Positions 1-59,338 of a stretch of DNA of 59,338 bases are shown here, piece after piece. Numbering within the stretch: the stretch's first letter is position 1; every line of letters begins with the position of its first letter. The stretch spans positions 1 through 59,338 of the forward strand of contig NZ_LRRH01000065.1 of NCBI RefSeq assembly GCF_001646785.1, read 5' to 3'. Source of the DNA: Rhodococcus phenolicus. Its GTDB lineage: Bacteria > Actinomycetota > Actinomycetes > Mycobacteriales > Mycobacteriaceae. Below the pieces are notes generated by a model, which worked only from the letters and a program-made list of their open reading frames with translations, was not told the DNA's origin and did no database searches. The position numbers and the translations under genes were made by a program.

Positions 1-54
1 GGGGGTGGGGGACGGCAGGCGCATCACGGCGAGATCGGGTGCTTCGAGCGTCAT
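1..54 (-). CDS. 5' end of an unidentified gene, cut by the window edge
   Basis: An ATG (complement of 52-54) opens a reading frame that runs off the left edge with no stop. The 18 visible codons read MTLEAPDLAVMRLPSPTP. On the minus strand GAGGAG lies six bases before the ATG, a good ribosome-binding site. The gene is divergent from the amine-oxidation operon starting at 371, so it could be its regulator, a transporter or another enzyme. The visible residues do not identify a family and I assign none. Confidence 0.6.
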   Translation of the reverse strand, partial: MTLEAPDLAVMRLPSPTP

Positions 55-370
55 GGGGACTCCTCGGCTTCGGCTGCATGGTTTCACTAGGTGAACCGCT
101 GTCGAATATAAGGAAACACGCGCCGCATTGCCAGTCGGTTACGCCGGTGTGAGGATGTCGTGAAGGCCGCCGCTTCCGGTTGCGAATCCGCACGGACGGT
201 GTAATCGGTTGCAGCCGAGCTTGTTTCGTTACAGGCGTTAACCCGGGCGCAACCGATCCGAGGGTTTCATCGCATTACTGTGTGTTTCACGACAGCGATC
301 ACGCTGGTCGTTTTCCGCTCCGAACTTCGTTCGCAACGGCCCTTTCGACCACCGTCCCCGAGGAGTTTCC
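55..370. promoter_or_regulatory. Divergent control region upstream of the amine-oxidation operon
   Basis: This 316-base gap separates the leftward partial gene from the cupin at 371 and holds no convincing gene. Besides the 13-bp palindrome at 83-95 it has a perfect 9-bp inverted repeat, ATCGGTTGC at 204-212 and GCAACCGAT at 249-257, with 36 bases between the arms. That could be a pair of operator half-sites or the base of a leader hairpin. GAGGAG at 360-365 is the ribosome-binding site of the cupin. I could not place a -35/-10 pair with confidence. Confidence 0.4.
83..95. promoter_or_regulatory. TTCAC-TAG-GTGAA palindrome, probable repressor operator
   Basis: A perfect 5-3-5 palindrome, TTCACTAGGTGAA, lies 28 bases upstream of the leftward gene start and 275 bases upstream of the rightward operon. 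Size and symmetry suit a TetR- or GntR-type dimer. It is nearer the leftward gene, so it may control that gene or both. No regulator gene is visible in the window beside it. The site is seen; its function is inferred. Confidence 0.45.
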
Positions 371-748
371 ATGGCAGAGACCGTCGCGGTTCCCGCTTTC
401 CGCGTCACCGCAGACTTCTGGAAGTCGCTCCCGCAGATGCCGGTGGACGAGTTTCCCGGCACCCGCGGCTACATCGACGACGTGTACCCGAACCCGGAGG
501 GTTCGGCGATGGCGGCTGGCTACTTCAAGCTCGACCACACCGACGCACCGCTGGACTACCTGTACGAATACGACGAGATGAAGGTCGTTCTCGACGGCGA
601 GTTCCGGCTCGAGAACCTCGACACCGGGCAGGTCGAGATCGCCCGGGCGAGGGACGCGATCTTCTTCCCGAAGGGCTCGCGGATCCGGTTCACGACCCCC
701 GACGGCGCGATCGCGTTCTACGTCGGCCAGCGCACCTTCGCCCCCTAG
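371..748 (+). CDS. Small cupin protein (EutQ-like), first gene of the amine-oxidation operon
   Basis: A 125-residue single-domain cupin. The middle of the protein (about residues 55-110) carries the usual beta-barrel pattern: YEYDEMKVVLDGEFRLEN, a turn, then ARDAIFFPKGSRIRF. It resembles the cupins annotated as ethanolamine-utilisation EutQ-like. The typical HxHx3-4E metal triad is not obvious (YEYDE occupies the first motif), so metal binding and catalysis are uncertain. The start is fixed by GAGGAG just before the ATG. The next gene begins 13 bases after its stop, so it is co-transcribed with the demethylase-like genes. A role as small-molecule binding or accessory protein for amine oxidation is inferred only from this position. 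Confidence 0.75.
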   Translation: MAETVAVPAFRVTADFWKSLPQMPVDEFPGTRGYIDDVYPNPEGSAMAAGYFKLDHTDAPLDYLYEYDEMKVVLDGEFRLENLDTGQVEIARARDAIFFPKGSRIRFTTPDGAIAFYVGQRTFAP

Positions 749-761
749 GAAGGCCGAGCCG

Positions 762-1274
762 ATGAGCGTGTGTGCGAACACGACCAGCGTGCCCCGCTGG
801 GCGGAGGAGCGAGCAGTGGCCCCCGGTGGGCGGGTCGTCACCGTCATGTCGTTCGGTCACGCGGCCGCCGAGCGGGCGCGCACCCTGGTCGCGTCCTTCG
901 AAGGCCGCCGGGTGAGCTGGCTGCGCGTGCCCACCACTTGGGGTGACGCGGCCGATGCGGCTCTCGAACGTCACCTTTCCGCGGCCCGGGTGGGATGGCG
1001 CCTGGTGCTGGTCGGTGACGAGGCGTCCGTTCTCGCCGCCCGTGCGAAGGCCGTCGCCGCCGGCGCACTCGACGCGGAGATCCTTCCCGAGGTGCTCGTC
1101 GCCGGACGTCGCCGGCTGTACTGCGTGCACTGCCTGTCCGTCCATTCGACGGACGCGGCGATCGGCGGGACCGGAGCCTGTCCGGGCTGTGACGCGAAAC
1201 TGATGGTCTATCACCATGTTTCGAGGCGGCATGGTGCGTACTTCGGCTACATGATCGACGCGGAGGAGAGCTGA
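762..1274 (+). CDS. DmmA-like subunit of a haem-dependent N-demethylase system (first copy)
   Basis: A 170-residue protein of the family named after the DmmA subunit of dimethylamine monooxygenase. The C-terminal third has a rubredoxin-like zinc or iron ribbon, Cys121-x2-Cys124 and Cys140-x2-Cys143, followed by the family signature RRHGAYFGYMIDAEE. The N-terminal part looks like a small alpha/beta domain. In the characterised Pseudomonas mendocina enzyme this type of subunit belongs to a multi-cofactor complex (haem, FMN, [2Fe-2S], tetrahydrofolate) that demethylates dimethylamine with NADPH. Its stop overlaps the ATG of the reductase gene (ATGA), implying translational coupling. A second, diverged copy lies at 3294. 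The exact electron-transfer or assembly role is not known to me. Confidence 0.8.
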   Translation: MSVCANTTSVPRWAEERAVAPGGRVVTVMSFGHAAAERARTLVASFEGRRVSWLRVPTTWGDAADAALERHLSAARVGWRLVLVGDEASVLAARAKAVAAGALDAEILPEVLVAGRRRLYCVHCLSVHSTDAAIGGTGACPGCDAKLMVYHHVSRRHGAYFGYMIDAEES

Positions 1275-2293
1275 TGACCCTCGTATCCGATTCCGATTCC
1301 GATTCCGATTCCGATTCCGGTGCCGCCGTCCGGGACGGCGGCACCGCCCTGGCTCTGACGGTCACCGAGGTGGCCGCCGTGGGGCGCGACGTCCGGCACG
1401 TCCGGCTCGCCGATCGAACCGGCGGGCCGCTGCCCTCGTTCACCCCCGGCAGCCACATCGTGCTGTCCTGCGGCCACCACGCCGACGGCCGTCCCCGCCG
1501 CAACTCCTACTCGCTGACCGGTGCCGAGTTCGAGCCGCACAGCTATTCGATCTCCGTGCGCCTCGACGAACACGGCCGGGGCGGTTCCCGCTGGGTCCAC
1601 GATCTCGCGGTGGGCGACCTCGTGGAGGTCAGCACGCCGCGCAGCGCGTTCGCGCCGGTGCTGACCGCGCGGCACCACATGCTCGTCGCCGGCGGCATCG
1701 GAGTCACGCCGATCCTGTCGCACGTCCGCGCGGCGATTCGATGGGGCCGGTCGTTCGAGGTGCACTACACGTTTCGCGAGGGCGACGGTCCGCACCTCGA
1801 CGAGTTGCGCGACCTGTGCAGCGATCGGCTGCACACCTACCACACGCCGGAGCAGTTCTGGGCCGCGATGGACCCGGCCCTGCTCGATCGGCCGCTCGGC
1901 ACCCATCTGTACGTGTGCGGACCGTCCGGCCTGATCGAGGATCTCGCGGGCCGCGCCCGGAACGCGGGCTGGCCGGACGCGCGGATCCACTACGAACACT
2001 TCGGCGTCGGCGACCTCGATCCGGGGTCGCCGTTCACCGCGCACCTGCGCCGCGCCGGCTTGGACATCGACGTCGAATCCGGTGTCAGCCTGCTCGACGC
2101 CCTCGAGGCCAGAGGTGTCGCGATACCGAACCTGTGCCGGCAGGGGGTGTGCGGCGAATGCCGGACGTCCGTCGCCGACGGTGCCGTCGAACACCGCGAT
2201 CTGTACCTGACCGCAGCGGAGAAGGACGCCGGCGACTGCATGATGCCGTGTGTCTCCCGCGCTGCCGGATCCCGATTGGAGCTGGAACTGTGA
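1274..2293 (+). CDS. FMN/[2Fe-2S] oxidoreductase (PDR/VanB type), shared reductase of the demethylase system
   Basis: 339 residues with the phthalate-dioxygenase-reductase layout: flavin-binding barrel with RRNSYSLTGAEF, an NAD(P)H-binding domain with MLVAGGIGVTPILSH, and a C-terminal plant-type ferredoxin domain whose cluster cysteines start at Cys288 (C-x4-C-x2-C, last Cys near 324). It should take electrons from NAD(P)H through FMN to the iron-sulfur cluster and on to the haem subunits encoded next to it. The N-terminus carries a low-complexity Ser-Asp run (residues 5-15) encoded by a hexamer repeat and absent from typical homologues. ATG overlaps the upstream stop, and its own stop overlaps the next GTG. 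Only one reductase serves two haem subunits here. Confidence 0.88.
   Translation: MTLVSDSDSDSDSDSGAAVRDGGTALALTVTEVAAVGRDVRHVRLADRTGGPLPSFTPGSHIVLSCGHHADGRPRRNSYSLTGAEFEPHSYSISVRLDEHGRGGSRWVHDLAVGDLVEVSTPRSAFAPVLTARHHMLVAGGIGVTPILSHVRAAIRWGRSFEVHYTFREGDGPHLDELRDLCSDRLHTYHTPEQFWAAMDPALLDRPLGTHLYVCGPSGLIEDLAGRARNAGWPDARIHYEHFGVGDLDPGSPFTAHLRRAGLDIDVESGVSLLDALEARGVAIPNLCRQGVCGECRTSVADGAVEHRDLYLTAAEKDAGDCMMPCVSRAAGSRLELEL
1289..1318 (+). repeat. (GATTCC)5 hexanucleotide microsatellite inside the reductase gene
   Basis: Five perfect tandem copies of GATTCC, preceded by a partial copy, encode an (Asp-Ser) run right after MTLV. Copy-number change keeps the reading frame, so slippage would alter only the length of the acidic N-terminal tail. 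The repeat is AT-richer than its surroundings. Confidence 0.95.
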
Positions 2294-3297
2294 CCACGGC
2301 AACCGAATCCGCCGTGCTGCCGCACCGGGTCGCACGATTCCCCTTCCCTTTCCCGCGGAACAACTACCGATACAGCACGAACGTCGAACCCGCGGGCACC
2401 CGGACCGAGACGGCCGCCGGCGGCTGGGGGGACCATCCCGTCGACATCGACGAACACCACCTCGACGAACTCGCCGAGCGTTCCCGCGTGCTCGCCGCAG
2501 ATCCCGGCCGGTTCCAGGCGCTCCCGCACATGGACATCGCGCAATGGGACGCGATGCTCACACTCATGAAGATGCTCGCCGAGGCGTACCCGCGGAGGTT
2601 CGCCCTCGACCGGGACGGCGACATCTGGCGGTGGAGCAATGTCGCACTCGATCTCGAGCAGGCATTCGTCTTCGGGCGGGCCGTGACCCTGCCCGAACCG
2701 CCCCTCCTCTACATCGGCAGGCAGATCCAGGAGGATGTCGTGCTGCTCGACCAGCGCGACGGCGCGCTGTGGGGCGACGCGGGGCTCGTGACGTGCGCGG
2801 CGGACTGGTCGCTGCGCTTCGACATCGGTATGAGCTTCCTGGAGATTCACGGTCCGGTACCTCGTATCCACACCGAGGGTGTGATCGGGCGCGCCCAGTC
2901 CTTCCTCATGGGACTGGCCGGCGGACAACGCTATCGGCGTACCAACTGGACCCTCACCGTGGATCGCCGACTCGACACCGCGACCGAGACCTACCCGGAA
3001 TGGGGACGCGACCGCCGGCTGCTCGCGGAGGGACCTCTCGCCGACGTCGGCCGGCGCCTGCACCTCCGGGTGGAAGTGCAGCACCTGATCCGGCTCGGTG
3101 AGTCCGGCGCGCTCATGTTTCTGATCCGCACCCACCTGCTGCCCTTCGAACAGGTCGCGCTCGTGCCGGAGTGGGCCGACCGCCTCTACCGGGTGCTCGA
3201 GGAACTCCCGGACGACATGGCCGACTACAAGGGCATCACACGAACCCGCGAGCCGGGCCTGAAGTGGCTGCGTGAATTCGGGGGTGTGCGACCGTGA
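2290..3297 (+). CDS. Haem-PAS oxidative N-demethylase alpha subunit-like protein (DUF3445), first copy
   Basis: 335 residues from a GTG that overlaps the reductase stop (GTGA); a longer in-frame extension upstream lies within the reductase gene and is discarded. Family hallmarks are the early NVEPAG segment, FDIGMSFLEIHGPVP with His187, RRTNWTLTV, and the C-terminal LRVEVQHLIRL...LMFLIRTHLLP block. In P. mendocina the homologous alpha subunit is a haem-binding PAS domain that oxidises dimethylamine using O2 and electrons from the partner reductase. His187 sits in the most conserved motif and is a candidate haem or active-site residue (inference). Fatty or methylated amines are plausible substrates; which one is unknown. 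A second copy at 3794 aligns colinearly but is clearly diverged. Confidence 0.85.
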   Translation: MTTATESAVLPHRVARFPFPFPRNNYRYSTNVEPAGTRTETAAGGWGDHPVDIDEHHLDELAERSRVLAADPGRFQALPHMDIAQWDAMLTLMKMLAEAYPRRFALDRDGDIWRWSNVALDLEQAFVFGRAVTLPEPPLLYIGRQIQEDVVLLDQRDGALWGDAGLVTCAADWSLRFDIGMSFLEIHGPVPRIHTEGVIGRAQSFLMGLAGGQRYRRTNWTLTVDRRLDTATETYPEWGRDRRLLAEGPLADVGRRLHLRVEVQHLIRLGESGALMFLIRTHLLPFEQVALVPEWADRLYRVLEELPDDMADYKGITRTREPGLKWLREFGGVRP

Positions 3298-3797
3298 AGA
3301 ACTCCGGAATCGTTACCGGGACCGTCCCACCGATCGATCCCACCGGCCGGATCCATCTGCTCTTCTGCGTCGGCGACTGTGCGGACGCCCGCACAGTCGT
3401 CGGGACCTGGGCGGCTCAGGCGCTGGCCGCCGGCCGCGTCGCGACCGTGGTGCCCGCGGCCACCGCCGCCCGGGTGACGCAGTTCGTGCAGCAGGCACGG
3501 GCCGGCAGCCGTGTGCTCATCGCCGGGCCTCGCCGCGAAGCGATGCTCGCGGCGGCCGCGGCGCGCGCCGCCGGTGTCCTGCCGTGCGAGACGACCACCT
3601 ATGTCACTGCCACCGAAGGGGTCTCGCTGTTCTGCCCGCACTGCGGCCGGACCGGCGACGTCGAGGCGGAGCCGGGCGCGGTCGTCGCCTGCGGATCGTG
3701 CGGGCTCCACCTCGAGATCCGCCCTCATCTGTCGGGACATCACGGCACCTACCTCGGTGCCGTGGCCTGTCCTTCACCAGGAAAGGAAACACCGTGA
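3294..3797 (+). CDS. DmmA-like subunit, second copy
   Basis: 167 residues starting at a GTG that overlaps the preceding stop by four bases. It has the same plan as the protein at 762: an N-terminal alpha/beta region and a C-terminal ribbon with Cys114-x2-Cys117 and Cys133-x2-Cys136, then the shared tail pattern HHGTYLG. Outside the ribbon and tail it differs strongly from the first copy, and the acidic DAEE end is missing. Each DUF3445 gene is thus followed or preceded by its own DmmA-like gene, suggesting two enzyme modules built on one reductase. Partner specificity cannot be read from the sequence. Confidence 0.75.
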   Translation: MKNSGIVTGTVPPIDPTGRIHLLFCVGDCADARTVVGTWAAQALAAGRVATVVPAATAARVTQFVQQARAGSRVLIAGPRREAMLAAAAARAAGVLPCETTTYVTATEGVSLFCPHCGRTGDVEAEPGAVVACGSCGLHLEIRPHLSGHHGTYLGAVACPSPGKETP

Positions 3798-4783
3798 CCA
3801 CTTCCGTCGCCAGCGACCTGTCCTGCCTGCCGTGGCCGTTTCCCGCGGGGGACGGTACCTTCCGCTACGCCGTGAACGTCGAGCCCGCGCCGAGGCGCAC
3901 CGTCACCGCGGCCGGCGTGTGGGGCGAGCACATCGTCGATCTCGGCAAGAGCCACGACGAGTACGTCGAGATGATGGCATTACGCCGCGCGATCCTCCGC
4001 GCGGATCCGGCGCGGGTGCAGACGCTTCCCCACATGACCCCGGCGTGCTGGGACCTGCTGCTCTACTACATGCGCGAGATGGCGCAGTCGTTTCCCGACG
4101 TCATGCACCTGGACGCCGACGAGACCGGGTACCGCTGGCGCAACGATCTGCTCGGAATCGACCAGCGGTTCGTGCTCGGTGACGAGACCTCACTGCCCGA
4201 ACATCCCCTCGTGTTCGTCGGGTGCCAGCTGCCCGACGACGTGCTGCTGGTCACGGAGCGGGACGGGCACCTGTGGTTCGATGCCGCGCTGGTCACGTCG
4301 TCGGCGGACTGGTCGGTCAAGTTCGACATCGGCATGAGCCTGCACGAGATCCACCGGCCCGTACCGGGTCTGACGCCGGACGGGATCACCGACCGCGCCG
4401 AGCAATTCATGCGCCGGCTCACCAGTGATCAGGCATACCGCCGGGTGAACTGGACGTTCTCGGCTGTCGGGTCGCGACGCCGCGACACGAGTCTCGAGTC
4501 GATGCCGGAGTGGATGGACGACATGCCCCGGTTGATCGCGGACGGGGATTGGGGCCGGATCCAGTTGCGGATCGAGCTCGAGCATCTGATCCGGTTGCCC
4601 GTGACCGGGGCGATCGTCTTCAACATCCGCACTTACATGGCGCCGCTCTCGGAGGTCGCCCGGATTCCGGAGTGGGCCGCGCAGCTCGCGGACATCGTCG
4701 AGGAACTGCCTGACGAGATCGCGCGGTACAAGGGCATCGACTCGTATCGGATGGCCGCGATGGCCTGGTTACGTTCCCAGTGA
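3794..4783 (+). CDS. Haem-PAS oxidative N-demethylase alpha subunit-like protein (DUF3445), second copy
   Basis: 329 residues from a GTG overlapping the previous stop; AGGAAAGGAAAC just upstream is a good ribosome-binding site. The conserved blocks match the first copy at the same positions: NVEPAP near the N-terminus, FDIGMSLHEIHRPVP with His187 at the identical residue number, RRVNWTFS, and LRIELEHLIRLPVTGAIVFNIRTY. Sequence between these blocks has diverged, so this is an old duplication or a partner subunit rather than a recent copy. It may form a heteromer with the first copy or be a separate oxygenase for another amine. It ends five bases before a strong hairpin terminator. Confidence 0.85.
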   Translation: MTTSVASDLSCLPWPFPAGDGTFRYAVNVEPAPRRTVTAAGVWGEHIVDLGKSHDEYVEMMALRRAILRADPARVQTLPHMTPACWDLLLYYMREMAQSFPDVMHLDADETGYRWRNDLLGIDQRFVLGDETSLPEHPLVFVGCQLPDDVLLVTERDGHLWFDAALVTSSADWSVKFDIGMSLHEIHRPVPGLTPDGITDRAEQFMRRLTSDQAYRRVNWTFSAVGSRRRDTSLESMPEWMDDMPRLIADGDWGRIQLRIELEHLIRLPVTGAIVFNIRTYMAPLSEVARIPEWAAQLADIVEELPDEIARYKGIDSYRMAAMAWLRSQ

Positions 4784-4787
4784 CCTC

Positions 4788-4827
4788 GTGCGCGGTTCCG
4801 GCAGCTGCCGCTGCCGGAACCGCGCAC
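4788..4827. terminator. Bidirectional terminator between convergent genes
   Basis: A perfect 18-bp inverted repeat, GTGCGCGGTTCCGGCAGC and its complement, encloses a 4-base loop (TGCC). It lies between the stop of the rightward operon and the stop of the leftward flavoenzyme gene, so it can end transcription from both sides. There is no T-run. Confidence 0.85.
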
Positions 4828-4840
4828 GGGCACGCGTAGG

Positions 4841-6031
4841 TCAGCGCATTTCGCCCGCGCCGACGTAGGGGTTGAGACTCGTCAGGGGTTTGCCCTCGGC
4901 GAACCGGGAGTAGCGGAAGTCGTTCCCGTCGACGGCCGGGTCGCTCGAGATTCCGTCGAGCAGCAGATCGGCAGCGAGCCGGCCGACCGCCGGGGAGATC
5001 TTGTAGCCGTGTCCGCTGAACCCGACGAGCAGGAACAATCCGGGCGCGGGGGAGGGGCCGATGATCGGGTTGTAGTCGGGGGTGATGTCGTAACAGCCCG
5101 CATACGACGATGCCAGCCGCGGATCGGGCATCTCCGGCAGCAGCCGTTCGAGTTTGCCGACGGCGACCTCGATGTAGCCGTCGTCGGCGCGGTTGGAATA
5201 CGAGTCGGGATCGGCGATCTCGGGCGACGAGTGATCGCTGTTGCCGACCAACAGTTCGCCGTTCGGCTCGCGGCGCACGTAGTGCAGGTTGACCAGGTCC
5301 GAGAACGTCGGGACGTCGGGGGTGGGTACGCCCTGATCGACCAGGAGGATCGGTTCGCGCTGGGCCCGGATCGGAAGGTCGACCCCCGCGGTCGCGCCGA
5401 GGGTCGGTGACCAGACCCCGGTCGCGAGAACGACGGTGTCGGAATGGATTTCGGTGCCGTCCACCAGTTTTACACCGTACACGTCGCCGCCGGGGCGCTG
5501 CAGCAGCGAAGTCACCTCGGTGGACTGGCGGACCCGGACGCCGAGGCTCCGGGCCCTGGTGCCGTAGGCCATTCCCGTCATGTACGCGTCGCCGTGACCG
5601 CCGAGCGGTTCGTAGGCGAAGGCGGCGAAATCGCCGAGGGCGATTCCGGGCCACAACCGGCGGACCTCGTCGGCGTCGATGCTCTCGACCGGGACACCGA
5701 GTTCGCGGTGCATCGTGACGTTCGCGGCGAGGGGGCCGGTGTTGTTCTCGCCCACTCCGACGATGTAGCCGGTCTGCCGGAATCCGATGTCGGTGCCGAA
5801 GATCTCGTCGGCGCTGCCGAAGACCTGAACACCGTGCCAGGCCATCGCGGCCAGGGACGGTACGCCGTAGTGGCATCGGACGATGCCGCTGGACTTTCCG
5901 GTCATGCCGGAGCACAGGGTTCCCCGTTCGAGGACGAGGACGTCGGTCTCGCCCCGCTCGGCGAGGGACCATGCCGTGGCCAGTCCTTCGAGTCCGCCGC
6001 CGACGATTACTACACGGGCGCTTTCTGTCAT
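4841..6031 (-). CDS. FAD-dependent amine/amino-acid oxidoreductase (DAO family, sarcosine-oxidase-beta-like)
   Basis: 396 residues. The N-terminal Rossmann motif VVIVGGGLEGLATAW (Gly11-Gly16) binds FAD; CSGMTGKSSGIVRCHYG follows, in the position of the flavin-contact loop of the sarcosine oxidase beta family; the C-terminal YDITPDYNPIIGPSP and GFSGHGYKISPAVG are also typical of that family. Such enzymes oxidise the C-N bond of N-methyl or secondary amino acids, usually releasing formaldehyde or an imine. No alpha, gamma or delta sarcosine-oxidase subunit is adjacent, so it may be a monomeric oxidase or dehydrogenase. GAGGAT eight bases before the ATG supports the start. It faces the demethylase operon across a shared terminator; a joint role in methylated-amine breakdown is inferred. 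Confidence 0.8.
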   Translation of the reverse strand: MTESARVVIVGGGLEGLATAWSLAERGETDVLVLERGTLCSGMTGKSSGIVRCHYGVPSLAAMAWHGVQVFGSADEIFGTDIGFRQTGYIVGVGENNTGPLAANVTMHRELGVPVESIDADEVRRLWPGIALGDFAAFAYEPLGGHGDAYMTGMAYGTRARSLGVRVRQSTEVTSLLQRPGGDVYGVKLVDGTEIHSDTVVLATGVWSPTLGATAGVDLPIRAQREPILLVDQGVPTPDVPTFSDLVNLHYVRREPNGELLVGNSDHSSPEIADPDSYSNRADDGYIEVAVGKLERLLPEMPDPRLASSYAGCYDITPDYNPIIGPSPAPGLFLLVGFSGHGYKISPAVGRLAADLLLDGISSDPAVDGNDFRYSRFAEGKPLTSLNPYVGAGEMR

Positions 6032-6174
6032 CGGTCATCCTCGCAGGTCGTTGTTTCTTGTCAATGTACACTGTTGCATGAAAAGAAACTCGGTGGGATG
6101 ACGCTGTGTGACGACGAGGTAAACCCTGCCGGGACGACCGCACCGGTCCGCGGTCGCGCCGTCCCGCGGCCGGG

Positions 6175-6180
6175 TACCGT
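6175..6180 (+). promoter_or_regulatory. -10 element TACCGT for the broken GNAT gene
   Basis: TACCGT lies seven bases before the ATG at 6188, the spacing expected for a leaderless transcript. It fixes the intended start of the acetyltransferase and shows that the internal TGA really interrupts it. No clear -35 is visible. Confidence 0.5.
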
Positions 6181-6187
6181 CGGCGCC

Positions 6188-6796
6188 ATGACGGTCCCCG
6201 TGCGTCCCGCCTCGAAAGCCGATGTCTCCGCCGTTGCAGCTGTTCTCGCCGAGGCGTTCGCCGACGACCCGGTGATGGAATGGATGTGACCCGAGATGCG
6301 ACACCGCGCACGGGGTTTGCCGCGAATGTTCGCCGCCGAAGCCCGATTCCATGCGGTACCCGGCGGCGGGGCAGAGATCGCCGAGGGTGCCGACGGCGCC
6401 GCGGCCGGAGCGACCCTGTGGGCGCCGCCCGGAGCGTGGAAGCCGTCGGCGGTGCAGTCGCTGCGCATGATGCCGCGCCTGATGCTCGCCCTCGGGCGTC
6501 GATCCCGCATCGGGCAGGAGGTCAGCGAAGCACTCGACGCGGCGCACCCCGGCGAACCGCACTGGTACCTGTCGGCGATCGGCACCGCGAGCGCCGCACG
6601 CGGTGGCGGATACGGTGCGGCGCTGCTGCGATCACGCCTCGATCGATGCGACGCCACAGGTGTGCCCGCCTACCTCGAGTCCAGCAAGGAATCGAACATC
6701 GGCTACTACGAGCGGTTCGGGTTCGATGTCACCGGCGAGATCGTCGTGCCCGGAGGAGGACCCACGCTGTGGGCGATGTGGCGCACGCCGCGGTGA
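6188..6796 (+). pseudogene. GNAT acetyltransferase interrupted by an in-frame TGA
   Basis: Codons 1-33 read as a GNAT N-terminus (VRPASKADVSAVAAVLAEAF...DDPVMEWM), then TGA at 6287-6289, and the same frame continues with RHRARGLPRMFAAEARFHAV through a complete acetyl-CoA-binding domain (GTASAARGGGYGAALL near codon 135, then SKESNIGYYERFGFDV) to 6796. Homologues commonly continue through this point with a Trp or Leu before Pro, so a single TGG-to-TGA change explains the break. An ATG at 6296 could restart translation and give a 166-residue protein lacking beta1-alpha1, which probably would not fold normally. The rest of the frame is intact, so the lesion is recent, or is a sequencing error. 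Substrate unknown. Confidence 0.75.
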
Positions 6797-6801
6797 CCGA
6801 A

Positions 6802-6819
6802 TCCGGTCCTACGACCGGA
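6802..6819. terminator. Possible terminator between convergent genes
   Basis: TCCGGTC and GACCGGA form a 7-bp stem with a CTAC loop, between the end of the GNAT frame and the end of the P450 gene. The stem is short and has no T-run, so its role is uncertain. Confidence 0.35.
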
Positions 6820-6857
6820 CCGCGCAGCGAGCGCGATCCGGTCGCGTGCCGGCGTGT

Positions 6858-8192
6858 CTACCCTCGCGCCGTCACGGGCGCGGCAAGCCCCTGCTCGTCG
6901 ACGAGCCGTTGGATTCCGGTCAGGGTCTCGTCGAGCCCGGCCCCCAGCCGGGGACCCGGTGTGAAGGTGGCCGGAAGCCGTCGCATGCCCTGGATGACCC
7001 CGATGGAGTCGTAGTGAACGGTGCCCTCCGGATCGCACCGGTAGTCCGGTACACGGTCGAGGACGGCGACGAGCATCCGCTTGAACATGGTGCGCGCGAG
7101 GTTGGATCCGATGCAGCGGTGCACGCCCAATCCGAAACTGAAGTGGCGATTGCCGGTGCGTTCGAGGTCGATGGTGTTCGGGTCCGAGAACAGTTCGGGA
7201 TCCCGGTTGGCCATCGCCCAGGAGAGCCAGACTCGTTCGCCCTCCTTGAACCGGACACCATCGAGTTCGACATCCGCGGAGAAGGTGCGTCCGTCGCCGG
7301 CCGACGGGCAGAAGAACCGCAGGAACTCTTCGGTCGCCGAGTCGAGCAACCGGTCGCGTTCCGTGCTGAGGACCTCGCGCTGATCGGGGTTCTGGGACAG
7401 CCATTCGAGCGCGTGGGAGGTCAGCGCGGTGGTGGTGTCGAATCCGCCGCCGATGAGCAGGCTGAGGACGCCGAGTAGTTCGAGGTCGTCGGGCGTCTCG
7501 CCGTCGACGGTCGCCCGGGCGACGGCGTCGACCATGCCGGGGCGGGGATTCTCGCGGATCTCGTGGAGGTTGGTGAGGAGGTCCACGCCCATCGTGCGAT
7601 GGAGTTCCGCCACGCGGGGAACGTCGGGCGAGTCCGGAGGTGTGTACATCGCGGCGTGGACCGGTTCGCAGTACACCTTCCATTTCGTAACCGGAATTCC
7701 CAGCATCGCCAGCGTGATGACCGCAGGCACGATGTTCACCAGATCGTCGATGAAGTCGATCTCACCGGTCTCGATCTTCTCGTCGAGGCAGGCCCGGATC
7801 ACCTCGTCGATCAGTGGAACCCACTTCCGGATGGCGGCGGGGGACAGGTACGGATTGAGGACCGTGCGGAACTCTCTATGTTCGGGGTCGTCCATCTCGA
7901 GGATTCCACCCCGGACACCCGACGCTCGGGCCGCCGTCGGAATCATGATCCCCTTGTATCCGCGGCGTTCTCCCTTGATGTCGTGGTCGTTCGAGATGTC
8001 GGCCGAGCGGGAGAGCGTGAAGACGGCATTGCTGCCTGCCGCCACCCAGTGACCACCGTGGGTGTCGGACCAGGCCATCGGGCACTTCGAATGCATCTCG
8101 TCGGTGATGCGCAGAAAGTTGTCACGGTAGTCCGGGGCATGTCGATCGAACTGGAATACGGGTGTTCGGTGTGCGGTGTCTTCGACGTTCAT
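6858..8192 (-). CDS. Cytochrome P450 monooxygenase
   Basis: 444 residues from the ATG at 8192; an in-frame extension upstream overlaps the ferredoxin gene and is unlikely. All P450 landmarks are present: I-helix LLIGGGFDTTTAL, the K-helix ExxR in EEFLRFF, and the haem loop HFSFGLGVHRCIGSNLAR with ligand Cys360. The I-helix has Gly-Gly-Gly where most have Ala-Gly, which may widen the oxygen-binding site. It is a soluble class I bacterial enzyme that needs a ferredoxin, and one is encoded 53 bases upstream in the same orientation. Hydroxylation or N/O-dealkylation of a small substrate is likely; neighbours that attack C-N bonds make N-dealkylation worth considering. I cannot assign a CYP family. 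Confidence 0.92.
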   Translation of the reverse strand: MNVEDTAHRTPVFQFDRHAPDYRDNFLRITDEMHSKCPMAWSDTHGGHWVAAGSNAVFTLSRSADISNDHDIKGERRGYKGIMIPTAARASGVRGGILEMDDPEHREFRTVLNPYLSPAAIRKWVPLIDEVIRACLDEKIETGEIDFIDDLVNIVPAVITLAMLGIPVTKWKVYCEPVHAAMYTPPDSPDVPRVAELHRTMGVDLLTNLHEIRENPRPGMVDAVARATVDGETPDDLELLGVLSLLIGGGFDTTTALTSHALEWLSQNPDQREVLSTERDRLLDSATEEFLRFFCPSAGDGRTFSADVELDGVRFKEGERVWLSWAMANRDPELFSDPNTIDLERTGNRHFSFGLGVHRCIGSNLARTMFKRMLVAVLDRVPDYRCDPEGTVHYDSIGVIQGMRRLPATFTPGPRLGAGLDETLTGIQRLVDEQGLAAPVTARG

Positions 8193-8245
8193 GTCCTGCT
8201 CTCTCGCGCGCGGGTAACGGTGGGTGCGGATTCGGACGTGCGGTG

Positions 8246-8437
8246 TCAGTGGAGTGAGACGGCCTGTTCGGGGCAACTGCGGAAGGCCTCTCGTGCGCTG
8301 TCCGCGAGGTCGGCCGGAATGTCGCTGCGGACGGCGGTGGCATGGCCGTCGATCTCGCTGAGCTCGAACAACGCGGGGGCGGCCATGGCGCACAGGGTGT
8401 GTCCCTGGCAGCGTCGCGGATCAACGTCGACCTTCAT
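8246..8437 (-). CDS. [3Fe-4S] ferredoxin, electron donor to the P450
   Basis: 63 residues starting MKVDVDPRRCQGHTLC. The cluster pattern C-x5-C...CP is that of the small ferredoxins that partner actinobacterial P450s, with a non-Cys residue at the position that would be the fourth ligand. GGAGC upstream of the ATG at 8437 is the likely ribosome-binding site; a longer upstream in-frame start exists but would add an unrelated tail. It precedes the P450 gene in the same operon. No ferredoxin reductase gene adjoins it, so a reductase encoded elsewhere is probably used. Confidence 0.9.
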   Translation of the reverse strand: MKVDVDPRRCQGHTLCAMAAPALFELSEIDGHATAVRSDIPADLADSAREAFRSCPEQAVSLH

Positions 8438-8706
8438 CGTTTGCTCCGTCTCGAAGTGGATACTGTTCTCGTGCACTGTGTTCGATGATTTCTTCGTCAT
8501 CGCACCGGAACGTGGTCGGCGACGGATTCCGGTCGCCGACGAGTGAGGGAAGAGTAGCGGTCTCTATTTCGGAAACCACATTCCGGATTGGCAGAATAGT
8601 ATTCTTAGAGTGGGTCGGGTGCAAGCTTCCGTCCGCAATTCTTTGCGATGCCGCCGAGTTCGCCCGTCGGACGGTTCGGGACGCGGACGCAGCAGGCCGC
8701 GGTAAC

Positions 8707-9225
8707 CCGACCGGAACGGCGGTCGGAGTCGCGGGATCGGGTTGGCCGATCGGGCTCGCGGTCGCGGCGGTGGCGGTGGGTGGCGTACTGCAATGCGTCT
8801 GGTCGGGACGGCCGGCGGCGCGATATCCGGTCTCCGGGGGCGCGTACGTGTACGGACGCGAACGGCTCGGCGAGTTCTGGGGATGTCTGGCGGGCTGGTG
8901 TTCCGTGGTCGGCACGACCGCCTCGTGCGCCGCCGTGGCGCTGCCCGTCGGACTCCACGCCTGGCCGGAGCGGGCACACGCGGTTCCGGTCGCGGCGGTC
9001 GTGCTGCTCACGGCGGCCGACTATCGCGGTGGTCGGAAGTCGGCACGGGCGGCGCGGGTCGTCGTGGCGCTCGGGCCGGCCGGATGCATCATCCTGGCCG
9101 TCACGACGCCCGTCGGGTTGGTGCAGGCGGGGGCTGCGGTGATCGCGGTGGGCGCACTGATCCTCGCCGCACGACGTTGTTTCGGATCCCCGCCGCCGCA
9201 GAGGCAGGTCGAGCCGCACCGATAA
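8707..9225 (+). pseudogene. Decayed, shortened amino-acid permease (APC family)
   Basis: The translation contains the hallmark ARYPVSGGAYVYGRERLG and GEFWGCLAGWCSVVG...ASCAAVAL of APC-type amino-acid permeases, preceded by AGSGWPIGLAVAAVAVG. The family segment VAYCNAS, normally between these two, appears in the +1 frame at 8780-8800, so at least two compensating frameshifts separate the pieces. The first membrane helix of the family (GSMIGAG-like) is not recognisable upstream, and after about five helices the frame ends with a single hydrophobic segment instead of the usual twelve. It is therefore a remnant, not a working transporter. The stretch 8438-8706 before it holds the promoter area of the ferredoxin gene and otherwise degenerate sequence. 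Confidence 0.6.
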
Positions 9226-9311
9226 CCGGTCGAACTGGCATGTCCTGCAATGAAATCGGATTCACCTGGTTCAGGACGCCGACGCTGCGGCCCACGGAGG
9301 AACGACGGAGC

Positions 9312-10112
9312 TCAGCCCCGGTAGGCGCCCTGCCAGACGGTGTCGAACGGAGTGTTCGCCGACACCCGTGCCTCGATGCCCGCGGTCACGAAGTCCTTCG
9401 CCAGTGCGACCGCCGCGGCCACGTCGGCACCCTTCGCGAGCTGAGCGGTGATCGCCGCCGCCAGCGTGCAACCTGCGCCGGAGACCCGCTCGCTGCCGAC
9501 CTTCGGCGCGGACAGCAAGGTCACCTCGCTGCCGTCGAACAGCACGTCGACCGCGTCGTCACCGTCGAGTTCGACGCCCCCCTTTGCGATGACGTACTGC
9601 GGCCCCAGATCGTGGATGCGCCGCGCGGACTCGATCAGATCGTCGACGGAATCGATGCTGTCCATCCCGGACAGCGTGCGGGCCTCGAAGAGATTCGGGG
9701 TCACGACCGTCGCGTGCGGCAGCACCTGGGTGCGCAGCGCGTTGTCGGTGTCCAGCGCGGCGCCCGGTTCCTGCCCCTTGCAGATCAGGACCGGATCGAG
9801 CACCACGTGCCGCCACGACTGCCGTCCGAGCGCTTCGGCGACGACGTCGATGGTGGCGGGCGTGCCGAGCATGCCGATCTTCACGACATCGAGATCGTGC
9901 GCTGCGGTCGCGGCCTGGATCTGATCGGCGATGACCTGCGGATCGATCGGCACGAACCGATGGCCCCAGTTGTTCTCCGGGTCGAACGAGACGATGCACG
10001 TGGTCGTGCCGACGCCGTACACACCCAGTTGCTGGAACGTCTTCAGGTCCACCTGCAGGCCGGCGCCCCCGGTCGCTTCCGAACCGGCGATGACGAAGGC
10101 GAGGTCGACCAC
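9312..10112 (-). CDS. pdxK: Pyridoxal/pyridoxine kinase, PdxK-ThiD family
   Basis: 266 residues from the GTG at 10112, which has GGAGA nine bases upstream; an ATG further upstream (10184) would add a poor 24-residue tail. The protein belongs to the ribokinase-like ThiD family: FVIAGSEATGGAGLQVDLK at the N-terminus and SERVSGAGCTLAAAITAQLAKG at the C-terminus. The DPENNWGH segment and the GAGC with Cys, rather than GTGD, match the Bacillus-type PdxK branch that phosphorylates pyridoxal and can also act on hydroxymethylpyrimidine. It would serve vitamin B6 salvage (ATP-dependent). No thiamine or B6 genes adjoin it, so the substrate choice rests on motifs alone. Confidence 0.75.
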   Translation of the reverse strand: MVDLAFVIAGSEATGGAGLQVDLKTFQQLGVYGVGTTTCIVSFDPENNWGHRFVPIDPQVIADQIQAATAAHDLDVVKIGMLGTPATIDVVAEALGRQSWRHVVLDPVLICKGQEPGAALDTDNALRTQVLPHATVVTPNLFEARTLSGMDSIDSVDDLIESARRIHDLGPQYVIAKGGVELDGDDAVDVLFDGSEVTLLSAPKVGSERVSGAGCTLAAAITAQLAKGADVAAAVALAKDFVTAGIEARVSANTPFDTVWQGAYRG

Positions 10113-10227
10113 AGCGGTGTTCTCCGTTCGAGGTGTGGGGACCGTGGACGAACTGCCACGATCGGTCGGCACACAGGTTAACAACCGGTCGGGTGCCGGG
10201 CCGGGGCCGCCCGGGGTAGCGCGCCGC

Positions 10228-10233
10228 TACTGT
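10228..10233 (+). promoter_or_regulatory. -10 element TACTGT of the S9 peptidase gene
   Basis: TACTGT is followed after seven bases by the ATG at 10241, predicting a leaderless mRNA. This supports the ATG over the GTG nine bases earlier, which overlaps the promoter. Confidence 0.55.
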
Positions 10234-10240
10234 GAGCGCC

Positions 10241-12232
10241 ATGACGGCGTTCGACAACCTCGACGACTACCTCGCACTGCCTCGTGTCACCGCGCTCGCG
10301 CTGTCCCCGGACGGCACGCGGGTGGTCGTCGCCCGGTCCACGCTCGACGAGAAGGGGATCGCCTACACCGGTGCGCTCTGGGAGCTCGACCCGGACGGCC
10401 GGGGCCCGGCGCGCAGGCTCACCCACGGTGCGAAAGGTGAAGCGAACCCGGTCTTCACTGCAGCGGGCGATCTCCTGTTCACCGCCGCGCGCGGCGCCGA
10501 CGACGATCCGGCATCACTGTGGCGGCTGCCCGCCGGCGGCGGAGAGGCCGAACGGATCGCGTACCGCCCGGGCGGTATCTCCGCCGTGCACACCGCGACC
10601 CGCGCCGACCGCATCGTCGTGACCGCACCCGTGCTGGGTCACGCCGACAGCGACGACGAGGGGCTCCGCGCCGCCCGCAAGGATGCGAAGGTCTCCGCCG
10701 TCCTGCACACCGGTTATCCCGTCCGTTACTGGGACGCCGACCTCGGCCCCGAGCGCCCGCATCTGCTGTCGGTCGGTGCCGACGGCACCCTCGACGATCT
10801 CACTCCCGGTATCCGCGGTTCGCTGCGCAACGCGGCAGTCGACATCGCGGCCGACGGCACCTTCGCTGTCACCACGTGGTCCGTGCCGGGCCCGCTCGGC
10901 TCGCGCCGCACCACGCTCGTGCGCGTCGATCTCGGGACCGGCCTGCGCACGTCGCTCGTGGACGACGAACGCGGCGACGCCGTCTCGCCGCGGATCTCGC
11001 CGGACGGCACTCGTGTGGCCTTCCTCCGGGAAACCGTCACGACCCCCGAGGATCCGCCGCGAATCACGTTGCGCGTGTATGAATTTCCCACCGGGAAGAC
11101 GTCGGACGCGACCCTCGGCTGGGACCGCTGGCCCACCTCGCTGGCGTGGCTGCCGGACGGATCGGGACTGTTGCTCATCGCCGACGACCACGGCCGCGCA
11201 CCGATCTTCGCGTGCACCGTCGGCGACGAACTGCCCGTTCGGCTCACCACCGACGACGCCGCGTACAGCGACGTGAAGGTCGCGCCGGACGGCCGGTACG
11301 CGTTCGCGCTGCGCGCCTCCTACGAGACGCCACCGCATCCCGTGCGCATCGCCCTGACCGGCGACGACCGCGGCACGGTCGTGCCGCTGCGAGCTCCGAG
11401 CGAGCTGCCCGAGCTGCCCGGCCGGCTCACCGAGGTGCACGCGACCGCCGTCGACGGCACACCCGTGCGTGGTTGGCTGGCCCTGCCCGCCGGCGCCGCT
11501 GCGGCAACTCCCGCCCCGCTGCTGCTGTGGGTGCACGGTGGGCCGCTGAGCTCGTGGAACACCTGGTCGTGGCGGTGGAACCCGTGGCTGCTCGTCGCCC
11601 GCGGCTACGCGGTGCTGCTGCCCGACCCTGCTCTGTCCACCGGATACGGCCGCGATTTCGTGCAGCGTGGCTGGGGCCGCTGGGGCAAGGAACCGTTCAC
11701 CGATCTCATGGCGATCACCGACGCCGCCGAAGCGCTGCCCGAGATCGACGGCGAGCGCACCGCCGCGATGGGCGGATCGTTCGGCGGCTACATGGCGAAC
11801 TGGATCGCCGGGCACACCGACCGGTTCCGCGCGATCGTCACCCACGCGAGCCTGTGGGCGCTCGACCAGTTCGCGCCGACGACCGACGCTGCCTGGTACT
11901 GGCAGCGCGAGATGACCCCGGAGATGGCGGTGGAGAACTCGCCCCATCTGTACGTGGACAGCATCGTCACCCCGATGCTGGTGATCCACGGTGACAAGGA
12001 CTATCGCGTCCCCATCGGGGAGGCGCTGCGCCTCTGGTACGAACTGCTGTCCGAATCGGGCCTGCCGGCCGACGACGATGGCACCACCGTCCACCGCTTC
12101 CTGTACTTCCCGAGCGAGAACCACTGGGTGCTCAGTCCGCAGCACACGGCGATCTGGTACCGGACGGTCGAAGCGTTCCTGTCCGAGCACGTGCTGGGCC
12201 GGCCGATCGACCTCCCGGAGCTGCTGGGCTGA
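10241..12232 (+). CDS. S9 family prolyl oligopeptidase / acylaminoacyl-peptidase-like serine peptidase
   Basis: 663 residues: an N-terminal beta-propeller (about residues 1-390, with repeated SPDGTRV-type blades) and a C-terminal alpha/beta-hydrolase domain. The catalytic triad is visible: Ser513 in GGSFGGYMANW, Asp587 in HGDKDYRVP and His628 in SENHWV. Such enzymes cleave short peptides or remove acylated N-terminal residues in the cytoplasm. No signal peptide is present, consistent with that location. It is a single-gene unit between a PdxK-like gene on the opposite strand and a small convergent gene. Substrate preference (dipeptidyl, acylaminoacyl, oligopeptide) cannot be told from sequence. 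Confidence 0.9.
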   Translation: MTAFDNLDDYLALPRVTALALSPDGTRVVVARSTLDEKGIAYTGALWELDPDGRGPARRLTHGAKGEANPVFTAAGDLLFTAARGADDDPASLWRLPAGGGEAERIAYRPGGISAVHTATRADRIVVTAPVLGHADSDDEGLRAARKDAKVSAVLHTGYPVRYWDADLGPERPHLLSVGADGTLDDLTPGIRGSLRNAAVDIAADGTFAVTTWSVPGPLGSRRTTLVRVDLGTGLRTSLVDDERGDAVSPRISPDGTRVAFLRETVTTPEDPPRITLRVYEFPTGKTSDATLGWDRWPTSLAWLPDGSGLLLIADDHGRAPIFACTVGDELPVRLTTDDAAYSDVKVAPDGRYAFALRASYETPPHPVRIALTGDDRGTVVPLRAPSELPELPGRLTEVHATAVDGTPVRGWLALPAGAAAATPAPLLLWVHGGPLSSWNTWSWRWNPWLLVARGYAVLLPDPALSTGYGRDFVQRGWGRWGKEPFTDLMAITDAAEALPEIDGERTAAMGGSFGGYMANWIAGHTDRFRAIVTHASLWALDQFAPTTDAAWYWQREMTPEMAVENSPHLYVDSIVTPMLVIHGDKDYRVPIGEALRLWYELLSESGLPADDDGTTVHRFLYFPSENHWVLSPQHTAIWYRTVEAFLSEHVLGRPIDLPELLG

Positions 12233-12275
12233 AATCCGCCGATCGGCGCGTCACGCGGGCGGAAGTCGGGACAAG

Positions 12276-12518
12276 TCAGGATGTGATGCCGGTGCGGTGT
12301 CCGGCCTTCTTCGCCAGTTCGCTGACAGTCTCCTTCGCGTGGGGAACGCTCTCCTTGACGACCTTCGACGCCTCGCTGACCTTGTCCTGGACTGCCGCGT
12401 TGTGCCACAGATCCGCCGACTGGCCCTTCATCTTCTCGTAGGCGCCTCTGCCGGATTTCGAGCCGAGGACGTACCCCGCCGCGGCCGCACCCGCCGCCAG
12501 CATCAGTGCTCGCATCAT
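12276..12518 (-). CDS. Small YtxH-like membrane-anchored protein
   Basis: 80 residues: a short N-terminal hydrophobic stretch (LMLAAGAAAAGYVLGSKSG) with the Gly-Ser-Lys-x-Gly-Arg turn typical of YtxH-like proteins, then a charged helical tail with regular Lys/Glu spacing. GGGAG six bases before the first of two adjacent ATGs supports the start. Such proteins are usually small stress-associated membrane or envelope proteins of unknown mechanism. The gene is convergent with the S9 peptidase and lies downstream of the MarR gene on the same strand. Confidence 0.75.
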   Translation of the reverse strand: MMRALMLAAGAAAAGYVLGSKSGRGAYEKMKGQSADLWHNAAVQDKVSEASKVVKESVPHAKETVSELAKKAGHRTGITS

Positions 12519-12640
12519 CGTGGTCTCCCGTTCGTGTCGACCGGTTCGGGCCCATGGGATACCCGGTGGGAGGCCGGTTCACACGCGGAGCGGCCGCCCG
12601 GCGGGACCGTCACCATGAGGGGCCTCACCACGAGGGGCGG

Positions 12641-13081
12641 TCACCATGAGGGGCGGAGGCCTCCCGGGGTGATCACCGTCCGGAGGGCGGTGCCCAGCGC
12701 GGCGAAGGTCGCGGGATCGAGCTGCTGCTGCCATCGCGCGACCGCTTCCCGCGCTGCGTCGTCCGCCGCGCGCGTACAGGCCCAGCCCTTGTCCGTCAGC
12801 TGCAGCAGGCGCGCCCGGGCGTCGGTGGGGGCCGGTTCGCGCGTGACGTAGCCGCGCTCGACCAGTTGGTCGACGAGCTGCCCGGCGGCCTGCTTGGTGA
12901 CACCCAGATGGTCGGCGAGGTCGGAGGCGGTGGCGTCGCCGGCGCTGATCCGCGCGAACGCGAATCCGTGCGACGGCCGCACGTCGGTGAACCCCCGTTC
13001 TACGACACCGTCCTGGATGGCATCGATGAGCTGGGTGGCCGCGCGCAGCACGAGCGCGGGCAGATCCGGGAAATCGGGCAT
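12641..13081 (-). CDS. MarR-family transcriptional regulator
   Basis: 146 residues with a winged-helix DNA-binding core: DATASDLADHLGVTKQAAGQLVDQLVERGYVTREP (recognition helix around VTKQAAGQLV) followed by the wing DARARLLQLTDKG. An N-terminal helix (PALVLRAATQLIDAIQDG) would form the dimer interface. MarR proteins usually repress their own gene and a divergent target until a small ligand binds. Here the divergent neighbour is the cupin gene at 13156, and the 74-base gap holds three TTGAC half-sites 21 bases apart. The ATG at 13081 lies within ten bases of the first half-site, so autorepression is likely. Ligand unknown. Confidence 0.88.
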   Translation of the reverse strand: MPDFPDLPALVLRAATQLIDAIQDGVVERGFTDVRPSHGFAFARISAGDATASDLADHLGVTKQAAGQLVDQLVERGYVTREPAPTDARARLLQLTDKGWACTRAADDAAREAVARWQQQLDPATFAALGTALRTVITPGGLRPSW

Positions 13082-13089
13082 GCAACCAT

Positions 13090-13140
13090 CTTGACAGAAA
13101 GGACAAGGAGCTTGACCATATAGACAAGGAGATTGACCAT
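13090..13140. promoter_or_regulatory. Phased MarR operator array between the marR-type gene and the cupin
   Basis: TTGAC occurs at 13091, 13112 and 13133, exactly 21 bases apart, and GACAA at 13102 and 13123, also 21 apart. An 18-base unit is repeated with one mismatch (13102-13119 and 13123-13140). Half-sites combine into an imperfect palindrome, CTTGACCATATAGACAAG (13111-13128, 14 of 18 positions symmetric), the usual size for a MarR dimer. The 21-base period puts the sites on one face of the helix. Confidence 0.7.
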
Positions 13141-13155
13141 TCGAGAGGAACAGAG

Positions 13156-13524
13156 ATGACGGTTCTCGACTCCGCTGCCAGCATCCGATTCGAGGCGCAC
13201 GGCAGCACGTTCTCGTCCTACGTGGCATCCAGGAACAGCACGCAACTGTGCGCCTGGAAGCTCACGGTCCCGGCCGGGTCGCGCGGTGTCGCCCACCGTC
13301 CCAGCCGCGACGAGGTGCTTCTCGTCCTCGACGGCACCCTGCACATCACCATCGACGGCGTCCACCACCGCGTCGCGGCGGGCGACGTCGCGCTGGTGCG
13401 GGCCGGCGCCGAGGTGATCGTCGACGGCGGTCCGCGGGGAGCGGCAGTGTGGGTCACGACGACCCCGGGGCTCACCGCGACCCTCGGCGACGGCACCCGG
13501 CTGACCCCGCCCTGGGCACAGTGA
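13156..13524 (+). CDS. Small cupin protein, likely target of the divergent MarR regulator
   Basis: 122 residues. The cupin core runs from about residue 35 to 105: WKLTVPAGSRGVAHRPSRDEVLLVLDGTLHITIDG, then AAGDVALVRAGAEVIVDGG. The first motif has His and Glu (HRPSRDE) in the expected places, so a metal may bind. GAGGAA before the ATG is its ribosome-binding site. The gene is divergent from a MarR gene across an operator array and is followed by valS, which has its own promoter. It is probably induced by the regulator's ligand; the function (ligand binding, isomerase, dioxygenase) is not indicated. Confidence 0.8.
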   Translation: MTVLDSAASIRFEAHGSTFSSYVASRNSTQLCAWKLTVPAGSRGVAHRPSRDEVLLVLDGTLHITIDGVHHRVAAGDVALVRAGAEVIVDGGPRGAAVWVTTTPGLTATLGDGTRLTPPWAQ

Positions 13525-13580
13525 ACTCGGCCGCGAGGTCCGACGATCGGGGGCTGTCCAGGCGATTTGTGCCCGGCGCT

Positions 13581-13586
13581 TAGGAT
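13581..13586 (+). promoter_or_regulatory. -10 element TAGGAT of valS
   Basis: TAGGAT lies six bases before the GTG at 13593, predicting a leaderless valS mRNA that also reads folC and the DUF4233 gene. Confidence 0.55.
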
Positions 13587-13592
13587 TGCCTG

Positions 13593-16253
13593 GTGACCAG
13601 TGCGCCAGAGAACCCGCAGAATCCCGCCGACGCCCTCCCCAAGAGCTGGGACCCCAGCGCTGTCGAGGCCGAGCTCTACCAGGGCTGGGTAGATGCCGGG
13701 TACTTCAGTGCCGATCCGGCGAGCGACAAGCCCGGCTACTCCATCGTGCTGCCGCCGCCGAACGTCACCGGCAGCCTGCACATGGGTCACGCCCTGGACC
13801 ACACCCTCATGGATGCGCTGACCCGCCGCAAGCGCATGCAGGGGTACGAGACGCTGTGGCTGCCCGGCATGGACCACGCCGGCATCGCCACCCAGACCGT
13901 CGTCGAGAAGCAGCTCGCCGCGGACGGGAAGGCGAAGGAAGACTTCGGCCGCGAGCTGTTCATCGACAAGGTGTGGGACTGGAAGCGCGAGTCCGGCGGC
14001 ACCATCCAGGGGCAGATGCGCCGCATCGGCGACGGCGTCGACTGGTCCCGCGACCGCTTCACCATGGACGAGGGCCTGTCCCGCGCCGTGCAGACCGTCT
14101 TCAAGCGCATGTACGACGACGGCCTCATCTACCGCGCCGAGCGTCTCGTGAACTGGTCGCCGGTGCTGCAGACCGCGATCTCCGACATCGAGGTCAAGTT
14201 CGAGGAGGTCGAGGGTGAACTCGTCTCCCTGCGCTACGGCTCCCTGAACGACGACGAACCGCACGTGATCGTCGCGACCACCCGCGTCGAGACGATGCTC
14301 GGCGACACCGCCGTCGCGGTGCACCCCGAGGACGAGCGCTACAAGCACCTCGTCGGCACCACGATCCACCATCCGATCACCGAACGGCAGATCCCGGTCA
14401 TCGCAGACGATTACGTCGACCCGACCTTCGGCACCGGCGCAGTGAAAATCACCCCGGCGCACGACCCGAACGACTTCGAGATGGGCCTGCGGCACAACCT
14501 GCCGATGCCCACCATCATGGACAAGGCCGGCAAGATCGCCGACAGCGGAACGCGTTTCGACGGCATGGACCGGTTCGAAGCCCGCGTGAAGATCCGCGAG
14601 GCGCTCGCCGAGCAGGGGCGCGTCGTCGCCGAGAAGCGCCCGTACCTGCACAGCGTCGGCCACTCCGAGCGGTCCGGTGAGACCATCGAGCCGCGTCTGT
14701 CGATGCAGTGGTGGGTCAAGGTCGAGACGCTCGCGAAGGCGGCCGGTGACGCAGTCCGTAACGGCGACATGGTGATTCACCCGGCGAGCCAGGAGCCGCG
14801 CTGGTTCGCATGGGTCGACAACATGCACGACTGGTGCATCTCCCGGCAGTTGTGGTGGGGTCATCGCATCCCGATCTGGTACGGCCCCGACGGTCAGGTC
14901 GAGTGCTTCGGACCGGACGAGACCGCGCCCGAGGGCTGGGAGCAGGACCCCGACGTGCTCGACACGTGGTTCTCCTCGGGCCTGTGGCCGTTCTCCACGA
15001 TGGGCTGGCCCGAGAAGACCGCCGAACTCGAAAAGTTCTATCCCACCAGCGTTCTCGTCACCGGCTACGACATCCTGTTCTTCTGGGTCGCCCGCATGAT
15101 GATGTTCGGCACCTACGTCTCGGGAGACGACGCGATCGGCGACGCCAAGGTTCCGTTCACCGACCTGTTCCTGCACGGCCTGGTCCGGGACCAGTTCGGC
15201 AAGAAGATGTCGAAGTCCCGCGGCAACGGCATCGACCCGCTCGACTGGGTGGACCGCTTCGGCGCCGACGCCCTGCGCTTCACGCTCGCGCGCGGCGCGA
15301 ACCCGGGCAGCGACCTCGCCGTCGGCGAGGACCATGCCCAGTCCTCGCGCAACTTCGCCAACAAGCTCTTCAACGCCACCAAGTTCGCGCTGATGAACGG
15401 TGCCGTGGTGGCCGAGCTGCCGGCCCGCGGCGACCTGACCGACGCCGACCGCTGGATTCTGGACCGGCTCGAGCAGGTCCGCGCCGACGTCGACGAGGCG
15501 TTCGAGAAGTTCGAGTTCTCCAAGGCATGCGAGGCGCTGTACCACTTCGCCTGGGACGAGGTCTGCGACTGGTATCTCGAACTCGCCAAGGTGCAGTTCG
15601 CCGAGGACGCCGACCGTGCCGCGCACACCCGGGCCGTGCTCGGCACCGTCCTGGACGCGCTGCTGCGCCTGCTGCACCCGGTGATCCCGTTCGTCACGGA
15701 AACCCTGTGGAAGGTGCTCACCGGCGGTGAGTCGCTGGTCGTCGCCGCATGGCCCGCCGCGAGTACGCAGACCGCCGACGACGACGCGGCCCGCCGCATC
15801 GAGGACATGCAGAAGCTCGTCACCGAGGTGCGCCGTTTCCGCAGCGATCAGGGCCTCAAGCCGTCGCAGAAGGTCGCCGCGCGGATCACCGAGATCGACG
15901 CCGCCGACCTCGCCGCGCAGGTTCCGGCGGTGCGGTCGCTGGCCCGTCTCACCGATCCCGCGGAGGGGTTCTCCGCGACCGCGTCCGTCGAGGTGCGCCT
16001 GTCCCGCGCGACCGTCACGGTCGAGCTCGACACCTCGGGCACGATCGATGTCGCAGCCGAGATCGCGCGTCTGCGCAAGGATCTCGCCGTCGCCGAGAAG
16101 GAACTGGCCGGCACCTCCGCCAAGCTCGGCAACGAGGCGTTCCTGGCGAAGGCCCCGGCGCCGGTGGTGGAGAAGATCACGGCGCGCAAGCAGATCGCCG
16201 AAGAGGAGATCGCCCGTTTCACGGCCCGGCTGGCGGAGCTGGGACAGGCGTGA
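13593..16253 (+). CDS. valS: Valyl-tRNA synthetase
   Basis: 886 residues, normal length for actinobacterial ValS. The class I signatures are clear: the HIGH box as LHMGH in [19 protein letters not shown], and KMSKS at 538-542. An editing domain ([17 protein letters not shown]) sits between them, the anticodon-binding domain begins near residue 630, and a C-terminal coiled coil ([18 protein letters not shown]) contacts tRNA. It charges tRNA-Val and hydrolyses mischarged threonine. The GTG start follows a leaderless promoter. The stop overlaps the GTG of folC by four bases, as in the valS-folC order of mycobacteria. Confidence 0.97.
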
Positions 16254-17671
16254 GCACCGAACGTCCCGGGGAACCGTCCCCCGTCGATCTCGCAGAGCTG
16301 GCGCTGGTCGAGGCCGAACTCGACCAGCGCTGGCCCGAGACGAAGATCGAACCGTCGCTGACCCGGATCGCCGCGCTCATGGACCTGCTCGGCTCCCCGC
16401 AGCACAGCTATCCGGTGATCCACGTCGCCGGCACCAACGGCAAGACATCGGTCACCCGCATGATCGACGCGTTGCTGACCCGCATGCACCGGCGAACCGG
16501 CCGCACGACCAGCCCGCACCTGCAGCTGGCGACAGAGCGGATCAGCATCGACGGTGTGCCCGTCTCGCCGCGCACCTACGTCGACACCTACCGCGACATC
16601 GAGCCGTACGTCCGGATGATCGACCAGCAGTCCGAGGCCGCGGGCGGCCCCAGGATGAGCAAGTTCGAGGTCACCACCGCGATGGCGTTCGCCGCGTTCG
16701 CCGACGCCCCCGTCGACGTCGCGGTCGTCGAGGTCGGTCTCGGCGGTCGCTGGGACGCCACCAACGTCGTCGAGAGCCAGGTCGCGGTGATCACACCCAT
16801 CGGCATCGACCACACCGGCTATCTCGGCGACACCCTCACCGAGATCGCGGGGGAGAAGGCCGGGATCATCAAGCCGGCCCGCCCCGACGACCTGGTGCCC
16901 CGTGACACCGTCGCCATCATCGCCCGGCAGGAACCCGAGGCGATGGAGGTGCTGCTGCGTCAGGCGGTCGAGTCCGACGCCGCGGTCGCGCGGCAGGGCT
17001 CGGAGTTCACGGTCCTGCAGCGGCAGATCGCCATCGGCGGCCAGCAGCTCGAGCTGCAGGGACTCGGCGGTGTGTACAGCGACATCTTCCTGCCGCTGCA
17101 CGGCGAGCACCAGGCGTTCAATGCGTCGCTGGCGCTCGCCGCGGTCGAGGCGTTCTTCGGTGCCGGACCCGATCGGCAGCTCGACGTCGACGCGGTGCGC
17201 GAAGCGTTCGCCTCGGTGGTGAACCCGGGCCGGCTGGAACGGGTGCGCAGCGCACCGACGGTGTTCCTGGACGCCGCCCACAACCCGCACGGCGCGAAGG
17301 CCCTCGCCGCGGCGCTCGCCGCCGAATTCGACTTCCGCAAGCTCGTCGGTGTCGTCTCGGTGATGGCCGACAAGGACGTGCGCGGGCTGCTCGAGGCCCT
17401 CGAGCCGGTGTTCGACGAGATCGTCGTCACCCACAACGGGTCGCCGCGGGCCATGGACGTCGACGACCTCGCCGATCTCGCCGTCGCCCGGTTCGGCGAC
17501 GAACGCGTGGTGACCGCGGCGACACTGCCCGACGCGATCGAGACGGCGATCGCCATCGCCGAGGAGGTGGCCGAACCCGGTGAGGCAGTATCGGGGGCGG
17601 GTGTCGTGGTGACCGGATCGGTCGTCACTGCCGGTGCCGCCCGCAGCCTGTTCGGAAAGGACCCAGCGTGA
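16250..17671 (+). CDS. folC: Bifunctional folylpolyglutamate synthase / dihydrofolate synthase
   Basis: 473 residues from the GTG overlapping the valS stop. The Mur-ligase-type P-loop is [10 protein letters not shown] (about residues 58-67); [13 protein letters not shown] and [13 protein letters not shown] follow, and the C-terminal domain carries [13 protein letters not shown], all typical of FolC. It adds glutamate to dihydropteroate and to tetrahydrofolates in the cytosol, keeping folates inside the cell. The start is set by the four-base overlap. Its stop overlaps the next GTG too, so valS, folC and the DUF4233 gene are translationally coupled. Confidence 0.96.
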
Positions 17672-18078
17672 GCAACGAGAACCCGGACGGACAGGACCGC
17701 GAGATCCGGCCCCCGGCGAAGGACCCGTGGAAGGGCTTTCGCGGCGTCATGGCAGGCACGCTGGTGCTCGAGGCGATCGTCGTGTTGCTCGTGCTGCCGG
17801 TCGTCGCCGCGGTCGGCGGTGGTCTCGACGCGTTCTCCGGCAGCTACATCGTGGTGCTGGCCGTGCTGATGTTCCTCGGCGCGGGGGTGCAGGGCCGCTC
17901 GTGGGCGATCCCGTTCAACCTGGGGTTGCAGGTGCTGACGTTGCTCGGCTTCTTCATCGACCCCGCGCTCGGGGCCGTGGGCGTGCTGTTCTCGGTGGTC
18001 TGGGCGTACCTGCTCTACCTGCGCAAGGACATCAAGGAACGGGAGGCGCGGGGTCTGCTCCCGGGCCAGCGCGACTGA
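17668..18078 (+). CDS. DUF4233 membrane protein
   Basis: 136 residues with four predicted transmembrane segments (around residues 26-47, 56-72, 78-94 and 97-115) and charged ends. It matches the DUF4233 family found directly after folC in mycobacteria and relatives (Rv2446c position). The GTG overlaps the folC stop. Function is unknown; the fixed position hints at a link with folate metabolism or the envelope but nothing in the sequence shows it. Confidence 0.88.
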   Translation: MSNENPDGQDREIRPPAKDPWKGFRGVMAGTLVLEAIVVLLVLPVVAAVGGGLDAFSGSYIVVLAVLMFLGAGVQGRSWAIPFNLGLQVLTLLGFFIDPALGAVGVLFSVVWAYLLYLRKDIKEREARGLLPGQRD

Positions 18079-18083
18079 ACCTC

Positions 18084-18089
18084 TACGCT
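18084..18089 (+). promoter_or_regulatory. -10 element TACGCT of ndk
   Basis: TACGCT is seven bases before the GTG at 18097, so ndk can be made from its own leaderless transcript in addition to any read-through from valS. Confidence 0.5.
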
Positions 18090-18096
18090 GTTCGGC

Positions 18097-18516
18097 GTGA
18101 CTGAACGGACACTGGTACTGATCAAGCCCGACGGCGTCGCACGCCGTCATGTCGGAGAGATCCTCTCGCGCGTCGAGCGCAAGGGCCTCAACATCGTGGC
18201 GCTGCAGCTGCGCACCGCGACCGAAGAGATCGCCGGGGCGCACTACGCCGAACACGAGGGCAAGCCGTTCTACCCGGGGCTGATCGAGTTCATCACCGGT
18301 GGCCCGCTGGTCGCCGCCGTGCTCGAGGGCCCGCGCGCCATCGCGGCGTTCCGGCAGCTCGCCGGTGGCACCGACCCCGTCGAGAAGGCCGTTCCCGGTT
18401 CGATCCGTGGCGACCTCGGACTCGACGCGGGCGAGAACCTGGTGCACGGTTCCGATTCGGTCGAATCCGCCGAGCGGGAGATCGCGTTGTGGTTCCCGGA
18501 GCTCGCGAACGGCTAG
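18097..18516 (+). CDS. ndk: Nucleoside diphosphate kinase
   Basis: 139 residues, standard length. The N-terminus [19 protein letters not shown] and the active-site segment [21 protein letters not shown] with the phosphorylated His117 identify it. It balances NTP and dNTP pools by passing the gamma-phosphate of ATP through His117. A terminator follows 26 bases after the stop, separating it from rne as a transcription unit. Confidence 0.97.
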
Positions 18517-18542
18517 TCGCTCGCCGAAGCCGAGACCGGTCG

Positions 18543-18564
18543 ACGGCGCCCTTCGGGGCGCCGT
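18543..18564 (+). terminator. Hairpin after ndk
   Basis: ACGGCGCC and GGCGCCGT form a perfect 8-bp GC-rich stem with a six-base loop, CTTCGG. A short TTGG follows rather than a T-run. Confidence 0.65.
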
Positions 18565-18587
18565 TGGCGTATCCGGGCAATCCTGTG

Positions 18588-18596
18588 TGGGATACT
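18588..18596 (+). promoter_or_regulatory. Extended -10 promoter (TGGGATACT) for rne
   Basis: GATACT at 18591-18596 is preceded by TG one base upstream, an extended -10. No well-spaced -35 is seen (TTGGCG at 18564 is 21 bases away). Transcription would start near 18603, about 300 bases before the rne start codon. Confidence 0.45.
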
Positions 18597-18602
18597 GGGG
18601 AA

Positions 18603-18905
18603 GGTTGCTCCGGACGAACACGTGCGGAGCGGCCGACGACATCACGGATCGATGCCCGACATCGCTGTGGCCGAGAAACGCAGGAGACACCTCGCTCGGC
18701 GACATGCTGGATGTTCCGGCGCTCGACTCGCGATCAAGCCAGGCAACGCTCGGCCGTGCAGTGATAACGGGCACCGGACGACCGCGCGATGCGAGACCGG
18801 AATCTCGCGCCCGAGGGGCGCGAGCACACAAGCTGCGCCCCCGCGTGGCCGCGTCACATCGTCGATGACAGCGATGGACGCGCCCGGGGGTATTAGGAGA
18901 CTTAC
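18603..18905 (+). promoter_or_regulatory. Long 5' leader of rne with a stable hairpin
   Basis: About 300 bases without a credible gene lie between the probable start site and rne. CTCGCGCCC (18804-18812) and GGGCGCGAG (18816-18824) form a perfect 9-bp stem with a 3-base loop. AGGAG at 18895-18899 is the ribosome-binding site. RNase E mRNAs in other bacteria have long leaders through which the enzyme limits its own synthesis, so feedback control is a reasonable inference. Confidence 0.45.
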
Positions 18906-21900
18906 GTGGCCGATCAGGTGCCGCAGGACAACAATTCCACCGAAGCCGCAGCGGAGCTGCCCGCGAAGATCCGGGTGCACGCTCTCGCCAAGCTGCTCGG
19001 ACTGACGAGCAAGCAGGTCATCGCGAAAGCTGCGGAGTTCGGCCACGAGTTGCGCAGCGCGCACTCGACCCTCCACCGGGAAGCCGCCGAGCAGGTGCGC
19101 GCCGCGCTGCTCGCCCCGGCGACCGACGAAACTGCCCCGGCGACCGACGAAACTGCCCCGGCGACCGACGAAACCGCCCCCGCCGCGGAGACGGTCCCCG
19201 AGACCGCACCGGCAGCTCCGGTCGAGACCGAAGCCCCCGCCGAGACCGAAGCCCCCGCCGAGACCGAAGCGCAGGTCGAGGCTGCCCCGGAACCCGAAGC
19301 AGCCCCCGAAACCGAGCAGCATCCCGCCGGACCCGGGTCACTCTTCACCGCTCCGGTACAGGACACCCCGTTGTTCGAGGTTCCGCAGCCCGCGACCACC
19401 GAACCCGTCGTCGAGGCACCGCTGTTCCTGCAGCCCGAGCCGACTCCGCCGGCCGAGAGCGCGCCGCGCCGCCGCCGCACCCGTCGCGGTGCCGAGGCGC
19501 CCGCCGAGCCGGTCGCCGAGATGGAGGAGACCGAAGAGCCCGCGACGGAGGAAGCGCCCTCCGAGGCCGTCGCCGAGAGCGACGACGACCATCCCCGCCG
19601 TCGGCGTCGTGGACGCCGAGGTCGTGGTCGCGGTCGCGGTGAAGCAGCCGAAGGCGGCGAGGACATCGACACCACCGAGGGTGGCGAAGCGGAGAGCAAG
19701 GCCGAGCCGGAGCGGAGCGCCGAAGCTCAGGAGACCCCGGCGGCCGAGGCGACCGAGTCCGCCGAGGAGACTGCGGAGTCGGACGAGGCCGGCGCGGAGG
19801 ACGAGCAGGGTGAGGGCACCTCGCGTCGCCGTCGCCGTCGCCGTCGTCGCAAGGGCAGCGAGGCCGCGGACACCACCGAGGACGACTCCGTTCCCACCGT
19901 GATCCACGAGCGTGAACCGCGCAGCAAGACCCGTGCCGCGAAGGACGAGGTCCAGGGCATCAGTGGTTCGACGCGACTGGAGGCGAAGCGTCAGCGCCGC
20001 CGCGACGGCCGGGAGGCCGGCCGCCGGCGTCCGCCGATCCTCACCGAATCCGAGTTCCTCGCCCGTCGCGAATCCGTCGACCGGGTCATGGTGGTGCGGG
20101 AGCGCACCGAGGGTTCGCACGCCGGCATGACCCAGGTCGCGGTGCTCGAGGACGGCATCCTCGTCGAGCACTTCGTGACCAGCGCCAACTCGGCGTCCAT
20201 GGTGGGCAACGTCTACCTGGGCCGGGTGCAGAACGTGCTGCCGTCGATGGAAGCCGCGTTCATCGACATCGGCCGCGGCCGCAACGGCGTGCTGTACGCC
20301 GGCGAGGTCAACTGGGAGGCCGCGGGCCTCGGCGGCAACTCCCGCAAGATCGAGCAGGCGCTCAAGCCCGGCGATCACGTCGTCGTGCAGGTCAGCAAGG
20401 ACCCGGTGGGGCACAAGGGTGCCCGACTGACCACACAGATCAGCCTTGCGGGCCGATTCCTCGTGTACGTGCCGGGCGGTTCGTCGACCGGCATCAGCCG
20501 CAAGCTTCCGGACACCGAACGCAAGCGTCTCAAGGAGATCCTGCGTGAGATCGTCCCCGCGGACGCCGGCGTCATCATCCGTACCGCCGCCGAAGGCGTC
20601 AGCGAGGAGGAGCTCTCGCGTGACGTGACCCGGCTGCAGACGCAGTGGGCCGCCATCGAGGAGCAGGCCGCGAAGGCGAAGTCCGAGGCATCCGGCCACC
20701 CGAAGACGCTGTACGAGGAGCCGGACCTGCTCGTCAAGGTCGTCCGCGACCTGTTCAACGAGGACTTCTCCAAGCTCGTCATCGAGGGTGACAAGTCCTG
20801 GCGCACCGTCGAGAACTACATCCGCACCGTGGCGTCGGATCTCCTGCCGCGGGTGGAGCAGTACGACAACCCGGGCAGTGTCGACGTGTTCAGCGCCCAC
20901 CGCATCGACGAGCAGCTCGCCAAGGCGCTCGACCGCAAGGTGTGGTTGCCGTCCGGTGGCACGCTCGTCATCGACCGCACCGAGGCCATGACCGTCGTCG
21001 ACGTCAACACCGGTAAGTTCACGGGTGCGGGCGGCAACCTCGAGGAAACGGTCACCCGTAACAATCTCGAAGCGGCCGAGGAGATCGTGCGGCAGATGCG
21101 GCTGCGCGACATCGGCGGCATGATCGTCGTCGACTTCATCGACATGGTCCTCGAGTCGAACCGCGACCTGGTGCTGCGCCGCCTCACCGAAGCTCTCGGG
21201 CGCGACCGGACCCGGCACCAGGTGTCCGAGGTGACGTCGCTGGGTCTGGTCCAGATGACCCGCAAGCGGCTCGGCACCGGCCTGGTCGAGGCGTTCTCGA
21301 CCACGTGTGAGCACTGCCACGGGCGCGGCCTCATCGTTCATTCCGATCCGATCGAATCGAAGCCGGCCGAGGAGTCGGGCCGCTCGAAGAGCGAGGGTGG
21401 CGGATCGCGTCGCAAGCGCAACCGTGATCGCGGGGCAGGGCAGGAGTCGCAGCAGCCGCAGCACCACGAGCCGGCGGCGGAACCCGCGGCGCAGCATCAT
21501 GCGACGCCGGAGGAGGCCGCGGCTCGCCGGGCGCATCCGGTCGCGCTGGCGATGGCTGCCCACCATGCGACCGAGGCGGACACCGAGCATGTGACCGCGG
21601 TCGAGGCGGAGACGCCCGCCGTCGCGGCGGTAGTGGAGCAGGAGTCGGAGGCTGCGGTTGCCGACGAGGCACCCGGCGCCCCGGTTACCCCGTCCGAGCC
21701 GGTTGCCGAGACCACGGTCGGCGCAGAGCCCGCCGGTGAGCCCTCGGCACCCGAGGGCGAGGCGGGGGAGTCGGAGACCGCGGCACCGGAGGTGGAAGCG
21801 CCGACGGAGGCCGAGGCGCCCCGGCGCCGCCGTGCCCGCCGGGTCTCCCGCGCCGCAGCGGCACCGGCCGGGGACAGCGAAGGTGCAGGCACCGTGTTCG

Positions 21901-22061
21901 TCATCCCGACGCCCACGGTCGTCGAGGCGCCGGCGGCGGAACCCGCCCCGGCTGTCGCGGGCGGAGACGGGGACGCGGCCGCGACGGTCGTGGAACGACG
22001 GCCTCGCCGGCGTCGTGCCGCCGGCCGGCCCGCGGGTCCCCCGGTCGACGCAGAAGCGTGA
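18906..22061 (+). CDS. rne: Ribonuclease E/G family endoribonuclease
   Basis: 1051 residues in three parts. An IF2-N-like domain (about residues 22-68, KIRVHALAKLLGLTSKQVI) opens the protein. A long disordered region follows, first acidic Pro-Ala-Glu-Thr repeats and then Arg-rich patches ([14 protein letters not shown]). The catalytic core spans about residues 390-830, with the S1 domain, Mg-binding Asp699 (VVDVNTGKFTG) and Asp743/Asp746 (VVDFIDM), and the zinc link Cys801-x2-Cys804 (CEHCHG). A second disordered, basic tail follows. It processes rRNA and degrades mRNA, cutting single-stranded AU-rich sites. The catalytic domain in the centre with tails on both sides is the actinobacterial layout. 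A strong terminator lies five bases after the stop. Confidence 0.96.
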   Translation: MADQVPQDNNSTEAAAELPAKIRVHALAKLLGLTSKQVIAKAAEFGHELRSAHSTLHREAAEQVRAALLAPATDETAPATDETAPATDETAPAAETVPETAPAAPVETEAPAETEAPAETEAQVEAAPEPEAAPETEQHPAGPGSLFTAPVQDTPLFEVPQPATTEPVVEAPLFLQPEPTPPAESAPRRRRTRRGAEAPAEPVAEMEETEEPATEEAPSEAVAESDDDHPRRRRRGRRGRGRGRGEAAEGGEDIDTTEGGEAESKAEPERSAEAQETPAAEATESAEETAESDEAGAEDEQGEGTSRRRRRRRRRKGSEAADTTEDDSVPTVIHEREPRSKTRAAKDEVQGISGSTRLEAKRQRRRDGREAGRRRPPILTESEFLARRESVDRVMVVRERTEGSHAGMTQVAVLEDGILVEHFVTSANSASMVGNVYLGRVQNVLPSMEAAFIDIGRGRNGVLYAGEVNWEAAGLGGNSRKIEQALKPGDHVVVQVSKDPVGHKGARLTTQISLAGRFLVYVPGGSSTGISRKLPDTERKRLKEILREIVPADAGVIIRTAAEGVSEEELSRDVTRLQTQWAAIEEQAAKAKSEASGHPKTLYEEPDLLVKVVRDLFNEDFSKLVIEGDKSWRTVENYIRTVASDLLPRVEQYDNPGSVDVFSAHRIDEQLAKALDRKVWLPSGGTLVIDRTEAMTVVDVNTGKFTGAGGNLEETVTRNNLEAAEEIVRQMRLRDIGGMIVVDFIDMVLESNRDLVLRRLTEALGRDRTRHQVSEVTSLGLVQMTRKRLGTGLVEAFSTTCEHCHGRGLIVHSDPIESKPAEESGRSKSEGGGSRRKRNRDRGAGQESQQPQHHEPAAEPAAQHHATPEEAAARRAHPVALAMAAHHATEADTEHVTAVEAETPAVAAVVEQESEAAVADEAPGAPVTPSEPVAETTVGAEPAGEPSAPEGEAGESETAAPEVEAPTEAEAPRRRRARRVSRAAAAPAGDSEGAGTVFVIPTPTVVEAPAAEPAPAVAGGDGDAAATVVERRPRRRRAAGRPAGPPVDAEA
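19113..19270 (+). repeat. In-frame tandem repeats in the RNase E N-terminal tail
   Basis: Two adjoining sets. A 21-base unit encoding APATDET occurs three times (19113-19133, 19134-19154, 19155-19175; the last copy differs at its final base). An 18-base unit encoding ETEAPA occurs twice perfectly (19224-19241, 19242-19259) with a partial third to 19270. Both keep the frame, so they only lengthen a disordered acidic linker. Confidence 0.9.
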
Positions 22062-22065
22062 GACA

Positions 22066-22100
22066 CCCTCACCGGCCCGCCGTTCGCGGGCCGGTGAGGG
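22066..22100 (+). terminator. Strong hairpin terminator after rne
   Basis: CCCTCACCGGCCCGC pairs perfectly over 15 bp with GCGGGCCGGTGAGGG around a CGTTC loop. No T-run follows, common in actinobacterial terminators. It isolates rne from rplU. Confidence 0.88.
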
Positions 22101-22147
22101 GTGGCTGCCGAGCGCAGGCGTCGTTCGACACAATCGGCACCACCGGT

Positions 22148-22177
22148 TTGACCCTGGCAGTCACCTTCCCGTAATCT
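22148..22177 (+). promoter_or_regulatory. Housekeeping-type promoter of rplU-rpmA
   Basis: TTGACC (22148-22153), an 18-base spacer, then TAATCT (22172-22177): a good match to a vegetative sigma-factor promoter. The start site near 22184 gives a leader of about 150 bases before rplU. That leader (22184-22334) holds no gene and may carry regulation by ribosomal proteins, but I see no definite structure. AAGAAGCAAGGGG near 22312-22324 is the ribosome-binding area. Confidence 0.65.
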
Positions 22178-22334
22178 TGCACAGTCGCTACTCGCGATAC
22201 AGCCCAGCTGCGCCTGGATTCCGGGAAACCGAGAAATCGGGTAAGACTTGCGGGCTCCGAGTCAGCAACCACAGACCAGTCGCGCTGCACACCGTGGCGC
22301 GAGCACGTTCGAAGAAGCAAGGGGTAGCCGTCCG

Positions 22335-22646
22335 ATGGCAACGTACGCGATCGTCAAGACCGGCGGTAAGCAGTACAAGGTCGCTGAGGGCGATCTCGTC
22401 AAGGTCGAGAAGATCGAGGGTGAGCCCGGCACGGCTGTCTCCCTTGCTCCGGTCCTCGTCGTCGACGGGTCCGCGCTGACCACCGATGCCGACAAGCTGG
22501 CCGAGGTTTCGGTCTCCGCCGAGATCGTCGAGCACACCAAGGGCCCGAAGATCCGCATCCACAAGTTCAAGAACAAGACCGGTTACCACAAGCGCCAGGG
22601 CCACCGTCAGAAGCTGACGGTCGTCAAGGTCACCGGCATCAAGTAA
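22335..22646 (+). CDS. rplU: 50S ribosomal protein L21
   Basis: 103 residues starting [20 protein letters not shown], the standard L21 N-terminus, with [20 protein letters not shown] near the end that binds 23S rRNA. A longer in-frame upstream start exists but breaks the universal N-terminus. It is followed after 36 bases by rpmA, the near-universal bacterial pair, and both read from the promoter at 22148. Confidence 0.98.
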
Positions 22647-22682
22647 CTCGAACTTCCAGCTTCAACCCCAGGAGGGTTCGTC

Positions 22683-22946
22683 ATGGCACACAAGAAGGGT
22701 GCATCCAGCTCCCGCAACGGTCGCGATTCGAACGCGCAGCGACTCGGCGTCAAGCGTTTCGGCGGCCAGGCCGTCAACGCCGGCGAGATCCTCGTGCGTC
22801 AGCGCGGCACCCACTTCCACCCCGGTGTGAACGTGGGACGCGGCGGCGACGACACGCTGTTCGCCCTTGCTGCCGGCTCGGTCGAGTTCGGTAGCAAGCG
22901 CGGTCGCAAGACCGTCAACATCGTTCCGGTCGCGGCAGACGCCTGA
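22683..22946 (+). CDS. rpmA: 50S ribosomal protein L27
   Basis: 87 residues beginning [20 protein letters not shown]; the flexible N-terminal end reaches the peptidyl-transferase centre. There is no Firmicutes-type cleaved leader. GGAGG about six bases before the ATG is a strong ribosome-binding site. Co-transcribed with rplU and closed by a canonical terminator. Confidence 0.98.
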
Positions 22947-22995
22947 TCTGCCGTCCGATTCGGACTTTGCGAGGGCTTCCCTCGCGACATACTCC

Positions 22996-23039
22996 CAGTA
23001 GGGGCGGACCAGGGTCGCATACCCGGTCCGCCCCTACTG
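22996..23039 (+). terminator. Intrinsic terminator after rpmA
   Basis: CAGTAGGGGCGGACC pairs over 15 bp with GGTCCGCCCCTACTG; the stem continues with GGGT/ACCC after a one-base bulge, with loop CGCAT. A T-rich tail (TTTTCGTTT) follows, so this is a textbook intrinsic terminator, rare in this GC-rich window. Confidence 0.93.
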
Positions 23040-23115
23040 TTTTCGTTTACACCCTGATTTTCCTGTACACCCGATGCCGAACGTCATCGGTGTCCGGACG
23101 GAGAGAGGTCCACCC

Positions 23116-24573
23116 ATGTCCCGCTTCATCGACCGGGTGGTGCTGCACGTCAGCGCCGGTAAGGGCGGCAACGGTTGCGCCTCCGTCCATCGCGAGAAGT
23201 TCAAGCCGCTCGGCGGCCCCGACGGCGGTAACGGAGGCAACGGCGGCGACGTGATCCTCGAAGTGGACGGCAACGTCCACACGCTGCTCGACTTCCACTT
23301 CCATCAGCACGCCAAGGCCACCAACGGCGCGCAGGGCGCGGGCAGCAACCGCGACGGCGCCAACGGCGGTGACCTGGTGCTCCGGGTGCCCGACGGCACC
23401 GTCGTGCTGGACACCGACGGCAAGGTGCTCGCCGACCTCATCGGCGTCGGCAACCGATTCGTCGCGGCGCACGGTGGCCGCGGTGGTCTCGGCAACGCCG
23501 CGCTCGCCTCGAAGGCGCGCAAGGCGCCCGGCTTCGCGTTGCTCGGTGAGGAAGGCGAAGAACGCGATCTCGTCCTCGAACTCAAGTCGGTCGCCGACGT
23601 CGGCCTCGTCGGCTTCCCGTCCGCAGGCAAGTCCTCGCTGGTGTCGGTGCTGTCCGCGGCGAAGCCGAAGATCGCCGACTACCCGTTCACCACGCTGGTG
23701 CCGAATCTCGGGGTCGTGCAGTCCGGCGACACCACTTTCACCGTCGCCGACGTGCCGGGTCTGATCCCCGGCGCGAGCGAGGGCCGCGGTCTGGGCCTGG
23801 ACTTCCTGCGGCACATCGAACGCTGCGCGGTGCTGGCGCACGTCGTCGACTGCGCGACCCTCGAACCGGGCCGCGACCCGATCTCCGACATCGACGCGCT
23901 CGAAGCCGAGCTCGCCGCCTACCAGCCGGCGCTGTCGGGGGACAGCAGCCTCGGCGACCTCGCCGACCGGCCCCGCATCGTCATCCTCAACAAGGCCGAT
24001 GTACCCGATGCCGCCGAACTCGCCGAGTTCGTCACCCCCGAACTCGAAGCACGCGGATGGCCCGTGTTCACCATCTCCGCGGTCAGCCGCGAGGGTCTGC
24101 GCCCGCTGACCTTCGCCCTGGCCCGCATGGTCGAGGAGTACCGGACCGCTCATCCGGCGGCCGCGCCGAAGCGCCCGGTCATCCGGCCGGTCGCCCGCGA
24201 CGAATCCGGATTCAGCGTCATCGCCGATCCGGAGACCCCCGGCGGCTTCATCGTCCGTGGCACCCGCCCGGAACGCTGGGTGCGGCAGACCGCGTTCGAC
24301 AACGACGAGGCCGTCGGCTACCTCGCCGACCGTCTCGCGCGCCTCGGTGTCGAGGACGAACTGGTCAAGCAGGGCGCCGAGCCGGGCTGCTACGTCACCA
24401 TCGGCGACGTCAGCTTCGAATGGGAGCCGCAGACGCAGGCCGGTGTCGATATCGTGCCCACCGGCCGCGGCACCGATGCCCGCCTCGATCAGGTCGACCG
24501 TGTCGGCGCAGCCGAGCGCCGTCATGCGAAGAAGGTGCGTCGCGGGCTCGCCACCGACGACGACGAATTCTAG
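23116..24573 (+). CDS. obg: Obg/CgtA GTPase
   Basis: 485 residues from the ATG at 23116, preceded by GAGAGG; an earlier in-frame ATG lacks a ribosome-binding site. The glycine-rich Obg fold is residues 1-155 ([17 protein letters not shown] and repeated GGDGG-like loops). The GTPase domain follows with G1 GFPSAGKSS (about 166-174), G3 DVPGLIPGA and G4 NKAD. The C-terminal OCT domain carries [23 protein letters not shown]. It links GTP levels to 50S assembly and stress. The order rpmA-obg-proB is conserved in actinobacteria. Confidence 0.96.
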
Positions 24574-24608
24574 ATCGGCGCTCATCCGAAAGGCAGGCCA
24601 GAACCACC

Positions 24609-25709
24609 GTGAGCGACACCCGCGAGGTCATCGCTTCCGCACGCCGCGTCGTCGTCAAGATCGGCTCGTCGGCGATCACCAGCCTGGTCGGAGGCCTCGA
24701 CCGTGATCGTCTCGACCGGCTGGTCGACGCGATCGAGGCCCGCATGCAGGCCGGTTCCGATGTGACGGTCGTGTCCTCCGGTGCGGTCGGGGCCGGTCTC
24801 GCGCCGCTCGGGCTGACCAGCCGGCCCCGCGACCTGGCCACCAAGCAGGCCGCCGCCAGTGTCGGACAGCTCGCGCTCGCTCACGCGTGGGGCACGTCCT
24901 TCGCCCGCTACGGACGTACCGTCGGGCAGGTGCTGCTCACCGCCGACGACATCGCCCGCCGTACTCAGCACCGCAACGCGCAGCGCACCCTGGACCGGTT
25001 GCGTGCCCTGCACGCCGTTCCGGTCGTCAACGAGAACGACACCGTCGCAACCACGGAACTGCGGTTCGGCGACAACGACCGGCTCGCCGCGCTCGTCTCG
25101 CACCTGGTCGGCGCGGACGCGCTCATCCTGCTCTCGGATGTCGACGGTCTGTACGACGGTGATCCCCGCAAGGGCACCGCGACGCTGATCCCGGAGGTCA
25201 CCAGCCCCGAGGATCTCGACGGGGTCGTCGCCGGATCCGGGGGCGCGCTCGGCACCGGTGGGATGGCGTCGAAGCTGTCCGCGGCACGCCTGGCCGCCGA
25301 TTCGGGAGTGCCGGTGCTGCTCACCGCTGCCGCGCAGGCAGATCGGGCGCTCACCGCAGCGGACGTCGGGACCGCGTTCGCGGCGCGCCCGAACCGCATG
25401 TCCGCCCGCACGTTCTGGGTGCGGCACGCCGCCGACACCCACGGCGATCTGCACCTCGACGCCGGGGCGGTCCGCGCCGTGGTGGAACGCCGGCGTTCGC
25501 TGCTGCCCGCCGGTGTCACCGGGCTCAGCGGGTCGTTCCATGCCGGGGACGTCGTCGGGCTGGTCGGCCCGGACGGACGGACCGTTGCGCGGGGCGTCGT
25601 CGCGTACGACGCGAGCGAACTGGACTTCATGATCGGTTTCTCGACGCAGCAGCTCCCACCGGACCTGCAGCGTCCCGTCGTGCACGCCGACGACCTCGCC
25701 CGCTTCTAG
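24609..25709 (+). CDS. proB: Glutamate 5-kinase
   Basis: 366 residues from the GTG at 24609 (AAAGGCAGG upstream). The amino-acid-kinase domain is recognisable by [11 protein letters not shown] near residue 12, [28 protein letters not shown] and [12 protein letters not shown]. The last 85 residues form a PUA domain ([19 protein letters not shown]). It makes gamma-glutamyl phosphate, the first and feedback-inhibited step of proline synthesis. proA is not in the window after it. Its stop overlaps that of the convergent sirtuin gene by four bases. Confidence 0.96.
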
Positions 25710-26545
25710 GCGCTTTCGTCCAGGGTGCCGCGCGCATCGGTGTCGGCGAGGGTGGCGAGGGTTTCCGAGCAGCCGGCGTCGACCCGAAGATCGGCGAAGC
25801 GGTCGCCGCGGGTGCGGCCGCGGTTGACGATCGCGACCGGTTTGCCGCTCGCGGCCGCCCGGCGCACGAACCGCAGGCCGGACTGCACCGTGAGGGAACT
25901 GCCTGCCACGAGCAGTGCGTCGGCCTCGTCGACGAGTGTGTACGCCCGCTCGACGCGGTCGCGGGGCACGAACTCGCCGAAGTACACGATGTCGGGTTTG
26001 AGCATGCCCCCGCACCGCTCGCAGTCGACGACCCGGAATTCGTCGGTGTTCTCGACCACCGCGTCGGCATCCGGTGCGACCTCCGAACCCGTTGTGGCAC
26101 GGACATGTTCGAGAAATCCGGGGTTGGCGTTGGTGAGCAGTTCGGACAGGGTGAACCGCGAGATGCGATGGTCGCAGGCGAGGCAGCGCACCTGCGCGTA
26201 GGTGCCGTGCAGATCCACCACGCGGCGGCTGCCTGCCTTGGTGTGCAACAGGTCCACGTTCTGGGTGATGACGCCGAGCACCGTGCCGCTGCGCTCGAGT
26301 GCGGCGAGCGCGCGGTGTCCGTCGTTGGGGCGTGCCGCGTCCATGTGACGCCAGCCGACGTGGTTGCGCGCCCAGTAGCGGCGGCGGAACACCGGGTCGC
26401 CGACGAACTGCTGGAATGTCATCGGGTTGCGCGGGGGAGAGTTCGGACTGCGGTAGTCCGGGATGCCGGAGTCGGTGCTGAGCCCGGCCCCGGTGAGAAC
26501 CGCGACCCGGCGCCCGGCCAGCAGCGAGTGCAGGTCGTCGATCAC
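25706..26545 (-). CDS. NAD-dependent protein deacylase (Sir2 family)
   Basis: 279 residues from the GTG at 26545, chosen because TACCGT lies seven bases upstream; a GTG nine bases earlier overlaps that element. Sirtuin motifs are [29 protein letters not shown], catalytic His in VVDLHGT, and a zinc ribbon with CLAC and CERC. GLST(D)SGIPDYR places it in the class II (SIRT4-like) group. It should remove acyl groups from lysines, using NAD and giving nicotinamide and O-acyl-ADP-ribose. It is divergent from a LigD-type polymerase gene 73 bases away, so a common control of DNA repair and deacylation is possible but unproven. Confidence 0.9.
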
Positions 26546-26552
26546 GCTGTCC

Positions 26553-26558
26553 ACGGTA
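26553..26558 (-). promoter_or_regulatory. -10 element TACCGT of the sirtuin gene
   Basis: On the minus strand TACCGT is followed after seven bases by the GTG at 26545, the leaderless arrangement seen elsewhere in the window. It overlaps an alternative upstream GTG. Confidence 0.5.
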
Positions 26559-26606
26559 GCGCGACCCCGATCCACGCGTTCCGTCCCACAGGCCGCCGAG
26601 AGTGAA

Positions 26607-26612
26607 CACAAT
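26607..26612 (+). promoter_or_regulatory. -10 element CACAAT of the LigD-type polymerase gene
   Basis: CACAAT is six bases before the ATG at 26619. The identical hexamer at the same distance precedes the GAF-ANTAR gene at 52830, which strengthens both. Confidence 0.45.
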
Positions 26613-26618
26613 GGACCG

Positions 26619-27581
26619 ATGGCACCGACCGGCAAGTCGTCCGACGCCGTCGAACTGATCGTCGGCGACCGCACCGTGCGCCTGTCCCATCCGGACCGGG
26701 TGTACTTTCCGCGGACGGGCGCGACGAAACTGGACCTGGCGCACTACTACCTGGCTGTCGGCGAAGGCATCGTGCGGGCGCTGAGGGAGCGCCCGTGCAT
26801 GCTGCACCGGTTCCCGGACGGACTGGCCGGCGACAAGGTGCACCAGAAGCGCCTGCCGCGCGGAGCCCCGGACTGGGTGCAGACCGTGCAGGTCCACTTC
26901 CCGCGTTACGACCGCTACGCCGACGAGCTGTGCGTCACCGACATCGCGGACGTGGTGTGGGCGGTGCAGATGTCGACGGTCGAGTTCCATCCGTGGAACT
27001 CCCGGCGCGCGGACGTCGAACGGCCCGACGAGTGGCGCATCGATCTGGACCCGATGCCCCAGTGCGATTTCGGCACCGTGCGGCGGGTGGCGGGTGTCGT
27101 GCGCGAGTTGCTCGGCGAGCTGGGGGCGACCGGATGGCCGAAGACCTCCGGTGGGCAGGGCCTGCACGTGTACGTGCGGATCGATCCGCGGTGGGATTTC
27201 GGTGACGTGCGCCGGGCTGCCCTCGCGTTCGCGCGGGAGGTCGAACGACGTGTCCCGGAGGACGTCACCACCACGTGGTGGCGCAAGGACCGCGATCCCG
27301 CGAAGCTGTTCGTCGATTACAACCAGAATGCCCGGGACCACACGATCGCCGCGGCCTATTCGGTGCGCGGGGTCCCGGAGGCGACCGTGTCGACGCCGGT
27401 GACGTGGGACGAGATCGACGATGTGGACCCTCGCGATTTCACGATTCGCACGGTTCCGGACCGGTTCGCGAAGCTGGGGGACCTGCATGCGGGCATCGAC
27501 GAGGCGGTGTTCGCGCTCGATCCGCTGCTGGACTGGGCGGATCGGGACGAGGCGGCCGGGCTCGCCGAACCGGGTCAGTAA
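26619..27581 (+). CDS. Stand-alone LigD-type primase-polymerase (PolDom)
   Basis: 320 residues that form only the polymerase/primase domain of the NHEJ protein LigD. Catalytic Asp142 and Asp144 lie in RIDLDPMP; GWPKTSGGQGLHVYVRI and LFVDYNQNARDHTIAAAYSVR are the other two signature blocks. No ligase or phosphoesterase domain is attached, and no ku gene is adjacent. Mycobacteria have similar free polymerases (PolD1/PolD2) that add ribonucleotides in gap filling and repair. The ATG at 26619 is the only start in frame near the promoter. It overlaps the convergent dehydrogenase gene by seven bases. A role in end-joining or excision repair is inferred from the family. Confidence 0.93.
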   Translation: MAPTGKSSDAVELIVGDRTVRLSHPDRVYFPRTGATKLDLAHYYLAVGEGIVRALRERPCMLHRFPDGLAGDKVHQKRLPRGAPDWVQTVQVHFPRYDRYADELCVTDIADVVWAVQMSTVEFHPWNSRRADVERPDEWRIDLDPMPQCDFGTVRRVAGVVRELLGELGATGWPKTSGGQGLHVYVRIDPRWDFGDVRRAALAFAREVERRVPEDVTTTWWRKDRDPAKLFVDYNQNARDHTIAAAYSVRGVPEATVSTPVTWDEIDDVDPRDFTIRTVPDRFAKLGDLHAGIDEAVFALDPLLDWADRDEAAGLAEPGQ

Positions 27582-28510
27582 CCCGCGCTGGTGTCGATGA
27601 TCGCGGCGAGTTCGGCGCCGGAGGCGAAGCGGGTGACGTTCTCGACGACGTGGTCGGCGAAGGCGGGTATGCGCAGCGCCGGCGGATTCGAATCGTGCGG
27701 GGTGACGATCGCGTTCGGCAGCGCCCACAGGGGATGGCCGTCGGGGAGGGGTTCGGGATCGGTGACGTCGAGTCCGGCGCCGGCGATCGCACCGGTCGAG
27801 AGCGCGTCGACGAGCGCGTCGGTGTCGACGAGCGACCCGCGGGCGACGTTGATCACCCAGGCCGTCGATTTCATCGCCGCGAACTGACGGGCACCGACGA
27901 GCCGCACGGTCCGCGTGGTCGCGGACGCGGCGATCACGAAATGGTCTGCGGCGGGCCAGAGTTCGTCGATCCGTTCGACGGGGAGCGTTTCGGCGGCGCC
28001 CGGGACCGGACGGCCGCTGCGGGTCACGGCCAGGGACTGTGCGCCGATGCCGGCCAGCATCGGGATCAGGGCGCGGCCGATCCCCCCGGCCCCGATGATG
28101 CCGACGAGTGCGCCGCGCAACGTGCCGAGCTTCGGGTAGAACTCGGCGGGGGTCCACGACGACGCGGCCAGGTGGGCGGGCAGCGCCCGCACGCCGGCGA
28201 GGAGCAGTGCGAGAGCGTGCTCGGCGACCGTTGCGGCATAGGCGCCGGCCGCGGACGTCCAGACCACCTGTGGGTGCGACTTCACGGTGCCGGCGTCGAA
28301 CCACTGCTCGACCCCGGCCGCGGGCAGTTGCACCCAGCGCACCGACGCGGGCAGCGACTCGGGGAAATCGGCGGGCCCACCGGTCCACACCAGCGCGTCC
28401 GGCTGCTCGTCGAGCCGGCACGGCACCCCACCCCCGCGCACGACCGCCCGGTCGAACAACGCGTCCGGGACGGGACCGACAGCGATGCGGGGCGGACGCA
28501 CGAAGGTCAT
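27575..28510 (-). CDS. D-isomer-specific 2-hydroxyacid dehydrogenase
   Basis: 311 residues. The NAD-binding motif is GIIGAGGIGRALIP (about residues 137-150). Catalytic Arg (NVARGSLVDTDAL), Glu (LDVTDPEPLP) and His (VTPHDSNPP) are in their usual order, though the His motif departs from the common HIGG. It should reduce a 2-keto acid to a D-2-hydroxyacid or the reverse; the substrate is not evident. It begins 49 bases after ectC on the same strand but has its own leaderless promoter, so it is not clearly part of ectoine metabolism. Confidence 0.88.
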   Translation of the reverse strand: MTFVRPPRIAVGPVPDALFDRAVVRGGGVPCRLDEQPDALVWTGGPADFPESLPASVRWVQLPAAGVEQWFDAGTVKSHPQVVWTSAAGAYAATVAEHALALLLAGVRALPAHLAASSWTPAEFYPKLGTLRGALVGIIGAGGIGRALIPMLAGIGAQSLAVTRSGRPVPGAAETLPVERIDELWPAADHFVIAASATTRTVRLVGARQFAAMKSTAWVINVARGSLVDTDALVDALSTGAIAGAGLDVTDPEPLPDGHPLWALPNAIVTPHDSNPPALRIPAFADHVVENVTRFASGAELAAIIDTSAGY

Positions 28511-28516
28511 GGTTCG

Positions 28517-28522
28517 ACTCTA
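28517..28522 (-). promoter_or_regulatory. -10 element TAGAGT of the 2-hydroxyacid dehydrogenase gene
   Basis: On the minus strand TAGAGT precedes the ATG at 28510 by six bases. It suggests a transcript independent of ectABC. Confidence 0.5.
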
Positions 28523-28559
28523 TTCGTGCGCCCGCTCCGGGTCATCTCGTGCTGTGCGC

Positions 28560-28955
28560 TCAGTCGACTTCGACGAGCGGGTAGACGCCGTTCTCGTCGT
28601 GGACTTCGCGGCCGGTGACCGGCGGATTGAACACGCACAGCATCCGCATCCGGGTGTCCGGCTCGACGCGGTGCCGCTCGTGACCGTTCAGCAGGTACAT
28701 CGTGCCCGGCGCCAGCGGGTACACCGTGCCGGTCTCGAGGTCGGTGAGTTTGCCGGTGCCCTCGACGAGCCACACCGCCTCGACGTGGTTCGCGTAGTGG
28801 AACTCGTTGACGGTGCCTGCCCCGATGGTGGTCTCGTGGAACGAGAAGCCGACGCGGTCGCCGCCGAGCACGATGCGCTTGCTACGCCAGTTGCCGTCCT
28901 CGGACTCGACGTCTCGTTCGGTGCCGGTGATTTCGTCGGTGGTGCGTACGATCAT
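28560..28955 (-). CDS. ectC: L-ectoine synthase
   Basis: 131 residues, the usual length for EctC. It begins [16 protein letters not shown] and contains the cupin segment [32 protein letters not shown], with metal and substrate residues of the family (Glu, Tyr, His), then [11 protein letters not shown]. It closes N-gamma-acetyl-diaminobutyrate to the compatible solute ectoine in the cytoplasm. AGAGGA lies ahead of the ATG. Last of ectA-ectB-ectC on the minus strand; no ectD (hydroxylase) follows. Confidence 0.97.
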
Positions 28956-29019
28956 GGAAAAATCCTCTGCTGTAAAGACTTTCGCGGACGGACCGCGCAG
29001 GTGGAGCAGTGCGGGCGGA

Positions 29020-30297
29020 TCAGGCGCAGACCTTCGCGGTGGCCTCGGCGATGATGTTGAGCCCGTACTCGAGTTCGTCGTCGGTGATGGTCAGCGGCGG
29101 CAGCAGCTTGACGACCTCGTCGGAAGGTCCCGCGGTCTCCGCGAGCAGCCCTTCCTCGAACGCGAACGCGCACACCTTCTGCGCGTCGCTGGGGTCGTCG
29201 AACACCAGGCCCTGGACGAGGCCGCGACCGCGGGTGGACACACCGTCGAACATCGTCGCCAGGTTCATGAACGTCTGACGGATCCGCTCGCCCTTGCGCA
29301 GGGTGTCGCGCTCGAGGCGATCGTCGGACCAGTAGTGGTCGAGCGCCGCCCGCGCGGTCACGAACGCCGGGTTGTTGCCACGGAACGTGCCGTTGTGCTC
29401 ACCGGGACCCCAGACGTCCAGTTCGCGCTTGAACAGCGTCAGGGCCAGCGGCAGTCCGTAGCCGCCGATCGACTTCGACAGCGTCACGATGTCCGGCGTG
29501 ATGCCGGCGGCTTCGAAGGAGAAGAACGGGCCGGTGCGGCCGCAGCCCATCTGCACGTCGTCGACGATGAGCAGGATGCCGCGCTCGGCGCACAGGTCGG
29601 CGAGCGCTCGCAGCCACTCCGGGCGCGCGACGTTGACGCCGCCCTCGCCCTGGACGGTCTCCACGATCACCGCGGCCGGCCGGTTCAGGCCGCTGCCCGA
29701 GTCGTCGAGGACGCGCGAGAACCAGTGGAAGTCCTCGGTCGAGCCGTCGAAGTAGCCGTCGAACGGCATCGGGGTCGCGTGCACGAGCGGCACGCCCGCG
29801 CCGGCGCGTTTCATCGAGTTGCCGGTCACCGACAGGGCGCCGAGCGTCATGCCGTGAAAAGCGTTGGTGAAGTTGATGATCGACTCGCGGCCGGTGACCT
29901 TGCGGGCCAGTTTCAGCGCGGCCTCGACGGTGTTGGTCCCGGTCGGGCCGGGGAACTGCACCTTGTAGTCCAGTCCGCGCGGTTCGAGGACCGTGCGCTC
30001 GAACGATTCGAGCAGCTCCCGCTTGGCCACGGTGTGCATGTCCAGACCGTGGGTGATGCCGTCGTTCATGATGTAGTCGACGAGCGCGGTCTTGAGGACC
30101 GGGTTGTTGTGCCCGTAGTTCAGGGCGCCGGCACCGGCGAAGAAGTCGAGATAGTCCTTGCCGTTCTCGTCGCGCAGCCACGAACCGGACGCCGTTTCGA
30201 AAACGGCGGGCCAGGAGCGGCTGTAGCTGCGAACTTCGGATTCGAGGTTCTCGAAAATGCTGGTCCGAGAAGTTTCACGCTGTTCCAGGATGGTCAT
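29020..30297 (-). CDS. ectB: Diaminobutyrate--2-oxoglutarate aminotransferase
   Basis: 425 residues of a class III PLP aminotransferase. [19 protein letters not shown] and the Schiff-base lysine in [21 protein letters not shown] identify the EctB group, as does [15 protein letters not shown] near residue 60. It makes L-2,4-diaminobutyrate from aspartate semialdehyde with glutamate as donor, the first step to ectoine. AGGAGGAG about nine bases before the ATG is one of the strongest ribosome-binding sites here. It lies 45 bases after ectA and 64 before ectC. Confidence 0.97.
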
Positions 30298-30342
30298 TTT
30301 GGGTGCTCCTCCTGATTTTGAATTGTGGATCGGGACCGAAAT

Positions 30343-30885
30343 TCAGTCGCCGATTGTGTAGAGATCTTCGGCCAGGTGTGAATCGGGAAAATCGTCCGGC
30401 GCGAACAGATCGGTCCGCGTGATATGCGTGCCGCGCTGTTGCGCGACGGCCGTGAACAATGCGATCGAGGCCGTGTTGTCCGGACTGATGGTGGTCTCCA
30501 GGCGGGTCACGCCGCAGGGGCGGAGCCGGTCCAGGAGAGTGTGCAGCATACGACCGGCCGCACCGCGTCCTCGCTGATCCGCGTCGACGGCCACCTGCCA
30601 CACGAACAGCGTGGCGGGTGACTCGGGACGGCGGTAACCGGTCACGAATCCGACGGGCCGGTCGAACTCGTCGGTCGCGACGACCGAGGTTGCCGAGTAG
30701 TCGCGGCACCACAGTACGTATGCGTAACCGGAATTGACGTCGAGCACTCGGGAATCGCGGGCGATTTCCCACATCCGAATTCCGTCTGCGATCCGAGGTG
30801 TCCTGAACTGCAATTCGGCCGGTGACCGCAGGTTCGATTCGGCCGGTGCAGGGGTCGGGGTACTTCTCTCCGTAACGGGCGTCAT
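30343..30885 (-). CDS. ectA: L-2,4-diaminobutyrate N-gamma-acetyltransferase
   Basis: 180 residues from the ATG at 30885. A GNAT fold carries the acetyl-CoA loop QVAVDADQRGRGAAGRML (about residues 93-110) and the EctA-specific TRLETTISPDNTASIALF. It acetylates diaminobutyrate on the gamma nitrogen, step two of ectoine synthesis. An in-frame upstream extension to 31008 is not family-like. No good ribosome-binding site or -10 at the leaderless distance is visible, so the start is less certain. The gap 30886-31026 should hold the osmotic-stress promoter of ectABC, but I could not place it. Confidence 0.93.
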   Translation of the reverse strand: MTPVTERSTPTPAPAESNLRSPAELQFRTPRIADGIRMWEIARDSRVLDVNSGYAYVLWCRDYSATSVVATDEFDRPVGFVTGYRRPESPATLFVWQVAVDADQRGRGAAGRMLHTLLDRLRPCGVTRLETTISPDNTASIALFTAVAQQRGTHITRTDLFAPDDFPDSHLAEDLYTIGD

Positions 30886-31026
30886 AAGCAATGGCAACGT
30901 AACAATCCTTCGTGCCGAAATCACGCGCGTCGCTGAAATCGGACATCGGAACCCTTGCCTACGCGCAGGTAAGGACACCCGAGTGAGTTGAGTCACATCG
31001 TGTAGCAATCGGTGCGAACGTACCGA

Positions 31027-33129
31027 TTATTTCGGGCTCGCCAGCGCGAACGGCAGCACCGCCTCCGCGCCGGCAGCGCGCAGCGCCCGTGCTGCCATCG
31101 TCAGCGTCCACCCCGTATCGGTCACCGCATCGACCAGTAGGACGGGACCGTGCACCCCGTCGAGCTCCGGCGGGATCCAGGCATCGACCAGTGCGGCGAT
31201 GCGATAGGCGGAGTTCGCCGCTGTCACCGGTGGCCGCCCGGGACGGGACCGCAGCGTGCCGAGATCCTGCAGACGGCCGACCCGGGCCAGTCCCGAGGCC
31301 AGCGAGCCGACGAGCAATGGACGGGACTCCGACTCGACGGCCATCACCGCGACCGGGCGCTGTGCCCAGTCCCACGCCGCGAGCACCGAGATCGCGGCCC
31401 GCATGAGCTCCTCCGGAGCCGGGGCATCCGGTCCGTCCAGCAGCGCCCGCAGCCGCGGCCCCCACCCCAGATCCGACAACCGGCCCAGCACCCGCCCGGG
31501 TTCGGGACCGTCGGTGATCTTCCCGGACAGCGGTACGCCCAGTTTCGCCATGCCCGTCGGCCACTGCTTGCGCGGAGCCAGATCGACCCCGGGCCGGTCC
31601 AGGCGGGCCATGGTTCGCGCGACACCGGCTTCGTCGACATCGGTGCTCCAGCGGGCGCCGGAACAGTTGTCGCACCGTCCGCAGCCCTCGACGGTCGTGG
31701 TGAGTTCCGGATCGTCGAGCTGCCGGCGCAGGAACAGCATCCGGCACTCGGTGGTGCGTTCGTACTCGAGCATCGCGGCCTGCTCGGCGGCACGGGCCTC
31801 CTCCAGCCGGGCGTAGCGCGGCGCGTCGTAGTGCCAGGGCTGCCCGGTCGCCACCCAGCCGCCCTTGACGCGGCGCACCGCGCCGTCGACGTCGAGCACC
31901 TTGAGCACCATCTCGAGTCGCGATCTGTTCAGATCCACCAGCGGCTCGATCGCGGGCGTCGACTGCGGACGCTCGGTGTCGAGGACCTCGACGACCCGCC
32001 GCACCAGCGACTCGCCGGGGAACGCGACCGAAGCGAACCACGTCCAGATCTGCTGATCCTCCCGGCCCGGCAGCAGTACAACCTCGGCGCGGTCGGTGGA
32101 CCGACCCGCGCGGCCGACCTGCTGGTAATAGGAGATGGGAGAGGACGGCGCCCCGAGATGCACCACGAACCCCAGGTCGGGCTTGTCGAAGCCCATCCCC
32201 AGTGCCGAGGTCGCCACCAGCGCCTTGACCCGGTTGTTCAGCAGGTCCGCCTCGAGCTGCTCACGCTCGGCGGTGTCGGTCTGCCCGGTGTACGCCGCGA
32301 CCGCGTACCCGCGCTCGGCGAGCAACGCGGCCAGATCCTGAGCCGCCGACACGGTCAGCGCATAGACGATCCCGGAACCGGGCAGCTCGTCGAGGTGCTC
32401 GGCCAGCCACGCCGCCCGCCGGGCCGGTTCGTCGATCCGCACCACCGACAGGTGCAGCGACGGCCGGTCGAGCCCGCCGCGCAGCACGAGCGTCTCCCCG
32501 GTGCCCTCACCGACACCGAGTTGGGCCGCCACGTCCGCCACGACCCGGTCGTTCGCGGTCGCGGTCGTGGCCAGCACCGGGATGCCCTCCCCGAGCTCGG
32601 CGACGAGCGTGCGGATCCGCCGGTAGTCCGGCCGGAAGTCGTGCCCCCAGTCGGAGACGCAGTGCGCCTCGTCGACGACGACGAGCCCGGCGTCTCGGGC
32701 CAGAGCCGGCAGCACCTGATCGCGAAAATCCGGATTGTTCAACCGTTCCGGGCTGACCAGCAGCACGTCGATCTCGCCCGAGGCGATGCGCTCGTGGATC
32801 TCGTCCCACTCGGTGACGTTGCCCGAGTTGATCGTTGCGGCCTGCACCCCGGCGCGCTCGGCGGCCTCGACCTGGTTGCGCATCAGCGCCAGCAGTGGCG
32901 AGACGATCACCGTCGGGCCGTGTCCATGCGCGCGCAACAGCTTCGCGGAGATGAAGTACACGGCGGACTTGCCCCAGCCGGTGCGCTGCACCACGAGGGC
33001 GCGGCGGCGTTGCACCACCAGCGCCTCGATCGCCGTCCACTGGTCCTCGCGCAGCCGCGCGTGCGGACCGGCGAGCTCGCGCAGCAGTCGTTCGGCCTCG
33101 TCGCGCAGATTCGTCGTCGCGGTACTCAT
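31027..33129 (-). CDS. RecQ-like ATP-dependent DNA helicase with a C-terminal phosphoribosyltransferase-like tail
   Basis: 700 residues from the ATG at 33129. Helicase motifs: motif I TGWGKSAVYF (GxGKS-like), DEAH box VVVDEAHCVSDWGHDFRPDY, motif VI QQVGRAGRS. A four-cysteine zinc site follows (Cys in ECRMLF plus GCGRCDNC). The usual RQC-winged-helix/HRDC end is replaced by a region closing with HGPVLLVDAVTDTGWTLTMA, which matches the PRPP-loop pattern of phosphoribosyltransferases except that the second acidic residue is Ala. It should unwind DNA 3'-5' in recombination repair. The tail may be a pseudo-enzyme or nucleotide sensor; its role is unknown to me. Confidence 0.9.
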   Translation of the reverse strand: MSTATTNLRDEAERLLRELAGPHARLREDQWTAIEALVVQRRRALVVQRTGWGKSAVYFISAKLLRAHGHGPTVIVSPLLALMRNQVEAAERAGVQAATINSGNVTEWDEIHERIASGEIDVLLVSPERLNNPDFRDQVLPALARDAGLVVVDEAHCVSDWGHDFRPDYRRIRTLVAELGEGIPVLATTATANDRVVADVAAQLGVGEGTGETLVLRGGLDRPSLHLSVVRIDEPARRAAWLAEHLDELPGSGIVYALTVSAAQDLAALLAERGYAVAAYTGQTDTAEREQLEADLLNNRVKALVATSALGMGFDKPDLGFVVHLGAPSSPISYYQQVGRAGRSTDRAEVVLLPGREDQQIWTWFASVAFPGESLVRRVVEVLDTERPQSTPAIEPLVDLNRSRLEMVLKVLDVDGAVRRVKGGWVATGQPWHYDAPRYARLEEARAAEQAAMLEYERTTECRMLFLRRQLDDPELTTTVEGCGRCDNCSGARWSTDVDEAGVARTMARLDRPGVDLAPRKQWPTGMAKLGVPLSGKITDGPEPGRVLGRLSDLGWGPRLRALLDGPDAPAPEELMRAAISVLAAWDWAQRPVAVMAVESESRPLLVGSLASGLARVGRLQDLGTLRSRPGRPPVTAANSAYRIAALVDAWIPPELDGVHGPVLLVDAVTDTGWTLTMAARALRAAGAEAVLPFALASPK

Positions 33130-33446
33130 GCCGACCATCGTGCCGGACCGGGGTGACACGGACACGGGTCACGCGAATGCTGCCACGATCATGGTCCGTC
33201 CGCGTCGAGCGCGCGCCCCGGCGCGGCGAGCGGTTGCAATGATGCGACGAGCGCGCCCCGGTCGCTGTTCGCCGGAGGTCGGCGCGCCGATCGGGCCGCC
33301 TCGGGTCCGAAGTTCGGTATCGGTTCGGAAAGCGTTGTGGTGCAGTGGTTCACGAGTACCGTTCGGTGGCCGTGTGGCGGTGCCCACTGTGAGTGGTGTG
33401 GGTCCCTCGCGCTCGGAGAATGTGACGGGCCTTTCGTCGCCACGTC
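33130..33446. other. Gene-free divergent intergenic region
   Basis: About 320 bases between the leftward recQ-like gene and the rightward CoA-transferase gene. I see GC-rich palindromic stretches (for example GCGCGCCCCGGCGCG near 33208) but no coding frame with family similarity, RNA gene or operator I can support. Confidence 0.4.
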
Positions 33447-33452
33447 TAATCT
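33447..33452 (+). promoter_or_regulatory. -10 element TAATCT of the CoA-hydrolase/transferase gene
   Basis: TAATCT is seven bases before the ATG at 33460. GAGGGG lies between, so the mRNA may be leaderless or have a one- to few-base leader. Confidence 0.5.
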
Positions 33453-33459
33453 GAGGGGC

Positions 33460-35010
33460 ATGAACGCGCACCACCTCCTCCCCGAAGTCACGGCGGAGTC
33501 GAACCGGATCCGTAACTCCGTGTTTCGGAACAAGATCGTCTCCGCCGAGGAGGCGGTCAAGTACATCCACGCCGGGAACACCGTCGCGATCAGCGGTTTC
33601 GGGAGCGCGGGCACTCCGAAGGCGGTGACTCCGGCGCTCGCCGAGCGGATCCGCCTCGCCCGGGCCGCAGGCGAGGACTTCACGGTGAACCTGCTCACCG
33701 GCGCGTCGGTCGCGCCCGACACCGAGCGGATGCTCGCCGAGGTCGACGGCGTGTCGTTGCGCATGCCCTATCAGGCCGAGCCGACCGCCCGCCGCAGCAT
33801 CAACGCCGGCTCCATGGACTATGTCGACATCCACCTCTCGCACGTCGCCCAGCAGGTCTGGGAGGGGTACTACGGGCATGTGGACATCGCGGTCGTCGAG
33901 ATCTCCGGAATCACCGAGAGCGGCGAACTGGTCCCGGCCACGTCGATCGGCAACAACAAGACCTGGCTCGAGGTCGCGGAGAAGGTCGTCCTCGAGGTCA
34001 ACTCCTGGGTGCCTGCCGCGATGGAGGGCATCCACGACGTCTACTACGGCACCGCGCTGCCGCCCGACCGCAAACCCATCATGCTCACCGGCGTCGAGGA
34101 CCGTATCGGACAGACCACCTTCCGGGTGGACCCCGACAAGGTCGTCGCGGTCGTCGAGACGAACGTCCGCGACAGCGCCAGCGGGCTGACCCCGCCGGAC
34201 GCGGTGAGCCAGGCGATCGCGTCGCACGTGCTCGACTTCTTCGAACACGAGGTGTCCCGCGGTCGGCTGCCTGCCGATTCGCTGCTGCCGCTGCAGTCGG
34301 GCATCGGTAACGTGGCCAATGCTGTGCTCCAGGGACTCGACGCGGGACCCCACAAGGGTCTGACCTGCTACTCCGAGGTCATCCAGGACGGCATGCTGCA
34401 CCTGATCAAGCACGGCACCGTGCGGTTCGCGTCGGCGACGGCGCTGGCGCTGAGCGCGGCCGGTATCGACGAGCTGGTCTCCAACATCGACTTCTACCGC
34501 GAGCGGATCGTGTTGCGTTCCCAGGAGATCAGCAACCATCCGGAAGTGGTGCGGCGCCTGGGCCTCATCGCCATGAACGGCATGCTCGAGGCGGACATCT
34601 ACGGCAACGTGAACTCCACCCACGTCATGGGCACCAAGATCATGAACGGTATCGGCGGTTCCGGCGACTTCGCCCGCAACGGCTACGTCTCGATGTTCCT
34701 GAGCCCGTCCACCGCCAAGGGCGGCAGCATCTCCTCGATCGTCCCGATGGTGCCCCACGTGGACCACACCGAGCACGACACCCAGGTGCTGGTCACCGAA
34801 CAGGGCCTGGCGGATCTGCGCGGGCTCTCGCCGCGGCGCCGCTCGCGGGTCGTCATCGACAACTGCGCGCACCCCGACTACCGGGACGCGTTGCACGAGT
34901 ACGTCGCCCGCGCCGAGGCCGAGCCCGGCGCCGGGCACACCCCGCACCTGCTCGGCGACGCCTTCTCGTTCCATCAGCGATTCGTCGAAACAGGTTCGAT
35001 GCGTCCGTGA
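33460..35010 (+). CDS. Acetyl-CoA hydrolase/transferase family protein (succinate CoA-transferase-like)
   Basis: 516 residues from the ATG at 33460; the frame stays open upstream but the promoter argues against an earlier start. Family blocks: VAISGFGSAGTPKAVTPAL (N-terminal CoA loop), GITESGELVPATSIGNN, and CYSEVIQDGMLHLI with catalytic Glu306, the residue that forms the glutamyl-CoA thioester. GSGDFARNGYVSMFLSPST follows. It resembles the Cat1/AarC type that exchanges CoA between succinyl-CoA or acetyl-CoA and acetate or succinate, useful in acetate and propionate metabolism. Single-gene unit closed by a hairpin. Confidence 0.9.
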   Translation: MNAHHLLPEVTAESNRIRNSVFRNKIVSAEEAVKYIHAGNTVAISGFGSAGTPKAVTPALAERIRLARAAGEDFTVNLLTGASVAPDTERMLAEVDGVSLRMPYQAEPTARRSINAGSMDYVDIHLSHVAQQVWEGYYGHVDIAVVEISGITESGELVPATSIGNNKTWLEVAEKVVLEVNSWVPAAMEGIHDVYYGTALPPDRKPIMLTGVEDRIGQTTFRVDPDKVVAVVETNVRDSASGLTPPDAVSQAIASHVLDFFEHEVSRGRLPADSLLPLQSGIGNVANAVLQGLDAGPHKGLTCYSEVIQDGMLHLIKHGTVRFASATALALSAAGIDELVSNIDFYRERIVLRSQEISNHPEVVRRLGLIAMNGMLEADIYGNVNSTHVMGTKIMNGIGGSGDFARNGYVSMFLSPSTAKGGSISSIVPMVPHVDHTEHDTQVLVTEQGLADLRGLSPRRRSRVVIDNCAHPDYRDALHEYVARAEAEPGAGHTPHLLGDAFSFHQRFVETGSMRP

Positions 35011-35015
35011 TCGTC

Positions 35016-35042
35016 GCCCTGCCCGGCGCGGCCGGGCAGGGC
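35016..35042. terminator. Hairpin terminator between convergent genes
   Basis: GCCCTGCCCGGC and GCCGGGCAGGGC form a perfect 12-bp stem with loop GCG, five bases after the CoA-transferase stop and 80 bases before the end of the convergent DUF3515 gene. No T-run. Confidence 0.8.
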
Positions 35043-35121
35043 TCGAACACCTGTGCCGGGACCGATCGATTGTGGATTCGATTGTCTCCGTGCAACTTCG
35101 ACGGATTCCCGAGGGAAAGAG

Positions 35122-35757
35122 CTAGTTGCCGCCGACCGGCGCCGGGTCGATCTGCTGCTGCGGCAGCGCCTCACCGAGCGCGGCCGACACCTCCTGGAGA
35201 GGTGTCGGCCCGGACCCGTTCGGCACCGTCAACGCCACGTACACGGGCCGGTCCACCGCGAACCAGGTGCTCGCGTCGATGCCCTCGGCTTCGCCCGACA
35301 CCTCGAACCACTGCACTCCGTCGACGACCTGCAGCGCCGCGGCCGCATCGAATTCGCTCGGACGGTCCAGGCCGCATCGCAGCACGACCGGTTCCGCCTC
35401 GGCGATCTGCCAGGCCGCGGTGCCGGCCGGAATCGGATCGACCAGTTCGGCTCGCGCGTAGTCGCCGAGTTTCTCGGGCAGTGCCGCGAGCAGGCCCGCG
35501 CACGCGTCGGATTCGGCTTCCGGCGCGGGTACCGGACCCAGCGCGAGCGGACCGAGCATAGGTGTGCGGTCGACGATCACCGCGGCGACGACGATTCCGG
35601 CGAGCAGTGCGACGGGCAGTGCGATCGCCGTGGCGATCACCGCGGGATGGCGGCGGTCCTCGTCGCTCTTCTGCGCATCGGACGCGGTGGGAGCGGTGTC
35701 GGCCCCGCGGGAGCCGTCGGGTTCGGGAGAAGAATCGGATTCGATCATCAGGTCCAT
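35122..35757 (-). CDS. DUF3515 membrane-anchored protein
   Basis: 211 residues: a charged cytoplasmic N-terminus (about 38 residues), one transmembrane helix (VIATAIALPVALLAGIVVAAVI), then an extracytoplasmic domain with CAGLLAALPEKL and VVLRCGLDRP that marks DUF3515. Two Cys in that domain could form a disulfide. Orthologues sit next to thiL in mycobacteria (Rv2978c region), also divergent or adjacent. Function unknown. The ATG at 35757 or the one nine bases later may be used. Confidence 0.85.
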   Translation of the reverse strand: MDLMIESDSSPEPDGSRGADTAPTASDAQKSDEDRRHPAVIATAIALPVALLAGIVVAAVIVDRTPMLGPLALGPVPAPEAESDACAGLLAALPEKLGDYARAELVDPIPAGTAAWQIAEAEPVVLRCGLDRPSEFDAAAALQVVDGVQWFEVSGEAEGIDASTWFAVDRPVYVALTVPNGSGPTPLQEVSAALGEALPQQQIDPAPVGGN

Positions 35758-35862
35758 TTTCGGGAGCGGTAGCGTGATTCGAACCTATCAGTGCCCCGAG
35801 AACCTCCGTGCCCACCGAGGCGTCGGCCTGCCGGCCGGAGCCGGAAGGAGACAGCCGCCACC

Positions 35863-36822
35863 GTGCCCGACCGCACCGGCCCCACCGTTGCCGACCTCGG
35901 CGAATTCCCCGTCATCGACCGTGCGACCGCCGGCCGGAGCCAGCCCGCGTCGACACTCGTCGGGCCGGGTCACGACGCGGCGGTCGTCGCCGCGTCCGAC
36001 GGCCGCGTCGCGATCTCGACGGACATGCTCGTCGAGGGCAGGCATTTCCGGCTGGACTGGTCGACGCCGCAGCAGGTCGGACGCAAGGCAGCGGCACAGA
36101 ACGGTGCGGATGTCGCGGCGCTCGGTGCCCGCCCGACCGCGTTCGTCGTCGGCCTCGGATGCCCTCCCGGTACCCCCGTCGAGGTGCTCGAGGGGATTTC
36201 CGCAGGTCTCGGGGAAGCGGTTGAGGCGATGGGGGCGGGCGTCGTCGGCGGCGACCTCGTCCAGGCCGATCAGGTGATCGTCTCGGTGACGGTCCTCGGC
36301 GACCTCGAAGGCCGGACGCCCCTGTTGCGGACCGCGGCCCGCCCCGGTGACGTGGTGGCCCTGGCCGGAACCGTGGGCCGTTCCGCCGCGGGGCTGGCGC
36401 TGCTGCTCGCCGGCGACACCGGACACCCCGGTCTCGTCGAGATGCACCGGGTGCCGAACCCGCCGTACGAGGCGGGTGTCGCCGCGGCCCGCGCCGGCGC
36501 CCGCGCCGGAACCGACATCTCCGACGGCCTGCTCGCCGACCTCGGCCACATCGCGGCCGCGTCCGCGGTCGCGATCGATGTCGAATCGGGGCTGCTCGAA
36601 CCCGACGACGAACTGCGCGCCGCCGCCACCGATGTGGGTGCGGATCCGTGGGAGTGGGTGCTCACCGGGGGTGAGGACCACGCGCTGGCCGCGTGCTTCC
36701 CGCCGGACGTGATGTTGCCGGACGGCTGGCGTCGCATCGGGACGGTGCGCCCCGGATCGGGCGTCACCGTCGACGGCCGCGACCACACGGGCCCCGGCGG
36801 ATGGCAGAGCTTCTCGAGATAG
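35863..36822 (+). CDS. thiL: Thiamine-monophosphate kinase
   Basis: 319 residues from the GTG at 35863 with GGAAGGAG upstream; the frame extends further up but lacks family similarity. PurM-like fold with GPGHDAAVVAASDGRVAISTDMLVEGRHFRLDW, GRKAAAQNGADVAALGA and GTDISDGLLADLGHIA, whose Asp residues bind Mg-ATP. It phosphorylates thiamine monophosphate to the active cofactor. The next gene begins ten bases after the stop, so thiL, the carbonic-anhydrase-like gene and ung form one operon. Confidence 0.95.
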   Translation: MPDRTGPTVADLGEFPVIDRATAGRSQPASTLVGPGHDAAVVAASDGRVAISTDMLVEGRHFRLDWSTPQQVGRKAAAQNGADVAALGARPTAFVVGLGCPPGTPVEVLEGISAGLGEAVEAMGAGVVGGDLVQADQVIVSVTVLGDLEGRTPLLRTAARPGDVVALAGTVGRSAAGLALLLAGDTGHPGLVEMHRVPNPPYEAGVAAARAGARAGTDISDGLLADLGHIAAASAVAIDVESGLLEPDDELRAAATDVGADPWEWVLTGGEDHALAACFPPDVMLPDGWRRIGTVRPGSGVTVDGRDHTGPGGWQSFSR

Positions 36823-36832
36823 GTTTCCGAGT

Positions 36833-37354
36833 ATGGCTGTCTATGCGCTCGGCGATCGTGTCCCCGATATCCACCCCGATGCCTGGGTGCATCCCGACGC
36901 CGTGGTGATCGGCAACGTCACCCTCGGTGCGCACGCGTCGGTGTGGCCGACGGCGGTGCTGCGCGGCGACTACGGTTACATCACCGTCGGCGAGTACACC
37001 AACATCCAGGACGGCACGATCATCCATTGCACCGCGATCCAGGCGACGATCATCGGCGCCCGCTGCGTGGTCGGGCACAACGCCCACATCGAGAGCGCCA
37101 CCATCGGTGACGGCTGCCTCGTCGGGTCCGGGTCGCTCGTGCTCAACGGTTCGACCCTCGGCGCCGGATCGCAGGTCGCCGCCGGTGCACTCGTGCCGCC
37201 GCGGTTCGAACTGCCGGAACGACGCATGGCCATGGGTGTGCCCGCGAAGGTCCGGGAAGGCCACGAGATCCCGGAAGGCAACTTCGCCGCGAACGCAGAG
37301 ATGTACGCGGCGAACGCCGACTACTACCGCACCGCGCTGCGCCGCATCGACTAG
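36833..37354 (+). CDS. Gamma-carbonic-anhydrase-like left-handed beta-helix protein
   Basis: 173 residues built of hexapeptide repeats ([23 protein letters not shown] and onward) that form a left-handed beta-helix. Candidate metal ligands are His65 (IIHCT), His82 and His85 (VGHNAHIE). The second pair is three apart, whereas the classical enzyme has His five apart, so carbonic anhydrase activity is not assured. Ends with an amphipathic helix region typical of trimers. It lies between thiL and ung with 10- and 11-base gaps. Confidence 0.88.
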
Positions 37355-37365
37355 GAACGAGCACC

Positions 37366-38076
37366 ATGACCGACCAGATCACCGATCCGGACACCCCGGC
37401 CGGGCCGCGACCGCTCACCGAGGTCGTCGAGGAGGGCTGGGCGCAGGCCCTCGCGCCCGTCGCCGACGACATCACGGCCATGGGGCAGTTCCTGCGCACC
37501 GAGAACGCCTCCGGGCGCGGCTACCTGCCTGCCGGCAGCAACGTGCTGCGCGCGTTCACGCAGCCGTTCGACCGGGTGCGGGTGCTCATCGTCGGGCAGG
37601 ATCCCTACCCGACGCCCGGGCACGCCGTCGGCCTGAGCTTCTCCGTCGCCCCCGACGTGCGGCCCGTGCCGCGCAGCCTCGTCAACATCTACAAGGAATA
37701 CAGCGAAGACCTGGGCCTGCCGGTACCGGCGAACGGTGATCTGACGCCGTGGGCGGAGCAGGGTGTGCTGCTGCTCAACAGGGTGCTCACCGTCCAGCCG
37801 GGCCAGCCCGCGTCGCATCGCGGCAAGGGTTGGGAGGCGGTCACCGCACAGGCGATCCGCGCGCTCGTCGCACGGAACACGCCGATGGTCGCGATTCTGT
37901 GGGGACGGGACGCGGCGACGCTGAAGCCGATGCTCGGCACCGTGCCCACCGTCGAGTCGGCGCATCCGTCGCCGCTGTCCGCGTCCCGCGGGTTCTTCGG
38001 ATCGCGGCCGTTCAGCCGCGCGAACGCCCTGCTCGAACAGCAGGGCGGCGAGCCGGTGGACTGGCGCCTGGCCTGA
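37366..38076 (+). CDS. ung: Uracil-DNA glycosylase
   Basis: 236 residues. The water-activating motif [17 protein letters not shown] (Asp79) and the DNA-intercalating loop [13 protein letters not shown] (His200) are both complete, placing it in family 1. It removes uracil from DNA as the first step of base-excision repair, important in a GC-rich genome with frequent cytosine deamination. thiL-...-ung order matches mycobacteria. Confidence 0.97.
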
Positions 38077-38094
38077 CCACCGGCCCGCGCCGGG

Positions 38095-38931
38095 TCAGTT
38101 CTGCTTCAGCGCCGAAAAATCGGGGCGGCGTTTCTCGACGAACGCGTTCGCGCCTTCGATACCGGTCGGCGACACCGCGGCCGCCGAGATCGACTCCAGT
38201 TCGGCGTCGAGCTGCTCGGCGAGCGTCCGGTGGTCGGACTCGGCCACGAGCCGGCGGATCCCTGCGTAGGCCGCCGTGGGGCCGTTGGCGAGTGTCCGTG
38301 CGATCCGCAGCGCTTCGCTCTCGATCTCGTCGTCGGCGACGAGCCGGCTCAGCACTCCGAGGCGAACCGCCTCGTCCGCCCCGAGGACGGAGTCGGTGAG
38401 GATCATCTCGCGGGCCCGCGCGACACCGACGACCCGCGGCAGTGTCCAGGACATGCCGCCGTCCGGCGTGTACCCGATCGACGGGTAGGCGGCGCGCAGC
38501 TTCGTCGACGGACCACCGAGTGCGATGTCGGCGTGCAGCACGATGCTCATTCCGGCGCCCGCGGCCCAGCCGTGCACCGCCGCGACGACGGGCACACCCA
38601 CGGCGTCGAGGGCCAGCACGAACTCGTGGAAGCGGTGGGCGATGTCGCGGACGTGCTCGCGGCGGTCGTCGGCGCCGGCGAATCCGCGCACGTTTCCGCC
38701 GGCACAGAAGTTGGAGCCCTCACCCACCAGGAGGACGGCGCCGATCTCGGGTCCGGCGGCGCGCAACGCGGCGGTGCCCTGATCGACTCCGGCGGGGGAC
38801 AGGGAGGTGCCGTTCTCGGCGGTCGCCACGGCGATACGCAGGACTCCGTCGGTCACGCTGACGTGCGACGGGGAGGCCTCGGACGCACCGGTGCTGCTCG
38901 CGGAGAGGTCGGTCACAGGAGTTTCGGTCAC
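38095..38931 (-). CDS. Enoyl-CoA hydratase/isomerase family protein
   Basis: 278 residues from the GTG at 38931, fixed by TAATGT seven bases upstream; the open frame beyond it overlaps rpmB. Crotonase-fold motifs: GEGSNFCAGGNVRGFAG (oxyanion loop), VVAAVHGWAAGAGMSIVLHADIALGG and AYPSIGYTPDGGMSWTLPRVVG. The usual catalytic Glu of hydratases is replaced by Asp in TPDGG, more like 2-(1,2-epoxy-1,2-dihydrophenyl)acetyl-CoA isomerase-type members, so dehydration of enoyl-CoA may not be the main reaction. Substrate unknown. Confidence 0.87.
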   Translation of the reverse strand: MTETPVTDLSASSTGASEASPSHVSVTDGVLRIAVATAENGTSLSPAGVDQGTAALRAAGPEIGAVLLVGEGSNFCAGGNVRGFAGADDRREHVRDIAHRFHEFVLALDAVGVPVVAAVHGWAAGAGMSIVLHADIALGGPSTKLRAAYPSIGYTPDGGMSWTLPRVVGVARAREMILTDSVLGADEAVRLGVLSRLVADDEIESEALRIARTLANGPTAAYAGIRRLVAESDHRTLAEQLDAELESISAAAVSPTGIEGANAFVEKRRPDFSALKQN

Positions 38932-38938
38932 ATTTCGC

Positions 38939-38944
38939 ACATTA
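38939..38944 (-). promoter_or_regulatory. -10 element TAATGT of the crotonase-family gene
   Basis: On the minus strand TAATGT is followed after seven bases by the GTG at 38931, predicting a leaderless mRNA. Confidence 0.55.
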
Positions 38945-38968
38945 GCTGCCGTCGTACACTCGGCAAAA

Positions 38969-39007
38969 CGCGAGTACCCCCGACGATGATCGCCGGGGGT
39001 ACTCGCG
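38969..39007 (-). terminator. Intrinsic terminator of rpmB
   Basis: CGCGAGTACCCCCG (38969-38982) pairs perfectly with 38994-39007 over 14 bp. Read on the minus strand, TTTT follows the stem directly, so it ends rpmB transcripts before the crotonase gene. Confidence 0.88.
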
Positions 39008-39023
39008 TGTGGTCTCGACTCGA

Positions 39024-39215
39024 TCAGCCGCGAACGACCTTGCCCGCCTTCAGGCAGGAGGTGCACACGTTGACCTTGCGGGTGTTGCCCGGGGAAACCT
39101 GGGCGCGCACGCTCTGGATGTTCGGGTTCCAGCGACGATTGGTACGCCGGTGCGAGTGCGAGACCGACTTCCCGAAGCCGGGGCCCTTGGCGCATACGTC
39201 GCAGACGGCAGCCAT
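39024..39215 (-). CDS. rpmB: 50S ribosomal protein L28
   Basis: 63 residues, [20 protein letters not shown]..., a complete L28 with both zinc-ribbon pairs (CDVC and CTSC). This is the zinc-containing form; actinobacteria often have a zinc-free paralogue under Zur control elsewhere. AGGAG seven bases before the ATG. Divergent from the DAK2 gene and closed by its own intrinsic terminator. Confidence 0.97.
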
Positions 39216-39359
39216 GTCGCGAACTCCTTGTTATGTAGTGGATATTGTCATTCTCGACCTACGAACACGGGAAACTGTCGCTACCCGTGCGAGGCAACCC
39301 TGCAAGAGTAGCGAATCCGGTGGCGGATGACCAAACCGGCCTCCTCCCGCCCACGCGGT

Positions 39360-39365
39360 TACCCT
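39360..39365 (+). promoter_or_regulatory. Possible -10 element TACCCT of the DAK2 gene
   Basis: TACCCT would start transcription near 39372. That is downstream of the first possible start codons of the long open frame and just ahead of GGAAGGGG (39393-39400), so it supports the TTG at 39410. Confidence 0.35.
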
Positions 39366-39409
39366 TTCGGCATCGGAATTCGGTGCGTTGGGGGAAGGGG
39401 TGTCCACAG

Positions 39410-41080
39410 TTGTTCGAAGCCGGGGACGCGGTGGACGCACGGGCGCTCCGTCGCTGGGCGGAACTCGGCCTGAAGGCCATCGAGGAGCGTCGCGACGAGA
39501 TCAACGTCCTCAACGTCTTTCCCGTCCCGGACGGCGACACCGGCACGAACCTGCTGATCACCGTACGTGCCGCGGTGGACGGTCTCCACTCGTCCGGCAC
39601 GTCGGACAGCGCGGCCGGTGTCCTCGAGGCTCTCGCGCGCGGCGCGTTCACCGGAGCGCGCGGCAACTCCGGGGTGATCCTCGCGCAGATGCTGCGCGGA
39701 ATGGCCGACGCCACCGCCACCGACGACCCGCTCGACGCGGCCGGCCTGGCGCGGGCGCTCGATCGCGCAGCCGCCGAGGTGATGCGCGCGCTGAGCACAC
39801 CCGCCGACGGCACCATCGTGAGCGTCCTGCACGCCGCGGCCGCCGGTGCTTCCCGGCTCGGCGCCGGCGCGACACCCGCGGACGTCGCACTCGCGGCCGC
39901 GGACGCCGCCGCAGCCGCCCTGCAGCACACCGTCACGCAGCTCGACGTCCTCGCCGAGGCCGGTGTCGTCGATGCCGGGGGACTGGGCCTGCTGATCCTG
40001 CTCGACGCACTCGTCGAGGTCGTGACCGGGCAACGGCCGGACCGGTGCCTGACCCTCACCACGCGGCCCGTGCCGCCGGTGCGTTCCGCGGCGAGACCGG
40101 ACGACTCCCGGTTCGACGACACCCTCGTCCACGACGTCACCCGCGAAACTCAGGACTACGAGGTCATGTACTTCGTGAGCGACTCCGACGACGAGCACCT
40201 GGAGACGCTGCGAACTCGCCTCGACGCACTCGGCGACTCCGTGGCGGTGGTGGGCGACGGCGCCGGCACATGGTCCGTGCACGTGCACTGCTGCGACCCC
40301 GGCGCCGCCGTGGAGGCGGGTCTGGCCGCAGGACGTCTCCACCGCATCGAGATCACGTGCTTCGCGCTCGACGCGGTCCACGGGGACAGCTGCGCCGGTG
40401 AGCACCGGCATCCGCCCGCGGCGTCGGGCCGGGCCGTGCTCGCCGTCGTCGAGGGTGACGGCGCGGCGCAGTTGTTCGAGGCGGAGGGTGCCGTCGTCGT
40501 CCGGGCCGATCGCCCGATGACGATCCCGGGGCTGCTCGACGCGATCCGCGCCGTCGATGCTCCGGAGGTGCTGGTGCTGCCCAACGGATCGCTCAGCGAG
40601 CAGAATCTCGTCGCGGTCGGTGCCGCGGCCCGCGAGGACCATCGGGCGGTGATGTTCCTGCCCAGCTGGTCGATGGTGCAGGGACTCGCGTCCCTTGCCG
40701 TGCACGACGCGGGACGGGACTCCGTGGACGACGCGTTCACGATGACCGAGGCCGCCGCGACCACCCGCTGGGGTTCGCTGCGCGTCGCGCAGGAACGTGC
40801 CCTGACCTGGGTGGGAACGTGCGAGCCGGGTGACAGTCTGGGCCTGGCGGGACACGATGTCGTAGTCATCGAGCATGATCTGGTGGCAGCGGGCGCGTCG
40901 CTTCTCGACAAGGTCCTCGCCGCGGGCGGAGAGCTCGTGACGATGCTGGTCGGGTCCGACGCTCCCGAGGACCTCACCGAGCAGCTGACCGCCCACCTCG
41001 ATGCGCACCATCCCGAGGTGGAGGTCGTGGTGTATCACGGTGGGCAGGGCAGCGACCTGCTGCAACTCGGTGTCGAATAG
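39410..41080 (+). CDS. DAK2 domain protein (FakA-like kinase subunit)
   Basis: About 556 residues. The N-terminal DAK2/DhaL domain has NVFPVPDGDTGTNLL with the Asp cluster that binds Mg-ATP, GARGNSGVILAQMLRG and VVDAGGLGLLILLDAL; the C-terminal half is the DegV-associated EDD-like region (QDYEVMYFV, EVLVLPNGSL). FakA-type proteins phosphorylate fatty acids bound to a DegV/FakB partner; no fakB gene is adjacent. TTG at 39410 is chosen for GGAAGGGG nine bases upstream; GTG at 39431 is an alternative. It precedes recG, as the DAK2 gene Rv2974c does in M. tuberculosis. Confidence 0.85.
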   Translation: MFEAGDAVDARALRRWAELGLKAIEERRDEINVLNVFPVPDGDTGTNLLITVRAAVDGLHSSGTSDSAAGVLEALARGAFTGARGNSGVILAQMLRGMADATATDDPLDAAGLARALDRAAAEVMRALSTPADGTIVSVLHAAAAGASRLGAGATPADVALAAADAAAAALQHTVTQLDVLAEAGVVDAGGLGLLILLDALVEVVTGQRPDRCLTLTTRPVPPVRSAARPDDSRFDDTLVHDVTRETQDYEVMYFVSDSDDEHLETLRTRLDALGDSVAVVGDGAGTWSVHVHCCDPGAAVEAGLAAGRLHRIEITCFALDAVHGDSCAGEHRHPPAASGRAVLAVVEGDGAAQLFEAEGAVVVRADRPMTIPGLLDAIRAVDAPEVLVLPNGSLSEQNLVAVGAAAREDHRAVMFLPSWSMVQGLASLAVHDAGRDSVDDAFTMTEAAATTRWGSLRVAQERALTWVGTCEPGDSLGLAGHDVVVIEHDLVAAGASLLDKVLAAGGELVTMLVGSDAPEDLTEQLTAHLDAHHPEVEVVVYHGGQGSDLLQLGVE

Positions 41081-41118
41081 CCGCACCGAGCAGAAGCCGG
41101 CACGGCGGAAGGACGGCA

Positions 41119-43458
41119 GTGGCGACACTCGCGGACCGACTCGATCATCTTCTCGGCCGCAAGACCGCCGACGCCCTGTTCGACGCATTCGGCATGTCGA
41201 CCGTCGAGGACCTGCTGCGCCACTACCCGCACCGGTACGCGACGCAGGGCGCGGAACTCGGCGACGCGCAGCCCGAGGAAGGCCAGCACGTCACGATCAT
41301 CGCGCGGGTCGAGAAGGCCGACGAGGTGCGGATGAAGAGCCGGCCCGGTACGCGGCTCGCGGTGGTGCTGGTGTCGGACCGGCAGAAGATCGACGTGACC
41401 TTCTTCAACCCGCACAAGGTGAAGTACAACATCAAGCCCGGCGTGCGCGGCATGTTCTCCGGCACCGTCAAGTATTTCCGGGACAAGTGGAGCCTCGCCC
41501 ATCCCAGCTACGTGATCCTCCCCGAGCCACGCGACGCGGAGGTCGGGGGAGCGGCACCCGCACCGGGCCGCGTGCGCGGTGCCGGCGCTCTGGCCGGGAT
41601 GGCACGCAGCGCGCAGGGCAGCGACGGCATCGACATGTCGATCTTCGACCGGGCGCTGATCCCGATGTACCCGGCCACGCGCGACGTCGAATCGTGGACC
41701 GTGATGCGCTGTGTGCGGCAGATCCTCGACCAGCTCGAGGTCGTCGACGACCCCCTGCCGGACTGGGTGCGCCGCGAGCACGCCCTCGTCGGACTGGACG
41801 AGGCGCTCCGCACCATCCACCTGCCGGACACGAAGGACCAGGTGAGCGCCGCGCGGTCGCGGCTGCGCTTCGACGAGGCCACCGCACTGCAACTGGTGCT
41901 CGCCCGTCGCCGCCACGACGTCGCCGTGCGCACCGCCCCGGTCTGCGCGCGCCGCGACGACGGTATCGCCACGGAATTCGACCGGCGGTTGCCGTTCGAG
42001 TTGACCGCCGGGCAGCTCGCGGTCGCCGACGAGATCGCCGCGGACCTGTCGGTGTCGCATCCGATGAACCGGCTGCTGCAGGGCGAGGTCGGCTCGGGCA
42101 AGACCATCGTGGCGTTGCGCGCGATGCTGCAGGTCATCGACTCCGGCCACCAGTGTGCGCTGCTCGCCCCGACCGAGGTGCTCGCCGCGCAGCACGCCCG
42201 GTCGCTGACGTCGATGCTCGGGGACCTGGCCGCGGCCGGTGAGCTCGGCGCCCACGAGCTTGCGACCAAGGTCACCCTGGTGACGGGGTCGATGCCCGCG
42301 GCCCGGAAACGGCAGGCCCTGCTCGACGCCGTCAACGGCGACGCCGGGATCGTCATCGGCACCCATGCACTGATCCAGCAGGGTGTGAACTTCTTCGATC
42401 TCGGTCTCGTCGTGATCGACGAACAGCACCGCTTCGGCGTCGAACAGCGCGACGCGCTGCGCAATCGGGGCCGCGACGGGGCCAGCCCGCACGTGCTGGT
42501 GATGACCGCGACCCCGATCCCGCGGACGATCGCGATGACCGTCCTCGGCGACCTCGAGGTCTCCACCCTGACCGAGCTGCCGCGCGGGCGCTCGCCGATC
42601 GTCAGCCGGGTCGTGCCGGCGAAGGTGCATCCGGGCTGGGTCGCCCGTGCATGGGAGCGGATCGGTGAGGAGGTCGCGGAAGGACGGCAGGCCTATGTGG
42701 TGTGCTCGCGCATCGGGGAGGGCGAGGCGGACGAGGACGCCGACGCCGACTTCTTCGTCCTCGAGGACGCCGAACCGGACCGCGGCACCGCGAAGGGCCG
42801 TGGCGGCCGGAGCGGGAAGGGTGCGCGTGCCGGTGCCGAGCCGCCGGAGACGAAGTCGGTGCTGCAGCAGTACGAGGAGCTGTCCACCGGCGCATTGAGT
42901 CACCTGCGCGTCGGATTGCTGCACGGCCGGTTGCCCGCGGACGAGAAGGACGCGGTGATGCTGGACTTCGGGGCCGGGAAGATCGACGTGCTGGTGTGCA
43001 CGACCGTCGTCGAGGTCGGTGTGGACGTGCCCAAGGCGACGGTGATGGTGATCGTCGACGCCGACCGGTTCGGTGTCAGCCAGCTGCATCAGCTCCGCGG
43101 TCGCGTCGGTCGTGGGGGACACCAGGGACTGTGCCTGCTCGTCACCGACAGCCGGCCCGGCTCGCAGGCGATGATGCGTCTCGACGCCGTGGCCGGGACC
43201 ACCGACGGATTCGCGCTGGCGCAACTCGACCTGCAGCAGCGTCGCGAGGGCGACGTGCTCGGGGTCGCGCAGTCCGGCACGGCGTCGACGCTGCGGCTGC
43301 TCTCGCTCGTCGACGATGTGGAGGTCATCGCCGCGGCGCAGACGTTCGCGCGGGCGGTGACCGACGAGGACCCGGGGCTGGACGAGCATCCCGGTCTGGC
43401 GCGGATGGTCACCGCGGCGCTCGACACCGACCGGGTCGAATATCTCGAGAAATCCTGA
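41119..43458 (+). CDS. recG: ATP-dependent DNA helicase RecG
   Basis: 779 residues. The N-terminal wedge (OB-fold) domain binds branched DNA (about residues 50-165). Helicase motif I is QGEVGSGKTIVAL (about 322-334), the box II variant is VIDEQHRFGVEQR (Asp434), then MTATPIPRTIAMT, and motif VI HQLRGRVGRGG. It reverses stalled forks and moves Holliday junctions. An Asp-Glu-rich, Gly-rich insert (about residues 535-575) is longer than in E. coli but usual for actinobacteria. GGAAGGA ahead of the GTG sets the start. Confidence 0.96.
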   Translation: MATLADRLDHLLGRKTADALFDAFGMSTVEDLLRHYPHRYATQGAELGDAQPEEGQHVTIIARVEKADEVRMKSRPGTRLAVVLVSDRQKIDVTFFNPHKVKYNIKPGVRGMFSGTVKYFRDKWSLAHPSYVILPEPRDAEVGGAAPAPGRVRGAGALAGMARSAQGSDGIDMSIFDRALIPMYPATRDVESWTVMRCVRQILDQLEVVDDPLPDWVRREHALVGLDEALRTIHLPDTKDQVSAARSRLRFDEATALQLVLARRRHDVAVRTAPVCARRDDGIATEFDRRLPFELTAGQLAVADEIAADLSVSHPMNRLLQGEVGSGKTIVALRAMLQVIDSGHQCALLAPTEVLAAQHARSLTSMLGDLAAAGELGAHELATKVTLVTGSMPAARKRQALLDAVNGDAGIVIGTHALIQQGVNFFDLGLVVIDEQHRFGVEQRDALRNRGRDGASPHVLVMTATPIPRTIAMTVLGDLEVSTLTELPRGRSPIVSRVVPAKVHPGWVARAWERIGEEVAEGRQAYVVCSRIGEGEADEDADADFFVLEDAEPDRGTAKGRGGRSGKGARAGAEPPETKSVLQQYEELSTGALSHLRVGLLHGRLPADEKDAVMLDFGAGKIDVLVCTTVVEVGVDVPKATVMVIVDADRFGVSQLHQLRGRVGRGGHQGLCLLVTDSRPGSQAMMRLDAVAGTTDGFALAQLDLQQRREGDVLGVAQSGTASTLRLLSLVDDVEVIAAAQTFARAVTDEDPGLDEHPGLARMVTAALDTDRVEYLEKS

Positions 43459-43640
43459 CGCCGTCACCGCGTAACGTTCTGCGCACCGGCCGCCGGCCGG
43501 GACCGTGAGGTTAAAACGAGCACATCCATGGTATTACCTGCGAGTTACCGATTCGCGAACTGCATCGTTTCAGTCCCGGTGAGCCGGGCCGTCGTCCCAC
43601 AATGTGGAACAGGTGGGTAAATCGGCGTGTTTCGGCGCGG

Positions 43641-43646
43641 TACCGT
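43641..43646 (+). promoter_or_regulatory. -10 element TACCGT of pyc
   Basis: TACCGT is six bases before the ATG at 43653, so pyc mRNA is probably leaderless. The 194-base gap 43459-43652 holds this promoter and no other feature I can support. Confidence 0.6.
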
Positions 43647-43652
43647 CGTCCA

Positions 43653-46600
43653 ATGTTCTCGAAAGTGCTTGTCGCCAACCGTGGCGAGATCGCAATCCGC
43701 GCGTTCCGTGCTGCCTACGAACTGGGTGCCGGAACCGTCGCGGTGTTCCCGTACGAAGACCGTAAGTCGCTGCATCGGCTCAAGGCCGACGAGTCGTACC
43801 AGATCGGTACGGAAGGGCACCCGGTCCGCGCGTACCTGTCCGTCGAGGAGATCGTCTCGGCCGCGAAGTCCGCGGGTGTCGACGCGATCTACCCGGGTTA
43901 CGGATTCCTGTCCGAGAATCCCGACCTGGCCGCAGCGTGCGCGGAGGCCGGCATCACCTTCATCGGTCCTCCCGCCGAGGTGCTCGAGCTGACCGGCAAC
44001 AAGGCCCGCGCGATCGCCGCCGCCAAGGCCGCCGGTCTGCCGGTGCTCGCCTCGTCCGAACCGTCGTCCGACGTCGAGGCGCTGCTCGCCGCTGCCGAGA
44101 ACATGGAATTCCCGGTGTTCGTCAAGGCCGTCGCCGGTGGCGGCGGGCGTGGTATGCGCCGAGTCGCCGAGCGCAGCCAGCTGCGCGAATCCATCGAGGC
44201 CGCCTCGCGTGAGGCCGACGCCGCATTCGGGGACCCGACCGTGTTCCTCGAGCAGGCCGTCGTCGATCCCCGCCACATCGAGGTGCAGATCCTCGCCGAC
44301 AAGCACGGCAACGTGATGCACCTGTTCGAGCGGGACTGCTCGGTGCAGCGTCGCCACCAGAAGGTGATCGAGCTGGCGCCGGCACCGAACCTGTCGGAGG
44401 AACTGCGGCAGAAGATCTGCTCGGACGCGGTCGCGTTCGCGAAGCAGATCGGTTACGAGTGCGCCGGCACGGTCGAGTTCCTGCTCGACAAGCAGGGCCG
44501 GCACGTGTTCATCGAGATGAACCCGCGCATCCAGGTCGAGCACACGGTGACCGAGGAGATCACCGACGTGGACCTGGTGCAGGCGCAGATGCGCATCGCC
44601 TCCGGTGAGTCCCTGTCGGATCTGGGGCTGTCGCAGGATTCCGTCGCGATCCGCGGTGCGGCGCTGCAGTGCCGCATCACCACCGAGGACCCGGCCAACG
44701 GTTTCCGCCCGGACACCGGCCGCATCACCGGCTACCGCACCCCCGGAGGCGCGGGTATCCGCCTCGACGGTGGTACCTCGGTCGGCGCGGAGGTCTCCGC
44801 CCACTTCGATTCGATGCTGGTCAAGCTGACCTGCCGGGGCCGTAACCTCGAGGCCGCGGTCGCGCGGGCGCGGCGCGCGGTCGCCGAGTTCCGGATCCGT
44901 GGCGTGGCCACGAACATCCCGTTCCTGCAGGCGGTGCTCGACGACCCGGACTTCCGGGCCGGAAACGTCACCACCTCCTTCATCGAGGAACGCCCGCAGC
45001 TGCTGACGCAGCGCTCCTCCGCGGACCGCGGCACCAAGATCCTGCGGTACCTGGCGGACGTGACGGTGAACAAGCCGCACGGCCAGCGCCCCACCACGGT
45101 GTATCCGCACGACAAGCTGCCCGCGATCGACCTGACGGCCCAGCCCCCGGCCGGTTCGCGGCAGCGGCTGCTCGAGCTCGGCCCCGAAGGTTTCGCGCGT
45201 GCGCTGCGCGAGCAGAAGGCCCTCGCGGTCACCGACACCACCTTCCGTGACGCCCACCAGTCGCTGCTCGCGACCCGGGTGCGCAGCAAGGACCTGCTCA
45301 CCGTCGCCGGGCACGTGGCGCGGATGACCCCCGAGTTGCTGTCCATCGAGGCGTGGGGCGGTGCCACCTACGACGTGGCGCTGCGGTTCCTGCACGAGGA
45401 CCCGTGGGAGCGCCTGGCCGCGCTGCGCGAGGCGATCCCGAACATCAACCTGCAGATGCTGCTGCGCGGGCGCAACACCGTCGGCTACACCCCCTACCCG
45501 GAGGCGGTCACCCGCGCGTTCGTGCAGGAGGCCGCGGACACCGGTATCGACATCTTCCGGATCTTCGACGCGCTGAACAACGTCGACCAGATGCGTCCGG
45601 CGATCGACGCGGTGCGCGAGACCGGCACCACCGTCGCCGAGGTCGCCCTGTCCTACACCGGCGACCTGTCGAACCCGAACGAAACCCTCTACACGCTCGA
45701 CTACTACCTGAAGCTCGCCGAGCAGATCGTCGAGGCCGGCGCGCACGTGCTGGCGATCAAGGACATGGCCGGGCTGCTGCGCGCCCCCGCCGCCGCGACT
45801 CTCGTCTCGGCGCTGCGCTCCAACTTCGACCTGCCCGTGCACGTGCACACCCACGACACCCCCGGCGGTCAGCTCGCCACCTACCTGGCGGCCTGGCAGG
45901 CCGGCGCGGACGCGGTCGACGGTGCGTCGGCGGCCCTGGCCGGCACCACCAGCCAGCCGGCGCTGTCCGCGATCGTCGCGGCCGCGGCCAACGGCGAGTT
46001 CGACACCGGCCTGGACCTGCAGGCGGTGTGCGACCTGGAGCCGTACTGGGAGGCGCTGCGCAAGGTGTACGCGCCGTTCGAGTCCGGGCTGCCCGCGCCG
46101 ACCGGCCGGGTCTACACCCACGAGATTCCCGGCGGTCAACTGTCGAACCTGCGACAGCAGGCCATCGCGCTGGGCCTGGGTGACCGCTTCGAGGACGTCG
46201 AGGCCGCCTATGCGGGCGCGGACCGGTTGCTGGGCCGGTTGATCAAGGTCACCCCGTCGTCGAAGGTCGTCGGCGATCTCGCGCTGCACCTGGTCGGTGC
46301 GGGTGTGTCCGTCGACGATTTCGCCGCGGAGCCGGGCCGGTTCGACATCCCGGATTCGGTGGTCGGGTTCCTGCGCGGTGAACTGGGCACTCCGGCCGGC
46401 GGCTGGCCGGAACCGTTCCGCAGCAAAGCGCTGGCCGGTCGCAGCGAGCCGAAGGCCGAAACGCAACTCGCGCCGGAGGACGAGAAGGCACTCGGCGCCG
46501 GCTCGCTCGAACGTCGCGCCACCCTCAACCGGCTGCTGTTCCCGGCACCGACCCGCGAGTTCGAAGAGCATCGCGACGCCTACGGCGACACCTCCGAACT

Positions 46601-47054
46601 GTCGGCGAACCAGTTCTTCTACGGCCTGCGCCAGGGCGAGGAACATCGCGTCAAGCTCGACAAGGGCGTCGAACTGCTCATCGGCCTCGAGGCGATCTCC
46701 GATGCGGACGAGCGTGGTTTCCGCACCGTGATGTGCATCCTCAACGGCCAGCTGCGTCCCGTCTCGGTGCGGGACCGGTCGATCGCCTCGGAGGTCCCGG
46801 CCGCGGAGAAGGCCGACCGGAACAACCCCGGTCACGTCGCAGCTCCGTTCGCGGGCACCGTCACCCTCGTCGTCGGTGAGGGTGACAAGGTCGCCGCCGG
46901 GGACACCGTCGCCACGATCGAGGCGATGAAGATGGAAGCCGCGATCACCGCGCCGCGCGGTGGGCAGATCACCCGTCTCGCGATCGGTGGCGTGCAGCAG
47001 GTCGAGGGCGGCGATCTGCTCGTGGTCGTGGCCACCGAGGAAAGCGCCGAGTGA
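43653..47054 (+). CDS. pyc: Pyruvate carboxylase
   Basis: 1133 residues, the full single-chain enzyme. Biotin carboxylase domain 1-450 (GYGFLSENPDLAAAC, KAVAGGGGRGMRRV, EMNPRIQVEHTVTE); carboxyltransferase domain from about 525 (VTDTTFRDAHQSLLATRVR, metal-binding HVHTHDTPGGQLATYLA); allosteric linker; biotinyl domain at the end with Lys1093 in AIEAMKMEAAI. It makes oxaloacetate from pyruvate, bicarbonate and ATP to refill the TCA cycle. The promoter fixes the start; a longer frame begins upstream of it. The stop overlaps the rsmD GTG, joining pyc-rsmD-coaD. Confidence 0.98.
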   Translation: MFSKVLVANRGEIAIRAFRAAYELGAGTVAVFPYEDRKSLHRLKADESYQIGTEGHPVRAYLSVEEIVSAAKSAGVDAIYPGYGFLSENPDLAAACAEAGITFIGPPAEVLELTGNKARAIAAAKAAGLPVLASSEPSSDVEALLAAAENMEFPVFVKAVAGGGGRGMRRVAERSQLRESIEAASREADAAFGDPTVFLEQAVVDPRHIEVQILADKHGNVMHLFERDCSVQRRHQKVIELAPAPNLSEELRQKICSDAVAFAKQIGYECAGTVEFLLDKQGRHVFIEMNPRIQVEHTVTEEITDVDLVQAQMRIASGESLSDLGLSQDSVAIRGAALQCRITTEDPANGFRPDTGRITGYRTPGGAGIRLDGGTSVGAEVSAHFDSMLVKLTCRGRNLEAAVARARRAVAEFRIRGVATNIPFLQAVLDDPDFRAGNVTTSFIEERPQLLTQRSSADRGTKILRYLADVTVNKPHGQRPTTVYPHDKLPAIDLTAQPPAGSRQRLLELGPEGFARALREQKALAVTDTTFRDAHQSLLATRVRSKDLLTVAGHVARMTPELLSIEAWGGATYDVALRFLHEDPWERLAALREAIPNINLQMLLRGRNTVGYTPYPEAVTRAFVQEAADTGIDIFRIFDALNNVDQMRPAIDAVRETGTTVAEVALSYTGDLSNPNETLYTLDYYLKLAEQIVEAGAHVLAIKDMAGLLRAPAAATLVSALRSNFDLPVHVHTHDTPGGQLATYLAAWQAGADAVDGASAALAGTTSQPALSAIVAAAANGEFDTGLDLQAVCDLEPYWEALRKVYAPFESGLPAPTGRVYTHEIPGGQLSNLRQQAIALGLGDRFEDVEAAYAGADRLLGRLIKVTPSSKVVGDLALHLVGAGVSVDDFAAEPGRFDIPDSVVGFLRGELGTPAGGWPEPFRSKALAGRSEPKAETQLAPEDEKALGAGSLERRATLNRLLFPAPTREFEEHRDAYGDTSELSANQFFYGLRQGEEHRVKLDKGVELLIGLEAISDADERGFRTVMCILNGQLRPVSVRDRSIASEVPAAEKADRNNPGHVAAPFAGTVTLVVGEGDKVAAGDTVATIEAMKMEAAITAPRGGQITRLAIGGVQQVEGGDLLVVVATEESAE

Positions 47055-47617
47055 CACGGATCGTCGCGGGCCGGGCCGGGGGGCGGCGCCTGAAGGTGCC
47101 GCCCCGCGGTACCCGGCCCACATCCGAACGCGTGCGCGAGGCACTGTTCAGTTCCCTCGATGCACGGATGGATCTGGACGGGGCCTCGGTGCTGGATCTC
47201 TACGCGGGCTCCGGTGCGCTCGGCCTCGAAGCCCTCTCCCGGGGCGCCGCGTACGCGCTGCTCGTCGAATCCGACGCCAAGGCCGCGGCGGTGATCCGAG
47301 AGAACATCACCGAGCTCGGGCTGACCGGTGCGGTGTTGCGCGCGGCGCCGGTGTCCACCGTCCTCGCCGGCAGCCCGGACCGCGTCTACGACCTGGTGCT
47401 GGCGGATCCGCCGTATGCGGTGACGGAAGACGCGGTGTCCGGCCTGCTGGCTGCGCTCGTCGACGGCGGCTGGGTCGGCGACGGCTCGGTGGTGGTGCTC
47501 GAAAGGTCCTCGCGGTCACCGGAAACAACCTGGCCGGAGGCGCTCGAGGCCGGCCGTGTCCGCAAGTACGGGGAGACCCGGATCGAGGTCGCCACCTGCT
47601 ACGGTGCTGAATCATGA
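47051..47617 (+). CDS. rsmD: 16S rRNA (guanine(966)-N2)-methyltransferase
   Basis: 188 residues: VLDLYAGSGALGLEALSRGA is the SAM-binding loop, and DPPY at 119-122 the catalytic motif for amino-group methylation. It begins MTRIVAGRAGGRRLKVPP, typical of RsmD. GTG overlaps the pyc stop and its own stop overlaps the coaD ATG. Confidence 0.95.
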   Translation: MTRIVAGRAGGRRLKVPPRGTRPTSERVREALFSSLDARMDLDGASVLDLYAGSGALGLEALSRGAAYALLVESDAKAAAVIRENITELGLTGAVLRAAPVSTVLAGSPDRVYDLVLADPPYAVTEDAVSGLLAALVDGGWVGDGSVVVLERSSRSPETTWPEALEAGRVRKYGETRIEVATCYGAES

Positions 47618-48105
47618 GCAGCGCCGTCTGTCCTGGATCCTTCGACCCTGTCACCAACGGGCACCTCGACGTCATCAGCCGAACCGCGCTGCAGTTCGAC
47701 GAGGTCGTCGTCACCGTGATGATCAACCCGAACAAGCAGGGCATGTTCACCGTGCCCGAGCGGCTCGAAATGCTGGCCGAGGCCACCTCGCACCTCGGGA
47801 ACGTCCGCGTCGATGCCTGGCAGGGACTGCTCGTCGACTACGCGAAGGCACACGGCATCACGGCGATCGTCAAGGGTCTCCGCGGCGCCAACGACTTCGA
47901 CTACGAGCTGCAGATGGCGCAGATGAACCACAAGCTCACCGGTGTCGACACCCTGTTCATCGCGACCAATCCCGCCTACAGCTACCTGTCGAGCTCACTC
48001 GTCAAGGAGGTCGCGACGTACGGCGGTGACGTCGCGGACATGCTCCCCGCGACGGTCCACAAGCGGCTGCTCGCGCGGATCGCGGAACGCGCCGCGGCGA
48101 AGTAG
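47614..48105 (+). CDS. coaD: Phosphopantetheine adenylyltransferase
   Basis: 163 residues. The nucleotidyltransferase motif CPGSFDPVTNGHLDVISR (T/HxGH) starts at residue 6, with AIVKGLRGANDFDYE and TNPAYSYLSSSLVKEVATYGG later. It makes dephospho-CoA from 4'-phosphopantetheine and ATP, the fourth step of CoA synthesis. ATG overlaps the rsmD stop. It directly abuts sepIVA here, which it does not in M. tuberculosis. Confidence 0.97.
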   Translation: MSSAVCPGSFDPVTNGHLDVISRTALQFDEVVVTVMINPNKQGMFTVPERLEMLAEATSHLGNVRVDAWQGLLVDYAKAHGITAIVKGLRGANDFDYELQMAQMNHKLTGVDTLFIATNPAYSYLSSSLVKEVATYGGDVADMLPATVHKRLLARIAERAAAK

Positions 48106-48256
48106 CCCCGGCACGTCCGGCGGATAACGGTTTCGACAACTCGGGCACCGGTTCGCCGACACGCCCGCGCGCGTCGAGCCGCACCGCTGCACCTGCGGCA
48201 GACTGGCAGCTGGCCGCGGCCGCACCGGCCGGGTCGGACGAGGATTGGGGTTGGGC

Positions 48257-49015
48257 GTGTACCGGGTATTCGAGGCACTCGACGAACTTGTCGCGATCGT
48301 CGAGGAAGCACGCAGTGTTCCGATGACCGCGAGTTGCGTGGTACCGCGCGGGGACGTTCTCGAGCTCCTCGACGACGTACGCGACGCGCTTCCCGGCGAG
48401 CTCGACGACGCGCAGGACGTGCTCGACCATCGTGACCGGCTCGTCGGCGACGCCCGCGCCCTCGCAGACAAGACCGTCGGCGACGCCGACGACGAGGCGC
48501 GGGCGCTGCTCGAGAAGGCCCGCGCGGACGCCGATCGCATGCTCGCCGACGCCAAGGACCAGGCCGATCGGATGGTGCACGAGGCGCGGGCGCACGCCGA
48601 CGAACTCGTCCGTGACGCCCGGGCCGAGGCCGAGGACACGATCGCCGACGGCCAGCGGCAGTACGAGGCCGTCACCGGCCGGGCGCGCGCCGAGGCGGAC
48701 CGCATGATCGAGTCCGGCAAGGCGTCCTACGAGCGCTCCGTCGCCGACGGTGAGGCCGAGCAGGCACGGCTGGTGTCGCAGACCGAGGTCGTGCAGGCGG
48801 CCCACGCCGAATCGGCCCGGGTGATCGACGGTGCCCACGCCGAGTCGGACCGCCTGCGCACCGAGTGCGACGAGTACGTCGACCGCAAACTCGCCGATTT
48901 CGAGGAAATCCTCGATACGACACTGCGTTCGGTGGGGCGGGGCCGGCAGCAGTTGCGCACCTCCGGGGCTCCGGACTACGCGGAAGCGGACTGGCGCGCC
49001 GAACGGCGTCGCTGA
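48257..49015 (+). CDS. sepIVA: SepIVA, DivIVA-domain septation protein
   Basis: 252 residues, nearly all coiled coil. It begins VYRVFEALDELVAIVEEARSVPMTASCVVPR, a close match to the mycobacterial SepIVA (Rv2927c) N-terminus; heptad-like repeats of Ala, Asp, Glu and Arg (ARADADRML, ARAHADELVRD) run to about residue 225. In mycobacteria the protein acts at the septum and in polar envelope synthesis. GTG at 48257 fits the family; an earlier in-frame GTG would add four residues. It heads the block sepIVA-DUF177-rpmF-rnc-mutM. The 151-base gap before it (48106-48256) has no further gene. Confidence 0.9.
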   Translation: MYRVFEALDELVAIVEEARSVPMTASCVVPRGDVLELLDDVRDALPGELDDAQDVLDHRDRLVGDARALADKTVGDADDEARALLEKARADADRMLADAKDQADRMVHEARAHADELVRDARAEAEDTIADGQRQYEAVTGRARAEADRMIESGKASYERSVADGEAEQARLVSQTEVVQAAHAESARVIDGAHAESDRLRTECDEYVDRKLADFEEILDTTLRSVGRGRQQLRTSGAPDYAEADWRAERRR

Positions 49016-49125
49016 ACGCTCGCCGAGCGGCCGGATTTCGCCGGGGCACCTCCCGTCGCGTACCATTGGGGGGTTGCCCAGTACAACCAGGCGGCCTCGT
49101 GCCGTCGATCCGAAAGCGAGTTCCA

Positions 49126-49740
49126 GTGTCTGCCCGTCATCACAGTGCGTCTCGTCCCGCCCGGGACGAGGGTCTCGTGCTGGACGTGATCTCCCTCGGC
49201 CGTCGGCCGGGGTCGATGCGAACGGTGAACCGGGTCGTGCCGTCGCCGTCCCGTATCGGTCTCGACCTCGTCGCGATCGAAGAGGGCACCGACGTGGAAC
49301 TCGATCTGCGACTCGAAGCCGTGTCGGAGGGCGTGCTCGTGACGGGCACCGTCCGCGCCGACACCGTCGGCGAGTGCTCGCGGTGCCTCGAGCCGTTCAC
49401 CGGTTCGGTGGACCTGTATCTCACGGAGCTGTTCGCCTACCCGAACAGCGTCACGGAGCAGACCACCGAAGAGGACGAGATCTATCGGATGGTGGACGAC
49501 GAGATCGATCTGGAACCGGTCATCGTCGACGCCGTCGGACTGGAGCTTCCGCTGCGGCCGTTGTGTAGCGACGACTGTGCGGGACTGTGCCCCGAATGCG
49601 GCATTCGCCTGGCGATTGCGGAATCCGGGCACGGGCATGAAATAATCGATCCTCGCTGGGCTGGGTTGGCAGCTGCCATCGGCGCAGGATCCGAAGGACC
49701 CAGCAGTGCACCTGACAGCAAGAACAACGAGGAGAAGTAG
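49126..49740 (+). CDS. DUF177 (YceD-like) protein
   Basis: 204 residues from a GTG with AAAGCGAG upstream. The core carries [12 protein letters not shown], then [17 protein letters not shown], a four-to-six-cysteine metal site at the C-terminal end typical of the family. YceD proteins are encoded just before rpmF across bacteria and take part in 23S rRNA maturation in plants and probably bacteria. The stop is two bases before the L32 GTG. Alternative GTG codons lie up to 27 bases earlier. Confidence 0.88.
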
Positions 49741-49742
49741 AC

Positions 49743-49925
49743 GTGGCCGTCCCCAAGCGCAGAATGTCGCGTTCCAACACCCGGTCGCGGCGCAGCCAGT
49801 GGAACACCACTGCGCCGACCCTCGTCACCTGCCCGAACCGCGGCTGTGGCGAGAAGAAGCTGCCTCACGTGGCGTGCCCGTCGTGCGGCACGTACAACGG
49901 CCGTCAGGTGACCGCTGCCGTCTGA
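49743..49925 (+). CDS. rpmF: 50S ribosomal protein L32
   Basis: 60 residues, [20 protein letters not shown], with a zinc ribbon (CPNRGC and CPSC). AGGAG just before the GTG (overlapping the end of the DUF177 gene) drives translation. The yceD-rpmF pair is nearly universal; rnc follows after 13 bases. Confidence 0.97.
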
Positions 49926-49938
49926 TTCGGTTGGCATC

Positions 49939-50736
49939 GTGACGAACAAGTCGATGAACACATCGTCCGTGGGCGGCGAGGAGGATCACGCATCTCTCCT
50001 CGCCGCCCTCGGCGTGACTCTGGACCCGGAACTGCTGAGGCTGGCGCTCACGCATCGGTCGTACGCCTACGAGAACGGGGGGCTCCCGACCAACGAGCGC
50101 CTCGAATTCCTCGGCGATGCGGTTCTCGGCCTCACGGTCACGGAGAAGCTGTACCTCACGCACCCGGACAGATCCGAAGGCGAACTCGCGAAGATCCGCG
50201 CGAGCGTGGTGAACATGCACGCGCTCGCGGAGGTCGCGCGGGGCCTCGGTGAGGGCGGTCTCGGTGTGCACCTGCTGCTAGGCAAGGGCGAGGAACTGAC
50301 CGGCGGCCGCGACAAGGCGAGCATCCTCGCCGATGGCATGGAATCGCTGCTCGGCGCCGTCCATCTCGAACACGGTATCGACGTCGCCCGGGGCGTCGTG
50401 CTGCGGTTGTTCTCCGACCTCCTCGAACGAGGTCCGCGACTCGGCGCCGGACTCGACTGGAAGACCAGCCTGCAGGAACTCACCGCCGAGCGTGGCGTGG
50501 GTGTCCCCGTCTACGAGATCTCCGCCACGGGACCCGACCACGACAAGGAGTTCACGGCGACGGTCATCATCGGCGGTTCCGCGCTGGGTGTCGGCATCGG
50601 TCGCACCAAGAAGGAAGCCGAGCAGAAGGCGGCGGCCACCGCATGGCAGTCGCTGACCGACGGCGCGGGATCCGAGGCGGACGAGACCGCGTCGGACAGC
50701 ACTGCGTCGGGCGAGACCGGCACCGAACAGAACTGA
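49939..50736 (+). CDS. rnc: Ribonuclease III
   Basis: 265 residues. The RNase III signature [14 protein letters not shown] carries the catalytic Glu and Asp; [15 protein letters not shown] adds the second acidic pair; the dsRNA-binding domain is about residues 170-236 ([12 protein letters not shown]...[16 protein letters not shown]). A short acidic Ser/Thr-rich tail follows. It cuts double-stranded rRNA precursors and mRNA. Start is the GTG at 49939; an ATG 12 bases on is possible. mutM begins six bases after the stop. Confidence 0.96.
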
Positions 50737-50742
50737 TCCGCG

Positions 50743-51609
50743 GTGCCGGAACTTCCCGAGGTCGAGGTGGTCCGTCGCGGCCTGCACGAGCACGTGCTCG
50801 GTGCGACGATCGAATCCGTGCAGGTTCTGCATCCGCGTGCGGTGCGACGGCACGAACCCGGCCCGCGCGACCTCGCACTGCAGCTGACCGGGCAGTCGGT
50901 CGCGGCAGTGCAGCGACGCGGCAAGTACCTGTGGCTGGTGCTCGAACCGGCCGATCTCGCGTTGGTCGTGCACCTGGGCATGAGCGGGCAGATGCTCGTG
51001 CAGCCCCCGTCGGTGCCCGACGAGAAGCATCTGCGTATCCGCGCCGTGCTCGACAACGGTGCGGATCTTCGATTCGTGGACCAGCGGACCTTCGGCGGCT
51101 GGGCTCTGGCGCCGCTCGTCGAGGTCGACGGTGATCTGCTGCCGGTGCCGGTCTCGCACATCGCCCGCGACCCGATGGATCCCAGCTTCGATGCCGACGC
51201 CGTCGTGAAGGTCCTGCGGGGCAAGCACACCGAGATCAAGCGTGCGCTGCTCGACCAGACCGTGGTGTCCGGCGTCGGCAACATCTACGCCGACGAATCC
51301 CTGTGGCGCGCACAGCTTCACGGCAACCGCATCGCCGACACGTTGTCACGGCCCAAGCTGAGGACGGTGCTCGACGCGGCGCGGGACGTGATGGGGGAGG
51401 CCCTGACCCAGGGCGGTACCTCGTTCGACGCGCTCTACGTCAACGTCAACGGAGAATCCGGCTACTTCGACCGCTCCCTCGACGTGTACGGCCAGGAGAA
51501 CCGGCCCTGCTCGCGCTGCGGCACCGCGATCCGCCGTGAGAAGTTCATGAACCGCTCGTCCTACAGTTGCCCGAAGTGCCAGCCGCGACCGCGGATTCGA
51601 CGCATCTGA
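50743..51609 (+). CDS. mutM: Formamidopyrimidine-DNA glycosylase
   Basis: 288 residues starting [14 protein letters not shown], so Pro2 becomes the catalytic N-terminal amine, with Glu3 next to it. The helix-two-turn-helix region has [13 protein letters not shown], and the C-terminal zinc finger is CSRCG...SYSCPKC. It removes 8-oxoguanine and ring-opened purines. Order rnc-mutM matches Rv2925c-Rv2924c. The next gene is convergent 21 bases away. Confidence 0.96.
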
Positions 51610-51630
51610 CCTTTCCCGGTTCGCGTCCGG

Positions 51631-51975
51631 TCAGTCGCGGGCGGCGTCGGTCCCGGGTGTGGCATCCGGTCCGTCACCGGTGTCGAATTCGTATTCGGTC
51701 GGAGGCGGGGAATCCGAGTTCCGGGGGAGTTCCTCGGCGTAGGGGGCGCGCGGGGGAGCGATCTCGTCGAGTCGTTCGTTGATCGCGTGGGCCAGCAGAT
51801 CGTGCTGGAGCGACGACAACGGTGCCAGGCCACTGAGATACGCGTCGATCTCGATCTTGCCGGCGTCGCCGCCGAGACCGAAGTACCGCAACCAGAGCTC
51901 TTCGAGCGACAGTCCGGTGGCGCGCACAGCGGCCAGGAATCGGTGCCGGTGTTCACCGTCGGGCAGGTACCGCAT
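51631..51975 (-). CDS. Small conserved protein downstream of a GAF-ANTAR gene
   Basis: 114 residues; no enzyme motif. The first 75 residues are predicted mostly helical (EHRHRFLAAVRATGLSLEELWLRYFGLGGDAGKIEIDAYLSGL), the rest is a Pro/Asp-rich tail. It starts nine bases after the stop of the GAF-ANTAR gene on the same strand, so the two are co-transcribed. A function tied to that regulator, such as partner or anti-activator, is only an inference from position. Confidence 0.75.
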   Translation of the reverse strand: MRYLPDGEHRHRFLAAVRATGLSLEELWLRYFGLGGDAGKIEIDAYLSGLAPLSSLQHDLLAHAINERLDEIAPPRAPYAEELPRNSDSPPPTEYEFDTGDGPDATPGTDAARD

Positions 51976-51984
51976 CCTCGCTCC

Positions 51985-52710
51985 TCAGTCCACGGCGCCG
52001 GCGACGGACGCGATGATCTCCGCGGCCAGCTGCTGGACGGGGACGCGACGGCGCCCGGACTGTTCGAGCAGCCACCGCAGCGCGGCATCCGTGTCGAGAT
52101 GCTCGCGCAACATGACGATTCCCTTGGCCGTGGCGATGGTGTCGCGGGACCGCAGGGACTGCTTGAGCCGCTCGCTGAGCTGCTCGGCGTCGCTGAGTGT
52201 GTGGATGTTGGCGAGCAGGATCGCGGCCTGGGCGGAGAAACGCTGCAGGATGTCTTCGCTTGTCGCGGAGTAGGTCTGCGGATGGACCGAATAGGCCTTG
52301 ATCGCGCCGAGGGGGCGTCCGGCGGAGTTCAACGGTGCGCTCACCGTCAACCGCATTCCCTCTGCGGCGGCGCGGGCGGACCACTGCGACCACCGACGTT
52401 CGGTCGTCAGATCGTCGACGCGCACGACAACCTGCTCCTGGGCGGCGCTCAGGCACGGACCCTGGCCGAGTTCGTATTGCAGCGCGTCGAGGTGTTCGAC
52501 GATCGGGTCGGTCGCCGCGGACGTGGTCGCGGTCGCGTCCGAGGAGAACAAGGTGACCCCGGCTCCGGCCGAGCCGGGCAGCGTGTCCTTGGCGAGCGAG
52601 GTGATCAGCTCGAGCACTGTCGCGACGGTGTGTTCCGACAGAAGCAATCCGGACATGCGGGCGTAGACGACCGCCAACTCGTCCGGAATCGGTTCCGGAT
52701 TCGATGTCAT
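51985..52710 (-). CDS. GAF-ANTAR RNA-binding regulator (leftward copy)
   Basis: 241 residues. A GAF domain (about 25-160, with LGQGPCLSAAQEQVVVRVDDL) is followed by an ANTAR domain (about 175-235: LRSRDTIATAKGIVMLREHLDTDAALRWLLEQS). ANTAR domains bind paired hairpins in leader RNAs and prevent termination; the GAF domain would sense a small molecule or redox state. The start is the ATG at 52710, with GGAGG about eight bases upstream. It diverges from a second GAF-ANTAR gene across 119 bases and is followed by a small partner gene. Confidence 0.9.
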   Translation of the reverse strand: MTSNPEPIPDELAVVYARMSGLLLSEHTVATVLELITSLAKDTLPGSAGAGVTLFSSDATATTSAATDPIVEHLDALQYELGQGPCLSAAQEQVVVRVDDLTTERRWSQWSARAAAEGMRLTVSAPLNSAGRPLGAIKAYSVHPQTYSATSEDILQRFSAQAAILLANIHTLSDAEQLSERLKQSLRSRDTIATAKGIVMLREHLDTDAALRWLLEQSGRRRVPVQQLAAEIIASVAGAVD

Positions 52711-52817
52711 CGTCCACCTCCGAGTGTGTTCCCGCCGCTGGGTTCCCCGCGCACCGCGCACCGAATCCACCGGGCCGGAACGTGTCGGACCGGCAGGTCC
52801 GCGCCGCCGTTCGAGGG

Positions 52818-52823
52818 CACAAT
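52818..52823 (+). promoter_or_regulatory. -10 element CACAAT of the rightward GAF-ANTAR gene
   Basis: CACAAT is six bases before the ATG at 52830. The 119-base divergent gap (52711-52829) otherwise shows no terminator-like double hairpin of the kind ANTAR proteins bind. Confidence 0.45.
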
Positions 52824-52829
52824 CCAAGT

Positions 52830-53567
52830 ATGGCTGTTTCCACCGAACCGGAGGACCTGGGACCCCGCATGGCCCAGCTCGCCCGGGAGTTCGCAGTCCC
52901 CGCCGACGTCGACGAGGTTCTCCGGCGGGTCACCGAGGCTGCCGTGGAGCTGATTCCGGGCGCCGACTGCGCCGACGTTCTCGTCGTCGGCGGTCGCAGG
53001 CGATTCGAATCGAAAGCAGCGACTTCGGCCCTGCCGGCCGAACTGGCCGCCGTCCAGGTCGCCCTCGGGGAAGGTCCGTGCCTCGATGCCGCTACCCGGG
53101 ACATGACGGTCCGAGCCGACGACCTGCGCGAGGAGACGCGGTGGCCCCGATACGCGCGGGCCGCGGTCGAGGCCGGAGTCCTGAGCATGCTCACGGTTCA
53201 CCTGTACAGCCAGCGCTCGACCCTCGGGGCACTGAACCTGTACAGCTTCCGCGCGGCAGGATTCGACCGCTCCGACGAAGCCACCGCCGAGATGCTCGGC
53301 ACCCACGCCGCCCTGGCGTCCGCCGCGGCGTCGGCCCACCGGGAGATGACCTCCGCCCTGGCGAGCCGCGACACGATCGGCCAGGCCAAGGGCATGCTGA
53401 TGGAGCGATTCCACATCGACGCCGTGCATGCGTTCGAGCTGCTGCGCCGGCTGTCGCAGGAACGCAACATCGCGGTGGTGCGGATCGCCGAGGAACTCGT
53501 CGCCGCCGGACCCGACCGCGCTTCGCCCCCGCCGGTCGAGTGGACGGCCGCCGACGATCCTCGGTGA
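52830..53567 (+). CDS. GAF-ANTAR RNA-binding regulator (rightward copy)
   Basis: 245 residues with the same order as its divergent neighbour: GAF about 20-160 (VALGEGPCLDAATRDMTVRADDL), ANTAR about 175-230 (LASRDTIGQAKGMLMERFHIDAVHAFELLRRLS). The two share the GEGPCL/GQGPCL and RADDL/RVDDL motifs but differ widely elsewhere. Start from the ATG next to the leaderless promoter. It is followed by an OsmC-like gene with its own promoter. RNA targets are unknown. Confidence 0.9.
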   Translation: MAVSTEPEDLGPRMAQLAREFAVPADVDEVLRRVTEAAVELIPGADCADVLVVGGRRRFESKAATSALPAELAAVQVALGEGPCLDAATRDMTVRADDLREETRWPRYARAAVEAGVLSMLTVHLYSQRSTLGALNLYSFRAAGFDRSDEATAEMLGTHAALASAAASAHREMTSALASRDTIGQAKGMLMERFHIDAVHAFELLRRLSQERNIAVVRIAEELVAAGPDRASPPPVEWTAADDPR

Positions 53568-53589
53568 CGGAGCCGTCGGTGTGCCGTGG

Positions 53590-53595
53590 CAGGAT
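53590..53595 (+). promoter_or_regulatory. -10 element CAGGAT of the OsmC-family gene
   Basis: CAGGAT lies seven bases before the ATG at 53603, fitting a leaderless start. Confidence 0.45.
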
Positions 53596-53602
53596 TCGTG
53601 CC

Positions 53603-54040
53603 ATGGCTGATCAGACTCCCGACACCCCGACCACCGAACTGTGGGTCGAGCGCACCGGCACCCGCCGCTACACGGGACGCAGCTCTCGCGGCGCCGAAGT
53701 TCTCATCGGCTCCGAGACCGTCGAGGGCGTGTTCACTCCCGGTGAGCTGCTGAAGATCGCGCTTGCCGCCTGCTCCGGCATGAGCTCGGACTTCCCGCTG
53801 TCGCGTCGGCTGGGCGACGACTACGACGCCACCATCAAGGTGTCCGGGGCCGCGGACCGGGAGAACGAGGTGTATCCGCACCTCGAGGAGGAGATGGTCC
53901 TGGACCTGTCGGAACTCGACGCAGACGCCCAGCAGCGTCTGCTCACGCTGGTCGAGCGGTCCGTCGACAAGGTGTGCACGGTCGGCCGTACTCTCAAGGC
54001 CGGCACGAAGGTGAGCCTGACGATCACCGCGGACGCCTGA
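53603..54040 (+). CDS. OsmC-family peroxiredoxin-like protein
   Basis: 145 residues. Two widely spaced cysteines, Cys57 (LAACSGMSSDF) and Cys125 (VDKVCTVGRTL), match the peroxidatic and resolving residues of OsmC/Ohr proteins, which reduce organic hydroperoxides. The order mutM-(insert)-osmC-like-acyP-smc corresponds to Rv2924c-Rv2923c-Rv2922.1-Rv2922c. No Ohr regulator gene is close. Confidence 0.85.
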   Translation: MADQTPDTPTTELWVERTGTRRYTGRSSRGAEVLIGSETVEGVFTPGELLKIALAACSGMSSDFPLSRRLGDDYDATIKVSGAADRENEVYPHLEEEMVLDLSELDADAQQRLLTLVERSVDKVCTVGRTLKAGTKVSLTITADA

Positions 54041-54088
54041 GCGGCCACGGTCGGTGGATTTCGAGGGGGAACAGTGGGGGAACACACG

Positions 54089-55006
54089 ATGCGGATCGCG
54101 GTCGGGGTTGCGGCTGCGACCGTTTCGGCGATGATCGCGGTGCCGACCGCGAACGCCGGCACTACGGCCTGCGCACCGCGCACCGTGAGCACGGTGACGT
54201 CCGGGCTCGGGGTGCTCGAAAATCTGGAATTCGACGGGCGCGGGGGGCTGCTCGTCTCCGGCGGTGCGCTCGCCGGTGACGGCGCTCTGCGGCGCGTCGC
54301 CTCCGACGGCACGGTCGGTACGGTCCTCGACGACGTCACCGGGCCCGGTGGCATCGTCGTCGACGGAGCCACCACCTACCTGAACGTCGGCAACACCGCC
54401 GCGTCCGGCCTGAACAACACGCCCGACGGCACGATCGACACGATCGATCTCGACACCGGCGAACGCCGCACCGTCGCGACCGGGATCGTCATGCCGAACG
54501 GTCTCGGGGTGCTGCCCGACGGGTCGCTGCTCACCTCCCGCGACATCGGCGCCGTCGGCCTGAGCCGCGCGGCCGGCGACGGCGGTGAGGCCACCGTGCT
54601 GCGCACCGACCTCGGCTCGGTCAACGGCATCGAGGTCGACGGCGACACCGTGTACACGGTCACCACGTTCGAAGCGGTCAACCGCCTGCACGTGCTCGCC
54701 GCCACCGACCTCACCGGTCCGGTCCGCAGCATCGATCTGCCCGGTCCGGGACTGCTGCAGGCACCGGACGACCTGACACTCGGCCCGGACGGCGCGCTGT
54801 ACATCGCGCTGAACCTCGCCGGCGCGATCCTCCGCGTCGACCCGCAGACCGGCGAGAGCTGCCGGGTCGCCGAGGGCATCCCGTTCGTCTCGTCGGTGGC
54901 CTTCGGCAACGGACCGGGCTGGGACCCGGACACGATCTACACCACCGGGTTCGACGGCACCGTCCGCGCAGCGCACCCCGGCACCGCACAGCCCGCCGAC
55001 GAATAG
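54089..55006 (+). CDS. Secreted SMP-30/gluconolactonase-like beta-propeller protein
   Basis: 305 residues from the ATG at 54089 (GGGGGA nine bases upstream; a GTG 15 bases earlier is the alternative). A signal peptide is evident, MRIAVGVAAATVSAMIA...TANA, cleaved near residue 23. The mature part consists of repeated LxxDGxLLVS-type blades (LEFDGRGGLLVSGG, LGPDGALYIALN), a six-bladed propeller of the SMP-30/NHL type. It would act outside the membrane; the substrate is unknown. It has no counterpart at this place in mycobacteria and is inserted between osmC-like and acyP. Confidence 0.75.
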   Translation: MRIAVGVAAATVSAMIAVPTANAGTTACAPRTVSTVTSGLGVLENLEFDGRGGLLVSGGALAGDGALRRVASDGTVGTVLDDVTGPGGIVVDGATTYLNVGNTAASGLNNTPDGTIDTIDLDTGERRTVATGIVMPNGLGVLPDGSLLTSRDIGAVGLSRAAGDGGEATVLRTDLGSVNGIEVDGDTVYTVTTFEAVNRLHVLAATDLTGPVRSIDLPGPGLLQAPDDLTLGPDGALYIALNLAGAILRVDPQTGESCRVAEGIPFVSSVAFGNGPGWDPDTIYTTGFDGTVRAAHPGTAQPADE

Positions 55007-55015
55007 GAGACACCG

Positions 55016-55309
55016 GTGAACACCCCTGCAACCGGCCCGGCCGAACGACTGACCGCGTGGGTCCACGGCCGGGTGCAGGGCGTCGGATTCCGGTGGTTCA
55101 CCCGCGCCCGGGCACTCGAACTCGGGCTCGTCGGACATGCCACCAACCATCCGGACGGGCGCGTGCTCGTCATCGCCGAAGGCCCGCGTCCCGCACTCGA
55201 GCAGCTTCTCGGCTGGCTGCGTTCCGGGCAGACCCCGGGCGAGGTGCGGCTCGTCGTCGAATCGTGGGATCCGGCGCGCGGCGATCTGACCGGATTCGCC
55301 GAGCGGTAG
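55016..55309 (+). CDS. acyP: Acylphosphatase
   Basis: 97 residues. [16 protein letters not shown] supplies the catalytic Arg and phosphate loop, and [11 protein letters not shown] the catalytic Asn. It hydrolyses acyl phosphates such as acetyl- and carbamoyl-phosphate. GGAG before the GTG at 55016. Fixed partner of smc in this lineage. Confidence 0.94.
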
Positions 55310-55317
55310 CGCCCGGG

Positions 55318-55323
55318 TAGGGT
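55318..55323 (+). promoter_or_regulatory. -10 element TAGGGT of smc
   Basis: TAGGGT is eight bases before the smc ATG at 55332, at the edge of leaderless spacing. Confidence 0.45.
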
Positions 55324-55331
55324 TTTTCCTC

Positions 55332-58300
55332 ATGTATTTGAAGAGTCTGACGCTCAAGGGCTTCAAGTCCTTCGCGTCCGCGACGACTCTGCGTTTCGAA
55401 CCCGGCATCACCTGCGTGGTCGGACCCAACGGTTCGGGGAAGTCGAACGTCGTCGATGCCCTGACCTGGGTGATGGGGGAGCAGGGCGCCAAGGCGCTGC
55501 GCGGCGGCAAGATGCAGGACGTCATCTTCGCCGGCACCGCGGGACGCCCGCCCCTGGGTCGCGCCGAGGTCACCCTGACCATCGACAACAGCGACGGCGC
55601 GCTTCCCATCGAATACTCCGAGGTGTCCGTCACCCGCCGCATGTTCCGCGACGGTGCCGGAGAGTACGAGATCAACGGCAGCTCGTGCCGGCTCATGGAC
55701 GTGCAGGAACTGCTGTCCGACTCCGGAATCGGCCGCGAGATGCACGTCATCGTCGGGCAGGGACGGCTGTCCGCGATCCTCGAGTCGCGCCCCGAGGATC
55801 GCCGCGCATTCGTCGAGGAGGCCGCGGGAGTCCTCAAGCACCGCCGTCGCAAGGAGAAGGCGGTGCGCAAGCTCGACGCGATGCAGGCCAACCTCGCGCG
55901 CCTGACCGACCTGACCGCCGAACTGCGCCGTCAGCTCAAACCGCTCGGTCGCCAGGCCGAGGTCGCGCGGCGCGCCCAGACCATCCAGGCCGACCTGCGC
56001 GACGCGCGGCTGCGCTTGGCCGCCGACGATCTGGTCACCCGCCGCAGCGACTTCGCCGGACAGGACGAGCAGGAACGCATTGTGCGGGAACGCCTCGACC
56101 ATGTGCTGGCCGCCTTCGACGAGGCGAACGCCGAACTCGCCCGGCACGAGCAGGCCGTGGCGCGGCTGACCCCGGGGGCCGAAGCGGCCTCGCAGACATG
56201 GTTCCGGTTGTCCGCGCTCGCCGAACGACTCGGCGCGACCGTGCGCATCGCGCAGGAACGAGCCCGCCACCTCGACGAGGCGCCCGTGACCCGGGCCGGG
56301 CAGGACCCCGACGAGATGGAGGCGCGCGCCGATCGCATCGCGGAAGAGGAAGCCGAACTCCTCGAGGCCGTCGAGATCGCGCACGGCACCCTCGAAGCCG
56401 CTCGCGAACAACTCGCGATGCAGGAGGAAGCGGCCGCCACCGCCGAACGGGCGCACCTGGCCGCGGTGCGGGCCGTCGCCGACCGCCGCGAAGGACTCGC
56501 CCGGCTGTCCGGCCAGGTCGACACGATGCGCACCCGCGCCGAATCCATCGACGCCGAGGTCGCGCGGCTCACCGTCGCCATCGAGGAGGCGCGCCTGCGC
56601 GGTGTCGCGGCGCAGGCCGAGTTCGAGACCGCCCAGTCCCGCATCGACGACCTCGACGCCGGCGAGGTCGACGCCGACGCCCAGCACGAACGTGCGCTCG
56701 AGGCCCTGCGCCTCGCCGACGAACGGGTCAAGGAGCTACAGGACGCCGAACGTGCCGCCGGCAAGGAGGTCGCGTCCCTCGGTGCCCGCATCGAGGCGTT
56801 GTCGATGGGCCTCGAACGCAAGGACGGCGCAGCCTGGCTGCTCGAACACCGGCCCGACGCGGGTCTGCTCGGCCCCCTCGCGGAACGGTTGCAGGTCGAA
56901 CCCGGCTTCGAGACCGCGATCGCGGCGGCGCTCGGTCCCGCTGCCGACGCGATCGCCGCCGAATCGGTCCAGGCCGCCCTCGCCGCGGTCGCCGCTCTCG
57001 ACGACGCCGACCAGGGCCGCGTCGCATTCGTCGCCGCCGGTGTCGCCGGCCCCGGGAGCGGCGGCGGTCTGCCGGCCGGGGCGCGGTGGGCCCGCGACGT
57101 CGTGGACTGTGCCGACGACCTGCGAGGCGGAGTCGACGCACTGCTCGCCCGCACCGTCGTCGTCGACGATCTCGCCGCTGCGACCGAGCTGTGCGCGCGG
57201 CGCCCGGACCTGCGTGCCGTCACCCGCACCGGCGCTCTGGCCGGTGCCGGCTGGGTGCTGGGTGGTTCCGACCGCGCACCCAGCACTCTCGAGACCCAGG
57301 CGGCGATCGACACCTCCGCACGCGGACTCGAGCAGGCCACCCGCCGCTCCGAGGATCTCATCGCCGCCCTGGCCGGTGCGCTCGCCGAGCAGGCGTCGCG
57401 CACCGAGATCGCCGAACAGACCCTCGCCGCACTCAACGAGTCGGACGCCGAGATGTCCGCGGTGTACGAGCAGCTCGGCCGGCTCGGACAGGCCGCGCGC
57501 AACGCCCACGCCGAATCCGACCGGCTCGCATCCCAGCGCGCCGAGGCCGAAACGGAGCGGGACGCGGCGCGGGAGAAGTTCGTCGAGCTCGAGGAACGTC
57601 TGCGTCTGGCCGAGAACGAACAGTCCGGCACCGGCGACGACACGGGCACCGACTCCACGGCCGCCGAACGCGAAGTCGCGGCTGCGGCGCTCGCCGAGGT
57701 CCGGGCCGTCGAGGTCGAAGCCCGCCTCGCCGCGCGTACCGCGGAGGAACGTGCCGAGGCGCTGCGCGGCAAGGCGGACTCGATGCGCCGCGCAGCGCAG
57801 GCCGAACGTGAAGCCCGCGCCCGCGCCGAGCGGGCGATGCGCGCCCGGCAGCAGGCCGCGGCGGTCGCCGCGGCAGTCGCGGAGGCCGGCGCACGCGTCG
57901 CCGCGCACCTCGACGAGGTCGTCGCCGAGGCGCTCGAACACCGCGACACCCTGACCCGTCAGCGCGCCGAACGCGCCGAGCAACTCGAGCGGGTCAAGGA
58001 ACTGGTCCGCGACCTGACCGCGCAGCGCGACCAGCTCACCGATGCCGTGCACCGTGACGAGGTGGCCCGCGCCCAGGCGGCACTGCGCATCGAACAGCTC
58101 GAGCAGACGATCCTCGAACAGCACGGCATCGGGCTCGACGATCTGATCGCCGAGTACGGTCCCGATGTCCCGTTGCCCCCCAGCGCGCTGGAGATCGCCG
58201 AGTACGAGCAGGCCCGCGAACGCGGCGAACAGGTCGTCGCGCCTCAGCCCGTCCCGTACGACCGGCCCACCCAGGAACGCCGCGCCAAGCGGGCCGAGAA

Positions 58301-58997
58301 GGATCTGACGACCCTCGGCAAGGTCAATCCGCTCGCCCTGGAGGAGTTCGCGGCCCTCGAGGAGCGCTACAACTTTCTGGCCACGCAACTCGAGGACGTC
58401 AAGAACGCCCGCAAGGACCTGCTGTCGGTGGTCGCGGAGGTCGACGCGCGCATCCTCCAGGTGTTCACCGAGGCGTACGCCGACGTGGAACGCGAATTCG
58501 AGCAGGTCTTCGCGAAACTGTTCCCCGGCGGCGAGGGCCGGCTCGTGCTCACCGACCCGTCGGACATGCTCACCACCGGCATCGAGGTCGAAGCGCGGCC
58601 CCCGGGCAAGAAGGTCAAGCGGCTGTCGCTGTTGTCCGGTGGCGAGAAGTCGCTGACCGCGGTCGCGATGCTCGTCGCCATCTTCCGTGCCCGGCCGTCC
58701 CCGTTCTACGTGATGGACGAGGTGGAGGCAGCCCTCGACGACACGAACCTGCGGCGCCTGATCGGCCTGTTCGAACAGTTGCGGGAGAAGTCGCAGCTGA
58801 TCGTGATCACTCACCAGAAGCCGACCATGGAGGTCGCCGACGCGCTGTACGGCGTGAGCATGCGCGGCGACGGAATCACCCGCGTGATCTCGCAGCGGCT
58901 GCGTGGTCAGGATGTGGGTGGCCCGAATGTGGGCCGGGCAGGGGTGGAGACGGCCGAGGAGAACGCCGGCGGCGGGGAACTCGTTCCCCGCGCCTGA
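55332..58997 (+). CDS. smc: Chromosome segregation protein SMC
   Basis: 1221 residues. N-terminal ATPase half with Walker [15 protein letters not shown] (about 31-44), a long coiled coil, a hinge at about 500-660 ([20 protein letters not shown]), a returning coiled coil, and the C-terminal half with ABC signature [13 protein letters not shown] (about 1100) and Walker [14 protein letters not shown]. With ScpA and ScpB it forms the ring that compacts the chromosome; scpAB are not in the window. Length and layout are normal. Confidence 0.97.
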
Positions 58998-59016
58998 ATC
59001 CGGCGGTCGGGCCTGA

Positions 59017-59022
59017 CAGTAT
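59017..59022 (+). promoter_or_regulatory. -10 element CAGTAT of ftsY
   Basis: CAGTAT is six bases before the GTG at 59029, another leaderless-type arrangement. Confidence 0.45.
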
Positions 59023-59028
59023 GGGTGC

Positions 59029-59338
59029 GTGAGTACCGCAGCCTGGATAATCATCGCGGCCGTCTTGGCGGTCGTCCTCGTCGCACTCGTCGTCGGTCTG
59101 ACGTTGTACCGGAGGCGGCAGGTGTCGCTGACGTCGACGCCGACCCCGGAGCTCGAGGCCGAACCCAAGGACCGATCCGGTGGGTACAAGGCCCAGAGCG
59201 GATTCTCGTTCAGTCAGGGGTCGACGGCGACGGCGCCGCAACCGGTCGAGCGGCCCGCGCCGCGTCCCGAACCTCCGACAGTGAAGCTTCCGGAGGAGGT
59301 CACCGAGGCCCCGCCGGCGCCGGCACCCGTGCCGAAGC
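59029..59338 (+). CDS. ftsY: FtsY, signal recognition particle receptor (5' end only)
   Basis: The visible 103 codons encode one N-terminal membrane helix (AAWIIIAAVLAVVLVALVVG) and a Pro/Glu-rich linker (EVTEAPPAPAPVPK), which is how actinobacterial FtsY begins. The GTPase NG domain lies beyond the window edge, so the call rests on this N-terminus and on the conserved smc-ftsY order. Confidence 0.8.
   Translation, partial: MSTAAWIIIAAVLAVVLVALVVGLTLYRRRQVSLTSTPTPELEAEPKDRSGGYKAQSGFSFSQGSTATAPQPVERPAPRPEPPTVKLPEEVTEAPPAPAPVPK

Follow-up and report, generated by a model that had tools for sequence, protein, structure and literature searches.

The window analysed here is a stretch of 59,338 nucleotides from contig NZ_LRRH01000065.1 of Rhodococcus phenolicus, a soil-type bacterium. 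Positions 371 to 4783 hold six genes in the order cupin, gamma1, reductase (beta), alpha1, gamma2 and alpha2 (Table 1). All six were recovered as described in a first-pass annotation, including their tight coupling: gamma1 and beta share 1 base, and 4 bases are shared at each of the three junctions that follow.

The operon genes sit in an island with gmaS and mgsABC, the genes of methylamine assimilation. The translation of the truncated frame at the contig end resembles the start of the GS-III gene in R. zopfii (L033), gmaS encoding gamma-glutamylmethylamide synthetase, a type III glutamine synthetase, and the end of contig C57 cuts through the 3' part of a GS-III gene, after which come mgsA, mgsB, mgsC and an HTH gene. 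The divergent intergenic region was aligned with that of three Rhodococcus relatives, and an operator search revealed conserved but unassigned blocks. The cupin gene was called in 52 of 57 named alpha2 loci. The FAD-dependent oxidoreductase, a candidate N-methylglutamate or sarcosine oxidase, is a frequent island member: 32 of the 57 loci have a DAO gene of 120 bits or more.

Table 1. Genes and features at the start of the window
Feature	Position	Strand	Evidence or remark
gmaS, first 18 codons, cut by contig end	1..54	-	divergent from operon
Intergenic region between gmaS and operon	55..370		GTTTCA/GTGAAC-type conserved blocks, e.g. 80-97
EutQ-like cupin, heads operon	371..748	+	PF06249, 48 bits
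gamma1, NCBI "DmmA family", two CxxC ribbon, alpha1 partner	762..1274	+	NF041259, 111 bits; gamma tree
beta, flavin/NAD(P)/[2Fe-2S] reductase, alpha1-associated type	1274..2293	+	PF22290, PF00111; outside beta2 clade
alpha1, haem-PAS N-demethylase alpha subunit, GTG start	2290..3297	+	PF11927
gamma2, DmmA family, alpha2 partner, GTG start	3294..3797	+	NF041259, 85.4 bits; gamma2 clade
alpha2, second haem-PAS N-demethylase alpha subunit, GTG start	3794..4783	+	PF11927
FAD-dependent oxidoreductase (DAO), similar to sarcosine oxidase beta	4841..6031	-	profile match

Alpha and gamma subunits compared with known systems

The PF11927 search proposed with the first-pass annotation gave 200.1 bits for alpha1 and 199.2 bits for alpha2 (cut-off 25), and a search of the genome found no PF11927 genes other than these two, which are 47% identical. 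By sequence, both resemble the haem-PAS alpha subunit of HODM from Pseudomonas mendocina, their best match among solved structures being 5lte (358 bits for alpha1, 236 bits for alpha2). The likeness in fold is that of the alpha2 model: an AlphaFold2 model of alpha2, of low confidence at about residues 171-200, matches 5lte and 5lth with a TM score of 0.82, 5lth being an HODM structure titled as a dimethylamine complex. His187, noted earlier at the same residue number in both proteins, aligns with histidine in 320 of 320 rows, so that neither alpha lacks this conserved residue, a putative axial haem ligand, in any row compared. It is one of 51 positions conserved at 97% or more in both alpha groups, and ten further positions, at least 90% conserved within each of the groups, carry different residues in the two groups across several families. 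Pairwise dN/dS against R. zopfii is low (about 0.15 for alpha1 and 0.12 for alpha2); together with the conserved core positions this led us to reject decay of alpha2 in R. phenolicus.

The two DmmA-like proteins are indeed diverged, as first described: both exceed the NF041259 cut-off of 60 bits and they are 31% identical. With PF11927 alphas sharing the His187 core, DmmA-family gammas and a flavin/[2Fe-2S] reductase, the operon is by sequence of the HODM/DmmABC type. HODM reportedly has one alpha with a beta, a gamma and a folate-binding delta; the operon, by comparison, has two alphas, two gammas, one reductase and no recognised delta-like gene.

The gamma-beta-alpha order is colinear with that of DmmDABC from Paracoccus aminophilus (plasmid pAMI6, L166), where N-methylglutamate pathway genes lie on the same replicon (PMC4543880). 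Unlike the DmmDABC systems of P. aminophilus and Ruegeria pomeroyi, the operon has no recognised dmmD, carries a EutQ-like cupin gene at its head and adds a second gamma-alpha pair that brings no reductase with it. The absence of a folate-binding gene, already remarked on, was borne out: with the P. aminophilus DmmD query, neither the window nor any of 107 partly overlapping loci yielded a match, and the two GCV_T matches in the whole genome lie on other contigs. No hidden DmmD was found. Among the characterised systems, dmmABC by itself oxidises dimethylamine in E. coli, whereas R. pomeroyi needs dmmD to grow on methylated amines (PMC5520151), a point against a dimethylamine-oxidising role of the present operon; single dmm mutants of P. 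aminophilus fail to grow when dimethylamine is the only source of carbon and energy (PMC4543880). Alpha1 is probably a dimethylamine monooxygenase, and both alphas are likely to remove methyl groups from small amines.

One reductase for two alphas

The single reductase reported for the operon, with Fer2 and DmmA-like_N domains, has no recognised DmmB-like companion: a beta2 query against the whole genome found the operon beta at 48% identity, the next match being 37% identical, and no hidden second reductase was found. Two complete HODM/DmmABC copies would have one reductase per alpha; with one reductase for two alphas, the operon thus amounts to a complete set to which a further gamma-alpha pair has been added.

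Of the 50 two-alpha loci found among 57 fetched alpha2 loci, 45 contain two full gamma-beta-alpha modules and hence a reductase for either alpha. These two-module loci (45 of L033-L089, from Gordonia, Nocardioides, Modestobacter, Prauserella and others) share the alpha and gamma tree groups and the kind of island of the R. phenolicus operon, but keep two reductases where the operon and its Rhodococcus relatives have one. The reductase tree unites the alpha2-side copies from two-reductase loci in a single clade (SH-aLRT 87). Outside it, among the alpha1-side ones, fall the R. phenolicus reductase and the beta1-type reductases carried by the alpha2 loci of the R. opacus group. The alpha2 clade (support 100) and the gamma2 clade (support 90), in contrast, take in R. 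phenolicus and these R. opacus-group loci alike, so that gamma goes with its alpha and beta does not. Resolution is poor for the order of the alpha1/alpha2 split, and with midpoint rooting the gammas on the alpha1 side are not one clade. A gamma1 remnant persists between cupin and beta at the R. opacus alpha2 locus.

All Rhodococcus loci examined are without a second reductase, and the shared reductase therefore looks derived. From these sequence comparisons, the two modules on one reductase are most likely what remains of two complete modules after the loss of beta2; with one set's reductase apparently lost in this lineage, both enzymes now appear to use the single one.

Two oxygenases or one

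The pairing of alpha1 with alpha2 is not peculiar to R. phenolicus, and the prospect that the two modules never co-occur elsewhere did not materialise, both being present in 50 of the 57 loci. Gene-order mapping placed the alpha1 module first in 29 loci and the alpha2 module first in nine; four loci, from Cryobacterium, have divergently transcribed alphas, and two have a cupin gene between the modules. Among 40 alpha-bearing family genomes, 27 carry alpha1 without alpha2 and one, G023 (99% complete), carries alpha2 without alpha1, at the same place as in an R. wratislaviensis genome. A MAG is a second alpha2-only case; a completeness figure exists for G023 alone. In R. jostii and R. opacus the two alphas lie on different contigs.

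Two readings had been offered at first: a heteromeric alpha1-alpha2 oxygenase, or two oxygenases. A single enzyme requiring both subunits would agree with the adjacent, translationally coupled genes and with an alpha2 seldom found without alpha1. As an obligate state it was nevertheless rejected on account of the genomes with a lone alpha1 or alpha2 and the divergent or separated layouts, and, each alpha having its own gamma type as well, the heteromer is improbable overall. A facultative alpha1-alpha2 complex may form, and would equally leave alpha2 nearly always accompanied by alpha1. Lone alphas, dedicated gammas and an exchangeable reductase favour the two-oxygenase reading, as do the conserved core and the rearranged or split-up modules of relatives. 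We consider it quite likely that the operon encodes two separate haem-PAS N-demethylases on one reductase, whichever substrate alpha2 may have.

Since PAS haem domains are often sensors, alpha2 might instead be a non-catalytic haem sensor or a regulatory subunit of alpha1, and G095, with only alpha2 fragments next to an intact alpha1 module, would fit such a role. This is very improbable, as alpha2 keeps the shared core and its own gamma type, and the second reductase in 45 of 57 loci argues against a sensor, which would need none.

According to the two-oxygenase reading, electrons from NAD(P)H would pass through the flavin and the [2Fe-2S] centre of beta and reach gamma1-alpha1 or gamma2-alpha2. 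The small gammas would each be the dedicated partner of one alpha, and beta would be exchangeable. At the predicted haem of each alpha, oxygen would oxidise an N-methyl group, released as formaldehyde. Alpha1 would most likely convert dimethylamine to methylamine, and alpha2 would demethylate another methylated amine, or the same one, its product joining the same pathway. Methylamine could then be taken up by the divergent gmaS-mgsABC system, and perhaps also by the neighbouring FAD oxidoreductase. The ancestor would have had two full gamma-beta-alpha modules, beta2 having been lost in the Rhodococcus lineage. The sequences support the gene content, gamma-alpha co-inheritance, loss and replacement of beta2, low dN/dS and island context; haem binding, electron flow, substrates and the role of gamma are what we infer.

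Substrates and significance

Both alphas might be dimethylamine monooxygenase isozymes that differ in their affinity, their response to oxygen or their expression, a reading that is possible if somewhat doubtful. It falls within the two-oxygenase reading, and the likelihood given to the latter overlaps with its own. The single island and downstream pathway, the large common core and the many genomes in which alpha1 without alpha2 adjoins gmaS-mgs speak for isozymes; the ten group-specific positions, the separate gamma type and the location of the R. jostii alpha2 locus, and of that in a related MAG, behind genes for a CoA-ligase, an SDR, a BadF-type ATPase and two HGD-D (dehydratase) proteins, speak against them. 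These neighbours of the detached alpha2 were dropped as a substrate clue, because they are missing from the loci of R. opacus and R. wratislaviensis.

Weakly supported, and rather unlikely, is that gamma2-alpha2 is a haem-PAS trimethylamine N-demethylase making dimethylamine directly, alpha1 then acting on it with the same reductase. If true, two methyl groups would be stripped in sequence, replacing the known trimethylamine route via Tmm and Tdm. The rarity of alpha2 without alpha1 agrees with this. In the family set, with the best 8 candidates per genome scored, Tmm matches (E <= 1e-70) occurred in 0 of 13 alpha2 genomes and 10 of 27 alpha1-only genomes (Fisher 0.016), and among named alpha2 genomes in 2 of the 49 searched. 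However, adding two alpha2 genomes of the genus set, one of which (G592) has alpha2 and Tmm together, gave 1 of 15 (Fisher 0.064), and the lineages in these statistics are not independent. Tdm matches (E <= 1e-40) covered the second half of the query only, so that Tmm in the family need not serve demethylation. Co-occurrence with Tmm and Tdm is thus suggestive but weak for a trimethylamine role of alpha2.

A 2015 survey of methylamine users of Arthrobacter, Mycobacterium and Bacillus found no dimethylamine monooxygenase candidate beyond trimethylamine monooxygenase proteins (PMC5023230), and a 2022 paper places dmmABC in Nesterenkonia (PMC8875376). The titles returned by a limited literature search make no mention of tandem haem N-demethylase modules, from which we claim no absence from print. 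The loci described here provide an actinobacterial dimethylamine monooxygenase candidate in several families, often as two oxygenases. The probable loss of a reductase in Rhodococcus constitutes a natural test that tells specific parts (gamma with alpha) from exchangeable ones (beta), and it opens the substrate question to direct testing on five proteins of one operon.

Operon content and the two haem subunits

The first-pass annotation had described a six-gene operon with two alphas, two gammas and one reductase, and family scans confirmed this arrangement at 371-4783 and backed each of the six gene names. Database names for the subunits conflict: the small ribbon protein is "DmmA" in NCBI naming, while the haem subunit is "subunit A" in some JGI records and, by our own mapping from the gene count between tmm1 and tdm, dmmC on pAMI6. 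The subunits are therefore termed alpha (haem, PF11927), beta (reductase) and gamma (ribbon protein) here. The cupin heads the operon in the window and in relatives, the place taken by dmmD in Paracoccus.

Features of the window and of relatives' loci, with coordinates
Feature	Coordinates	Strand	Remark
gmaS-kind glutamine synthetase, start	1-54	-	type III, as in R. zopfii
EutQ-like cupin	371-748	+	
gamma1	762-1274	+	
reductase (beta)	1274-2293	+	
gattcc hexamer, five copies	1289-1318		Ser-Asp repeat at reductase N-terminus
alpha1	2290-3297	+	
gamma2	3294-3797	+	
alpha2	3794-4783	+	
GNAT acetyltransferase	6296-6796		close to the P450
cytochrome P450	6858-8500	-	small ferredoxin upstream
alpha2-like fragments, genome G095 (locus L131)	7971-8798		two, beside an intact alpha1 module; gamma2 not called
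detached alpha2 module with genes upstream, L040	2126-8261		R. jostii
detached alpha2 module with genes upstream, L038	2124-8260		MAG

Alpha1 and alpha2 share 47% identity, and the best solved structure by sequence is 5lte for both. For alpha2, an AlphaFold2 model (mean pLDDT 85.4) matches 5lte with a TM of 0.82, followed by 5lth, whose title names a dimethylamine complex. For comparison, 120 alpha1-side rows (74 search matches and 46 from loci or the window) were set against 149 alpha2-side rows (119 and 30), excluding 46 of 120 alpha1-search matches placed on the alpha2 side by a quick tree, one match of only 189 aa and two distant sequences, L149 and L151. Fifty-one positions, including Asp178, His187, Arg216-217 and Trp220, reach 97% conservation or more in each of the groups, and ten are at least 90% conserved within each group with a residue differing between them. 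Histidine occupies position 187 in all 320 alignment rows, counting the excluded rows and three proteobacterial rows; His265/264 is invariant in both groups, though not across the three proteobacterial rows. In the alpha2 model, residue 187 lies in a helical stretch between strands two and three of the PAS-like sheet, a part modelled with low confidence (block means 57, 73 and 63 over 171-200). The aligned histidine has chain index 194 in 5LTE and, if the numbering agrees, falls inside the PAS domain, given as 155-290 in a review (PMC8694187); we infer that His187 is the haem ligand. Against R. zopfii, dN and dS were 0.066 and 0.43 for alpha1, and 0.053 and 0.43 for alpha2.

Occurrence and module layout among relatives

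A PF11927 gene was found in 40 of 201 family genomes, and a match in 18 of 396 genomes across the phylum. Regions fetched around all family matches (42 for 39 genomes, plus the window) were sorted by best score: 12 alpha-bearing genomes have both alphas, one alpha2 only and 27 alpha1 only. The alpha2-only genome, G023, is 99% complete, with the same contig place as in R. wratislaviensis (G582). The alpha1-only genomes include G128, whose distant alpha groups adjacent to the alpha2 clade, and G095, which holds alpha2 fragments; to judge from these, alpha2 appears to be decaying in G095. Within the genus set (n=18), six genomes have both alphas, seven alpha1 only and five neither. Genome G006 carries four PF11927 genes (L127, L148, L150), two of them outside the methylamine island.

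A profile search of genome contigs with an alpha2 alignment gave 57 loci, which report the frequency of alpha1 beside alpha2 and not the converse. The annotation had suggested either a heteromeric alpha1-alpha2 oxygenase or two oxygenases with different amine substrates, sharing a single reductase; two gamma-alpha oxygenases are now predicted, and the single reductase needs a different setting, since most relatives have two (alpha1 and alpha2 with two reductases in 45/57 loci). Five loci combine both alphas with one reductase, among them L053, which ends at a contig end, and in seven (L036, L038, L039, L040, L054, L083, L074) alpha2 lacks alpha1 in the locus, L054 and L083 being short contigs. 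In Candidatus Mycobacterium methanotrophicum (L074; L158, L159) a single plasmid carries the two alphas, separated by about 25 kb, and the match to the alpha2-side reductase falls in two pieces.

The commonest layout, cupin-gamma1-beta-alpha1-gamma2-beta-alpha2, occurs in 29 loci; the alpha2 module comes first in nine, four Cryobacterium loci are divergent, two Corynebacterium loci have the cupin between the modules, and four resemble the window (R. zopfii L033, R. aetherivorans L034, R. ruber L035, R. globerulus L037). Other layouts occupy one or two loci each. The second reductase is absent from the window, these four loci and genome G051 (L133). In the alpha tree one clade (94) holds the alpha2 rows of the window, the one-reductase relatives and the R. 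opacus group, which fits a single loss of the alpha2-side reductase.

Shared history of gamma and alpha, and replacement of the reductase

In a tree of 71 reductases selected from the loci, the alpha2-side reductases of two-reductase loci form one clade (87), together with L148. The window reductase sits among the alpha1-side copies, outside this clade, as do its counterparts in the R. opacus-group alpha2 loci (L036, L038-L040). These same loci join the window in the gamma2 clade (90), which contains no alpha1-side row, and in the alpha2 clade (100); therefore gamma stayed with its alpha, and the reductase was replaced. Between cupin and reductase, the alpha2 locus of R. opacus retains a 30-residue remnant of the gamma1 end (67-70% identity to intact gamma1), and it has the appearance of a full operon copy that lost gamma1 and alpha1; gamma1 traces are weaker in R. 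wratislaviensis. At least two CxxC motifs occur in 49/50 gamma1 and 56/56 gamma2 proteins, and the [2Fe-2S] pattern in 101/101 reductases. The detached alpha2 modules of R. jostii and the MAG stand in a context unlike the methylamine island, with two HGD-D dehydratase genes, a BadF-type ATPase, an SDR and an acyl-CoA ligase directly upstream.

The methylamine island and possible substrates

Another contig of the same genome (C57, L164) ends inside the remainder of a type III glutamine synthetase gene like that at the window's start, followed by mgsA, mgsB and mgsC and then an HTH gene; amtB lies about 1 kb beyond. Comparison with R. zopfii suggests that the two contigs are neighbours; the assembly break falls within gmaS, with a gap judged at about 0.7 kb. 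Island genes were named by Pfam/NCBIfam scans of one representative per cluster, and gmaS and mgsABC are our reading of the ordered GS-III, glutamine amidotransferase, GXGXG and glutamate-synthase domains. Among the 57 loci, several of which end at contig ends, the cupin was counted in 52, amtB in 40, gmaS and mgsA in 37 each, mgsB in 34, DAO (an FAD-dependent oxidoreductase) in 32, mgsC in 31 and HTH in 30, and 49 have at least one of amtB, gmaS, mgsA and mgsC. Family loci, alpha1-alone loci included, have gmaS and mgsC in 26/42 each. P450 frames related to the window's also occur in L033 and L036.

Matches to Tmm, of the known trimethylamine route (E <= 1e-70, best eight candidates per genome scored), were found in 0/13 alpha2 genomes of the family set versus 10/27 alpha1-only genomes. 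Adding two genus genomes gave 1/15, and the named alpha2 genomes, searched for 49 of the 57 loci, gave 2/49, one a partial match (49%). Tmm also matched in 32/161 family genomes with no PF11927 match, and so is frequent where no alpha exists; for Tdm, matches were confined to the second half of the query. Trimethylamine is a possible alpha2 substrate. Judged by its genes and their relatives, the Rhodococcus phenolicus operon would comprise two predicted gamma-alpha oxygenases served by one reductase, where most relatives have two.
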